This document shows positions 1 to 44,922 of a stretch of 44,922 nucleotides of DNA, one piece after another. The position numbers and the translations under genes are program-made. Where the stretch lies: NCBI GenBank assembly GCA_014584315.1, contig JACTNA010000023.1, positions 1 to 44,922 of the forward strand, written 5' to 3'. Each line of letters starts with the position of its first letter. The stretch's first letter is position 1. Source of the DNA: Planctomycetota bacterium. Lineage in GTDB: Bacteria; Planctomycetota; Phycisphaerae; Phycisphaerales; UBA1924. The notes under the pieces are model-generated. The model searched no databases. It saw nothing but the letters and a program-made list of their open reading frames with translations, and was not told the origin of the DNA.

Positions 1-121
1 ACGAACAGCCCTTCGGGCTGGGGAACCAACAGAAGGGGATGGACGGGCATCGCTTTCCGGGGGTGTCGTCGCAGAGCCGCCTCCACCCCCGGCTACGAAC
101 GAACAGCCCTTCGGGCTGGGG
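1..121. repeat. Two exact copies of a 23-bp hairpin-containing repeat
   Basis: Positions 1-23 and 99-121 are identical. Each copy contains the inverted repeat CAGCCC-TTC-GGGCTG, so each could fold into a small GC hairpin. The copies lie in different reading frames of the gene fragment around them, which argues for repeat insertion or expansion rather than a protein repeat. Function unknown. Confidence 0.7.
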
Positions 122-223
122 GTCTGCCGCTACGATCTGCGCGGCCTGGACGCCGTCCGACCCTGCCCTGAGTGCGGCACGGCGCGGCGTGTGTCCGCCG
201 CGGCCGCCACGGGAGGAGCCTGA
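2..223 (+). CDS. 3' end of a planctomycete-type YDLRGL/CPECG zinc-ribbon protein (partial)
   Basis: The frame is open from the window edge to TGA at 221-223. Its end reads CRYDLRGL, then seven residues, then CPECG. This matches the C-x-YDLxG...CPECG zinc-ribbon signature that is very common in planctomycete proteins. Only one cysteine is seen before YDL; the usual CxxC partner is missing, perhaps because the 23-bp repeat at 99-121 replaced that part. The stop codon abuts the GTG start of the next gene, which suggests translational coupling. The rest of the gene lies outside the window, so its function cannot be assigned. Only the last ~35 codons are convincing as coding. Confidence 0.45.
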   Translation, partial: RTALRAGEPTEGDGRASLSGGVVAEPPPPPATNEQPFGLGVCRYDLRGLDAVRPCPECGTARRVSAAAATGGA

Positions 224-1369
224 GTGCCCAACGCCATCGTTCTCGGCAGCGGCCTTGTCGGCGCGGTCATGGCCGCGGACCTCGCGGCGGACGCCGACTT
301 CCGCGTGACCATCGCCGACGCCCGGCCGGATGCGCTCGAACGCGCCCAGCGGTGGGCGGGCGGGCGGCTGCGGACGGTGGTCGCGGATCTCTCGGACCCT
401 GCGGCGGTGGCGCGGCTCGCGGGGGAGCACGATGTCGTGCTCGGCGCGCTGGCCAGTCGGCTGGGGTTCCGGACGCTGCGGGCCGTGATCGAGGCGGGGC
501 GGCCGTATTGCGACATCTCGTTCATGCCCGAGGACGCGCTCGACCTCGACGGGGCGGCGAAGGCCCGCGGTGTGCCGGCGGTCGTGGACTGCGGCGTCGC
601 CCCGGGGATGAGCAACCTGCTGGCCGCGTTCGAGGCGGGGCGGCTGGACGAGTGCGAGCGGATCGACATCCTCGTCGGCGGGCTGCCGCGCGAGCGGCGC
701 TGGCCGTTCGAGTACAAGGCCGGCTTCTCGCCGCACGACGTGATCGAGGAGTACACCCGCCCGGCGCGGTTCGTCGAGCGCGGCGAGGTCGTCGTGCGCG
801 AGGCCCTGAGCGAGCCGGAACTCATCGACTTCGAGGGCGTGGGCACGCTCGAAGCCTTCAACACGGACGGGCTGCGCTCGCTCGCCCGCACCATGACCGT
901 CCCCAACATGAAGGAACGCACGCTCCGGTATCCGGGGCACATTGAGTTGATGCGCGTGCTGCGGGCGACGGGGCTGTTCGGGCACGACCCGATCGACGCC
1001 GGCGGCGTGAAAGTGCGGCCGATCGACGTCATCAGTGCGCTCATGTTCCCCATGTGGTCCTACGGGCCGGGCGAGGCGGACCTGACCGTGATGCGCATCA
1101 CGGTCGAGGGCGTGCGCGGCGGGCGGCGCGAGCGGCGCACCTGGGACCTGCTCGACCACCTCGACCCCGCGACCGGCTGGACGAGCATGGCGCGCACGAC
1201 GGCGTTCCCGTGCACGGCCGTCGCCCGGATGCTGGCGAGCGGGCGGATCACGACGCCGGGCGTGCTGCCGCCGGAACTGCTGGCGGGGGACGAGCCGCTG
1301 GTGCGGGAGTTGTTGGGCGAACAGGAGAAGCGGGGCGTGCGGTACGCGCACCGCGTCGAGGCCGCGTGA
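224..1369 (+). CDS. Saccharopine dehydrogenase-like NAD(P)-dependent oxidoreductase
   Basis: A 381-aa protein with an N-terminal Rossmann fold: GSGLVG near residues 8-13 is the dinucleotide-binding loop, followed by an acidic residue at the end of strand 2. The segment DCGVAPGMSNLL (about residues 124-135) is typical of the saccharopine/lysine 6-dehydrogenase superfamily. Members oxidise or reduce the alpha- or epsilon-amino group of lysine-derived substrates, but many have unknown substrates, so no symbol is given. The GTG start is supported by the strong ribosome site GGAGGAG at 212-218, 5 nt upstream, and directly abuts the preceding stop. No other lysine-pathway gene is nearby. A transcribed palindromic repeat follows the stop codon. 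Confidence 0.85.
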   Translation: MPNAIVLGSGLVGAVMAADLAADADFRVTIADARPDALERAQRWAGGRLRTVVADLSDPAAVARLAGEHDVVLGALASRLGFRTLRAVIEAGRPYCDISFMPEDALDLDGAAKARGVPAVVDCGVAPGMSNLLAAFEAGRLDECERIDILVGGLPRERRWPFEYKAGFSPHDVIEEYTRPARFVERGEVVVREALSEPELIDFEGVGTLEAFNTDGLRSLARTMTVPNMKERTLRYPGHIELMRVLRATGLFGHDPIDAGGVKVRPIDVISALMFPMWSYGPGEADLTVMRITVEGVRGGRRERRTWDLLDHLDPATGWTSMARTTAFPCTAVARMLASGRITTPGVLPPELLAGDEPLVRELLGEQEKRGVRYAHRVEAA

Positions 1370-1390
1370 AGCGATCCACCGCGGGGAGAT

Positions 1391-1560
1391 TCACCACAGA
1401 GGCACAGAGGGCAGAGAGAAGAGATATTGCCACAGATGGACACTGATGAACACAGATGACTTTGAACACGAGGCTTCGGTCCTCTCCATCTGTGTCCATC
1501 TGTGTTCATCTGTGGCTGGTGCTGGATGTCCTCTCTCTGCCCTCTGTGCCTCTGTGGTGA
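1391..1560. repeat. Long imperfect palindrome of CACAGAGG/CACAGATG short-period repeats
   Basis: The left arm (1391-1419) is the reverse complement of the right arm (1532-1560) over nearly 29 bp. Inside them lies a second inverted pair made of CACAGATG-type units (about 1430-1459 and 1487-1515). The whole gap between the dehydrogenase stop and prmC is built this way. Transcribed, it could form a very long hairpin. Accidental ORFs in it are not genes. The same sequence words recur in many environmental bacterial genomes (general knowledge, not checked here). Confidence 0.8.
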
Positions 1561-1593
1561 TTCCGAGTCTCCCTCCGCGTTCTCCGCGGTGAA

Positions 1594-1606
1594 TACACTC
1601 CGCCCG
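1594..1606 (+). promoter_or_regulatory. Leaderless-type -10 element for prmC
   Basis: TACACT at 1594-1599 ends 6 nt before the GTG start at 1606, and no Shine-Dalgarno sequence lies between. A transcript from this element would begin at or next to the start codon. It lies in the outer edge of the palindromic repeat region. Inference from position and consensus only. Confidence 0.5.
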
Positions 1607-2538
1607 TGGCAACCGACCAGCCCGTCTCCGCACAGACCTGGACGACGCGCAGGCTCCTCGCGTGGATGGGCGAGGCGTTCGCGAAGGCGGGGATCGACTC
1701 GCCGCGGCTGTGCGCGGAGATGCTGCTGCTGCACGTCGTCGGGTGCGATCGGCTTCGGCTGTACACGGACCCGGATCGGCCGGCCTCGCCGCTGGAACGG
1801 CAGGCGCTGCGCGACCTCGTCGCGCGGGCGCTGCGGCACGAGCCGGTGCAGTACCTGACGGGCGAGGCGTGGTTCTTCGGGCTGCCGTTCAAGGCCGACC
1901 GGCGGGCGCTGGTGCCGCGGCCGGCGACGGAGACGATCGTCGAGCACGTGCTGCAGCACGCGCGGGCGACGCCGGGCTTCGGCGGGGCGGAGGGGGACGG
2001 GACGCTGGTGATCGACCTGTGCACGGGCTCGGGGTGCGTGGCGGTGGCGCTCGCGCTGCGCCTGCCGCACGCGCGGGTGGTGGCGACGGACGTGTCGGCC
2101 GAGGCGGTCGGGTTGGCGCGCGAGAACGCCGCGCGCCACGGCGTCGCCGACCGCATCGACTTTCTGGTCGGCGACCTGTTCGCGCCGCTGGCCGAGCACC
2201 CGGCGGCGGGGACGAAGGGGCGGGCGCACTACCTCGTGGCGAACCCGCCGTACATCCCGGACGACGAGTGGGGCGACGTGCCGGCGAACGTGAAGGAGTA
2301 TGAGCCGGAGATCGCGCTGCGAGGCGGGGAGGACGGGCTGCGGCTCGTGAGGCCGATTCTCGAACGGGGGGGGGCGCACCTGCGGCCGGGCGGGATGCTC
2401 GCGGTCGAGATCGCCGAGTCGCGGGCGGAGGAGGCGCTCGCCATCGCCCGCGCCGCCCCCGAACTCGAAGACGCCCGAGTGCTCGACGACTTCGAGGGGC
2501 GGCCGCGCGTGGTGATGGCGAGACGGCGTGGCGATTGA
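1606..2538 (+). CDS. prmC: Peptide chain release factor N5-glutamine methyltransferase PrmC
   Basis: 310 aa. PrmC (HemK) methylates the glutamine of the GGQ motif in release factors RF1 and RF2, using S-adenosylmethionine. An N-terminal helical domain (about 1-95, with AEMLLLHVVG and EPVQYLTGEAWFFGL) recognises the factor. The methyltransferase domain shows the SAM loop DLCTGSGC (about 136-143) and the diagnostic NPPY catalytic motif followed by IPDDEW. Length is normal for the family (280-300) with a short N-terminal extension. The start is the GTG at 1606, chosen because a TANNNT box lies 6 nt upstream. prfA is not adjacent, unlike in many genomes. Confidence 0.95.
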   Translation: MATDQPVSAQTWTTRRLLAWMGEAFAKAGIDSPRLCAEMLLLHVVGCDRLRLYTDPDRPASPLERQALRDLVARALRHEPVQYLTGEAWFFGLPFKADRRALVPRPATETIVEHVLQHARATPGFGGAEGDGTLVIDLCTGSGCVAVALALRLPHARVVATDVSAEAVGLARENAARHGVADRIDFLVGDLFAPLAEHPAAGTKGRAHYLVANPPYIPDDEWGDVPANVKEYEPEIALRGGEDGLRLVRPILERGGAHLRPGGMLAVEIAESRAEEALAIARAAPELEDARVLDDFEGRPRVVMARRRGD

Positions 2539-2550
2539 CGGGGCTGGTTG

Positions 2551-2590
2551 AACGCGAAGGGCGCGAAGGGCGCGAAGGCACGCGAAGGAA
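2551..2590. repeat. 9-bp direct repeat GCGCGAAGG downstream of prmC
   Basis: Three to four slightly imperfect copies of GCGCGAAGG follow the prmC stop by about 12 nt. No coding sense. It is one of several short-period repeats in this window that sit directly after stop codons. Confidence 0.7.
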
Positions 2591-2651
2591 GCGTGGAGGG
2601 TTCGGGCCACAGGACGAGGGGGCCTTCGCCCCCCCGCCACTCTTGTACCCC

Positions 2652-2690
2652 GTCACTTTGTCACTGTGCTGCTCTGCTGCTTTGTTCCTT
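2652..2690. repeat. GTCACTTT-type repeat overlapping the arsM stop codon
   Basis: On the plus strand GTCACTTTGTCACT is followed by GCTGCTCTGCTGCTTTG. On the arsM strand the stop TGA lies inside the unit AGTGACAAAG, and the last codons of arsM read through the CAGCAGAGCAGCA part. The same AGTGACAAAG word holds the recR stop at 43249-43251. Confidence 0.6.
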
Positions 2691-3512
2691 CCTCGCCTCG
2701 ATATCCACGCTCGTGACGAAGTCGGCGACGGTGGTGCCGGGTGGGAGCGACTGGGCGATCTTCGCGTAGAGCGGGTCCTTGAAGCCGCTGAGGGCGGAGA
2801 CGTACTCGGGCTTGGGCGTGATGCGCACGTCCTTGAGGCCGGCTTCGCGGGCCATGCGTTCGACGTCGGCGACGAGCGCGGCCCCTGAGACGCAGCCGAT
2901 GAGCGCCTCGACCATCGACGCGACGCGCTCGGGCAGGGGGCGGAGCAGCGCGAGGTCCGACACGGCGACGCGCCCGCCGGGCCTGAGGACGCGCGCGATC
3001 TCGCGCCAGACGCGGGGCTTGTCGGGGGAGAGGTTGAGCACGCAGTTGGAGATGACCACGTCGGCGGTCGCGTCGGCGACGGGGAGGTTCTCGATCTCGC
3101 CGAGGCGGAACTCGACGTTGTCGAGGCCGGTGGTGCGGCGGTAGTGGTCGAGGTTCCCGCGTGCCTTGGCGAGCATGGCGGGGGTCATGTCGATGCCGAT
3201 GACGCGCCCGGACGCGCCGACCTTCGGCCCGCAGAGAAAGGCGTCGAAGCCCCCGCCGGAGCCGAGGTCGAGCACGACCTCGCCGGGCCGCAGCGCGGCG
3301 ATCGCGCCGGGGTTGCCGCAGGAGAGGCCCATGTTCGCGCCCTCGGGCAGGGCCGCGATTTCGTCGGGGGAGTATCCGATGCGCTCGGCGAGGGTTCCGG
3401 AGTCCAGGGTCGGGCCGCAGCACCCGCCGCCGCAGCACGAGCCTCCGCTCTCGGCGATGGCGGTGTACCCCTCGCGCACCACGTCGCGTGTATCGATCCG
3501 GGTGTTGTTCAT
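2661..3512 (-). CDS. arsM: Arsenite methyltransferase ArsM
   Basis: 283 aa, SAM-dependent methylation of As(III) to mono-, di- and trimethyl arsenicals in the cytosol. The N-terminus has the cysteine-rich stretch SCCGGGCC (about residues 25-32) typical of bacterial ArsM. The SAM loop [12 protein letters not shown] is followed by [12 protein letters not shown], which carries a conserved arsenic-binding Cys. A C-terminal [18 protein letters not shown] region matches the family end. The ATG at 3512 has the ribosome site AAAGGA upstream. It is last in the arsR-arsC-acr3-arsM operon, 23 nt after acr3. The final residues (QSSRAAQ) are encoded by a short-period repeat that also supplies the stop codon, so the C-terminus has probably been remodelled. 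Confidence 0.93.
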
Positions 3513-3535
3513 TCCGCACGTCCTTTCCGGCCTTG

Positions 3536-4636
3536 TCAGGCCTCGACCAAAGAAGGCCGGTACAGCCGCCTGCCCAGCCACAACGACACGGACACAAGTC
3601 CGATGAGCACGGGTACCTCGACGAGCGGGCCGACGACGGTGGCGAACGCCACGCCGGAGCCAAGCCCGAAGACCGCGATGGCGACCGCGATGGCGAGCTC
3701 GAAGTTGTTGCCCGAGGCGGTGAAGGCGAGGGTGGTCGCCCGCTCGTAGTCCGCGCCGAGGCGGTGGGCCATGAGGAAACTCACCAGGAACATCGCCACG
3801 AAGTAGATGGTCAGGGGGAGGGCGATGCGGAGGATGTCGAGCGGCAGTTCGACGATCTTCTCGCCCTTGAGGCTGAACATCACGACGATGGTGAAGAGCA
3901 GCGCGATGAGCGTGATCGGCGCGATCGTCGGGATGAACCGGTCCGAGTACCACGCTTCGCCCTTCAGCGGTCGGAGGACGAACCGCGTGGCCATGCCGCC
4001 GAAGAACGGCACGCCGAGGTAGATCATCACGCTGCGGAAGACCTCGCCGATGCCGATGTCCACGACCGCGCCCTTCAGGCCGAGCGCGGGGGGGAGCCAG
4101 GTGATGAAGAACCAGGCGTACGCCCCGAAGAAGAGCACCTGGAAGATGCTGTTGAACGCGACGAGGCCGGCGGCGTAGTCGCTGCTGCCGCGGGCGAGGT
4201 CGTTCCAGACCAGCACCATGGCGATGCATCGGGCCAGGCCGACCATGATGAGGCCGATCATGTACTCCGGGTGTCCGTGCAGGAAGACGACGGCGAGTGC
4301 GAACATGAGCGCCGGGCCGACGATCCAGTTCTGCACCAGGGAGAGGGCGAGGATCTTCCAGTCGCGGAAGACCTCGGGGAGTTTCTCGTAGCGGACCTTC
4401 GCCAGGGGCGGGTACATCATCAGGATCAGGCCGACGGCGATGGGGATGTTCGTCGTGCCGACCGAGACGCGGTCGAGCGCCTCCGGCACGCCGGGGGCGA
4501 ACCGCCCGATCAGCACGCCCGCGCCCATGGCGAGGAAGATCCACGCCGTGAGCAAGCGGTCGAGGAACCCGAGCCGCTTCGCGCGGGGCGACGAAGATGC
4601 GGGTGTGCAGCAGCGGTCGATTGCGGGGCCGGTCAT
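3536..4636 (-). CDS. acr3: ACR3-family arsenite efflux transporter
   Basis: 366 aa, about ten hydrophobic segments, inner membrane. It exports the As(III) made by ArsC. Family signatures include a conserved cysteine in the membrane segment [18 protein letters not shown] (Acr3 needs this Cys for As(OH)3 transport), [17 protein letters not shown], and [18 protein letters not shown] near the C-terminus. The ATG at 4636 overlaps the arsC stop as ATGA, so the two are translationally coupled. A hydrophilic N-terminal stretch of about 25 residues with a CC pair precedes the first helix, which is common in this family. Length is slightly above the usual 345-360. Confidence 0.94.
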
Positions 4637-5103
4637 CGCTCCGTCGTCCTTTCCCGGCTGCCGGTCGGGGCGAGCAGGGCGGGGAGCGCCCGCACGAAGT
4701 CGCGGATCTCGTCGCGCACGCGCCGGTAGTGGGCGAGGGCCTCGTCGTCGGTCTTCGCGTCTCGGGCCAGCCGCGGCGGGTCGTCGAACGGCGCGTGGAC
4801 CGTTCTGGCCGCCCCCGGCACGGCGGGGCACGCCTCGCGCGCGTCGTCGCAGACCGTCACCGCCAGGTCGAACCGCTCGCCCGCGATGTCCTCCAGGCGC
4901 GTCGAGCCCTGCCCGGCGATGTCCACACCCGCCTCGCGCATCACGAGCACAGCGTGCGGATCGATCGCCTTCGGCCGCGTCCCGGCGGACTGCGCCTCGA
5001 TCACGCCCGCGTGGAGCGTGCGCGCCCAGCCTTCGGCCATCTGGCTGCGGCACGAGTTCCCGGTGCAGACGAACAGCACCCGCCTTGTCGCAGGATCAGG
5101 CAT
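4633..5103 (-). CDS. arsC: Arsenate reductase, low-molecular-weight phosphatase fold (thioredoxin type)
   Basis: 156 aa. It reduces arsenate to arsenite for export by Acr3. The phosphatase P-loop [13 protein letters not shown] (from Cys13) holds the nucleophilic Cys. [11 protein letters not shown] (about residues 83-93) holds the cysteine pair that relays the disulfide to thioredoxin. This pattern identifies the pI258/Bacillus class rather than the glutaredoxin-linked class. The ATG start is preceded by GGAGGAA, 1-2 nt closer than usual, which lies inside the arsR frame. The gene overlaps the end of arsR by 103 nt. Confidence 0.93.
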
Positions 5104-5432
5104 ACTTCCTCCGGTTCCAGTCGCAGAATCTCACGGAGCGACCGGGCGTCCTCGCGGCCCGAGGGCGTGCGGGCGAAGGCGTCCAGCGCGGCTCGCACGA
5201 CCGCGGCCTCCGGCTCGGGCAACTCGGCCGCCCTGTAGTGCATCCACTTGGCCTCCTTGCGGCTGGCCAGCACGCCCGCGTGGGCGAGCACCTTGAGGTG
5301 CTGCGAGACGGTCGAGGGGGCCAGGCGCACCAGGGCGAGCAACTGGCAGACGCACAACTCCCTCCCGCGGCAGGCCAGGGCCAGTCGCAGGCGGGTTTCG
5401 TCGGCCAGGGCCTTGAGGATTTCGGCGGGCAC
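5001..5432 (-). CDS. arsR: ArsR-family arsenic-responsive repressor
   Basis: 143 aa, winged-helix repressor released from DNA by As(III). ELCVCQL (about residues 25-31) is the canonical arsenite-binding motif. [18 protein letters not shown] is the recognition helix region, and [11 protein letters not shown] is the wing. The GTG start at 5432 has GGAG 8 nt upstream and an in-frame stop just before it. A normal ArsR would end near residue 109. Here the frame continues about 34 residues through the start of arsC, with a new CC pair. Either the overlap is genuine or a frameshift removed the original stop. It is first in the operon and autoregulation is expected. Confidence 0.88.
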
Positions 5433-5441
5433 GGGTCACTC

Positions 5442-5490
5442 CGTCATTTCGGCAACTGACGAAGTATACCGCGCCGGCGGGGCGGGTCAA
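5442..5490 (-). promoter_or_regulatory. Promoter and candidate ArsR operator of the ars operon
   Basis: Read on the minus strand, TTGACC (5485-5490) and TATACT (5463-5468) are separated by 16 bp, close to the sigma-70 consensus. Just downstream, over the expected transcription start, is the inverted repeat CGTCA-N10-TGACG (5442-5461). Its position suits an ArsR operator. Operator function is inference. Confidence 0.65.
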
Positions 5491-5537
5491 GGCATCGGCC
5501 GGATCGGGGCGTGATGGCTTGAGGCAAGGGGCAGCCG

Positions 5538-6032
5538 TCAGGCTCGACGCTGCCCGTTCCCGGACTCTCCGAGCGGGCCTTCCGGCGAGTCCGGGGTACG
5601 CACGATGAGTCCTGTGATGCCCTCGAAGTCGACGGTGTTGAAGGTATAGATCGTCCGCACGTCGTGTTCGAGCATCGTTGCCGCGAGTTGGAGGTCGAAG
5701 ACATGCTGGCGAGACCGCCCGTGCTCGCGAGGCAGAGAGAGCCAACGTCGCGTCGCCCCTGGCGTCACGCTGAGCATCGTCACGTTCGGCGCGGACAGCA
5801 GGTCCGCGATCGTATCGGCGGTTTCTTGGGGTGAACGGGGACGCGTGACGCGCCTCGGGTCGGTCGCGATCGCAGCGAACTCGGCTACCACCTGCGGCGT
5901 CAAGCAGATCGGAAGCCCGCCCGCAATCGCGCGATCCAGGAATGCGCGGCTCCGATGGTGATGGCTCGACGCCTCGAAGAGGGCGTATATGAGGACGTTC
6001 GTGTCGAGGACGAAGGGCGATTCAGGCTGCAT
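5538..6032 (-). CDS. PIN-domain ribonuclease toxin, VapC type
   Basis: 164 aa from the ATG at 6032; a GTG 3 nt earlier is possible. PIN-domain toxins cleave RNA with a cluster of acidic residues around Mg2+. Visible candidates are Asp10 in LDTNVLIYA, the Glu in VVAEFAAIA, the Asp in HVFDLQLAATM and the Asp in NTVDFEGI. The C-terminal ~20 residues are polar and look dispensable. The start overlaps the antitoxin stop by 11 nt, the usual VapBC arrangement. Target RNA unknown. Confidence 0.85.
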   Translation of the reverse strand: MQPESPFVLDTNVLIYALFEASSHHHRSRAFLDRAIAGGLPICLTPQVVAEFAAIATDPRRVTRPRSPQETADTIADLLSAPNVTMLSVTPGATRRWLSLPREHGRSRQHVFDLQLAATMLEHDVRTIYTFNTVDFEGITGLIVRTPDSPEGPLGESGNGQRRA

Positions 6033-6252
6033 CACCGTAGATGTCTTCCCGTCTCAGGTCGCCGATCGCGCTGCCTTCCCATCGGGGAAGCGCTCGCTGA
6101 CACTCCGCGGGCGCTTCATGGCCCGTGCTGTGCTTCGCCTCGTCCAGCAGTCTGCGGACATACTGCTCGACGGAGCCGCATCCGCCGCGCTCCGCCCGCG
6201 CCTTGAGGAAGCGGTACGTATCGTCGTCGAGAGCGACCCTCAGCCAGATCAT
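6022..6252 (-). CDS. VapB-like ribbon-helix-helix antitoxin
   Basis: 76 aa. The N-terminus (IWLRVALDDDTYRFLKARAERGG) fits a ribbon-helix-helix DNA-binding fold, and the acidic C-terminus (DLRREDIYGD) would wrap the toxin. It would bind its own promoter and neutralise the PIN toxin encoded by the overlapping next gene. The ATG has GGAG 7 nt upstream. A -10-like TAGAAT (6285-6290) and an imperfect palindrome at about 6262-6281 lie in front and could be promoter and operator. It follows polA on the same strand. Confidence 0.75.
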   Translation of the reverse strand: MIWLRVALDDDTYRFLKARAERGGCGSVEQYVRRLLDEAKHSTGHEAPAECQRALPRWEGSAIGDLRREDIYGDAA

Positions 6253-6324
6253 CGGTTCACTCCACGGCGGTTCGGCCGCGGACGATTCTAGCCCGCAGTC
6301 AACGAGCCGCCGACGGGGAAGTCC

Positions 6325-9228
6325 TCACTTCGCCTCGTGCCAGTCGCGGCTGACGGCGGAGTCCGCCACGAGGGGCACGTCGAGGGTCATCGCGTGCTCC
6401 ATGCGGTCCACGATCAGCCGCCTGGCCTCCTCGGCACGCTCCTCGGGGGCCTCGAAGACGAGTTCGTCGTGGATCTGGAGGAGCATGCGCACGCCCTCGA
6501 TCTCGGGTGGTCGGCCTGCGCGGTGGTGCGAGGCGTGCGGGCTGAGGCGCCGGTGCAGGTCCACCATGGCGATCTTGATGAGGTCCGCCGCGGACCCCTG
6601 CACGACGCTGTTGATGGCCGTGCGCTCGGCGAGGGCGCGCCGCTGGGGGTTGGTTGATTCGATGTCGGGGATGGGTCGGCGGCGTTTCATCATGGTCTCG
6701 ACGTAGCCGCGGCGGGTGGCCTGCTCGACGCACTCCTGGAGGAAGGTGGTGATGCCGGCGAAGCGGCGCTTGTAGCCGTCGATGATCTCGGTCGCCTCTG
6801 CGTTGGAGACGCCGAGCCGCCGCGCCAGGCCGTAGGGCGTGATGCCGTAGACGATCCCGAAGTTGACCATCTTCGCGCCGTTGCGCTGCTCGCGGGTCAC
6901 CTGCTCGACGGGCACGCCGTGGATCTGGGCCGCGACCGCCGCGTGGATGTCCTGCCCCTCGCGGAAGGCGCGGATGAGCGCGGGGTCGCGCGACAGGTGC
7001 GCCAGCAGCCGGAGTTCGATCTGCGAGTAGTCGGCGGTGATGAGGACGCGTCCGGGCGGCGCGACGAACGCCTTGCGGATCGCGCGCCCGATGTCGGTGC
7101 GGATGGGGATGTTCTGGAGGTTGGGGTCGCTGGAACTGAGCCGTCCGGTGGCCGCGACGGTCTGGTTGAAACTGGCGTGGATGCGTTTCGTGTCGGGGTT
7201 GATCTCGTCGCGCAGGCTGACGAGGTAGGTGTTCACCAGTTTCGTGAGTTGGCGGTAGTCCAGCACGAGTCGGGGGATGGGGGACTCGACGCCGGGGTCC
7301 TCGGCCAGTTTCTCGAGGACTTCCGCGTCGGTGCTCGGGCCGGTCTTGCCGCGCTTGGTGGGGCGCAGGGCGAGGCCCGGCTCGGGCGCATCGGCGCGGT
7401 TGAAGAGGACGGCGGCGAGTTGCCGGGGCGAGTCGGGATCGAAGGTCCGGCCCAGGGCGGTGAACGCGGCGTCGGCAATCTTCGATTTCAGGTCTGCGAT
7501 CTGAGATTCCAACCTCTGCCGTTGCCGGTCCAGTTCTTCCGGGTCCACGAGGATGCCGTTCCATTCGAGTTCGGCGAGCGCCTCGACGAGCGGCATCTCG
7601 AGCCGGGTGAAGAGCGGCATCAGGCCCATGGCCCGCAGTTTCGGCGCCATCGATCGGGCGAGCTGGAGCGCGACGTCCGCGTCCTCCGCGGCGTAGGGCG
7701 TCGCCTGTTCGAGGGGCACCTTGTCGAACGTGCGTTGCGTCTTACCGGCGCCGATCAACTCCTTGATGGAGATGTTCGTCCGCGCCAGCAGCGCGAGGGC
7801 GAGGGCGTCCATCCCGTGGCTCGAACGCGACGAGTCGATGAGGTAACTCGCCACCATGGAATCGCACGACGCGAAGTCCTCGGCGTCCTCGCCCGCCCTG
7901 GAGAGGCCGCGCAGTTCGACGCCGTGGCGGCGAAGGATCAGCATGTCGTACTTCAGGTTGTGCCCGAGTTTGGGCTTGTCGGGGTCTTCGAGGACGGGGC
8001 GCAGGGCGTCGAGCACGGTGCGCTCGTCGAGGTGGGTCGCCTGCTCGGGCGAGCGCACGGGGACGTACCACCCCGCGCCCGGGGCGACGGCGAAACTCAG
8101 CCCGCAGAGCGCGGCCCGCATGGGGCTGACCGACGTCGTCTCGGTGTCCACCGACACGGCCGGGGCGCGGCGCAGCTCCTCGACCAGCGCGTCGAGGTCC
8201 GCCCGGGTTCGCACGCATCGGTAGTCGCCCTCGGCCCTGGTTCGCGCCGGGGCGTCCGCCGCGTGCGTGAAGAGCGAGTCGGCGAACAGGGCCGGTTCCC
8301 CGCCCTTGGCCGGCTCGTCGGGCCTGCGCGCCCCCGGCCCGGCGAGCAACTCGCGCACTTCGTCCTGGTAGCGGTTGAAGCCGAGTTCCTTGAGGATGGG
8401 CAGCAGGCGTTCCAGGCGCAGGCGGCGCACCTCCGCCGCGTCCAGGTCCAGCACGGCCGGCGCATCGTGTCGCAGGGTCACCAGTTGTCTCGACAGGGGC
8501 AGCCTCGGGGCGGCCTCGCGGAGTTTCTCGCCTCGCTTGCCCTTCACTTCGCCGGCGCGGGCCAGCAGGGCGTCGAGCGAGCCGTACTCGGCGATGAGTT
8601 GGGCCGCGGTCTTCGGCCCGACACCGTCGACGCCGGGCACGTTGTCCACGGTGTCGCCCATGAGCGCGAGCATGTCCACGACCTGTCCGGGCGAGAGGCC
8701 GGTCTCGGCGCGGAGCGTCGCTTCGTCGATGATGGCGTCGTGGTGCACGTCGTACATCTCGACCGCGCCGTCGCGGAGCAGTTGCTTCAGGTCCTTGTCC
8801 TTGCTGACGATGCGGACGCGCACGTCGGGGCGCTCGGCCCGCAGGCGGTCCACAATGGTCGCGATCACGTCGTCGGCCTCGAACCCCTCCGCGCCGACGA
8901 TCGGGACGCCGATCTCGCGCAGGATGGCGAGACATCGCTCGACCTGGCGAGGGAGGTCCTCGGGTGGGGGGGGGCGCGTCGCCTTGTAGTCCGGGTAGAG
9001 GCCGCTGCGGAAGGTGCCGCGGTCGCCGGAGACGTCGAGGGCGACGGCGACGTAGTCCGGGGTTCCGCCGACCGCGCCCTCTCCGCGGAGGAGTTTGAGG
9101 AGCATCCCGACGAAGCCGAAGGTGAGGTTGGTCGGCTCGCCCGTGACGGGGCTGCTCATGGGCGTTCGGATCGCGTGGTACGCGCGGAAGAACTGGGCGT
9201 ACCCGTCGATCACGTAGAGGGTCTTCAT
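6325..9228 (-). CDS. polA: DNA polymerase I
   Basis: 967 aa, three domains. Residues 1-290 are the 5'-3' flap nuclease (acidic clusters such as GFEADDVIA and MGDTVDNVPGVDGVGPKTA). Residues 335-530 are the 3'-5' proofreading domain and look active: DTET (Asp361, Glu363), Asp428 in HNLKYD, and Tyr512/Asp516 in YAAED. Residues 560-967 are the polymerase with DYSQIE (Asp733), the O-helix region RNGAKMVNFGIVYG and HDE (Asp921). The O helix has Phe, not Tyr, at the sugar-discriminating position (E. coli Phe762). It replaces RNA primers and fills repair gaps. The ATG is preceded by TACCAT (9235-9240) 6 nt upstream and no ribosome site, a leaderless pattern. htrA ends 20 nt upstream. Confidence 0.97.
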   Translation of the reverse strand: MKTLYVIDGYAQFFRAYHAIRTPMSSPVTGEPTNLTFGFVGMLLKLLRGEGAVGGTPDYVAVALDVSGDRGTFRSGLYPDYKATRPPPPEDLPRQVERCLAILREIGVPIVGAEGFEADDVIATIVDRLRAERPDVRVRIVSKDKDLKQLLRDGAVEMYDVHHDAIIDEATLRAETGLSPGQVVDMLALMGDTVDNVPGVDGVGPKTAAQLIAEYGSLDALLARAGEVKGKRGEKLREAAPRLPLSRQLVTLRHDAPAVLDLDAAEVRRLRLERLLPILKELGFNRYQDEVRELLAGPGARRPDEPAKGGEPALFADSLFTHAADAPARTRAEGDYRCVRTRADLDALVEELRRAPAVSVDTETTSVSPMRAALCGLSFAVAPGAGWYVPVRSPEQATHLDERTVLDALRPVLEDPDKPKLGHNLKYDMLILRRHGVELRGLSRAGEDAEDFASCDSMVASYLIDSSRSSHGMDALALALLARTNISIKELIGAGKTQRTFDKVPLEQATPYAAEDADVALQLARSMAPKLRAMGLMPLFTRLEMPLVEALAELEWNGILVDPEELDRQRQRLESQIADLKSKIADAAFTALGRTFDPDSPRQLAAVLFNRADAPEPGLALRPTKRGKTGPSTDAEVLEKLAEDPGVESPIPRLVLDYRQLTKLVNTYLVSLRDEINPDTKRIHASFNQTVAATGRLSSSDPNLQNIPIRTDIGRAIRKAFVAPPGRVLITADYSQIELRLLAHLSRDPALIRAFREGQDIHAAVAAQIHGVPVEQVTREQRNGAKMVNFGIVYGITPYGLARRLGVSNAEATEIIDGYKRRFAGITTFLQECVEQATRRGYVETMMKRRRPIPDIESTNPQRRALAERTAINSVVQGSAADLIKIAMVDLHRRLSPHASHHRAGRPPEIEGVRMLLQIHDELVFEAPEERAEEARRLIVDRMEHAMTLDVPLVADSAVSRDWHEAK

Positions 9229-9248
9229 CGCCGGATGGTACGGCGCGG

Positions 9249-10613
9249 CTACCAGCGGAGGACGCCCTCGCCGCGGAGCCCGCCGCGCACGATGGCGATG
9301 GGGAGGCGGCGGTCGCGGGCGCGGTCGATGGCCCGGCGCAACTCATCGACGTCCTTGACCGTGCGCCCGCCGACGGCGACGATCACGTCGCCCGCCTCGA
9401 GGCCGACCTGCGCCGCGGGTCCGGCGCGATCGACGCGCAGCACGAGCAGGCCTTCGGTCGGCGCGTTGCCCGAGCCTCGGAGGTCGGGGCGCATGGGGGC
9501 GGCCGCGAACCCGACGGCGTCGAGCCACGCGCCGCCGAGCGCGGCGGTTCGGTCCACGATGGTCGCCCGGATGCGCTCCCGCCGCCCGTCGCGGACGATG
9601 TCCATCTCGACTTCGCTTCCCGGTGGCGTGAACTGCACGGCGCGCACCAGTTGGTCCTCGCTGGCGACGGCGCGTCCGCGGTACCGCGTGATGACGTCGC
9701 CGGTGCGGAGCCCGGCGCGATCGGCGGGGCTTGCGGGGACGACGCGCGTGACGGCGACGCCGACGGCCCCCGCGCTCGCGGCTTCCTGCTCGGTGAGGGC
9801 GCGCATCTCGACGCCGAGCCAGCCGAAGTCGGCGCGGCCGCCGCGGACGATGTTGTCGGCGACGGCCCGCGCGAGTTCGGACGGGATGGCGAACCCGAGG
9901 CCGATCGAGCCTCCCATGCGCGTGGAGAAGATGGCGGTGTTGATGCCGATGACCTCGCCGTCGGCGTTGATGAGCGGCCCGCCCGAGTTGCCGGGGTTGA
10001 TGGCGGCGTCGGTCTGGATGTACTCCTCGGCCTCCTTGAACTCGTCGGAGCCGATGCCCAGGCCCCGCCCCTTGGCGCTCACGATGCCGGCCGTCACCGT
10101 GCGCGCGAAGCCGAACGGGCTGCCGACGGCGAGCACCCACTCGCCGACGCGCACGCGGTCGGAATCGCCCCACGTGGCGGCCTTCAGGCCGTCGGCGCGC
10201 ACGCGGAGCACGGCGAGGTCGCGCAGTTCGTCGGTGCCGACCGCGGTGGCCTCGAGCTCGCGTCCGTCGTGCAGGCGGACGATGAGTTGCGTTGCGCCCT
10301 GCACGACGTGGTTGTTGGTGAGGATGAGGCCGTCGTCGCTCACGATGACGCCGGAGCCGAGGCCGGAGCGTCGGAAGGTGCGGTTCTGCGGGCGGCCGAA
10401 GAAGTCTCGCGCGACGAGTTGGCGCTCTTCGACCGAGGTGATGTGGACGACCGATTCCTCGACACGGGCCACTGCGCTCTCGAACACGCGCGACAGGCCA
10501 CGGGCGTAGTCGTAGTCGGCCGCGGAGGGTGGGTCGCGCTCCGGCTGCCCGAGCGCGGGGAGCGCCACGACCACGACCGCTGCCCACAACGCCAGTCGAC
10601 GCCACCCTGCCAT
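9249..10613 (-). CDS. HtrA/DegP-like secreted serine protease with two PDZ domains
   Basis: 454 aa. The N-terminal hydrophobic segment (WAAVVVVALPALGQ) is a signal peptide, so it acts in the periplasm. The trypsin-like S1C domain has the triad His102 (TNNHVVQG), Asp132 (LRDLAVLRV) and Ser210 (NPGNSGGP). PDZ1 lies at about 265-345 and PDZ2 at about 370-450. Such proteases degrade or refold misfolded envelope proteins. The ATG at 10613 has GGGAGGA 9 nt upstream, inside the end of queD; the genes are 2 nt apart, so they are co-transcribed. Which of DegP, DegQ or DegS it corresponds to cannot be told from sequence. Confidence 0.93.
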   Translation of the reverse strand: MAGWRRLALWAAVVVVALPALGQPERDPPSAADYDYARGLSRVFESAVARVEESVVHITSVEERQLVARDFFGRPQNRTFRRSGLGSGVIVSDDGLILTNNHVVQGATQLIVRLHDGRELEATAVGTDELRDLAVLRVRADGLKAATWGDSDRVRVGEWVLAVGSPFGFARTVTAGIVSAKGRGLGIGSDEFKEAEEYIQTDAAINPGNSGGPLINADGEVIGINTAIFSTRMGGSIGLGFAIPSELARAVADNIVRGGRADFGWLGVEMRALTEQEAASAGAVGVAVTRVVPASPADRAGLRTGDVITRYRGRAVASEDQLVRAVQFTPPGSEVEMDIVRDGRRERIRATIVDRTAALGGAWLDAVGFAAAPMRPDLRGSGNAPTEGLLVLRVDRAGPAAQVGLEAGDVIVAVGGRTVKDVDELRRAIDRARDRRLPIAIVRGGLRGEGVLRW

Positions 10614-10615
10614 GC

Positions 10616-11095
10616 TCACGATCCTCCCGGCTCGATGCCGTACTCCGCCCATGATGACGATGTCTCCCACACGCGGACCCGTTCGACCACCAGGTCCCGG
10701 GGCAGCGCGTACCTGTGCCCTTCGGCGTCGGCGTAGGCACTCCCCGCCTCGACCTGCGCTCTCAGGTGTTCGTAGATGCGCCGCGCGATCGCCTCCGTCG
10801 TGGGGTCCTCGCGCTCGAAGGCGACGATCCGGCCGCCGGCGGCGTCGCGCAGGCCGGGCAGGGCGGGGTCGTCGCTGTTGACGAGCAGGGCATGGTCGAG
10901 GGCGTCGAGGTAGTCCTCCAGCGCGAGCCGCAGGGCCTTGAAGTCGCAGACCATGTCGCGTTCGTCCAGCCGCCGGCGCGCCACCACGACCTCGATGCGC
11001 CGCGTGTGCCCGTGGGGGTGGCGGCACCGGCCGGGGTGCTTCGAGAGCATGTGCCCGCTCTCGATCTCGAACGACTTGCAGACGCGGTACCACAT
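10616..11095 (-). CDS. queD: 6-carboxytetrahydropterin synthase-like protein QueD
   Basis: 159 aa of the 6-pyruvoyl-tetrahydropterin synthase fold. It converts dihydroneopterin triphosphate to 6-carboxytetrahydropterin, the second step toward preQ0/queuosine. The zinc ligands are His16 (ESGH) and the two His of HGHT. The cysteine of GRC (about residue 24) would be the catalytic Cys. The Glu in a late VERVRVWET segment matches the pterin-anchoring Glu. It is the last of queC-queE-queD, separated from queE by a 159-nt gap filled with short-period repeats. The ATG start sits 4 nt from the repeat and lacks a clear ribosome site. Confidence 0.88.
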   Translation of the reverse strand: MWYRVCKSFEIESGHMLSKHPGRCRHPHGHTRRIEVVVARRRLDERDMVCDFKALRLALEDYLDALDHALLVNSDDPALPGLRDAAGGRIVAFEREDPTTEAIARRIYEHLRAQVEAGSAYADAEGHRYALPRDLVVERVRVWETSSSWAEYGIEPGGS

Positions 11096-11099
11096 GGTG

Positions 11100-11245
11100 A
11101 CAGTGGACAGTGGACAGTGGACAGTGGACAGTGGACAGTGGACATTCGGAACGCGGGATGGATGCAGGGAATGGCGCTGCCGGCTGATTCTACACCGCGG
11201 CCTCCCCTTTCTTCATGTCCACTTTCCACTGTCCACAGTCAACGG
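11100..11245. repeat. Six ACAGTGG heptamers with an inverted partner, between queE and queD
   Basis: Exactly six tandem copies of ACAGTGG occupy 11100-11141. About 70 bp away (11216-11240) the complementary words TCCACT/TGTCCAC appear, forming the second arm of an inverted pair. One arm touches the queD start, and the other lies 10-40 nt after the queE stop. A transcript could fold across the queE-queD gap. Confidence 0.8.
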
Positions 11246-11254
11246 TCGGTGGTC

Positions 11255-11968
11255 TCACGTCCCCCGCGTGTTCCCGAAGAGTTCCACGTGCAGGCGGTGG
11301 CAGTACCTCCAGCCGCGTGCGAGGCACTCGTCGACCGCCCAGCGCACCGAGGCGGGGTCGGGGACGGCGGTGCCTTCGGGCATGAGCATCACGTCGGCGG
11401 GCGCGAGGCCGCGGAGGTGGGCGAGCAGCGCGTCGATCTCCGGCAGGTCCGCGGGCGACGAGACCACGAACTTCACCTGCCGATCCGGGTGCTCGTCGAT
11501 GAGTCGCTGCAGCACTGGCAGGTTCAGCCGGCGCGCCTCGTGCCTCGCCGCCCACTCGCCGCGCGGGTCGCGCGGGTCGCCGACGGGCGTCGAGTTGCGC
11601 AGTTTGGGGCTGAGGCTCATCAGGTCGCACGCCACTTCGCGGTGCACGGTCCCGGCCGTCTCGATGGTGACGTGCAGGCCCGCCTCGCGCAGGGCGTGGG
11701 TCAAGGCGGTGATCTGCGGGAAGATCATCGGCTCGCCGCCGGTGACGACGGCGTGGCGCGTCCCGCCGGCCGACGCCCGGCGCACCACCTCCGCGACGTC
11801 GACCGCCCCCCCCTCGGGCGACCAGCTCGCGTAGGGCGTGTCGCACCAGGCGCAGCGCAGGTTGCAGCCGCTGACGCGCACGAAGTAGGACGGCACGCCG
11901 GTCAACTTCCCCTCGCCCTGGATCGAGAGGAAGGTCTCGGCGATCGGGATCGTCTCAGCGCCGCTCAC
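11255..11968 (-). CDS. queE: 7-carboxy-7-deazaguanine synthase QueE
   Basis: 237 aa, radical SAM enzyme that turns 6-carboxytetrahydropterin into 7-carboxy-7-deazaguanine. The Fe-S cluster motif is CNLRCAWC (Cys35, Cys39, Cys42), the standard CX3CX2[13 protein letters not shown] upstream and TGGEP downstream are family marks. Length is normal for the longer QueE type (about 210-240). The GTG start directly follows the queC stop (TGA GTG), so translation is coupled. It works with QueD before it and QueC after it in the pathway. Confidence 0.94.
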
Positions 11969-12673
11969 TCACGCGTACTCCGTCGGGTCCGGCACGCCCG
12001 CCGCCTCGAAGCCGCGCCGCCGAAGCACGCACGAATCGCAGCCGCCGCACGCCCGCCCATGCTCGTCGGGGTCGTAGCACGACGTCGTGAGCGAATAGTC
12101 CACGCCGAGGCGGACGCCTTCGCGGATGATCTGCGCCTTGGTCATGGCGATGATGGGCGTGCGCACGATGACGCCGCGCCCCTCGACGCCCGTCTTCGTC
12201 GCCAGGTCCGCGGCGTGCTGGAAGGCGGCGATGAACTCGGGGCGGCAGTCGGGGTAGCCCGAATAGTCCACCGCGTTCACGCCGACGTGCAACTCTCGCG
12301 CCCCCACAGCCTCCGCCAGCCCGACCCCGATCGACAGGAAGACCAGGTTTCGCGCCGGCACGTACGTCACCGGAATCCCCCCCCCGATCTCGGCCTCGCT
12401 CCTTCCCTTGGGGACGGCGAGTTCGTCCGTGAGCGCGCTGCCGCCGGTCGCCCGCAGGTCCGTGCGCACGACCCGGTGCGACGCCGCCCCGAGGCTCGCC
12501 GCCACCCGCTCGGCCGACCCGAGTTCTCCGCGGTGCCGCTGCCCGTAGTCGACGCTCAGGGTGTGGCACGTCAGCCCTTCGGCGCGGGCCATGGCCAGCA
12601 CGGTCGCGCTGTCCAGCCCTCCGGAGAGCAGCACCACCGCCGACCGTCGCTCGTCGTCGTCCGCGTTCGCCAC
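11969..12673 (-). CDS. queC: 7-cyano-7-deazaguanine synthase QueC
   Basis: 234 aa from the GTG at 12673. It converts 7-carboxy-7-deazaguanine to preQ0 with ATP and ammonia. SGGLDSAT near the N-terminus is the PP-loop that binds ATP. The zinc site is built from [17 protein letters not shown] near the C-terminus, with four Cys. The start was chosen because TACAGT (12679-12684) ends 5 nt upstream; a TTG at 12679 would overlap that box. It is first in queC-queE-queD. No queF is in the window, so whether the end product is queuosine or a preQ0-derived compound is open. Confidence 0.93.
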
Positions 12674-12700
12674 GTGCAACTGTAGAGGCCCGCCGCGTCC

Positions 12701-14701
12701 TCACGCCGCCGAGCGTCGCCCCTGGCGATCGGCCCACCTGGCGCAGGTCCGCAGCAGTTCGGCGCGGTCGATGGGCTTGCTCACGTAGTCGTCGCATCCG
12801 GCGGCGAGGCAGCGGGCACGGTCCTCGGCCATGGCGTGCGCCGTGAGAGCGATGATGGGCAGGCCGTACCCCACGCGCCGCAACTCACGCGACGCCGCGT
12901 AGCCGTCCATGACGGGCATCTGCATGTCCATGAGCACGGCGTCGAAGGGCCTGCCCTCGTTGACGGCGGCGACGGCGTGCTCGACGGCGGCCCGCCCGTT
13001 GGCGACGGTCTCGACCTCCGCGCCGGCCCGCGTGAGGTGGTGGACGATCAGGCGGCGGTTGTCCTCGCCGTCCTCGGCCAGCAGGACGCGCGCGCGCAGG
13101 CGCAGCCCGTCGGCGTCCGTGGACCGCTCGGCCAACGCGTCCGACACGAACAGCTCGTCCGGCGACGAGATCAGGTCCGACGCCTCCGCATCGCTCACCG
13201 GCAGCGTGAGCGTGAACTCGCTCCCGATGCCCGGCTCGCTGCGCACCTCGATCGAACCGCCCAGCATCTCGACGAGCCGGTTCGAGACCGCCAGCCCCAG
13301 CCCGGTGCCGCCGAAGCGCCGCGACATGGTCTCGTCGGCCTGCATGAACGGCTCGAAGAGCGACGCGATCTTGTCCGGCGCGATGCCGATGCCGGTGTCG
13401 GTCACGCGGAAGCGGACGACGCGGCCCGACTCGGCATCCCCGCCCATCGACACGACGACGCGGACCGAGCCTCGCTCCGTGAACTTGACGGCGTTGCCGA
13501 CGAGGTTGAGAAGGGTCTGCTTGAGCCGTCGCGCGTCGGTGCGGATGCGCCGTGGGGCAGGCCCGCCCATCGACCACTCGAGGTCCAGCCCCTTCTCGAC
13601 GGCGCGCACGCGCAGCAGCGAGCAGACTTCCTCGACGATCCGCACCGGCTCGCAGTCGCCCGGCTCGACCTCGAGGCGACCCGCCTCGATCTTCGACAGG
13701 TCGAGGATGTCGTTGATGACCGCGAGCAGGTGCCGCCCGTTGCGGCGGATGACGCGGACGGCCTCGGCCCGCCCCGCACCGTCCACCGAGGGGTCGTCGA
13801 GCAGGTCGGCGTAGCCGAGGATGGCGGTCATCGGCGTGCGGATCTCGTGGCTCATGTTCGCCAGGAACGCCCCCCGCGCCTCGGCCGCCGCCGCCGCCTC
13901 GTCGCGCGCCCGCACGAGTTCGCTCTGCATCCTCATTCGCTCGGCCAGTTCGTCGCGCGTCCGCGTCACCATCACGGCGGACGCGAGCAGGACGCCGCAC
14001 AGCCCGGCGACGTACCCGATCACGCGCCACCGCGCCGCGCTGATGCGCGCGATCCACTCTTCGGCGGGGAAGTCCACGCCCAGCACGGCCTCGACGCCGC
14101 CCTCTTCGTCGTACATGGGATGGAACGCGCTCACCCACGTCCCCCACCGGTCCTCGACGATCTCGTCGTCGAAGCACGGCACGCCCGCGAACGCTCGCTC
14201 CAGCGCGGGGTAGGACTCCTCGTATACCTCGCCGATCGCGGTGCGCGACTCGCGCTCGCCGACGTAGCGCCCGTCGGCGTCGTAGTCCGTCTCCGAGTCC
14301 ACGACGAGCACGATGGTCCCGTCGTCGAGGCGTCGGAAGGTGTAGACGTCGGCGATCCTGGGGTTCACCGCGAGCCATCGGATCTGGGCCTCGATGAGGC
14401 GCAGGTACGTCGGGTCGCTCGGTGGCGTGTCGAGGCGGATGTCCGTGTGCCCGAGGCGCGTCATTTCCATGGCGAAGGTCGGCGCGAACCCCTGCACCAT
14501 GGACTCGAGTCGGCGACGCTCCTCGCGCCCCGCCCACTCCGTGAACGACCACCCGAACGCCGCCACGGAGCCGATCAGCAGCCACGCCGACGCCGGCACC
14601 CGCCCGCGCCCCGGATGCCGGCGCAGCCACCACGAGAGCGCACCGACGGCCGCGGCACACGCGCCGACGAACACGGCGTAATCAAGCCCGATCCAGACCA
14701 T
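12701..14701 (-). CDS. Membrane-bound hybrid histidine kinase with C-terminal receiver
   Basis: 666 aa. Two N-terminal membrane segments (about 5-25 and 39-55), then an extracytoplasmic sensor of about 165 residues, then a third membrane segment (226-246). The sensor has the strand-rich look of a Cache/PAS-like fold (CFDDEIVEDRWGTWVSAFHPMYDEEGGVEAVLGVD). A short coiled coil leads to the HisKA domain with His285 in MSHEIRTP. The ATPase domain shows NLVGNAVKFT, DTGIGI and GGTGLGL. A receiver follows with phospho-acceptor Asp592 in LMDMQMPVMDG and Lys in SKPI. The ATG has CGGAG 8 nt upstream. No partner regulator is adjacent, so the phosphorelay target is unknown. Confidence 0.92.
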   Translation of the reverse strand: MVWIGLDYAVFVGACAAAVGALSWWLRRHPGRGRVPASAWLLIGSVAAFGWSFTEWAGREERRRLESMVQGFAPTFAMEMTRLGHTDIRLDTPPSDPTYLRLIEAQIRWLAVNPRIADVYTFRRLDDGTIVLVVDSETDYDADGRYVGERESRTAIGEVYEESYPALERAFAGVPCFDDEIVEDRWGTWVSAFHPMYDEEGGVEAVLGVDFPAEEWIARISAARWRVIGYVAGLCGVLLASAVMVTRTRDELAERMRMQSELVRARDEAAAAAEARGAFLANMSHEIRTPMTAILGYADLLDDPSVDGAGRAEAVRVIRRNGRHLLAVINDILDLSKIEAGRLEVEPGDCEPVRIVEEVCSLLRVRAVEKGLDLEWSMGGPAPRRIRTDARRLKQTLLNLVGNAVKFTERGSVRVVVSMGGDAESGRVVRFRVTDTGIGIAPDKIASLFEPFMQADETMSRRFGGTGLGLAVSNRLVEMLGGSIEVRSEPGIGSEFTLTLPVSDAEASDLISSPDELFVSDALAERSTDADGLRLRARVLLAEDGEDNRRLIVHHLTRAGAEVETVANGRAAVEHAVAAVNEGRPFDAVLMDMQMPVMDGYAASRELRRVGYGLPIIALTAHAMAEDRARCLAAGCDDYVSKPIDRAELLRTCARWADRQGRRSAA

Positions 14702-14832
14702 GGATCGCTCCGGGAGCGCCCGGACGCCCCGTATCAGGATCGGCCTGACGGCGACACGCCTTGGGCAAATGTCCGGGAACACGCCGTGCGCGAGGCGGAC
14801 CGGCTCGCCGATCGGCGATAACCCGACCGGAC

Positions 14833-15567
14833 CTACCCCCCGACCTTCCGGAGACACGCCGACCGGAATCGCCGCCCCTCCGCCCTGAACTTGCGTTCGA
14901 AGTTGGTGCCGACCAGTTCCCCCTCGGCTACCCACTCCGGCGGCTCGAACGGGGCGCGCTCGAAGGGGCCGCCCCCCCCTTCGGGCGGCGCGCCCAGCAG
15001 CGACCACCCCTCGGGGCCGGTCCAGCGCGAGAAGCGCTCCTCGTACCACGCCCACAGGGCGTCGTGGTCGGTCACCACGCGCAACTCGCCCCCCGGCTCC
15101 AGCGTTCGCCACACGTCGGCCAGGAACCGGTCCTGCACGACACGCTTCTTCCAGTGCTTGCGCTTGGGCCACGGGTCGGAGAAGTACAGGTGCACGACTC
15201 GGACGATGCCCGCGGGCACGCGCCAGCGCAGGAACTCCGTCGCGTCCGCGTGGAGCAGGCGCACGTTGGTCGGGCCGCCGGTCGCCTCGCGGCGCCGACG
15301 CACGCGGTCGGCGGCGTAGGCGTAGAACTCGCCCGCCCACTCGACGCCGAGGTAGTTCGTGGCCGGATCGCGTTCGGCCTGCGCGAGCAGGAACGTCCCC
15401 TTGCCCGAGCCGATCTCGATCTCCAGCGGGCGTTCGGGGCGCTCGAACCATGCGCGGGGATCGATGCGACCCGCCTCCGTGTCCGTGGCGATCCGGTCGG
15501 GCAGCGCGGGCAACTCCTCGCCCGAGACCCCCACCACGCCCGGCGCACAATCGAACCTGCGTGCCAT
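14833..15567 (-). CDS. trmB: tRNA (guanine-N7-)-methyltransferase TrmB
   Basis: 244 aa. It methylates G46 in the variable loop of tRNA with SAM. The SAM site IEIGSGKGTFLL and the catalytic region LYFSDPWPKRKHWKKRVVQ (about residues 134-152) are diagnostic. The C-terminus has the usual TNFERKF segment (family T.fE.k). It has a slightly longer N-terminus and a Gly/Pro-rich insertion (PPEGGGGPFE) before the last helix. It starts 6 nt after the DUF1080 lipoprotein stop, so the two share a transcript. Confidence 0.94.
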   Translation of the reverse strand: MARRFDCAPGVVGVSGEELPALPDRIATDTEAGRIDPRAWFERPERPLEIEIGSGKGTFLLAQAERDPATNYLGVEWAGEFYAYAADRVRRRREATGGPTNVRLLHADATEFLRWRVPAGIVRVVHLYFSDPWPKRKHWKKRVVQDRFLADVWRTLEPGGELRVVTDHDALWAWYEERFSRWTGPEGWSLLGAPPEGGGGPFERAPFEPPEWVAEGELVGTNFERKFRAEGRRFRSACLRKVGG

Positions 15568-15573
15568 GCCGGC

Positions 15574-16260
15574 TCAGTCCCCGCGCACTTCGCGGATGCG
15601 CACGTTGCGGAAGCGCACCTCGAGCGGGTCGGTCCGGTCGCCCACGCCGTGCACCTGCAGCGCGATGAACCCGCTGCGCGTCATCCCGTCGGTGAGGTCG
15701 GCGGCGGGCACGCCGTTGATCCAGGTGCGGATGCGCGTCCCCACCGCCTCGACGCGCATGTGGTTCCATTCGTTCTGCCTGAACGCCGCCCGCGCGTCCG
15801 GGTTCGCGCTCAGGTCGGCGAGCCAGCCGCGCCGGCCCTCGTCGTAGATGCCCCCGGTCCACGCCCGCGCCGACGGGTCGATCTCGGCCTGGTAGCCGTG
15901 GACGCGGCCGTCGCGGTAGGCCGGGTCGCTGCGCGAGCGGAACTGCACGCCCGAGTTCAACTCGGGATGCACGAGAAACTCGACTTCCAGGACGAAGTCC
16001 GCGTACTCGCGCTCGGTGCAAAGGAAGGTGTTCTCGGTGTTCGGCGCGGTGCGGCCGACGATGACCGCGGGCTTGAGCGGGTTGGGGCGCTCGACGACGA
16101 ACTCCGCGTTCCCGCCGCGCTTGACCCAGTCGTGCAGCGTGAACCCGTTGAAGAGCGGCTCGAAGGTCTCGGTCCGCCCGGACGAGCCGCCCGAACCGCC
16201 GGCGCACGCGCCCAGCGCGATCGACGCGGCGACGGCGAGGGTGGCGGCGAGGGTCCGCAT
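15574..16260 (-). CDS. DUF1080 / 3-keto-disaccharide hydrolase family lipoprotein
   Basis: 228 aa. The signal peptide ends in the lipobox LGAC (Cys19), so the protein is lipid-anchored outside the cytoplasm. The rest is a concanavalin-like jelly roll of the DUF1080 family, with FEPLFNGFTLHDWV at the front and NEWNHMRVEAVGTRIRTWINGVPAADL typical of the family. Family members cleave oxidised (3-keto) glycosides; the family is greatly expanded in planctomycetes. Substrate unknown. The ATG is preceded by TAGACT (16267-16272) 6 nt upstream, a leaderless pattern, divergent from dnaX. Confidence 0.88.
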   Translation of the reverse strand: MRTLAATLAVAASIALGACAGGSGGSSGRTETFEPLFNGFTLHDWVKRGGNAEFVVERPNPLKPAVIVGRTAPNTENTFLCTEREYADFVLEVEFLVHPELNSGVQFRSRSDPAYRDGRVHGYQAEIDPSARAWTGGIYDEGRRGWLADLSANPDARAAFRQNEWNHMRVEAVGTRIRTWINGVPAADLTDGMTRSGFIALQVHGVGDRTDPLEVRFRNVRIREVRGD

Positions 16261-16266
16261 GGGGTG

Positions 16267-16308
16267 AGTCTACGGCCCGCCGACGCCGCCGGGACGGGGC
16301 CGTACAAT
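16267..16308. promoter_or_regulatory. Divergent leaderless promoters between the DUF1080 gene and dnaX
   Basis: The 55-bp gap between the divergent starts holds two -10-like boxes: TAGACT on the minus strand (16267-16272, 6 nt before the ATG at 16260) and TACAAT on the plus strand (16303-16308, 7 nt before the ATG at 16316). There is no room for a 5' leader or Shine-Dalgarno sequence on either side. Confidence 0.55.
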
Positions 16309-16315
16309 CGACCCC

Positions 16316-17470
16316 ATGGCCTACACCGTCCTCGCCCGCCGCTACCGCTCGCGTGACTTCGACGAGGTCGTCGGCCAGGAGCCGATCGCGCGGACGCTCC
16401 GCAACGCGATCCGGGCGGGGCGAGTGGCGCATGCGTACCTCTTCTGCGGCACGCGGGGCGTGGGCAAGACCACGATGGCCCGGCTCTTCGCCAAGGCCCT
16501 GAACACGCCCAAGGACGGCGCACTGAGCGACGAGGTCGCCCAGGCCATCATGACCGGACGCGACCAGGACGTCATCGAGATCGACGCGGCGAGCAACCGC
16601 GGCGTGGAGAACGCGCGGGAACTGATCGCCAACTGCGTCTACCGCCCGATGCGCGGGCCGTACAAGGTGTACATCATCGACGAGGTGCACGGCCTGACGC
16701 GCGACGCCTTCAACACGCTCCTCAAGACGATGGAGGAGCCGCCCGAGCACGTCAAGTTCATCCTCTGCACCACCGAGGCGCACAAGGTCCCGGCCACGAT
16801 CCAGAGCCGATGCCAGCGGTTCGACTTCCGCGACATCCCGTCGTCGCTGATCGCCGAGCACCTGGCGAACGTGATCCGGCAGGAGGGCCTCGAAGCCGAG
16901 CCGGAACTGATCGCGGAGGTGTCGAGGCTGGGGAACGGGTCGATGCGCGACGCGCTCTCGCTGCTCGACCGCATCATGGCCGCGGGCGAGCCTCGGCTCA
17001 CCGTCAAACTGCTCGAGGAACTGCTCGGCCTGCCGGACCGCACGCTCGTCGGCGCGCTGATCGACGCGTTCGCGGACGGCGACGCGGGGGCTGCTCTCGA
17101 CCGCACCGCGGAACTGCTCGCCAAGGGGGTGGGCGTCGAGCAGTTGCTCGAGACGCTGATGTCGCGCCTGCGGGACCTGATGATCCTGGCCGCGTGCGGG
17201 CCGCGGACGCCGCTGCTGGACCTCTCCGGCCCGACGCGCGAGGAGGAGTCGGCCCGCGCGTCCCGGTTCGACGCGGCGGGCCTGGTCCACATGATCGCCG
17301 TGTGCGAGAGCGTGCAGCGAGCGGCCAAGGGGAGCGCGATGCCCCGGGCGGTGCTGGACGCGGGCATCGTGCGTCTGGCGATGACGGAGCGGCTGGCGGA
17401 CGTCACCGCGCTCGTCGCGCACCTCGAGGGCGGAGGCCCGCCGGGAAAACCGGACCGGCGGCGGGGGTAA
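16316..17470 (+). CDS. dnaX: DNA polymerase III gamma form (zero-frame product of dnaX)
   Basis: 384 aa. AAA+ clamp-loader subunit with Walker A GTRGVGKT (45-52), Walker B IIDEVH (Asp122, Glu123), sensor-1 Thr in CTTEAHKVP and the SRC motif with arginine finger Arg165. Collar domain III covers about 240-370. The zero frame stops at TAA 17468-17470, soon after residue 378, where a slippery site lies. Unusually, the zinc module (four Cys between Walker A and B in most DnaX proteins) is absent: residues 61-85 hold no cysteine. The ATG has TACAAT 7 nt upstream and no ribosome site. Confidence 0.9.
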   Translation: MAYTVLARRYRSRDFDEVVGQEPIARTLRNAIRAGRVAHAYLFCGTRGVGKTTMARLFAKALNTPKDGALSDEVAQAIMTGRDQDVIEIDAASNRGVENARELIANCVYRPMRGPYKVYIIDEVHGLTRDAFNTLLKTMEEPPEHVKFILCTTEAHKVPATIQSRCQRFDFRDIPSSLIAEHLANVIRQEGLEAEPELIAEVSRLGNGSMRDALSLLDRIMAAGEPRLTVKLLEELLGLPDRTLVGALIDAFADGDAGAALDRTAELLAKGVGVEQLLETLMSRLRDLMILAACGPRTPLLDLSGPTREEESARASRFDAAGLVHMIAVCESVQRAAKGSAMPRAVLDAGIVRLAMTERLADVTALVAHLEGGGPPGKPDRRRG

Positions 17471-17940
17471 GGGCCGACCCGCCGCCGCGGGGCGCGCCCG
17501 ACGAACGCCGAGCCGTGCCCCTCGCCGTGCCCCCCCCTGCTTCAACAAAGGCCGCTCGCGCCGAGCGTCCCCCGGTTCCGATGGCTCGCTCGTGGGCCGA
17601 GGTGGTCGCCCGCGCCTCGCACCGCCTGCGCGCGCTGCTCGCGGGCGTGGAGGCAGGCCCGCTCGACGCCGATCCGGTGGTGCTGCACGCCCCTGCACGC
17701 TCGATGGGCCTGATCGAGCCGCAGCGCGAGGCGGTCGAGCGGCTCATCGGCGAGGCGACGGGCAGGCGCGTCCGCGTCGAGATCCGCGAGCGAGCGGCGG
17801 ACGAAGCCCGCCCCGAGGCCCAGACCGACACACCACGCCCGGAGGTGAGCGTCACGGATCACCCGCTCGTCAGGGCCGCGATGGAGGCGTTCGACGGCAC
17901 GGTCGGGCGCGTCACGCCCAAGCGGCCGAGCGAAAGTTGA
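16316..17940 (+). CDS. dnaX: DNA polymerase III tau form of dnaX, made by -1 frameshifting
   Basis: The frame one base back continues from 17449 to TGA at 17938-17940. Joined at the slippery codons this gives 378 + 163 = 541 aa, a normal tau length. The extension starts with a Pro/Ala-rich linker. It then has a folded segment (SWAEVVARASHRLRALLAG to RVRVEIRE) that resembles the C-terminal domain of other DnaX tau proteins, which contacts the polymerase. The domain is coding by composition and pattern, so the zero-frame stop is not the true end of the gene. The alternative is a single-base sequencing error giving only the long form; the ordered frameshift elements argue against it. Confidence 0.82.
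17426..17487 (+). promoter_or_regulatory. Programmed -1 ribosomal frameshift signal in dnaX
   Basis: Elements in order: a Shine-Dalgarno-like purine stretch GAGGGCGGAGG (17426-17436); the slippery heptamer G_GGA_AAA (17443-17449), in phase with the zero-frame codons GGA AAA; a 6-nt spacer (17450-17455); and a perfect 10-bp stem CGGCGGCGGG (17456-17465) with CCCGCCGCCG (17478-17487). The zero-frame stop TAA (17468-17470) sits in the 12-nt loop. After slipping, tRNA-Gly re-pairs with GGG and tRNA-Lys with AAA. Confidence 0.8.
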
Positions 17941-18035
17941 CAATGGACAGCGGACAGTGGACAGTCGGATCCGATCCTCTCGCGCGGCGGACTGTGTGAT
18001 GTCCACTGTCCATTGTCCACTGCCCACTGCTCTCG
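17938..18035. repeat. Inverted pair of GGACAGT/TCCACTG repeats at the dnaX stop
   Basis: The left arm begins in the tau stop codon itself (TTGACAATGGACAGCGGACAG from 17937) and runs to about 17976. The right arm (about 18001-18030) carries the complementary TCCACTGTCC words. The same family lies at 11100-11245 and 31727-31759. The right arm encodes the first residues of the downstream Nudix gene. Confidence 0.75.
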
Positions 18036-18733
18036 ATGCGCTCCGCGTCGAGATCGCTCCCGGCCCGCCCCCCGCGCCGACCGACGCGATGCTCGCACGC
18101 TGGGACAGCCTGCGCGCGCGCACGCCGAGGCTCTTCAACGGCCCGATCCTCGCGTTCGTCGGCTACGACGATTCGACTCGCGTTGTCCACGCCCGGCGCG
18201 ACTTCTACATGCGCCTCGCCTGCCAGGACGAGCACGACCCTCCGGAGGTGATGCTCCTCGGCGTGACCGGCCTGCTCATCGCTCCGGGCCGGGACGCCGT
18301 CCCCCGCGTCATGCTCGGCAAGCGAAGCCGCGACGTGTGGGCCTGCCCGGGCCTGTGGGAGTTCGGCCCCGCCGGCGGCCTGAGCGCGCCGGGCGTGTTC
18401 GATCGCGACGCCCCTGCCACCATCACCGGCGCGGCCGTGCTCGACCATCTCCTGCGCGAAATCCGCGAAGAGACCGGCATCGCCGAGCCGCCCGCCCGCG
18501 CGACGGTCGAGTGCCTGACGATCGACCGCGAGGGCCGGGGCGCGGACATCGTCATCCGCGCCGAGTACGTCGCGCCGCCCGAAACGCTCTCGCGCTCCGA
18601 CGCGCCGGACTCGTGGGAATACGACGAGACGCGATGGCTCACGCTGGCCGAACTCGCCGTTTTTACGGCCTCGCACGGCGACGAGATGATCGCGCCGACG
18701 CGAGCGATCGCGCGGGGGCTGGTTGGGGGTTGA
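17999..18733 (+). CDS. Nudix hydrolase family protein
   Basis: 244 aa. The Nudix box is recognisable as a Gly-rich segment followed by LLREIREETGIAEP (about residues 159-172), with the REIREETG core that binds Mg2+. GLWEFGPAGGL upstream is typical of Nudix enzymes that hydrolyse nucleoside diphosphates linked to another moiety. Substrate unknown. The start is uncertain: the ATG at 17999 lies inside a repeat arm, so residues 2-10 (STVHCPLPT) are repeat-derived; a later start near ATG 18089 is possible. No ribosome site is visible. Five GGCTTGG repeats follow the stop directly. Confidence 0.8.
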   Translation: MSTVHCPLPTALDALRVEIAPGPPPAPTDAMLARWDSLRARTPRLFNGPILAFVGYDDSTRVVHARRDFYMRLACQDEHDPPEVMLLGVTGLLIAPGRDAVPRVMLGKRSRDVWACPGLWEFGPAGGLSAPGVFDRDAPATITGAAVLDHLLREIREETGIAEPPARATVECLTIDREGRGADIVIRAEYVAPPETLSRSDAPDSWEYDETRWLTLAELAVFTASHGDEMIAPTRAIARGLVGG

Positions 18734-18768
18734 GGCTTGGGGCTTGGGGCTTGGGGCTTGGGGCTTGG
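18734..18768. repeat. Five tandem GGCTTGG heptamers directly after the Nudix stop
   Basis: The stop TGA (18731-18733) is followed without a gap by five exact copies of GGCTTGG. The convergent TPR gene ends 20 nt further on. Same 7-bp period as the ACAGTGG array at 11100 but a different unit. Confidence 0.8.
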
Positions 18769-18787
18769 GGCGCGTGAGGACGAACTC

Positions 18788-20149
18788 CTAGCGCTTCCGT
18801 CGCAGCGCCCGCCCCGCGAGCCAGGCGGCGACTTCCACCAGCGCGTGCACGCGGAGGCGGAGGCGGAGGCGGCGGAGTGAGGGGTCGTCGGGGTCGATCC
18901 GGCAGGCCTGGGCGGCCCAGTAGCGTGCCCGCGTCCACTGGCCCTGCTCGAGGTAGGCGAGGGCGAGGTTGTGCATCGGGGCGACCATCGTCGGGTCGAG
19001 GCGCAGGGCCGCCCGGGCCGACTCCATGCCGCCGGCGAGGTCGCGGAAGCGGAACCGCGCCACGCTGAGGCCGTGGTGGGCGTCGGCGTCGTTGGGCCGC
19101 TGGTTCAGCACGCGGGCGAAGACTGTTGCCGCCTCTTTCGGACGGTCGGCGTCCAGCAGCAGGCGGGCCAGTTCGGCCGCGTCCTCCGGCTCGGAACGCT
19201 CCGGGTGGCGGGCCTGGTCGGCGAACTCCTCGAGCAGCAGGTCCGCGGCACGATCGGCGTCGCCGGGCTTGTCGCGCTGCATGAGACACTCGGCGAGCGC
19301 GCACCGCGCGCCCGGGAACTCCGCGTTCAGGCGGACGACCACGTCGAATTGCACCAGCGCACCGGCCCGGTCGCCCTGCCGTTCGGCCAGTTCGCCGAGG
19401 TGGAAGTGGGCGTCGGGGTTGTCGGGTTCCAGTTCGAGCACGCGCCGGAACTTCTCGCCGGCCTCGGCGAAGCGGTTCATGTCGGTGAGCAGGCAACCGA
19501 GGTCGAGCAGCGTCTCGATGTCGCCGGGGTCGCGCCGCAGTTCCAGCAGGTACAACTGTCGCGCGCGTTCGTGGCGACCCGTGCTGGCGTAGGCCTCGGC
19601 GAGCCTCGCCTGGACGCGCGGCAGGTCCGGGTCCAGACGCGCCGCCTCGCGCAGGCACCAGACCGCCTTGTCGTGCAGGCCGCGGTCGAGGAGCGAGTCG
19701 GCCATGGCGGCGTAGATGTCCGCGTGGTCTGGGGCGAGTTGCTGTGCCATGTAGAACAGGAGTTCGGCCTGCTCGTGGCGGGCGAGACGGGCGTTGGCCT
19801 CGATGCGGTAGGTGAAGGCGTCGAGGTTCTGGGGGTCGAGGGAGGCCGCCTTCTCGAGCAGCGGGAGCGCCCCCTCGGGGTCGCCCGCCCGGAGGCGGTT
19901 GAGGCCGGCCAGCACGGCGGTCGGGGCGTCGTCGGGGCGCAACTCGGCGGCGCAGGCGAACGCCTCGGCGGCTTCGCGGTAGCGCCCCGCCGCTTCCAGC
20001 GTCAGGCCGAGGTTGAACTGCCACTCCGCCTGGTACGGGTTGCGCGAGAGGGCCTTGCGCAACTCGGACTCGGCCTCGTCCCAGCGCCCGGCTTCGTAGA
20101 GCTCGTGGGCGCGTTCAACGTGCTCTTCGGCGTCGAACCAGTCGTTCAT
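18788..20149 (-). CDS. Tetratricopeptide-repeat protein
   Basis: 453 aa built almost wholly of TPR units of 34 residues, about ten to eleven, from residue 8 to about 420. Typical cores are AHELYEAGRWDEAESELRKALSRNP and LGLTLEAAGRYREAAEAFACAAELRP. There is no signal peptide. A weakly hydrophobic stretch and basic tail (WLAGRALRRKR) close the protein. TPR proteins act as protein-binding scaffolds; the partner cannot be read from sequence. A -10-like TACCAT (20188-20193) lies about 38 nt before the ATG. It is transcribed divergently from the HEAT-like gene and convergently with the Nudix gene. Confidence 0.88.
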   Translation of the reverse strand: MNDWFDAEEHVERAHELYEAGRWDEAESELRKALSRNPYQAEWQFNLGLTLEAAGRYREAAEAFACAAELRPDDAPTAVLAGLNRLRAGDPEGALPLLEKAASLDPQNLDAFTYRIEANARLARHEQAELLFYMAQQLAPDHADIYAAMADSLLDRGLHDKAVWCLREAARLDPDLPRVQARLAEAYASTGRHERARQLYLLELRRDPGDIETLLDLGCLLTDMNRFAEAGEKFRRVLELEPDNPDAHFHLGELAERQGDRAGALVQFDVVVRLNAEFPGARCALAECLMQRDKPGDADRAADLLLEEFADQARHPERSEPEDAAELARLLLDADRPKEAATVFARVLNQRPNDADAHHGLSVARFRFRDLAGGMESARAALRLDPTMVAPMHNLALAYLEQGQWTRARYWAAQACRIDPDDPSLRRLRLRLRVHALVEVAAWLAGRALRRKR

Positions 20150-20243
20150 GTCGCCTCGCCGATGGCCCCCGGAAGACGGGCCGACCGATGGTAGGGAGAA
20201 CGCCCAGCAACATCAATGCCGGGGCGACGGTAGGATCGGGGCG

Positions 20244-22295
20244 GTGGGCCGGCGTTGGTCGCCGCACGCCCTCCGTGGGAGCCGACAACGCGTGGGACGG
20301 AGGCCGGACAGATCGGCGCGGCGGCCGGGGTGCGCCCGATGGGCGTTGTCGATCCCGGTGGCGATCGCGGTGGCCTGTCCCTCCGCCCTCGCGCTCCAGA
20401 ACGGCGCGGCTCCGCCGACCGCTGCGGCCGCCGCCGCGACCCCGGATTCGTTGCTCGCGCTGCTCGACGACGCCGCCGCCGCGCCGGCCGATCGCGAGCG
20501 CACGGCCGCGCTGCTCGTGGATCGGTGCGTCGAGCCTGAGGTCCTGCGCCTGGTGGGCGACGTGCTCGCCCGCGCGGACGACGCGGCGGGGTCGCGTCGC
20601 CTGCTCCTGGCGGCGATGGCGCGCTCGCCGTCGGTCGCGCCCGAACTCGGCGCGCCGCTGGCCGCGCTCGCGATCGCGTCGACGCCCGAGCACACGCCCG
20701 CCGTGCTCGGCGCGCTGGCGAGCGTCCGCACGCGCGAGGCCGCGCGGACGATCGTGGCGTTCGTCGAGCCGAGCCGCCCGGCGCCGGTGCGCACGGCGGC
20801 GTACGACGCGCTCGAACGGCTCGCGGCGCGGACCGACCTGCCGCGCACGCCCGAGGCGTGGCAGGCGTGGTTGGTGCGGGTCGAGTCGCTGCCGGAGCGG
20901 CTGTGGCAGCGGGAGTTGATCGAGTCGCTGGCGAGGCGGAGCGCGGACCTGTGGCAGCGCAACGAGCGAGCGAAGTCGCGCCTGGTCGACACCACGCGCC
21001 GGCTGTACCTCCTGGTGCCCGCGGAGGAGCGGCTGACGATGCTCGCGTCGCTGCTGCGCGACGATCGCGACGAACTGCGGCGCCTGGGCTTTGAGTTGGC
21101 CGCGCGCGAACTCTCGGCGACGAACACGCTCGGGGGCGAGGTCGCGTCGGCGTCGATCTCGCTGCTCGAGCACGCGGGGGCGGAGGTTCGCGCCGAGGCG
21201 GCCCTGCTGGTGAGCCGGCTGGCGCCCCCCGAGGCCGAGCCTGTGGTCGGGCGCGCCCTCGCCCGGGAGACGGACGCCCGCGCCGCCGAGGCCCTGCTCG
21301 TCGCCGCGACCCGCTGGCCCTCGCCCGTGATCCGCGGGCCTGCGCTGGCGTGGCTGGAACGCGAGTCGGGGGCGCGCGGCGCGGCGGCGGACGCGCTGCT
21401 CGCGCTGCACCGCGCCGGGTTGCTCGACGACCCGACCGATCGGCAGCGCGTCGTCGAGGCGCTGCGCGCCGTTCCGGCCGATGCGCTCAACGCCGCCGCC
21501 GTCCGGCTGCTCGCCGCGCTCGGGGACGGCGCGGACCGGCGCGTCGTCGCGACGCTGCTTGGCTCGACGCGGGCGGGAGTCCGCGCCGCCGCCGCGGAGA
21601 GTCTCGCGCCGTTCGCGGAGTTCACGGGCGCGATCACGGCCCGGGCGGCGGACGACCCCGGCCTCTTCGCCGCGGCGTGCAAGGCCGTGCAGGCGCACCT
21701 GCCCGCGGTCGAGGCGTTCGAGCGGATGGTGCTGTTGCCCGCGCCGTCGCCGGCCGCGCACGCGGCTGCGCTGGACGCGTTCGTCGAGTTGCTCACGCCC
21801 GCCGACCGCGTGGCGGTGGCGCGCGTGGTGCGTTCGCCGGCGCGGCGGGAACTCGCGCTCGGGCCGCTCATCGAGGGTGCGATGGCCCGCAACCTCGACG
21901 AGCGCGACCGTGTCGAGGCGATCCTGCTGCTCGCCGAGGCTCGCCTGGCCCTCGGACGCGCCGAGACCGCGCTGGCCGTGCTCGGTGTGATGCCCGAGGA
22001 GACGGACGATGCGTCCCACGCCCGCGCCGTGCGTGCCCGGCTCGGCGCCTTGGTCGCGCTGCGGCGCTTCGACGAGGCGGCCGCCCTGAACGCGGACGCC
22101 GACGCCTGGCTCGACGCCCTCGATCGCGCCGCCTCGCTCCCGCACGCCGAGGAGGCGGCGGACACCTTCGAACGCCTCTTCACCGGCCGACTGACCGACG
22201 CCCAGACCGCCCGGCTCGCCGCCCTGCGCGAGGCGCTCCGGGCCCAAACCGGCGAAGAACCCGGCGACGACGAGCAGAACGAGCCGGACCGCTGA
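20244..22295 (+). CDS. Secreted HEAT/ARM-like alpha-helical repeat protein
   Basis: 683 aa from the GTG at 20244. A hydrophobic segment (WALSIPVAIAVACPSALA) about 35 residues in looks like a signal peptide with a long basic n-region, followed by an Ala-rich linker. The rest is Ala/Leu/Arg-rich paired helices resembling HEAT repeats (for example LLRDDRDELRRLGFELAARELS, AGVRAAAAESLAPFAEF). The last ~120 residues look more TPR-like. No catalytic motif is seen. The start was chosen because TAGGAT (20231-20236) ends 7 nt upstream; GTG 20292 would give a more usual signal peptide. It probably acts in the envelope as a binding scaffold. Confidence 0.7.
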   Translation: MGRRWSPHALRGSRQRVGRRPDRSARRPGCARWALSIPVAIAVACPSALALQNGAAPPTAAAAAATPDSLLALLDDAAAAPADRERTAALLVDRCVEPEVLRLVGDVLARADDAAGSRRLLLAAMARSPSVAPELGAPLAALAIASTPEHTPAVLGALASVRTREAARTIVAFVEPSRPAPVRTAAYDALERLAARTDLPRTPEAWQAWLVRVESLPERLWQRELIESLARRSADLWQRNERAKSRLVDTTRRLYLLVPAEERLTMLASLLRDDRDELRRLGFELAARELSATNTLGGEVASASISLLEHAGAEVRAEAALLVSRLAPPEAEPVVGRALARETDARAAEALLVAATRWPSPVIRGPALAWLERESGARGAAADALLALHRAGLLDDPTDRQRVVEALRAVPADALNAAAVRLLAALGDGADRRVVATLLGSTRAGVRAAAAESLAPFAEFTGAITARAADDPGLFAAACKAVQAHLPAVEAFERMVLLPAPSPAAHAAALDAFVELLTPADRVAVARVVRSPARRELALGPLIEGAMARNLDERDRVEAILLLAEARLALGRAETALAVLGVMPEETDDASHARAVRARLGALVALRRFDEAAALNADADAWLDALDRAASLPHAEEAADTFERLFTGRLTDAQTARLAALREALRAQTGEEPGDDEQNEPDR

Positions 22296-22301
22296 CCCCG
22301 A

Positions 22302-22655
22302 TCACGGCGTCCCCGGCGCGTCGGGCTTGCGCCACGGGATGTCCGGGTCCTTGTGCAGGACTCCCGCGCTGCGTTTGACGCACTGGCGGCAGGCGTGGAC
22401 GCCGTCGAAGAGGGGGCTGCTCCACGCGGGGTCGGCCTTGCGTTCGAGGCAGAGGCGGCACTCGTAGCCGGCGGGGGCGGCGTTCGTGCCCAACATCACC
22501 AGTTCGGTGTAGGCGATGCTGAGGCACGGGCCGCAGATGCACGCGCCGCGGTGGCCCTCGACCATCGGGCGGTCGAGCGTCCACTCCGCGCCGCAGAAGT
22601 CGCACATCACGTCCGACATGTCGAGGTTGTTCTCGTCGCACCCGGCGCGTCGCAT
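22302..22655 (-). CDS. Small protein with a ClpX-type C4 zinc finger and a second CxxC pair
   Basis: 117 aa. CDFCGAEW...ACICGPCLSIAYTEL (about residues 18-52) has the spacing and context of the zinc-binding domain at the N-terminus of ClpX. A second set, CRLC and CRQC (about 67-90), could bind another zinc ion. There is no ATPase domain, so this is not ClpX. It may be an adaptor or a free-standing dimerising zinc finger; function unknown. The ATG at 22655 has TACCAT (22661-22666) 5 nt upstream, which supports this start over the ATG at 22619. It converges with the HEAT-like gene, 6 nt apart. Confidence 0.75.
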   Translation of the reverse strand: MRRAGCDENNLDMSDVMCDFCGAEWTLDRPMVEGHRGACICGPCLSIAYTELVMLGTNAAPAGYECRLCLERKADPAWSSPLFDGVHACRQCVKRSAGVLHKDPDIPWRKPDAPGTP

Positions 22656-22670
22656 GAGGGATGGTACGGG

Positions 22671-22789
22671 GGAGGAGGGATCAGGGGATCAAGGGAAGAG
22701 GGATCAAGGGAAGAGGGATCAAGGGAAGAGGGATCAGGGGAAGAGGGATCGAGGGAGCAGGGGAGGAGGGATCGAGGGAGCGGGGGAGA
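22671..22789. repeat. 15-bp direct repeat AAGAGGGATCAAGGG, about seven imperfect copies
   Basis: Purine-rich units of 15 bp (variants with CAGGGG, CGAGGG) fill most of the gap between the divergent zinc-finger and glycosyltransferase genes. One strand is almost all purine. Open frames through it read as Gly/Arg/Lys/Glu-rich strings and are not genes. Confidence 0.85.
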
Positions 22790-22866
22790 CTGCGCACGGC
22801 TCGGACGCGGCGCTGCCGGCCGGGCGGGGCCTTTCCGTGCCCCGTCTCGATAGACTCCGACCGCGC

Positions 22867-24423
22867 ATGCCCATCAGCGGAACAGACCCCGTGCCCGCCC
22901 CCCCCCGCGCCGCGCGGCAGGCCCTCATCCTGCTGATGGCATGGGCCGTGGTCTGTCTGCCGTTGCTCGGCACGGGGGGGCTGCACTCGACGGAGGGGCA
23001 CCGCGCCATCCCCGGCTGGGAGATGCTGGACCGCCTGCGCGCCGAAGGCCCGTCGGTGGACGCGTTGCTGGTCCCCACGCTGTTCGGGGAGCCGTATCTC
23101 CGCAAGCCCCCCGGGATCGCGTGGGCGACGGCCGCATCCGCCGCCGCGTTGGGCGAGACCGAGTTCTCCGCCCGCCTGCCCTCCGCGCTGGCGATGCTCG
23201 GCATGACGCTGGCGGCGTGGTGGTTCGCCCGTCGGTGGTTCGGCCCGCGCCGGGCGGTGGCCGCGGGCCTCGCCCACCTGTTGATGCCGTGGCTGTGGGC
23301 GAGCGCGCGCAGCGCGGAGATCGAGTCGCTGAACCTGCTCGGCGCGCAGGTCGGCGCGCTCGCGGCGGTGGACCTCGCGCGTCGTCCCGCGTCGCGGGCG
23401 GTCGTCGTGGTGATGCTCGGTGCGCTCGGCATCGCGCTCATGGGCGTGATGAAGGGGCCGGCCGGCGTGCCCTCGCTCGTCGGCGCGCTCCTCGCCCCGT
23501 GCGTCGTGGCACGATCGCTCCGCCCGCTCACCTGCCCGCGCCTCTGGGCGATGCTCGCGCTCGGCGCGGCCCCGCTCCTGCTGCTGGCATGGGCGACGGC
23601 CCGCCAGGCGGCACGCCTCGACAGCGTCGTCACGCAGCCCGTGGACGACTTTCTGTGGAACAAGGACCGGCTCTGGGGCGTCGCGCTGCTCGCGCCGGCC
23701 GCGTTGATCGCCATGCTGCCCGCGTCGCTCGCGTTGCTCTTCCCGTGGGGGCCGGACGCACGGGCGGAGGCGGGTGATCGCCTTCCGCCCGCGGAGGTCG
23801 AGACGGCGCGAACGCTCGCCTGGGCGTGCCTGCTGGCGTTGGGCGTGCTGGTGGTCGCGGGCGTGAGCAACCCGCGCTACGCCATGCCCGCCGCGGTCTT
23901 TGCCCCTCCGCTCGCGGCGTACGTCTTCGCCGGCGCGGGGGGGGCGTTCGTGCCGATCCGGGCCGGGATTGCGCGTGCGCTCATGCTGGGTCGCCCGGTC
24001 GCGTGGGGCGGCGTGCTGCTCGTGGGCGTGGCGGCGCATGTCGCGTGGTTCGAGGCGCGAGCGCGCGCGACCTCGGGCCTGGACGCGGGAGCCGCGCTCG
24101 CCGACGCCCTGCCGGACGGAGCGACGGTCCTAGCGGACCACCTCGTGGAGGCCCGCCCGGAGGTGTTGCTCTACGCCGCGCGGCGCGCGCGCGAGCAAGG
24201 GCGGAGCGTCAGCGTCCGCTGGGAGCCGGGGCTGGCGTCGCTGGGCGCGCTCGGGCCGGGCGTGTTCGCGGGCGTGCGCACGGACGCGGGAAGCGACGAG
24301 GGGGCACGCCTCGAGAGCGCGGGCCTGTCGGGGCGCCTCGAACGCATCCACGACGGGCGAGTCCACGAGTTCTCGTTCGCGCTCGTTCGGGGCGTCGAAG
24401 TCGACGTGGACCCCAAAAGGTAG
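22867..24423 (+). CDS. ArnT/PMT-like membrane glycosyltransferase
   Basis: 518 aa, with about ten to twelve membrane helices. The first loop has HSTEGHRAIPGWEML, where the Glu matches the acidic catalytic position of GT-C enzymes. PYLRKPPGIAWATAASAAALGETEFSARLPSAL is the signature of the ArnT/dolichyl-mannosyltransferase superfamily. These use polyprenyl-phosphate sugars on the outer face of the inner membrane to glycosylate lipid A, other lipids or proteins; the acceptor here is unknown. A C-terminal soluble part of about 120 residues follows the last helix. The ATG start has TAGACT 10 nt upstream. The stop lies in a terminator-like hairpin. Confidence 0.85.
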   Translation: MPISGTDPVPAPPRAARQALILLMAWAVVCLPLLGTGGLHSTEGHRAIPGWEMLDRLRAEGPSVDALLVPTLFGEPYLRKPPGIAWATAASAAALGETEFSARLPSALAMLGMTLAAWWFARRWFGPRRAVAAGLAHLLMPWLWASARSAEIESLNLLGAQVGALAAVDLARRPASRAVVVVMLGALGIALMGVMKGPAGVPSLVGALLAPCVVARSLRPLTCPRLWAMLALGAAPLLLLAWATARQAARLDSVVTQPVDDFLWNKDRLWGVALLAPAALIAMLPASLALLFPWGPDARAEAGDRLPPAEVETARTLAWACLLALGVLVVAGVSNPRYAMPAAVFAPPLAAYVFAGAGGAFVPIRAGIARALMLGRPVAWGGVLLVGVAAHVAWFEARARATSGLDAGAALADALPDGATVLADHLVEARPEVLLYAARRAREQGRSVSVRWEPGLASLGALGPGVFAGVRTDAGSDEGARLESAGLSGRLERIHDGRVHEFSFALVRGVEVDVDPKR

Positions 24424-24447
24424 GCGGGGCCCAGAGAAGGCCCCGCC
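24423..24447. terminator. Hairpin between convergent genes
   Basis: GGCGGGGCC (24423-24431) and GGCCCCGCC (24439-24447) form a perfect 9-bp stem with a 7-nt loop. On the minus strand TACCTTTT follows, so it best suits termination of the methyltransferase gene; it may serve both directions. Confidence 0.65.
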
Positions 24448-24474
24448 CGGAGGGGAGAGCGGTATCAGGTTCGA

Positions 24475-25182
24475 TCACGCCCGGCGGAACGCGCAGCGCA
24501 GGCGCGCGACCGGCGGCGTCTCGTCGTCCTCGAACTCGTCCGGCGAGCGCACGGGCGTGAAGCCCTCGCGCTCGAAGAGCGAGACCAGTTCCGATTTCGT
24601 CAACGGGTAGGGCGGCCCGGCGACCTCGTCCAGCGGCCAGCCCTCGGGGCGGGAGCGCGCCACCGCCAGCACGACGCCGTGCGGCTTGGCGAGCAGCACC
24701 AGCCCGCGCACCACCTTCGCCCGCATCTCCGGCGGCACCGACTGGATGGTGTAGCACTCGACCACCAGCTCGAACCGGCAGCGCAGGTTCGTCGGCGGGC
24801 GCATCGCGTCGGCCACGAGTAGCCGGTCCGCGAGCGCGGGGTGGCGCTCGCGCGCCCAGGCCACGCACGTCGGCGAAACGTCGAACCCGAGCGCGTCGTA
24901 CCCGCGGGTGTCCAGTTCCGCCACGTCGTCCGCCAGCCCGCACCCGACCACCACCGCCCGCACGCCGGGTCGGACGAGGCGCGGCGCCTCGGCGTTCAGC
25001 CAGCAGACCAGGGCCGGGTTGGCGCGCCCGTCCTGCCACGGCACGCGGGACTCGTCCCCCGCGGCCTCGCGGTAGACGGTCTCGAAGTGCTCCGCCACCC
25101 GCTGCGAGGCCGGGTCCGGCGGCTCGAGCGTCAGCGGAAGGTCAACCTTCGGTCGTGTGAGCGTCTGGGTTGCGTTGGCCAT
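24475..25182 (-). CDS. SAM-dependent methyltransferase, thiopurine-methyltransferase-like
   Basis: 235 aa. HFETVYREAAG...VPWQDGRANPALVCWL at the N-terminus followed by VVVGCGLADDVAELDTRGYDALGFDVSP resembles the TPMT-like class I methyltransferases, where the W..G..P.L pattern precedes the SAM loop. ECYTIQSVPPEMR is the post-motif II region. Members methylate thiols, selenols, halides or small toxic metalloids; the substrate is not predictable. The start is the ATG at 25182 because GGAGGT lies 8 nt upstream; an earlier ATG adds 13 basic residues without a ribosome site. In the 152-nt gap to the upstream AhpD-like gene, TACAC-N2-GTGTA (25260-25271) is a small palindrome that may be regulatory. 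Confidence 0.8.
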   Translation of the reverse strand: MANATQTLTRPKVDLPLTLEPPDPASQRVAEHFETVYREAAGDESRVPWQDGRANPALVCWLNAEAPRLVRPGVRAVVVGCGLADDVAELDTRGYDALGFDVSPTCVAWARERHPALADRLLVADAMRPPTNLRCRFELVVECYTIQSVPPEMRAKVVRGLVLLAKPHGVVLAVARSRPEGWPLDEVAGPPYPLTKSELVSLFEREGFTPVRSPDEFEDDETPPVARLRCAFRRA

Positions 25183-25334
25183 CGTGTCCGACCTCCGTCG
25201 GCTCGGACGGCTCGCGGGCACGCACGCGGGTCGCCGGGGGCTTCGCCCTTGGCTTCAGGTACACGAGTGTATGGCCTCTCGGGGGGGGACACAAGCAAAA
25301 ACCCCCTGCCCGGGCCCCGCCCCCCTCTCCACCC

Positions 25335-25868
25335 CTAGAGGGCGGGAGCGGGAGGGAAGTCCACCGGCGTCCCGGCGACGTGGTTGATGACGTTGGTGTA
25401 CGTCGCCAGTGCGAAGACGACCACGGCCTCGACGACATGGGCGTCCGTGAAACCGGCCCCGCGGAAGGACGCCAGGTCGGCGTCCGTTACGTGCCCGCGC
25501 TTCTCGTGGAGAGCAAGAGCGAACCTCGCCAGCGCGTCGAGGCGGGGATCGCCGGGGATCGCGCCCCGGCGTGCGCCGAGCATCTGCTCCGCGGTCAGCC
25601 CGACGCGAGCGCCGGCGGCCGTGTGCGCGGCGAGGCAGTAGTCGCACCCGGTCGCCTGCGCGACGGCCAGTTGGATGATCTCCCGCTCGCCGGGCGTCAG
25701 CGAGGCGCGCGTCGCCGCGCCGGCCAGGCCGAGGTAGGCGTCGAGGGCGACGGGCGAGTTCGCCATGGCGCGGAAGATCGCGTAGTGCTTGCCCTTCAGC
25801 GGGCCGTCGAGGATCTCGCGAACGCGGCCGGTCGCCTGCGCGGGATCGATGAGCGGCAATCGTGGCAT
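25335..25868 (-). CDS. AhpD-like carboxymuconolactone decarboxylase family protein
   Basis: 177 aa. CDYCLAAHT (about residues 75-83) is the redox-active CxxC...H motif of the AhpD/alkylhydroperoxidase family. The helical pattern around it (TPGEREIIQLAVAQATGCDYC) fits the peroxidase-related subfamily. Such proteins reduce peroxides through the cysteine pair; the electron donor is unknown. A ribosome site AGGAGG lies 7 nt before the ATG, and -10-like TACGAT (25917-25922) lies about 48 nt upstream. A run of G then TTTTT on the coding strand after the stop (about 25290-25325) could be a weak terminator. Confidence 0.88.
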   Translation of the reverse strand: MPRLPLIDPAQATGRVREILDGPLKGKHYAIFRAMANSPVALDAYLGLAGAATRASLTPGEREIIQLAVAQATGCDYCLAAHTAAGARVGLTAEQMLGARRGAIPGDPRLDALARFALALHEKRGHVTDADLASFRGAGFTDAHVVEAVVVFALATYTNVINHVAGTPVDFPPAPAL

Positions 25869-26146
25869 GGGACACCTCCTCGTTGCCTCCTCCCCGGCGC
25901 GGAGGGTGTTCGCACGATCGTATGCCGCGACATGCGCCGCGGTCCTGTTCGTGCAGCGGGCGCAAAGGGCGCGTGAAATCCGCGTTGCCCGTCGCCGAAA
26001 CCTGATCGGGAACGCGGTCGCCCGCCGACGACTCCGGTGCGTTCGGCGAGGCCCGCATACCCTTCCGTGTCGGCCGGAGGCCAGCGGGCGACCGGGGCCG
26101 CGAGCCGTACCGACCGGCCGGTCGCGTCCGACGCGGAGGCGAAGCG
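25869..26146. other. Divergent intergenic region of 278 bp
   Basis: It lies between the divergently transcribed AhpD-like and PHP-GT4 genes. The minus-strand half holds a candidate -10 (TACGAT, 25917-25922). The plus half ends in GGAGG as ribosome site for 26147. I see no RNA gene, repeat or strong hairpin in the rest. Confidence 0.5.
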
Positions 26147-28807
26147 ATGCACGAGAACCCCACGCCGCCGCCCGCGCCGCAGCGCGACCCCGACGACACG
26201 CCGCTGGTGGTGACGCGGATGGACACGCACGTCCACTCGTGGGCGTCGGACGGCCCTGTGGTGGCCGCGCTGGGGTTCGTCGGGTGCCCCGAGTGCTTCT
26301 CGCCGCCGGAGCGGGTCTACGACCAGGCGCGTGCGCGGGGCATGGACCTGGTAACGATCACGGACCACGACACGATCCGCGGCGCGCTGGAACTGCACGA
26401 GCGTGGCTTCCAGAACTTCATCATCGGGCAGGAGGTGTCGGTCTACTTCCCCGAGGACCGGTGCAAACTCCACGTGCTGACCTGGGGGCTGACGCCGGAA
26501 CTGGACGAGCAGTTGACGCGGCTCGGCCTTCGCAACGACGTCTACGCCTTCGCGGCGTGGCTGCACGAGCACCAGTTGCCGCACGCGCTGGCGCACCCGC
26601 TGTACATGCAGAACGGTCGGCTGACGCGGTGGCACGTGGAGCGTGCCGCGCTGCTCTTCAAGGGGTTTGAGGTGCTCAACGGCGCGCACCCCGCCGGGCA
26701 CCGCGCCCCGATCGAGCGGTTCCTCGACGCGCTGACGCCGGCGCGTGTGCAGCAGTTGGCCCGCGAGCATCACATGGAGCCGCTCTGGCCCCGCGCGTGG
26801 CAGAAGGCCCGCACCGGCGGCTCGGACGACCACGCGCTGCTCAACATCGGGCGGACGTGGACGGGCGTGCAGGTCGAGCAGGGCGTGATCGCGGACCCGC
26901 GGGACTTCTTCCGCTATGTGATGGCGGGACGGTGCGAAGCGGGGGGCGTGGGCGGGCACTCCTCGCTGCTGGCCCACCAGTTGACGAGCGTGGGCGCGCA
27001 CTTCTACGCCGACCGCTTCGCCGATCGTGCCTCGACGCAGGGGCAGGCGGTCGCGTCGCGGCTGCTGCGGTTCGCGGGGGTGGACCTGCCGCGGCCCTCG
27101 AAGGTGCGCCTGGCGGCGCACACCGTGCGTCGGCGGGTCATCAAGCGTCGGAACCGCCGCTCGCTGCCGATCCTCCGCGCCCTGCGCACCAGCATCGGGC
27201 CGGTGCTCGAACGCTACCCGGACCTGCGCGATCGGCTCGACCCCGAGCGATGGACCGAGGGCACGCCGCTCTCGGACCACGACCGGATGGCGCAGTTCGC
27301 GGACGAACTGGCCGCGGCGGTGAACCACGCGCTGGCGGACTCGGGGCTGCGCGCCCTGCGCAAGCGTGACCGCACGGGCATGATCGACCACCTGATCTCC
27401 TACGCCGTCCTCAACCTCGCCCAGGCGCCGTACGTCTTCAGCCTGTTCTACCAGAACAAGGAGCGCCCGTTCGTCGAGCGCTTCGACCACGAGACCTCGG
27501 AGCCCGGCTCGGGCGTCAGCGTTCTGGAGCGGCCCATGCGCATCAGCCTGTTCACGGACACGCTCGGCGATGTCAACGGCGTCTGCCGGTTCATCCAGAA
27601 CGTCGCCGAGCAGGCCCACGCGACCGGGCGCGACCTCCAGGTGATCACCTCGACCCGGCTGCCGTACCCGCCGCTCCCGAACGTCCACAACTTCGACCCG
27701 GTGTGGGCGACGACGATGCCCCGGTACCAGAACCTCGAAGTGGCGTTGCCGCCGCTCATCCCGATCCTGCGGCACCTCGACCGGCACCAGCCTGACTGCA
27801 TCCACATCTCGACGCCGGGTCCGGTGGGGATGATCGGCTTCCTCGCCGCCCGCATGTTGCGCGTCCCCGTGCTGGGCGTCTACCACACCGACTTCCCCGC
27901 CTACATCGACCGGCTCTTCGAGGACCACGCGTTCACCTACGCCTGCGAACGGTTCATGCGGCTGTTCTACAAGCCGTTCCAGACGATCTTCACGCGTAGC
28001 GGCGACTACGCGGAGGCTCTGGTGCGCCTCGGCATCCAGCCCGAGCGCATCACGCGGCTCATGCCCGGCTTCGACGCCGAGGTCTTCCACACCCGGTACC
28101 GCAGCGCGGACCTCTGGTCGCGCTTCGAGGGCGTCAACCCCGCGAGCGTGAAGGTCCTCTACGTCGGGCGCGTGAGCGTCGAGAAGAACATGCCTTTCCT
28201 CACGACTGTGTGGAAGCAGACGCACGCCCGCTGCCGCGAGCAGGGCCTCGACGCCGAACTCATCGTCGTCGGCGACGGGCCGTACCGCGAGCGCATGGAG
28301 CGCGAGTTGCGCCGCACGCCGGCCCGGTTCCTCGGCTTCCGCCACGGGCGCGAACTCACCGAGATCTACGCCTCCTCGGACCTCTTCGTCTTCCCCAGCG
28401 TCACCGACACGCTGGGGCAGGTCGTCATGGAGTCCCAGGGCAGCGGCCTGCCGGTGCTCGTTACCGACCAGGGCGGGCCGAAGGAGGTCGTCGAGGACGG
28501 CACGACCGGCTACGTCCTCAGCACGGCGAACCCGACCGCGTGGGTCGAGCGGATCGTCGGCCTCGTCGCCGATGATGAGCGGCGCGCCCGCATGGGGCGT
28601 GCCGCGCACGAGTCGATGCAGCCGTTCTCCATCCGCCACTCCTTCGAGCACTTCTGGGAAGTCCACACCCGCGCGTGGCACCAGCACCTGACCGCACGCG
28701 GCATCACGCCGCGGGCCGCGACGCAGGGTGTCGAAGCCTCGCTCGCCGCCGCAGCCCCGCGGCCGCGCCAGCCGGCGACGGACGACGTGGGGGTCGGGGC
28801 CGGCTGA
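26147..28807 (+). CDS. PHP-domain phosphoesterase fused to a GT4 glycosyltransferase
   Basis: 886 aa, cytoplasmic. Residues 20-250 are a PHP metal-dependent phosphoesterase-like domain with HVHSWASDG, ITDHDT, GQEVSVY, AHPLYM and GSDDH, the conserved metal ligands. Residues 250-455 form a helical linker of unknown fold. Residues 460-850 are a group 1 (GT4) glycosyltransferase with GDVNGVCRF, HISTPGPVG, VYHTDFPAYIDRL, YVGRVSVEKN, GDGP and the E-x7-E-like FPSVTDTLGQVVMESQGSGLPV. The GT half resembles sulfoquinovosyl/mannosyl transferases acting on lipids. The fusion suggests a phosphatase step tied to glycolipid synthesis; substrate unknown. The ATG has GGAGG 7 nt upstream. The C-terminal 60 residues are Ala-rich and probably disordered. 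Confidence 0.88.
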   Translation: MHENPTPPPAPQRDPDDTPLVVTRMDTHVHSWASDGPVVAALGFVGCPECFSPPERVYDQARARGMDLVTITDHDTIRGALELHERGFQNFIIGQEVSVYFPEDRCKLHVLTWGLTPELDEQLTRLGLRNDVYAFAAWLHEHQLPHALAHPLYMQNGRLTRWHVERAALLFKGFEVLNGAHPAGHRAPIERFLDALTPARVQQLAREHHMEPLWPRAWQKARTGGSDDHALLNIGRTWTGVQVEQGVIADPRDFFRYVMAGRCEAGGVGGHSSLLAHQLTSVGAHFYADRFADRASTQGQAVASRLLRFAGVDLPRPSKVRLAAHTVRRRVIKRRNRRSLPILRALRTSIGPVLERYPDLRDRLDPERWTEGTPLSDHDRMAQFADELAAAVNHALADSGLRALRKRDRTGMIDHLISYAVLNLAQAPYVFSLFYQNKERPFVERFDHETSEPGSGVSVLERPMRISLFTDTLGDVNGVCRFIQNVAEQAHATGRDLQVITSTRLPYPPLPNVHNFDPVWATTMPRYQNLEVALPPLIPILRHLDRHQPDCIHISTPGPVGMIGFLAARMLRVPVLGVYHTDFPAYIDRLFEDHAFTYACERFMRLFYKPFQTIFTRSGDYAEALVRLGIQPERITRLMPGFDAEVFHTRYRSADLWSRFEGVNPASVKVLYVGRVSVEKNMPFLTTVWKQTHARCREQGLDAELIVVGDGPYRERMERELRRTPARFLGFRHGRELTEIYASSDLFVFPSVTDTLGQVVMESQGSGLPVLVTDQGGPKEVVEDGTTGYVLSTANPTAWVERIVGLVADDERRARMGRAAHESMQPFSIRHSFEHFWEVHTRAWHQHLTARGITPRAATQGVEASLAAAAPRPRQPATDDVGVGAG

Positions 28808-28918
28808 ATGCCGACAGCGGACAACGGGAGGGCGGTCCTGGGAACGCCTCTGAATCGCGCCACTACGCCATACAAATCCCGGACTGCATCGCCGACAACT
28901 ACTTTCAGAATACGCCGC

Positions 28919-28946
28919 TTGCATCCGTCGCGAGATCTGATAAAAT
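28919..28946 (+). promoter_or_regulatory. Sigma-70-like promoter of the first GH43-like gene
   Basis: TTGCAT (28919-28924) and TAAAAT (28941-28946) are separated by 16 bp. A leader of about 45 nt follows with GGAGG (28988-28992) 7 nt before the ATG. This classical layout differs from the leaderless pattern of many neighbours. The 192-bp gap holds nothing else I can recognise. Confidence 0.55.
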
Positions 28947-28999
28947 GCGACATCGCGCGGAGTTTTCGGTGCTGGCTGAACTGCCATGGAGGATGAGCC

Positions 29000-30637
29000 A
29001 TGATGTTCCCAAACCGCCTCACAGTGCACCCTGGTACCCACGCATCAGCACGAGCGACGGTCATCGGCGCATTGCTTGCTCTGCTCCTCTGCATTCCAGC
29101 ACTGGTGCAGGCACAACCGAACTGGAACACCATCCCGACCGGGAACGATACGTGGGCTGACAACTACCTCAACTTCCTCGTCACCGACCCCAACGTTCCC
29201 GGACCGCAACCCTTTTACCCGCACATCGGCGACCCATCGATTCTCGTTCTCACGGACGAGCATGGCCCGATCTTCTACCTGACAGGAACGAGCGGGGATT
29301 ACAACTCGCTCACGTTCCCCATCTACAAGTCCCGTAATCTTCGTTACTGGGCGCTTCACATGCTCGCGTTCAACCCGGGCACCACCTACACAACCATCAA
29401 CGGCCGCAAGTTCACCCGACTCTGGTCGCCGCAGCTGTATGTGCGGCCAAATGATTCCAATTATGTTTACTTGGCCTTCGCGTGCAACGAAGAAGTACCC
29501 ATCCCTGATAGTTCCGGCACAACGATCAACCCCGGTCTCCCCGCAGCGAGCCAGCCGTGCGATCCGTTCTACGATGGCGAAGACCTCCAGTACATCAGTG
29601 CGATGGCCTGCGCGATGACCAAGAGCGCTTTCATGAGCGCGTCGCATCGCTTCGCCGGGTCGCCCGATCCATGGGACAACAACCAGCCCGCGTACTACCA
29701 TTACCGCAAGAACAACGCCGGCTCTCAACTTTATTACGATGGCGGTGAGGCACAGGGGCGATACGCCATCCCGGTCACTGGAACTATGTATGCGTTTGGC
29801 CCCAACTGCGGACAGGCCGAGCGGCTTGTGTGGGGTTTCCAACACAGGTGTCATGGCGGCGAGGCGTGGATTGCAGATGGTCCATTCGTCTTCTTCGACC
29901 CTGCGAACAGCAATCAACCTTGGCTCTTCTTCAGTTGGATGGCGTTCACCAACCCGACACAGAACACAGTCAATGGCAACCACATCTACGCGCACCAGAT
30001 GTGGGATGGAATTTCACAGATGCACGCGACGGGAGCGGGATTCCACGTTGCGTATCGGAGCAGCGACCTGAACAAGCCGATTACCGGCAATCCCTTGCCG
30101 AACGGAATGTCGAACCTTTATCGGCAGCAGTACACTCGCTGCCATCAGGGACAGAACTATGCCGGCGGTGTCGCCGAAAGCCCGTCTGTCTTCTACCGGA
30201 CGTCGGTCGTCAATGGCCAGTTGAAGCGATGGTATTACGTCTTCTATTCTCGCAACACCTGGGATTCTCCCGATTACCAGATACTGTATCGCCGCTCGAA
30301 TGGCACGAGCACAACGATTCAGAACCACCATTCCACGGGAGGCCTGGGCATCAACTGGGCGGAGTCGAGCGCACCCGAGAAGGTTCTCGTCCGATCATTT
30401 GAGGACTCGTTCTCTCAGTTCGGCAACGGCGAAGTCTTCCAAGGCTTGGGAAGGGTCTACCTGCTGTGCCACTCCCGGGTCTGGATAAATAACAATGATG
30501 GCCGCGGCTATCGGTGGACTAGATCCCCGTACTTCAAAGAACTTGCGTTTCAAGCAAACGGCGACATTCTCCAGTTGTACGAGTACGACTCAAACTGGAG
30601 TCGAAGCATGCACAAGTTTCGCGTGAAGGGGTTCTAG
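29000..30637 (+). CDS. Secreted GH43-like beta-propeller protein (copy 1, low GC)
   Basis: 545 aa. The signal peptide ends near residue 38 (LLCIPALVQA-Q). The body looks like a five-bladed propeller of the GH43/GH-F clan. HIGDPSIL holds the candidate catalytic base Asp78, LWSPQLYV matches the W-x-P motif, IADGPFVFFD a third-blade Asp, and GGVAESPSVFY the candidate acid Glu393 followed by YYVFYSRNTWDSPDYQILYR. GH43 enzymes cut arabinan, xylan and related glycans, but exact activity is unclear. GC content and codon use are visibly lower than in the surroundings. A paralogue lies at 39176-41152. Strong GGAGG ribosome site before the ATG. Confidence 0.75.
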   Translation: MMFPNRLTVHPGTHASARATVIGALLALLLCIPALVQAQPNWNTIPTGNDTWADNYLNFLVTDPNVPGPQPFYPHIGDPSILVLTDEHGPIFYLTGTSGDYNSLTFPIYKSRNLRYWALHMLAFNPGTTYTTINGRKFTRLWSPQLYVRPNDSNYVYLAFACNEEVPIPDSSGTTINPGLPAASQPCDPFYDGEDLQYISAMACAMTKSAFMSASHRFAGSPDPWDNNQPAYYHYRKNNAGSQLYYDGGEAQGRYAIPVTGTMYAFGPNCGQAERLVWGFQHRCHGGEAWIADGPFVFFDPANSNQPWLFFSWMAFTNPTQNTVNGNHIYAHQMWDGISQMHATGAGFHVAYRSSDLNKPITGNPLPNGMSNLYRQQYTRCHQGQNYAGGVAESPSVFYRTSVVNGQLKRWYYVFYSRNTWDSPDYQILYRRSNGTSTTIQNHHSTGGLGINWAESSAPEKVLVRSFEDSFSQFGNGEVFQGLGRVYLLCHSRVWINNNDGRGYRWTRSPYFKELAFQANGDILQLYEYDSNWSRSMHKFRVKGF

Positions 30638-30702
30638 GAACGGCTGTTCGCTGAGCATGCACAGACGCGAGTACCCGCCAGATTCGAGTCCCCCAAGAGC
30701 GT

Positions 30703-31515
30703 TCAGGCAACTCGTTTTCTAAGCAGCCCGCGGTATTCGCCGTAAGCCTGGGGGTGGCTTTTGTGCGGACTCGTGCGCTCCCGGATTGCATCAAAGCCGA
30801 AATCGGCCAGCAGGGCCCGAAGTGACTGCTCCGAAAAGGGATTGGGGTGCAGGTGATCCCTGTAGTCCATGAGATCAACAAGCAGCCAGAGCAAGCCGTC
30901 CGCTCTCAGCAAACGGACAACTTCCTTCAGGACTTCGGGAGGATCATCCACGTGGTCAAGACAGTTCTCGATGACGATGATGTCGGCGCATCTGCTGGCC
31001 AGTGGCAGGAACTCTCCCTGTGCAGCCATGTAGACGACACCGTCACACTCCGGAGGCAGCAGGTTTTCGATGGCGTACCCGTCAGCCAGCGGATCGATCG
31101 CCACGGCCCTGCGCCATGTTTTCATCGCTATTGAAGGGAATGGCCCTGCGCCAATCTCAATCGCTGTCCGCCCAGCACACCACTGGGTGAATGCCAACGG
31201 ATCAAGTTCGAGGAACTCCGCGAGTTCACTCATTCGACCCGCTTGCCAATGCCGGAACACCTCGGGATACGGACACGTGAACATACGCTCGGCGTTGACT
31301 CCCACTTCAACCCAGTACGCGAGTTCATCCCGGTACTTCTTCGTGAGTCTGGGCACCTCCCGACCGGCCATCGACAGCGCCCGCCCGACCTGCAGGCTTC
31401 CTCGCCAGACCGCCGGCTCGCCGTTGTTTCCGACGACAGTCCTCACGGCCGCCGTTGCGACACGAATGCCTCTCGATACGGCTCGCCTCACGATGTTCCG
31501 CCTCGTCGTCTGCAT
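30703..31515 (-). CDS. Class I SAM-dependent methyltransferase
   Basis: 270 aa. The SAM loop is IEIGAGPFPSIAM (about residues 120-132), an acidic residue follows in VAIDPLADGY, and IIVIENCLDHVDDPPEVLKEVVRLLRADGLLWLLVDL is the Methyltransf_11 motif IV region. The N-terminal ~70 residues are basic and helical and unassigned. Substrate unknown; the sugar-related neighbours make a glycan or lipid substrate possible. The start is the ATG at 31515, with GGAGG 5 nt upstream; upstream in-frame codons run through non-coding sequence. GC is lower than average. It is convergent with the GH43-like gene, 65 nt apart. Confidence 0.8.
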   Translation of the reverse strand: MQTTRRNIVRRAVSRGIRVATAAVRTVVGNNGEPAVWRGSLQVGRALSMAGREVPRLTKKYRDELAYWVEVGVNAERMFTCPYPEVFRHWQAGRMSELAEFLELDPLAFTQWCAGRTAIEIGAGPFPSIAMKTWRRAVAIDPLADGYAIENLLPPECDGVVYMAAQGEFLPLASRCADIIVIENCLDHVDDPPEVLKEVVRLLRADGLLWLLVDLMDYRDHLHPNPFSEQSLRALLADFGFDAIRERTSPHKSHPQAYGEYRGLLRKRVA

Positions 31516-31651
31516 GTTATCCTCCAGGCGAACCTCCGTTGCCATGCCCGCTCTGAACGCGTTCCATGGCATTATGCGCGATTGTACCCACACCTTGTCA
31601 GGTGCGTGCGGAATCTCCGCGGACTGGGTGGCGCCCAACGCCATGATCCGC

Positions 31652-31698
31652 GGCGGGGTGGCACGCCCGGAACGGAGAGAAGCCGGCGCCACCCCGCC
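31652..31698. terminator. 11-bp perfect inverted repeat downstream of guaB
   Basis: GGCGGGGTGGC (31652-31662) and GCCACCCCGCC (31688-31698) are exact complements with a 25-nt loop. They lie between the guaB 3' end and the methyltransferase gene, both on the minus strand. No T-run follows, so termination is only a possibility. Confidence 0.4.
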
Positions 31699-31726
31699 AG
31701 AACCCGCCGCGTGAACACCGTCCGCA

Positions 31727-31759
31727 TGTCCACGTTCCACTGTCCACTGTCCACTGTCC
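31727..31759. repeat. TCCACTG repeat at the guaB stop
   Basis: Four TCCACTGT-type units (first one TCCACGT) lie 4 nt after the guaB stop; on the coding strand they read GGACAGTGGACAGTGG. Same family as 11100-11245 and 17938-18035, but here I see only one arm. Confidence 0.75.
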
Positions 31760-31762
31760 TCG

Positions 31763-33421
31763 CTACTCGCGGAGGTGTTCGACGGTGTAGTTCGGGCTTT
31801 CCTTTGTGATGCGGATGTCGTGCGGGTGGTTCTCGATCACCGTCGCGCCGGACACGCGGCAGAAGCGCGTCTGCGTGCGGAGTTCCTCGATTGTGCGGCA
31901 GCCGCAGTAGCCCATCGCGCTGCGCAGGCCGCCGACCAGTTGGTAGGCGAACTCGGCGAGCGGGCCTCGGTACGGCACGAGCCCCTCGACGCCCTCGGGG
32001 ACGAACTTTTCCTTCGGCGTGCCGCGCGGGTCGTACTTGTCGGCCTGCCCGTAGCGGTCGGCGGAGCCTCGGTTCATCGCGCCCTCGCTGCCCATGCCGC
32101 GGTAGGTCTTGTAGCGTCGCCCCTGGCTGATGACGAGTTCGCCGGGCGACTCGTCGAGGCCCGCGAAGAGGGAGCCCATCATGACGCTGTGCGCGCCGGC
32201 GGCGATGGCCTTGGCGATGTCGCCGCTCATGCGCACGCCGCCGTCGGCGATGACGGGCACGTCCTCGCCGGTCTCCTCGACGCCGCGGACGGCCTCGAGG
32301 ATGGCCGTCACCTGCGGGACGCCGACGCCGGTGACGACGCGGGTGGTGCAGATCGCGCCCGGGCCGATGCCGACCTTGACGGCGTCCGCGCCCGCGTCGA
32401 TGAGGTCCTTGGCGCCCTCGGCGGTCGCCACGTTGCCGGCGATGACCTGGACGGCGTAGCGCGACTTGATCTCTCGCACGGAGCGGATGACGTTCTCGGA
32501 GTGGCCGTGGGCGGTATCGACGACGATGACGTCCACCTCGGCATCGAGCAGGGCGCCGACGCGGTCGATCTGCCCGACGCCGACCGCCGCCCCGCAGCGC
32601 AGGCGCCCGCGCTCGTCCACGTTGGCGCGCGGGAACTGGCTGAGCCGCTCGATGTCTCGCATCGTGATGAGGCCGCAGAGCCGCATGCGCTCGTCCACGA
32701 GCAGGAGTTTCTCGACCTTGTTTCGGTTGAGGATGACCTCGGCCTCGGCGAGCGTCGTGCCGGGGGGGGCGGTGATGAGGTTGGACTTCGTCATGACCTC
32801 GCGGACGGGGGTGGCGTCGTTCTCGACGAACTTGAGGTCGCGCCGCGTGAGGATGCCGAGGACGGTGCCGCCCGTGCGCCCGCCGTCGTGGCGCACGCCG
32901 GAGGAGCCGCTGTCCGTGACCGGGAAGCCGGAGACGTTGTGCTGTCGCATCAACTGCACGGCCCGCCCGACGGTGTCGTCGGGCCCGAGGGTGATGGGAT
33001 CGGTGATGACGCCGTTGGCCGACCGCTTGACCTTGGCGACCTCGCGGGCCTGCGTCTCGACCGAGAGGTTCTTGTGGATGATGCCGATGCCGCCCTCCTG
33101 CGCCAGCGCGATCGCCAGCGCGGACTCGGTCACCGTGTCCATCGGCGCGGAGACCAGCGGCACGTTCAGGCGGATGGTCCGCGTCAGGCGGGTGCTCGTG
33201 TCGGCGTCCGCGGGGAGCACCCCCGACCGCCTCGGCAGGAGGAGCACGTCGTCGAAGGTGATCCCCTCGGCCGCGATCTTGCCTGCCCAGACCGACCGCC
33301 CGGGAGCGGGCGCGGGACGGGGGTCGTTGGGGGCGGTGGGCGTGGAGGGGGTGGACGCGGCCGCTCGCCCCGGGCCTGTCGAGGCCCCGGGCGAGGCGGA
33401 ACGATCGGAGAGGGTCGCCAT
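31763..33421 (-). CDS. guaB: Inosine-5'-monophosphate dehydrogenase
   Basis: 552 aa. It oxidises IMP to XMP with NAD+, the committed step of GMP synthesis. The (beta/alpha)8 barrel shows [17 protein letters not shown] and the catalytic loop GPGAICTTR with Cys358. [12 protein letters not shown] binds phosphate, and [10 protein letters not shown] begins the flap. Two CBS domains (about 136-255) are inserted as usual; the first has an extra Gly-rich loop ([14 protein letters not shown]). About 45 residues rich in Pro, Ala, Ser and Thr precede the normal start, making it longer than the usual ~490 aa. The promoter suggests that this early ATG is used. Confidence 0.96.
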
Positions 33422-33426
33422 GAGAG

Positions 33427-33455
33427 AGTGTGGCGTGCAAGGTGCGGGCAGTCAA
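33427..33455 (-). promoter_or_regulatory. Promoter of guaB, leaderless type with a -35 box
   Basis: On the minus strand TTGACT (33450-33455), a 17-bp spacer and CACACT (33427-33432) end 5 nt before the ATG. The -10 is weaker than the TANNNT seen elsewhere but the spacing is ideal. There is no ribosome site. The rest of the 174-bp gap to 33596 shows nothing recognisable. Confidence 0.5.
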
Positions 33456-33595
33456 GCGGGACGCGGGAACTCAACCGAACCCACGCGCCCTCGAGCCGCG
33501 ACCGCGTGGGAACGTCGGACCCCTTCGACACGCACGACGACGAACCGCTCCCTCATGGTCGCGGCTCGTTGAGCGTCCGGTCCTTCGGGCACGTC

Positions 33596-33847
33596 TCAAC
33601 TCCGCCCCTTCTCCCAGACGGGCATGTCCGCCTTGATGAGCCGCTCGCCTTCGTCGGGCGTCATCGAGCCTTCGGCGACGTAGGCCGCGACTTCGCGCTT
33701 GGTGCGCTCGCGCTCGCGCGTCTGGTACACGCGCCGGATGGTCCCCGACAGGATGGAGATCAGCACGATCCCGATGCCGCCCACTACGGCGATGACCGCG
33801 ATCATCTCCCCGGAGGCCCCGAGGGTCATCAGGTGCGGCGTGCTCAT
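33596..33847 (-). CDS. Small membrane protein with SHOCT-like C-terminus (third of three)
   Basis: 83 aa. One membrane helix (about 14-35, MIAVIAVVGGIGIVLISILSG), a basic stretch RERERTKREVAAY, then VAEGSMTPDEGERLIKA. The C-terminal motif resembles the SHOCT short helical hairpin (G-x-I/M-T/S-x-E/D-E-x4-L). It is a paralogue of the two genes just upstream on the same strand. Ribosome site CGGAG before the ATG, 22 nt after the previous gene. Function unknown. Confidence 0.75.
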   Translation of the reverse strand: MSTPHLMTLGASGEMIAVIAVVGGIGIVLISILSGTIRRVYQTRERERTKREVAAYVAEGSMTPDEGERLIKADMPVWEKGRS

Positions 33848-33869
33848 GCGTTTCGCTCCGGTTGCCGGC

Positions 33870-34124
33870 TCACTCGTCCTCCGCCTCCGCCCCGGCCTTC
33901 ATCAGGCGCTCGCCTTCCTCGGCGGACATGGACCCCTCGGCGACGTAGGCGGCGATCTCGCGGCGCGAACGCTCGCGCTCGCGCGACTTGACCATCGAGT
34001 CGATCGTCGCCAGCACGATCCAGACGACGGCGACGACCAACCCCCCCCCGACGGCCACGATCGCCACGGCTTCCTCGGGTATCTTCGCCAGCGTCGGGAG
34101 AGAGAGCGCGAGTTGCTCGTTCAT
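33870..34124 (-). CDS. Small membrane protein with SHOCT-like C-terminus (second of three)
   Basis: 84 aa. The N-terminal ~17 residues are variable, a membrane helix spans about 18-40 (AVAIVAVGGGLVVAVVWIVL), then SRERERSRREIAAYVAEGSMSAEEGERLMKAG and a short acidic tail. It shares the REIAAYVAEGSMS-EEGERLMKAG block almost exactly with its neighbours, while the membrane segments differ. Ribosome site GGGAGG; 15 nt after the preceding gene. Function unknown. Confidence 0.75.
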   Translation of the reverse strand: MNEQLALSLPTLAKIPEEAVAIVAVGGGLVVAVVWIVLATIDSMVKSRERERSRREIAAYVAEGSMSAEEGERLMKAGAEAEDE

Positions 34125-34139
34125 GCCGGCCTCCCCGGA

Positions 34140-34367
34140 TCAGCACTTCTTCGCTTCGCCCGCCTTCATCAGACGCTCGCCCTGCTCGGGCGACATCGAC
34201 CCTTCGGCGATGTACGCCGCGATCTCGCGCCGGGACTTCTCGCGGGCCGTCGAACGCACCATCGACGAAACGGTCCCGAAGATGATCGCGACGATGCCGA
34301 CCGTCCCGCCGACGACGAAGATGAAGACGTCCTTGTCCAGCAGCTGTTGGATCAGGTTGTCGTTCAT
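34140..34367 (-). CDS. Small membrane protein with SHOCT-like C-terminus (first of three)
   Basis: 75 aa. A membrane helix spans about 13-35 (VFIFVVGGTVGIVAIIFGTVS), then STAREKSRREIAAYIAEGSMSPEQGERLMKAG and a Lys-Lys-Cys end. The start is the ATG at 34367 with AAGGGA upstream; the frame is open further upstream but has no support. It is first in an apparent three-gene operon driven by a -10 at 34452-34457. Function unknown; a regulatory or complex-forming membrane adaptor is a guess from the SHOCT-like end. Confidence 0.75.
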   Translation of the reverse strand: MNDNLIQQLLDKDVFIFVVGGTVGIVAIIFGTVSSMVRSTAREKSRREIAAYIAEGSMSPEQGERLMKAGEAKKC

Positions 34368-34451
34368 GGTGCAGTCCCTTTCGCGGTCCTCCCGACCTCG
34401 TTGGGATCGGGGGGTGGTCGATTTCATCCCCCCGCTCGCCCCGGCGACCCA

Positions 34452-34459
34452 ACTATAAA
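34452..34459. promoter_or_regulatory. Overlapping divergent -10 elements between the small-protein operon and aat
   Basis: On the minus strand TATAGT (34452-34457) faces the three small genes, and on the plus strand TATAAA (34454-34459) faces aat, 22 nt before its ATG. Because the boxes overlap, the two promoters may exclude each other. No clear -35 on either side. Confidence 0.4.
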
Positions 34460-34481
34460 CGCCGACCCCCGAACCCCACCC

Positions 34482-35195
34482 ATGAATCCGCCGCCCGACG
34501 CCGAATCCCGTGCCGACCCCGCTCCCGACGCCCGCGGGGCCAAGGTCGTCCTCGCGGCCTACCGGCAGGGCCTCTTCCCGATGGCCGTCCCGGCGCGTCC
34601 CGGCGGCCGGCCGGAACTCGGCTGGTACGAGGCCGACCCGCGTGGCGTGATCCCCCTCGACGCCTTCCACCTGCCCCGCCGCCTGGCCCGGACGATCCGT
34701 TCGGCCCGCTTTGTCGTCCGGTGCGACACCGATTTCTCCGGCGTCATCCGCGCCTGCGCGGACCCGCGCCGCCCCGGCGGCTGGATCGATGGGTGGATCA
34801 TCGACACCTTCTGCCTCCTCCACAGGCTCGGGCACGCCCACAGCGTCGAGGCGTGGCGAACGCCGCCGGAGGGGGGGGCACCGGTCCTCGTCGGGGGCCT
34901 CTACGGCCTGGTCGTCGGCGCGGCGTTCTGCGCCGAGAGCATGTTCTCCCGCCCCGACCTCGGGGGCCGCGACGCGAGCAAGGTCTGCCTCGCACACCTC
35001 GTCGCCCACCTTCGGCGGCGCGGTTTCGCGCTGCTCGACACCCAGGCCTGGAGCGACCACCTCGCCAGATTTGGCTGCGTCGAGATCGCCCGGGCCGAGT
35101 ACCGCCGCCGCCTGCGCGCAGCCCTCGCCCTCTCACCCACCTGGGGCCGCTTCGACCCGGACCGAACGCTCGCCACGCTCACGGCGAAGGCGTGA
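34482..35195 (+). CDS. aat: Leucyl/phenylalanyl-tRNA-protein transferase
   Basis: 237 aa. It attaches Leu or Phe from charged tRNA to proteins with N-terminal Lys or Arg, marking them for ClpS/ClpAP decay (N-end rule). Family motifs are VLAAYRQGLFPMAV, GWIDGWIIDTFCLLHRLGHAHSVEAW, GGLYGLVVGAAFCAESMFSR, DASKVCLAHLVAHL and LLDTQAWSDHLARFG. Length matches the family (about 230). The ATG at 34482 begins after a short leader; in-frame sequence upstream is the antisense of another gene. The 3' end overlaps the convergent membrane gene by 17 nt. Confidence 0.94.
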   Translation: MNPPPDAESRADPAPDARGAKVVLAAYRQGLFPMAVPARPGGRPELGWYEADPRGVIPLDAFHLPRRLARTIRSARFVVRCDTDFSGVIRACADPRRPGGWIDGWIIDTFCLLHRLGHAHSVEAWRTPPEGGAPVLVGGLYGLVVGAAFCAESMFSRPDLGGRDASKVCLAHLVAHLRRRGFALLDTQAWSDHLARFGCVEIARAEYRRRLRAALALSPTWGRFDPDRTLATLTAKA

Positions 35196-35994
35196 ACCGC
35201 CACGGCTTGCCGCACTCCGGGCACACGGCCGCCCCCGGCGTTCCCGACATGTCGTAGCCGCACCACTCGCACGCCCGATCCTGCCGAAACGCCCGGCGAC
35301 GGGCCAGCAGCGGCAAGAGCGCGGCGGGACCGGCCATGATGAGCGCGACCGAGCCGACGCCGACCAGCGCGAAGAGCGTCCCCTCTGCGCAGTAACAGCC
35401 CGTCCTGCGCCGGACCATCACGTCCAGCGGGATTAACGCCACGAACTCCACGATGCTCCCGCGGAAGAGCACCCGCGCGATGCGCGCGAGGACCGACCCG
35501 CTCGGCTTGTCGGTCGCGTGGACGTACGCCACCAGCAGGGTCGTGCATCCCGCCCAGCTGACGCCGAGCGCGGCCAGCATGACGACCGTCACGTGGTCCT
35601 GGTCGAATGAAACGGGGAGGTAGTTGGCCATCACGGCTCCTACCGACCCGACCGCCGCCGCGACCATCACGCCCAGGCCGATCGCCGCCGTCGCGAGGCT
35701 GAAATACACCGCCACCCCCCTGCTGCGTCGCGGCCGATCGAGCCGGAACGGCAGGACCAGCACGCTCTGCAGCATCGGCGGAACGACCGCGAGCAGCAGA
35801 CAATACACCAGGCCCGACCCGCTCTCGAAGATGCCGAGCATGTCCGTCGGTGTGGGCCATACCCAGAGCGTCGTTGGCTTTCCGCCGATCGAAACGCTCT
35901 GTGCCCACATGAACGCATGGAACCCGATCAGGACGACCGCCTGGATCATCCAGATGGCGAGGAGCAGCGGCCATTTGCGCCGGGGCAGCCGCAT
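35179..35994 (-). CDS. Multi-pass membrane protein with C-terminal GYDMSG/CPECG zinc ribbon
   Basis: 271 aa. About six to seven hydrophobic segments (for example LLLAIWMIQAVVLIGFHAFMW and FALVGVGSVALIMAGPAALLP), then CEWCGYDMSGTPGAAVCPECGKPW at the C-terminus. That zinc ribbon is the C-x2-CGYDxxG...CPECG type common on planctomycete membrane proteins. No transport or enzyme motif is seen. The start is the ATG at 35994 with GGAG 6 nt upstream; earlier in-frame ATG lies inside the cdaA promoter zone. Function unknown. Confidence 0.75.
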   Translation of the reverse strand: MRLPRRKWPLLLAIWMIQAVVLIGFHAFMWAQSVSIGGKPTTLWVWPTPTDMLGIFESGSGLVYCLLLAVVPPMLQSVLVLPFRLDRPRRSRGVAVYFSLATAAIGLGVMVAAAVGSVGAVMANYLPVSFDQDHVTVVMLAALGVSWAGCTTLLVAYVHATDKPSGSVLARIARVLFRGSIVEFVALIPLDVMVRRRTGCYCAEGTLFALVGVGSVALIMAGPAALLPLLARRRAFRQDRACEWCGYDMSGTPGAAVCPECGKPWRFTPSP

Positions 35995-36011
35995 CGGGCA
36001 CTCCGCGGATC

Positions 36012-36986
36012 GTGCGACTCCGGATCGGCACGCCGCGCCATCCGCCGCTGCCGCCGGCCCGCGTCGAACGCCTCGATGGTACACTCACCGGCACGAGCGT
36101 AAGGAGTCTCGCCCTGTTCGCCCTGCCCCGGATTCAGGACCTCTGGGAGCGGCTCGCTTCCTACAACGCCCTCGCGGCGGCGTTCGAACTGGCCGTCATC
36201 TGGGTGGTCGTGCTGCTGATCGTCCGGTTTGTCCAGGGCACGCGCGCGGCCGGGGTGATGAAGGGCATGCTGGTCCTCATCGTGGTGGCCACGCTCGTGG
36301 TGCACATGATCGGGGGCGGGCAGGCCTTCCCGCGGTTGTCGTTCCTGTACGAGCGGTTTCTGGCCGTCGTGGCCATCGGGCTCGTGGTCATCTTCCAGCC
36401 CGAACTCCGCCGCGCCCTGATCCGGCTGGGCGAGGCGCCGTTCTTCCGCTCCTCGCCCGGCGAGATCGCCCAGGTGGTCGGGCCGATCGTCGAGGCCTGC
36501 GCGTACCTTGCCAAGAGCCGCTTCGGCGCGATCATCGTTCTCGAACGCCAGGTCGGGCTGGCCGCGCTCACGGAGGGGGGGACGCGGCTCGACGCGGCCC
36601 TCTCCGCGCGCCTGCTCCAGACGATCTTCTTTCCCGGCACCGCGCTGCACGACCTCGCGGTCGTCGTCCGAGGGCGCGTCATCCACGCGGCGAACGTCCA
36701 ACTCCCTCTCGCCGACCCCGGGGACATGCCCGACCCCTCGCTGGGCGCGCGCCACCGGGCCGCGGTCGGACTCTCCAGGGAGTGCGACGCGATCGTGGTC
36801 GTCGTGAGCGAGGAGCGCGGCTCGATCCGCGTCTGCGAGCGGGGGCGCTTCACGCCGACGCTCACGCCGGACGAACTGCGCAACCACCTCAAGGAACGCC
36901 TCACCCGCATCCGGCAATCGGCGACCGCCTCGCAGGAGCCGGAGCCGACGCCCGAACCGTCTGGAGGCGCGAATGGCACCGACTGA
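36012..36986 (+). CDS. cdaA: Diadenylate cyclase CdaA-like protein with a variant DLA motif
   Basis: 324 aa from GTG 36012. Three N-terminal membrane helices (about 55-130), then a DAC domain that makes c-di-AMP from two ATP: RFGAIIVLER, LDAALSARLLQTIFFPGTALHDLAVVV and GARHRAAVGLSRECDAIVVVVSEERG. The metal-binding Asp214 and RHR (247-249) are present, but the usual DGA motif reads DLA (Leu215). The start is unclear: no ATG fits. TACACT (36080-36085) and AAGGAG (36101-36106) precede an in-frame CTG at 36114, which would give a 290-aa protein beginning just before the first helices. It overlaps cdaR by 14 nt, the standard cdaA-cdaR pair. Confidence 0.88.
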   Translation: MRLRIGTPRHPPLPPARVERLDGTLTGTSVRSLALFALPRIQDLWERLASYNALAAAFELAVIWVVVLLIVRFVQGTRAAGVMKGMLVLIVVATLVVHMIGGGQAFPRLSFLYERFLAVVAIGLVVIFQPELRRALIRLGEAPFFRSSPGEIAQVVGPIVEACAYLAKSRFGAIIVLERQVGLAALTEGGTRLDAALSARLLQTIFFPGTALHDLAVVVRGRVIHAANVQLPLADPGDMPDPSLGARHRAAVGLSRECDAIVVVVSEERGSIRVCERGRFTPTLTPDELRNHLKERLTRIRQSATASQEPEPTPEPSGGANGTD

Positions 36987-38064
36987 CCACGCCGCCGGCG
37001 AGGGCAGGCCACGCCTCGCCCGCGACCTCAAGATCTACGGCCTCGTGACCCTGGTCGCGATCCTGATCTGGGTCTTCGCCGAGGGCGAGAGCCTCCAGCG
37101 GCAGACCCGGCGGGTGGACCTCGCGCTGCGCGGTGACGCGGCGCCGACGCGCCTCGTCCGCGTGCAATCCGGCGAGACCGACTGGCGCGGGCAGGTGAAC
37201 CTCTCGCTCGAGGGCACGACGGCCGCTCTGGCGGGCATCGACGATGAACTCCGGCGCGCCATCGCGATCGAGCCGGGCATGGAGGGATTCCCGCCCGATC
37301 CCGGCGAACAGGTGGTCGATCTGCGCACGGTGCTGCGCGCCCACGAGGCCTTCCGCAACCGCGGCGTGACGATCGCCCGCGTCGAACCGCCGACGATCAC
37401 CGTGTATGTCTACGAACTCGTCGAGCGCACGGTGCCGGTGCGGGTCGAGGCGCCCGATGGCGAGGCCGACGGGCAGCCCGTGCCCTCCGTCGAGACCGCG
37501 CGTGTGCGCCTGTCGCGCGAGGCCGACGCCGCGCTCGTCGGCACGCCGACGCTCGTCGCACGGCTCACCAGCGCCGACCTAGCCGCTCTCACACCCGGGC
37601 GCGCCCAGCAGGTCCGCGGTGTGCCGCTGTTGCCCGGCCCCGCCCTGATCGGCGTCGATCCGCTGCTCATCGCGCCGCAGCGCGTGGACGTGACCGTCAC
37701 GCTGCGCACGCGCACGGACTCGATCGTGCTTCCGAACGTGCCGGTGCACCTTCGCCTCGGCCCGCTCGAACAGGCCCGCTGGATCGTTGAGATCGCCCCC
37801 GAGGACCAGGCCCTGCGCGACGTCCTCGTCACCGGCCCCGCCGAGTTCATCGCCCAACTGCGCTCCGGGCAGCGCACGCTGATCGCGTTCGTCCCGCTCT
37901 CGTTCGAGGAACTCGAGCGCGCCATCCCCGCCAAGCAGGCCGAGTTCGCCGACCTGCCCACCACCGTCCGCTTCGAGGCCGGCGACCGCGAGGTGCGCCT
38001 CAACATCCGCGCACGCGACGAGTCCACCGACGCCCGACCGGACGCGGGCGGCCCCAACCCGTAG
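36973..38064 (+). CDS. cdaR: YbbR-domain protein, CdaA regulator CdaR-like
   Basis: 363 aa. One N-terminal membrane helix (LKIYGLVTLVAILIWVFAEGES, about 20-40), then extracytoplasmic YbbR repeats made of beta strands (for example VPVRVEAPDGEADGQPVPSVETARVRLS, and again near PNVPVHLRLGPLEQARW). In Firmicutes CdaR binds CdaA and tunes c-di-AMP production; the overlap with the upstream cyclase supports that role here. Ribosome site GGAGG 5 nt before the ATG, within the end of cdaA. The last 20 residues are polar and likely disordered. Confidence 0.85.
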   Translation: MAPTDHAAGEGRPRLARDLKIYGLVTLVAILIWVFAEGESLQRQTRRVDLALRGDAAPTRLVRVQSGETDWRGQVNLSLEGTTAALAGIDDELRRAIAIEPGMEGFPPDPGEQVVDLRTVLRAHEAFRNRGVTIARVEPPTITVYVYELVERTVPVRVEAPDGEADGQPVPSVETARVRLSREADAALVGTPTLVARLTSADLAALTPGRAQQVRGVPLLPGPALIGVDPLLIAPQRVDVTVTLRTRTDSIVLPNVPVHLRLGPLEQARWIVEIAPEDQALRDVLVTGPAEFIAQLRSGQRTLIAFVPLSFEELERAIPAKQAEFADLPTTVRFEAGDREVRLNIRARDESTDARPDAGGPNP

Positions 38065-38100
38065 CCCCGTCGCCCGAGACAGCCTGATAGACTTGCGGCG

Positions 38101-39117
38101 ATGGCCGACCCAGCCATGCCGCCGAAGCGCGACCTGCTGCTGCCCGCGGCGAGGCTGTACGCGCACCTCGAACTGCCCCGCTACGGCTACTTCCTGCATT
38201 TCTGCGGCATGAACTCGCAGGACGCCTGGCGCGACGCCCCGACGGTCGAGTGCCGCGAGCGTTTCTTCGGACACCGCATGAGGCTCGACCTCGCCGATTT
38301 CTTCCAGCGCATCGCCTGGTTCTTCGGCTGCTACGGCGAGTTGGACGTGCTCTCGGCGGTCTCGTGCGTCGTGCGGCCTGGCGACGAGTGCGTGGACGGC
38401 GGGGCGAACATCGGCCTCGTGACCCTCCACATGGCGGGGTGCGTGGGGGGGAGGGGGGGGGGGGTCGTCCACGCCTTCGAGCCGGGGCCGAAGCCGCTGG
38501 AACGGCTGTGCTGGCACGTCGAGCGGAACCGTCTCGCACACGTGGTCGTCCACGCCGAGGGGCTGTCGGACGAGCCGACGACCCTCGAATACAAGCGGCC
38601 GGGCTTCGACAACCTGGCCAACGGCACGCTGGGCGCAGTGCCGGAACGCTACGGCGAGGCCGTCTTCGACCGGGAGCGGGTCCGCGTCGTGCGCGGCGAC
38701 GACGTGATCGACACACGCAGCGACAGGCCTCTCTTCATCAAACTGGACGTCGAGGGTTTCGAGCACAAGGCGCTCTCGGGCTTCAGCAAGGTCGTCGAGT
38801 CGCGCTCGCCCGCCGTGCTGCTCGAAGTCAACGGCGAGATGCTGGGCGCGAACGGCTCCTCCCCCGAGGCCGTCCACGACGAACTCGCGCGGCTGGGCTA
38901 CGCCGCCTTCGCCCTCGACCGCTCGGGCTTCCGCCGCCGCCACCGCCTGTTCCTGCACCGCCTGACGCGAAAGCAGGTCGGTTACGAGAAGGACGTGCTC
39001 TGGCTGCGACCGGGAACGATTCACTGGACACGCGCGGAACCGCACATGCTCGACCCGGCGAGGCACCAATACTGGCGACACATTCTGCTGGCATCGCAAG
39101 GGCACGACATTTACTAG
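38101..39117 (+). CDS. FkbM-family methyltransferase
   Basis: 338 aa. FkbM O-methyltransferase domain from about residue 75: CVDGGANIGLVTLHMA (SAM loop), VVHAFEPGPKPLERL, and FIKLDVEGFEHKALSG are the family marks. An N-terminal ~70 residues precede the domain. Such enzymes methylate sugar or lipid hydroxyls in exopolysaccharide and antibiotic pathways; substrate unknown. A G-rich run (38447-38466) encodes GGRGGG between two strands and is a likely spot for length variation. The ATG has TAGACT (38088-38093) 7 nt upstream, leaderless type. A sharp fall in GC follows the stop. Confidence 0.85.
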   Translation: MADPAMPPKRDLLLPAARLYAHLELPRYGYFLHFCGMNSQDAWRDAPTVECRERFFGHRMRLDLADFFQRIAWFFGCYGELDVLSAVSCVVRPGDECVDGGANIGLVTLHMAGCVGGRGGGVVHAFEPGPKPLERLCWHVERNRLAHVVVHAEGLSDEPTTLEYKRPGFDNLANGTLGAVPERYGEAVFDRERVRVVRGDDVIDTRSDRPLFIKLDVEGFEHKALSGFSKVVESRSPAVLLEVNGEMLGANGSSPEAVHDELARLGYAAFALDRSGFRRRHRLFLHRLTRKQVGYEKDVLWLRPGTIHWTRAEPHMLDPARHQYWRHILLASQGHDIY

Positions 39118-39175
39118 GAACACAAACAGCCCATACGTCGCGGGAGATTAACTCCGTACAGCAACACACAAACCG

Positions 39176-41152
39176 CTATGGGATGCACCGCGGACGCCTG
39201 AAAACATTGATAGCTTTCCGCTTGTCACTGTCGTACGCTCCCGTGGAGTTTTCGTACAGTCGCTCCAGGGTTCCGCTAGGTTCGCCGGGGACGGGGACAA
39301 GCTCTTTGAAAAAAATCGTGCGACGAGGGGAACTCTCGAACTTCGCGTGGAATGCCATATACAGCTGCTCACCTCCATCGGAATCCCTCAACGGAAAGAC
39401 GCACGGGCTGCCGAAGCTGGCTGGGCCGTGGGCACTCTCGCTTGCAGCAGGCACATTGTGTCGATCGCTGCGAAGGAGCAGCTTCTCGACAACGGTATAG
39501 TGCCCGTCATTCACCAGGTCAAAACTCGCAAAGTTAAAGTTACTAAACCTATGCCGGTAAACGATCTGGTATGCAGCAGAGTCCCATGTGTTGCGAGAGA
39601 ACAGCAAAAAATAACCCTGACCACTCATATAGCAGGCCGCCGACGCTTCGGCAACGCCGCCCCAGCACCAAGGCTTCATCATCTTGTCCATTCGACCGTT
39701 AAATTCCCACTGGTTGGCGCTGCTATTCCAAATAAGCCAGTTCCAATTGCGATTGTTGGCCAGTCGAATCGCAGATGTATTAGATTTGAACTCGTACTGA
39801 GAGCTGGATAGCTCGTGTGCGGCAACATGGTTGCCCCATTTACCATCGTCTGGATCTCGCAGCTCGGATGGAACCCCGTACGCGTCGTTCCAATCATACA
39901 GCAACCAGTTCTTGCCCGTAAGAGGATCATGAAAGAACGAAGGTCCCTCCGCCATGAATGTGTGTGATGCCCATGCACGATGTCCCCAGCCTCTTCCGGG
40001 CAGCGATCCCGAGCCGCATGGAGCCGTCGAAGTCCAAAAGCGCTGCTCCAGCTGCCCCTGACTTGGTCCAGCGAGAATATTCGGATCGCCGCTGCAGGGG
40101 ATGAATCGCTCCACTGCAACGCCACCGTCGTATCGCCACATTCCGCCGTACGAATATGCGTACCACGCTGGGCTCGTGCTGAAACGTGGCCCGATATCCG
40201 AAAACCAATCCTTATTATGCCACGATAAGAAGTTGTTGAGGCTGATCGATACCAAGAAGATAGAAGAATTGTTCAACTCGGCATCCGCCAAGGCGGCCAG
40301 AAAGGTTGGCTCGTCAATATACCCTGGTTCGCCCGGAAAGGGCGGCGGGTTCTCGATCGCACTGAACGCCAGATAGATAGTCCCCGATTGGTCGCCTGGC
40401 ACACGATACAAGTGCGGAGACACGAGATTGATGAAACGACGGTTTCCACCGTTAAGGTACAAAAGACGATAGATACGATCCTGCCCAGACCAGCCACGAT
40501 TATTCTCATCGAAGACGGTCATGTGCACTTCGAAATTGTAGAAATCTTTAGTTCTGTAAATGATGAAGTTGGCGTGTTGTGTGCCAAGAACTGCTAGCTC
40601 ATCGCGATTGTTGCCAGTACTCGGATCCCCTGTGAAGTTGGTAACTACATCCGGAGCTCCGCTAGTTCCAGTGATGTAGTACCATGTCTCTGCGTTCTGA
40701 CCAACATCATCAATTCGCATGACCGCTGGATCGGCCAGGAGAATGGGCTGGTTGCGTTGGCCGGGACTCTGTCCGGGCGGGTTTTCACCGTTAGGGCGTA
40801 GTGCGAAGAGAAACCAGTCGCCCCCACTTTTCGGGTAGTACAGACCCTGCTTTGGGCCCCAAGTATACACCCCAACTCCACCATCGTTCATATACCGCAC
40901 AGAACCGCCGTTCAGGTTCTGCCAGTTCGGTATTTCGTAGAAAGAGCCCGTAGGTGATGGCACATACGTTGAAGTAATCCTCGGGGCCCCGGAGTAGGGA
41001 GCAGAGCAGTTCTGAGCGAACGACCAATGGGATCCGAACAGCTGAACCAGTGCAACCAAGAAAGTAGCTACTGTCAGTTTGCCCGCTGAACACGGTTGGT
41101 CGCACAGAATCCCCGCCGCACCAGGTTGAATTGGGCAATCACGCAGCAGCAC
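39176..41152 (-). CDS. Secreted GH43-like beta-propeller protein (copy 2, low GC)
   Basis: 658 aa from a GTG at 41152, chosen for GGAGG 5 nt upstream; the frame stays open to a TTG at 41251. The hydrophobic segment LTVATFLVALVQLFGSHWSFA-Q is a signal peptide with a long n-region. The body aligns by eye with the protein at 29000-30637: LADPAVM, WYYITGTSG, LVSPHLYRV, MAEGPSFFHDP, GNHVAAHEL and GGVAEASAACY...LLFSRNTWDSAAYQIVYRH. It is longer by about 110 residues with extra loops. Candidate catalytic Asp (ADPAV) and Glu (VAEAS) are kept. GC is close to 50 %, far below neighbours, which suggests transfer. Exact activity unknown. Confidence 0.7.
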   Translation of the reverse strand: MLLRDCPIQPGAAGILCDQPCSAGKLTVATFLVALVQLFGSHWSFAQNCSAPYSGAPRITSTYVPSPTGSFYEIPNWQNLNGGSVRYMNDGGVGVYTWGPKQGLYYPKSGGDWFLFALRPNGENPPGQSPGQRNQPILLADPAVMRIDDVGQNAETWYYITGTSGAPDVVTNFTGDPSTGNNRDELAVLGTQHANFIIYRTKDFYNFEVHMTVFDENNRGWSGQDRIYRLLYLNGGNRRFINLVSPHLYRVPGDQSGTIYLAFSAIENPPPFPGEPGYIDEPTFLAALADAELNNSSIFLVSISLNNFLSWHNKDWFSDIGPRFSTSPAWYAYSYGGMWRYDGGVAVERFIPCSGDPNILAGPSQGQLEQRFWTSTAPCGSGSLPGRGWGHRAWASHTFMAEGPSFFHDPLTGKNWLLYDWNDAYGVPSELRDPDDGKWGNHVAAHELSSSQYEFKSNTSAIRLANNRNWNWLIWNSSANQWEFNGRMDKMMKPWCWGGVAEASAACYMSGQGYFLLFSRNTWDSAAYQIVYRHRFSNFNFASFDLVNDGHYTVVEKLLLRSDRHNVPAASESAHGPASFGSPCVFPLRDSDGGEQLYMAFHAKFESSPRRTIFFKELVPVPGEPSGTLERLYENSTGAYDSDKRKAINVFRRPRCIP

Positions 41153-41260
41153 AGCAACCTCCTTCACTCCAGATTGGAGCGCTCGCCACTTTGTGAGAAT
41201 GAGGAGTGCCGCAAGCGTTGTCAAGAAAAAAATGGAGGGAACCGACGGCAAAATTGAGCG

Positions 41261-41382
41261 TTAGGGGGGCACTCGGGTCGTCTGCGGCCTCGCCAAGGCT
41301 TCGTACCCCTGACCGCGCAGCCACCCAGCGAGGCCCTCAGAGGGGTTCTCGTTGGGCTTGAACTTCGGACGCTGGAACTCAT
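41261..41382 (-). pseudogene. Truncated, frameshifted DUF5615/PIN-like toxin
   Basis: Just after the DUF433 stop, one frame reads QRPKFKPNENPSEGLAGWLR, then GQGYEALARPQTTRVPP and a TAA. This resembles the first ~25 residues of DUF5615 PIN-like toxins (KFxxDENLP...LxxxGHDA), the usual partner of DUF433 antitoxins. The only start codon (ATGA overlap with the DUF433 stop) is in another frame, and the similarity ends exactly where GC content collapses. A remnant cut by the incoming low-GC segment is the best reading. Confidence 0.5.
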
Positions 41383-41618
41383 CACGCGGCGTCCGGGGAA
41401 TGGGGGATCAGGCGCTCGCGGGCGAGTTCCGCCGCGTATGCCACGCAAGCACGCACGTCGTCAATCGTGATCGTGGGGTAATGCCGCACGATCTCGTCGG
41501 GGAGTAAACCCGCGGCGAGGTTGTCGAGCACGACCGACACCATGACGCGCGTCCCCCGGACGCACGCCTTGCCGTGGCAGACGGCGGGGTCCGACGTGAT
41601 GCGTTCGCGCCAGCTCAT
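41382..41618 (-). CDS. DUF433 family protein (antitoxin-like)
   Basis: 78 aa. ITSDPAVCHGKACVRGTRVMVSVVLDNLAAGLLPDEIVRHYPTITIDDVRACVAYAAELA is a full DUF433 domain: a small helix-turn-helix-like fold usually paired with a PIN-like DUF5615 toxin. Here the partner is a remnant, so the antitoxin is an orphan. The ATG has TATACT (41626-41631) 7 nt upstream and no ribosome site, leaderless type. Confidence 0.8.
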   Translation of the reverse strand: MSWRERITSDPAVCHGKACVRGTRVMVSVVLDNLAAGLLPDEIVRHYPTITIDDVRACVAYAAELARERLIPHSPDAA

Positions 41619-41670
41619 GCGAGCAAGTATAGTCGGCCGACCGCCGCGCCCCGGTCACCCGCGCCGCCCC

Positions 41671-43200
41671 TCAGAACTGCCGCCGCAGCCGCGCGCTCGG
41701 GATGCCCAGTTGGGCGCGGTACTTCGCCACGGTGCGGCGCGCGATCTCGATGCCGCGTTCCTTCAGGCGGTCCACCAGCGCGTCGTCGGAGAGCGGGTTC
41801 GCCTTGTCCTCGGCGTCCACGACCTCCTGGAGCGCGGCCTTGATCGCGTCCCACGAGATCTCCTCGCCGGTCTCCGTCTCCGTGCCGCCCGTGAAGAACC
41901 GGCGCAGCGGCACGACGCCCCGCGGCGTCATCACGTGCTTGTCCGCAACCGCGCGGCTGACGGTGGCGACGTGGATGCCGAGTTGCTCGGCCACCTGCGT
42001 CATCGGCAGCGGCCTGATCGCCTGCGGGCCGTAGTCGAAGAACTCGCGCTGGTGGTCCACCACCGCGTTCAGCACCCGCTGGAGCGTCCGCCGACGCTGC
42101 TCCACCGCGTCGATCAGCCACTGCGCGTTGTTCAGGTTCGTCCGCAGGAACTCGCGGTCGCGCTTCGGCACCGCCCGGTCGCGGACCATCTCCGCGTATT
42201 CCTTGTTGATCCGCAGGTTGGGCAGGCGCGAGTCGTTCAGGAACGCGATGTACCGGTCCTGCTCCTCGTCGTACTCCACGATCGCGTCCGGGATGATCGG
42301 CTCGGGCTGCTCGGCGACGAGTCGGCGTGCGGGCGCGAGGCTCAGGCGTCGCAGCAGTTCCAGGCCTGACTTGATCTCGTCGATCGTCAGGCCGGCGCGC
42401 TCGGCGATCTTCGGCAGGCGGTTCTGCGTCAGGTCTTCGAGGTGGTCGGCGACCAGCGTGCGCGCCACGCGGAGCGTGGCGGCGCGGTCCTCGTCGGAGT
42501 CCCAGCCCTCGCCGTCCTCCATCGCGTCGAGTTGCAGCAGCAGGCACTCGCGCGCGTCGCGGGCGGCGATGCCCGGCGGCTCGAGGAACAACTGCACGGC
42601 CGTCAGGGCGCGCTCGAGGTCGCCCACCCCGGCGCGCGCGCCGTCCGGGCCTGCGGGGGCGTTGGCCGCGATGGTCTCCAGCGGCGTGCGCAGGTAGCCG
42701 TCGTCGTCGAGGTACCCGATGATGAGTTCGCCCGGGCGCCGGAGCGACTCGTCCACGTCCGCCAGGTGCCACTGGTTGAGCAACTGCTCCGTGAGCGACG
42801 CCGCCCGGGCCGGGGCGGCCGCCATCGCGTCCATTTTCCCGTCGCGCTCGCCCTCGAGCCTGCGTGAGACGGCGCGCTCGGGCCGGTCGCGCAGCGGGGT
42901 CGCCGAGTACTCGTTCTCGGCGGCCTCGGGGTTGGCGCGCTCGAAGCGGTCGAGCCGATCGAACCCGTTCTCGGCGTCGCCCGTCGGCCCCGCCTGCTCG
43001 ACTCGGCCCTCCGGTCCGGCCTCCGGCCGATCCGCGCCCGGCTCGACCTGTTCGAGCGTCGCGTTCCCGGCGAGTTCCTGCTCGATGCGCTCCTCCAACT
43101 CGGTGAGGGGCATCTGGAGGATCTCCATGGACTGGATGACCCTGGGCGCCAGCTTCATCTGCTGGCCGAGTCGCATGTGCTGTGACGTCTCAAACCGCAT
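41671..43200 (-). CDS. rpoN: RNA polymerase sigma-54 factor
   Basis: 509 aa from the ATG at 43200; a TTG 6 nt earlier is less likely. Region I (MRLGQQMKLAPRVIQSMEILQMPLTELEERIEQEL) binds the activator and core. An acidic, variable region II covers about 55-120. The core-binding domain follows. The C-terminal helix-turn-helix (MTQVAEQLGIHVATVSRAVADKHVMTPRG) reads the -12 element, and the RpoN box RRTVAKYRAQLGIPSARLRR reads -24. It directs activator-dependent promoters of the GG-N10-GC type. I saw no adjacent enhancer-binding protein gene. It is about 50 nt downstream of recR on the same strand, with a short repeat between. Confidence 0.96.
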   Translation of the reverse strand: MRFETSQHMRLGQQMKLAPRVIQSMEILQMPLTELEERIEQELAGNATLEQVEPGADRPEAGPEGRVEQAGPTGDAENGFDRLDRFERANPEAAENEYSATPLRDRPERAVSRRLEGERDGKMDAMAAAPARAASLTEQLLNQWHLADVDESLRRPGELIIGYLDDDGYLRTPLETIAANAPAGPDGARAGVGDLERALTAVQLFLEPPGIAARDARECLLLQLDAMEDGEGWDSDEDRAATLRVARTLVADHLEDLTQNRLPKIAERAGLTIDEIKSGLELLRRLSLAPARRLVAEQPEPIIPDAIVEYDEEQDRYIAFLNDSRLPNLRINKEYAEMVRDRAVPKRDREFLRTNLNNAQWLIDAVEQRRRTLQRVLNAVVDHQREFFDYGPQAIRPLPMTQVAEQLGIHVATVSRAVADKHVMTPRGVVPLRRFFTGGTETETGEEISWDAIKAALQEVVDAEDKANPLSDDALVDRLKERGIEIARRTVAKYRAQLGIPSARLRRQF

Positions 43201-43229
43201 GCACAACCCAGTCCATTACCAACCCGCAC

Positions 43230-43254
43230 CCGTCACTTTGCCACTTTGTCACTC
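43230..43254. repeat. CACTTTG repeat containing the recR stop codon
   Basis: CCGTCACTTTGCCACTTTGTCACT on the plus strand. The recR TGA is inside AGTGACAAAG, exactly as at the arsM stop (2661-2663). Confidence 0.7.
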
Positions 43255-43944
43255 TACACGCTGCCTCCCCAGAATGGCGTCGGCCAGCACGGCCTTGTTG
43301 GCGTATTCGAGTTGCGACCCGCTGGGCAGGCCGCGCGCCAGGCGTGAGACCGCCACGCCGCGCTTGTGCAGTTCCTCGGCGAGGTAGAGGGCGGTGCCGT
43401 CGCCTTCGAGGGTGGGGTTCAGGCCGAGCACGACTTCGCGGATCGGCACGCCGCCGGGGTTCCTGGCCGGGTCGGCGACTCGGGCGAGCAGGTCGGCGGC
43501 GGTCAGGTCTTCCGGCCCGATCCCGTCCAGCGGGCTGAGCCGACCCATCAGCACGTGGTACAGGCCCTTGTACATGCCGGTCTGCTCGAGCGCGATGAGG
43601 TCCTTGGGCTGCTCGACCACCAGCACGACCGACCGGTCGCGCGAGGGATCGGCGCAGATCGCGCACGGGTCGCCCTCGGCGAAGTTCGAGCAGACCGAGC
43701 AGTGCCGAACCGTGCGCTTCACGTCCGCGATCGCGCGCGCGAGGGCCATGGCCGCGGCCTCGTCGCTCTTGAGGAGGTGGAACGCCAGGCGTTCCGCCGA
43801 GCGGCGCCCGATCCCCGGCAGGTCCGCCAGCCGCTCGATCAGGCGATCGACGGCCTCGGGGTAGGCGCGCGCCCGCGGTGCGGCGGGAGCGGGCCGCCCC
43901 GCGCCCGCCCCGGCCCCCTCCCTGGCGCCAGCGCGGTTCGTCAT
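43249..43944 (-). CDS. recR: Recombination mediator protein RecR
   Basis: 231 aa. RecR loads RecA at gaps together with RecO and RecF. An N-terminal helix-hairpin-helix (LADLPGIGRRSAERLAFHLL), the zinc finger CSVCSNFAEGDPCAIC, and the Toprim domain (VVLVVEQPKDLIALEQTGMYKGLYHVLMGRLSPLDGIGP) are all present. The N-terminus has about 25 extra Ala/Gly/Arg residues. The start is the ATG at 43944 with TACCAT (43951-43956) 6 nt upstream. dnaX, its usual neighbour, is elsewhere in this window. The last codon and stop lie in a short repeat. Confidence 0.95.
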   Translation of the reverse strand: MTNRAGAREGAGAGAGRPAPAAPRARAYPEAVDRLIERLADLPGIGRRSAERLAFHLLKSDEAAAMALARAIADVKRTVRHCSVCSNFAEGDPCAICADPSRDRSVVLVVEQPKDLIALEQTGMYKGLYHVLMGRLSPLDGIGPEDLTAADLLARVADPARNPGGVPIREVVLGLNPTLEGDGTALYLAEELHKRGVAVSRLARGLPSGSQLEYANKAVLADAILGRQRVE

Positions 43945-43950
43945 GCGCAC

Positions 43951-43967
43951 ATGGTAGGGACTACGAT
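43951..43967. promoter_or_regulatory. Face-to-face leaderless -10 boxes of recR and the phosphatase gene
   Basis: Only 30 bp separate the two divergent starts. TACCAT (minus, 43951-43956) serves recR and TACGAT (plus, 43962-43967) serves the phosphatase gene, 6 and 7 nt from their ATGs. The boxes are 5 bp apart, so the promoters must overlap. Confidence 0.55.
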
Positions 43968-43974
43968 CCGCCCG

Positions 43975-44610
43975 ATGCCCCGACAACCACGCGAACCGTT
44001 CTCCGTCGCCGGGTTCCTCCGCAACGCCCTCGCCATCGGCCTGATCGTCACGGTCGGCGTGCTGGCCTATCGCGAGTGGGTGCGTCCCAACCTCTTCCCG
44101 AAGAACTTCGGCGTCGTCACCGAGGGGGTCCTCTACCGCTCGGGCGAACTGACGCCCGCGGCCGTCGAGAAGGTCGTGCGAAGGCACGCCATCCGCACCA
44201 TCGTCGATCTCGGCGCGTTCGAGCCGGGCACGCGCGAGGAGCGGCTGGCGCAGCGGACGGCGGACGCGCTGGGCGTCGACCGCTTCCGCATGGACCTCGA
44301 GGGGGACGCCACGGGCAACCCGAACTACTACGCCGAGGCCCTGCGCATCATGACCGACCCGGAACGCCAGCCCGTGCTCGTGCAGTGCGGGGCCGGCTCG
44401 GAGCGAACCGGGTGCGCCGTCGCGATGTACCGCCACCTGGTCGAGGGCGTGCCGATGGACGACGCCTACGCCGAGACGCAGCGCTACAAGCACAACCCCC
44501 GCCGCAACCCGCGCCTGCGCGAGGTCTTCGAGGCCTGGACCGAGCCGGTGGGACGGGCGCTGCGCGAAGGCGGCGGGGTGCCGGGCGCGCAGCCGCTGAC
44601 CCAACGGTAA
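43975..44610 (+). CDS. Membrane-anchored dual-specificity/tyrosine phosphatase-like protein
   Basis: 211 aa. An N-terminal membrane helix (FLRNALAIGLIVTVGVLAYR, about 14-33) anchors the protein. The rest is a phosphatase fold with NFGVVTEGVLYRSGELTP, TIVDLGAFEPGTREER and the catalytic P-loop VQCGAGSERTG, where Cys and Arg satisfy CX5R. Substrates of this DSP/Siw14-like group include phosphoproteins and inositol pyrophosphates; here unknown. The ATG has TACGAT 7 nt upstream and no ribosome site. Confidence 0.82.
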   Translation: MPRQPREPFSVAGFLRNALAIGLIVTVGVLAYREWVRPNLFPKNFGVVTEGVLYRSGELTPAAVEKVVRRHAIRTIVDLGAFEPGTREERLAQRTADALGVDRFRMDLEGDATGNPNYYAEALRIMTDPERQPVLVQCGAGSERTGCAVAMYRHLVEGVPMDDAYAETQRYKHNPRRNPRLREVFEAWTEPVGRALREGGGVPGAQPLTQR

Positions 44611-44922
44611 TCTCGAAGCTCCACACACTTCGGTCAGCCGCCGCGGTCACGTTGGTGTGGCAACATGCCGACCTGTTCGAACCGCCTCGACTATCTGAAG
44701 AATGGAGTTCTTGAAGCGTTGGTACGAACGCATTCTCCGCTCCACGACGCTGAAATCCACCACTCTCGTCAGTGCTGGCTGGTCGAGTGTTGGCTGATAT
44801 TCCCCGATCTGCTCCCGGAGCCAGTGACCTGCCCCCAGTTTCTGTACCAGTGTCTATGAGAGTCGTGGTTCAAGGATAGTGACCGACGCTGGCCGCCGCG
44901 GAGGGAGGGGCGCAGCCCCGAC
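44611..44922. other. 312-bp terminal stretch with no assigned gene
   Basis: GC is lower than in the phosphatase gene. On the minus strand an open frame (44647-44853) reads protein-like (LREQIGEYQPTLDQPALTRV... to VRTGRHVATPT, then stop) but has no good start and no family I recognise. On the plus strand the first ~90 bp could also be read as ISKLHTLRSAAAVTLVWQHAD, faintly like an acyltransferase N-terminus. TGACCTGCCCCC (44825-44836) resembles the terminal inverted repeats of some IS3-type elements. This may be a decayed mobile-element or gene-fragment zone. Confidence 0.3.

Follow-up and report, generated by a model that had tools for sequence, protein, structure and literature searches.

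The window, by which we mean the whole stretch of 44,922 nucleotides analysed here, carries on its forward strand a dnaX gene that extends over two reading frames. The zero-frame open reading frame matches the Pfam families PF13177, PF22608 and PF12169 as well as TIGR02397 (dnaX_nterm), the latter with 367.8 bits at a cut-off of 250. The features of the locus are the following.

16316..17470, + strand: dnaX zero-frame open reading frame of 384 AA with clamp-loader domains I-III, predicted gamma (open reading frame list, Pfam, TIGR02397)
17426..17436, + strand: purine-rich GAGGGCGGAGG, predicted frameshift stimulator (sequence)
17437-17442, + strand: CCCGCC between GAGGGCGGAGG and the heptamer (sequence)
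17443..17449, + strand: slippery heptamer G_GGA_AAA (sequence; the position of V_VVA_AAA in 105 scored clade loci)
17450-17455, + strand: 6-nt spacer from heptamer to stem (sequence)
17456..17465, + strand: 5' arm of a GC stem, CGGCGGCGGG (sequence and fold; stem enrichment at +6 nt in the clade)
17468..17470, + strand: zero-frame TAA, the gamma stop, inside the hairpin loop (sequence)
17478..17487, + strand: 3' arm of the GC stem, CCCGCCGCCG (sequence and fold)
17449..17940, + strand: -1 frame extension of 163 codons plus stop, C-terminal part of tau (frame reading and tail profile)

All parts of the cassette that the first-pass annotation had placed here are present: the purine-rich GAGGGCGGAGG, whose Shine-Dalgarno (SD) core GGAGG at 17432-17436 is separated by 6 nt from the heptamer; G_GGA_AAA itself, with the zero-frame codons GGA (17444-17446) and AAA (17447-17449); the 6-nt spacer; and the stem, in which CGGCGGCGGG and CCCGCCGCCG pair perfectly over 10 bp around a 12-nt loop containing the TAA. 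The -1 frame ends with a stop at 17938-17940, and TDHPLVRAAMEAFDGTVGRV lies near the end of this tail. A shifted product would comprise 378 + 163 = 541 AA, and the lengths of the two frames thus match the sizes proposed earlier, 384 AA for gamma and, if the frame is shifted, 541 AA for tau.

Two side observations concern the surroundings of the gene. An inverted repeat of the heptanucleotide GGACAGT follows directly after dnaX (17941-18030, fold z -4.2) and recurs at 11099-11139 and 31739-31758. The genome contains 27 matches to the 13-mer GACAGTGGACAGT and none to its reversed control pattern, and the repeat looks like an interspersed family with a varying number of units. On the minus strand, an open frame of 1,665 AA (12701-17698) runs across both a kinase-like gene and antisense dnaX sequence and is probably an artefact of the GC-rich sequence.

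Split dnaX genes in the clade and their tau tails

A dnaX search of 61 genomes, including the window's own, was successful in 60; G007 gave no match, and the match in G009 extends to residue 218 only. The 80 named loci from GTDB genomes are the best 80 of 285 candidates. At class level, 146 of 150 genomes matched, and 28 added loci (14 of them copies of earlier loci) and 40 selected regions were examined. Since these regions were picked with short open frames first, the class counts are no random sample. At phylum level, 115 of 118 genomes matched, with 19 loci outside the class and 11 selected regions examined. De-duplication left 183 distinct dnaX loci. Within the available stretch, the zero frame of 177 reaches a stop, and that of six (L063, L106, L219, L226, L235 and L243) does not. 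L063 is a second, partial dnaX of genome G032 at a contig end and is perhaps a contamination.

The clade is made up of the window's family plus those named Phycisphaerales loci which group with this family; 109 of its loci have a complete site. The species are related, and counts within the clade are hence not independent. In 106 of these 109 loci dnaX is split: the zero frame ends after domain III, and the -1 frame continues behind an in-register heptamer. All runs of seven or eight As (A7, A8) and all A4 sites of the split loci are in the phase X_XXA_AAA. The heptamer scoring demands AAAA at the last four bases, and the sole split clade locus lost from it is L062 (A7, N-terminal part missing), which is counted in the 109 and the 106 and excluded from the tree and from the 105 scored sites.

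The exceptions are of two kinds. L144 and L146 encode the tau tail in the zero frame (profile matches at 7e-34 and 5e-30) and have a -1 frame stop 8 and 7 codons past the heptamer, respectively. They share the polarity of E. coli dnaX and seem to have flipped within the clade. In L104, which neighbors L011 with A7, the site is A6 and the zero frame extends over 704 AA. Reading this locus as a tau in frame was rejected; its long zero frame is probably an indel error, since the zero-frame tail has no match to the tau profile. Outside the clade, split genes were also found in two other families of the order, in L059 with GGGAAAA and in L044 and L052 with A7, and L042 and L058 combine A7 with tau in frame.

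The identity of the tail was assessed with a profile. PF12362 matches the window's tail with an E-value of 0.0037, which is under its curated cut-off. An HMM was built from 66 tails of other species with the window's genus left out, and it takes the place of a post hoc search for the motif HPLV, which occurs in 93 of 105 clade tails and in none of the other frames but was defined after the tails had been inspected. This HMM matches the window's tail with an E-value of 3.1e-29 and the tails of the congeners with 2.7e-28 and 1.5e-25; the other two frames of these tails gave no match. It also recovers the C-termini of single-frame dnaX genes, which lie in frame, in 43 of 45 cases (7e-34 to 7.5e-5), missing those of L104 and L248. 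Between congeners, the tail read in the -1 frame has a dS of 0.48-0.69 and a dN of 0.17-0.27; the N-terminal part of the gene, with a dN of 0.02-0.03 and a dS of 0.33-0.51, is under tighter constraint. Judged by profile match and substitution rates, the window's -1 frame tail is that of tau and is under purifying selection in this frame. The tau-like domain proposed for the frame one base back is thus borne out by the HMM match.

Conservation of the heptamer and its predicted stimulators

The 105 scored clade sites consist of 89 A_AAA_AAA, 14 GGGAAAA, three of them in the window's genus, and two CCCAAAA. The GGGAAAA site reported by the first-pass annotation is therefore real in the window and its genus but is not the main heptamer of the clade. 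The bases found at V are A, G and C, with no T. The A-site codon is AAA in all 105 sites, and the lysine codons elsewhere in these genes are 1,273 AAG and 282 AAA. Upstream of the site, no in-frame X_XXA_AAA occurs in 37,597 dnaX codons of the 105 loci, the window's included; the other two phases of the same stretch contain five. Of the 62 sites of the cassette, 2 vary among the three congeners, a level of conservation equalled by 3 of 1,440 mutually overlapping 62-nt dnaX segments off the cassette. None of the 14 zero-frame third positions in the cassette varies, compared to 138 of 370 upstream. In the window's genus, the gamma stop lies 18 nt past the heptamer, inside the hairpin loop; in 101 of 105 clade loci it follows after 0 or 3 nt.

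The history of the heptamers was traced on an unrooted FastTree tree of 176 dnaX proteins, calculated from the residues before the site. The 105 loci and the three exceptions are set apart from all other rows by a starred branch (support 99; 108 rows on their side). On this tree, GGGAAAA requires at least seven changes, which may be gains or losses, five of them forced by starred branches (15 tree rows), and CCCAAAA requires two. These replacements support tandem slippage because three identical bases followed by AAAA, which are required for the tandem re-pairing of the tRNAs, are kept.

The 3' end of the 16S rRNA of the window's genome, GGATCACCTCCTTTC, carries CCTCC, so the anti-SD is intact. 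Its pairing energy was computed along the upstream region, and an element was called SD-like at -5 kcal/mol or better with a gap of 4-10 nt. In E. coli dnaX, the SD-like stimulator is located a few nucleotides upstream of the heptamer. The window's best pairing with the anti-SD octamer within these gaps reaches -9.5 kcal/mol. At a gap of 6-7 nt, pairing averages -6.2 kcal/mol, versus -1 to -2 kcal/mol at gaps of 14-69 nt. An SD-like element precedes the heptamer by 4-10 nt in 94 of 105 clade loci (A7 79/89, GGGAAAA 13/14, CCCAAAA 2/2) and is absent at this threshold from 11. Among the relatives with runs of nine or ten As (A9/A10), it is found in 20 of 57 loci (split 6/23, unsplit 14/34). At a control gap of 20-26 nt, the fractions are 0.29 for A7, 0.21 for GGGAAAA, 0.00 for CCCAAAA, 0.17 for split and 0.18 for unsplit A9/A10 loci. 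The difference between 94/105 and 20/57 has a Fisher p of 8e-13, with related species treated as independent.

Downstream, 60-nt segments starting 6 nt after the heptamer fold with a mean of -28.8 kcal/mol and a mean z of -2.21 in the clade (n=105), compared to a mean z of -0.13 in the A9/A10 loci (n=57). Offsets of 0 and +3 give values similar to +6, followed by -1.06 at +9 and -0.52 to 0.11 at 14 farther offsets. A helix of at least 6 bp is present in 99 of 103 clade loci and starts at 6-7 nt in 57, these being counts without a control. The stem of the window itself does not clearly exceed the strength expected from its composition: over 81 nt its z is -1.84, with 8 of 200 shuffles as good, and its 60-nt folds range from -0.7 to +0.7. 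Both congeners have lost the outermost pair, leaving 9 bp, and in one of them (L005) a 70-nt fold favors another structure. For this reason, the case for the stem rests on the clade.

The check named beforehand by the first-pass annotation, the dnaX genes of relatives, thus came out in favor of the cassette: the in-register V_VVA_AAA is kept, the SD-like element and the stem accompany it in most loci, and the gene is split in 106 of 109.

The other sampled loci of the order and class differ in their slip sites. Runs of A9/A10 occur in 57 of 68 loci outside the clade, starting in codon phases 1, 2 and 0 in 32, 18 and 7 loci, respectively, and 5 of the 68 show no comparable run. The long tail of the A9/A10 loci lies in frame or out of frame, that of L164 being in the +1 frame. 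As a side observation, L164, L165 and other class loci have their A9/A10 close to where domain III ends, with every codon phase represented. We infer that these relatives use slippage of the RNA polymerase because of the run length, the mixed phase, the scarcity of stimulators and the precedent of Thermus. In the 30 loci outside the class, X_XXA_AAA before the stop was found among short zero frames only within the A10 run of L284. A G_GGA_AAG at codon 376 of the single-frame dnaX of L274, also outside the class, was not counted, its -1 stop following only after 37 codons. In L283 and L285-L289, from other planctomycete classes, the zero frame spans 376-417 AA and another frame contains a long open reading frame, with no V_VVA_AAA.

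Mechanism, rival explanations and lysine tRNAs

Taken from the sequence comparisons, it is very probable that the site is a -1 frameshift cassette of dnaX, at which a share of the ribosomes would likely slip back by one base, with gamma (384 AA) predicted from the zero frame and tau (541 AA) from the shifted frame. In this model, the anti-SD of the 30S subunit engaged in translation would bind the SD-like element, and the stem would resist unwinding. tRNA-Gly(UCC) on GGA and tRNA-Lys(UUU) on AAA would both move back by one base and pair there with GGG and AAA, and the slipped ribosomes would read past the gamma stop into the tau tail.

A different origin of tau would be slippage of the RNA polymerase on a run of As, as in Thermus dnaX, so that mRNAs with an extra base encode the long product. 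Thermus uses a run of nine As (PMC1088944), the homologous position holds A9/A10 in 57 of 68 loci outside the clade, and according to Antonov et al. (PMC3711429) transcriptional slippage is arguable for dnaX also at seven to nine As. However, slippage of the Thermus type calls for a homopolymer of about nine As or Ts, and the window has only four As after GGG, which makes tandem slippage of the ribosome the likely process. The clade sites are moreover always in register, which transcriptional slippage does not need, and the SD-like element and stem go with the clade sites and mostly not with the A9/A10 sites. Polymerase slippage is thus improbable for the window, though it is the least improbable of the rivals.

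Termination at the gamma stop followed by re-initiation, with the tail as a separate protein begun near this stop from the SD-like element, fits the position of that element before the stop and the finding that 34 of 105 loci have some ATG, GTG or TTG near the site when read in the -1 frame, 21 of them close to the stop. In 58 of 105 tails, however, none of these codons occurs within the first 30, in the window's tail the first is number 23 (GTG), and re-initiation leaves the in-register heptamer unexplained; we consider it highly improbable. Still less credit, close to none, is given to a single-frame dnaX broken by an error of sequencing or assembly, or to a dying gene with a genuine frameshift mutation. 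The genome is a draft of 36 contigs, but the same split recurs in 106 of 109 clade loci, which come from different assemblies, the tail is under purifying selection in the -1 frame, and the cassette is nearly invariant in three congeners. Assembly error, decay and re-initiation were rejected on the split in relatives, the selection in the -1 frame, the start-codon counts and the conservation among congeners.

E. coli has a sole tRNA-Lys. A sole tRNA-Lys(UUU) of this kind was considered here as well, and the anticodon-arm pattern of tRNA-Lys(CUU) in 28 of 30 genomes of the window's family speaks against it. Overall, this pattern was found in 68 of 80 genomes; the sister species G001 is among the family members that have it. 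These are pattern matches only and denote candidate genes. Within the family it is absent from G000 and G022. In G000, one tRNA-Lys gene (UUU) and tRNA-Gly genes with UCC, CCC and GCC were found, among them the two tRNAs named above for the slippage step. The missing tRNA-Lys(CUU) may be an assembly gap. The pattern for tRNA-Lys(UUU), found in 36 of 80 genomes, is too strict to show absence. A CUU tRNA would read AAG and re-pair poorly on AAA, a problem that AAA as the A-site codon would avoid; the underlying argument on tRNA-Lys(CUU) and the slipperiness of AAG is stated in PMC4066793 and PMC5009743. With tRNA-Lys(CUU) in the family, slippage could be lower than in E. coli.

A possible course of events, to which we give about an even chance, is that within one class dnaX first relied on slippage of the RNA polymerase (A9/A10 in any phase, stimulators being few) and later on that of the ribosome (A7 in register, joined by an SD-like element and a stem), and that several lineages then erased the A run to GGGAAAA or CCCAAAA, locking the ribosomal mechanism. 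AAA would have been kept since tRNA-Lys(CUU) would make AAG non-slippery. The direction from A9/A10 to A7 is tentative, the tree being unrooted.

Relation to known dnaX systems

The first-pass annotation had ascribed to the site the same logic as in E. coli dnaX. This holds for the tandem-slip heptamer in the same gene (A_AAA_AAG in E. coli), the SD-like element upstream and the hairpin downstream (PMC3711429, PMC5009743). Ribosomal dnaX slip sites of bacteria have an in-register X_XXY_YYZ heptamer where domain III ends, and G_GGA_AAA fits this pattern. The polarity, however, is reversed: gamma is the shifted product in E. coli, whereas tau is the predicted shifted product in the window and the clade. 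The A-site codon also differs, AAG in E. coli and AAA in the scored clade loci, with GGA as the window's P-site codon, and unlike in E. coli the tRNA-Lys(CUU) pattern is present in most of the window's family.

The reversed order itself is already in print. In the available text of PMC3711429, GeneTack identified 17 two-ORF dnaX genes from 12 genera with gamma in the zero frame, its stop near the site and tau reached by a -1 shift, as in the window. Twelve of the 17 have A7-A10, in contrast to GGGAAAA in the window and the SD-like element and stem in the clade. The genome set included two planctomycetes, and transcriptional slippage is inferred there for A10 and arguably for shorter runs. The reversed order is cited in PMC5009743, with Chlorobium phaeobacteroides as a ribosomal candidate with E. 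coli-like stimulators. The Thermus thermophilus dnaX (A9) yields two products from one gene with a slip site (PMC1088944), as is predicted for the window. The A9/A10 genes of other Phycisphaerae resemble this system; it contrasts with the window's site, where no run exceeds four As, and with the clade, where constraint acts on the register, the SD-like element and the stem. The class of heptamer has been described as well: V_VV.A_AA.R (V = A, C, G) is reported among the most efficient heptamers in E. coli, with C_CC.A_AA.G, G_GG.A_AA.G and A_AA.A_AA.G the most efficient ones, in IS1/IS3 transposase and reporter contexts and not in a chromosomal replication gene (PMC4066793).

No literature on a GGGAAAA dnaX site or on dnaX in Phycisphaer was found in a search that left most subscription journals outside, in agreement with the earlier statement that such a site had not been described. 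For planctomycete dnaX, PMC3711429 was the only paper found, and other planctomycete frameshift papers concern other genes by title. As far as these searches show, the clade-wide cassette and the GGGAAAA and CCCAAAA dnaX sites are new.

For the reversed dnaX genes, the available text of PMC3711429 and PMC5009743 does not decide in which of them the ribosome slips and in which the RNA polymerase. The repeated change from A7 to GGGAAAA or CCCAAAA, with an SD-like element and a stem alongside, serves as a natural test, and it favors the ribosome in this clade. Two lysine tRNAs were offered in PMC5009743 as possibly relevant to polymerase slippage in Thermus; the clade suggests that, with AAA as the A-site codon, they do not necessarily prevent slippage of the ribosome. 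The annotation of these genomes may, as we expect, miss tau or call dnaX truncated. Together with the A9/A10 relatives, which seem to use the other mechanism, the clade would make a change of recoding mechanism testable in a single gene.
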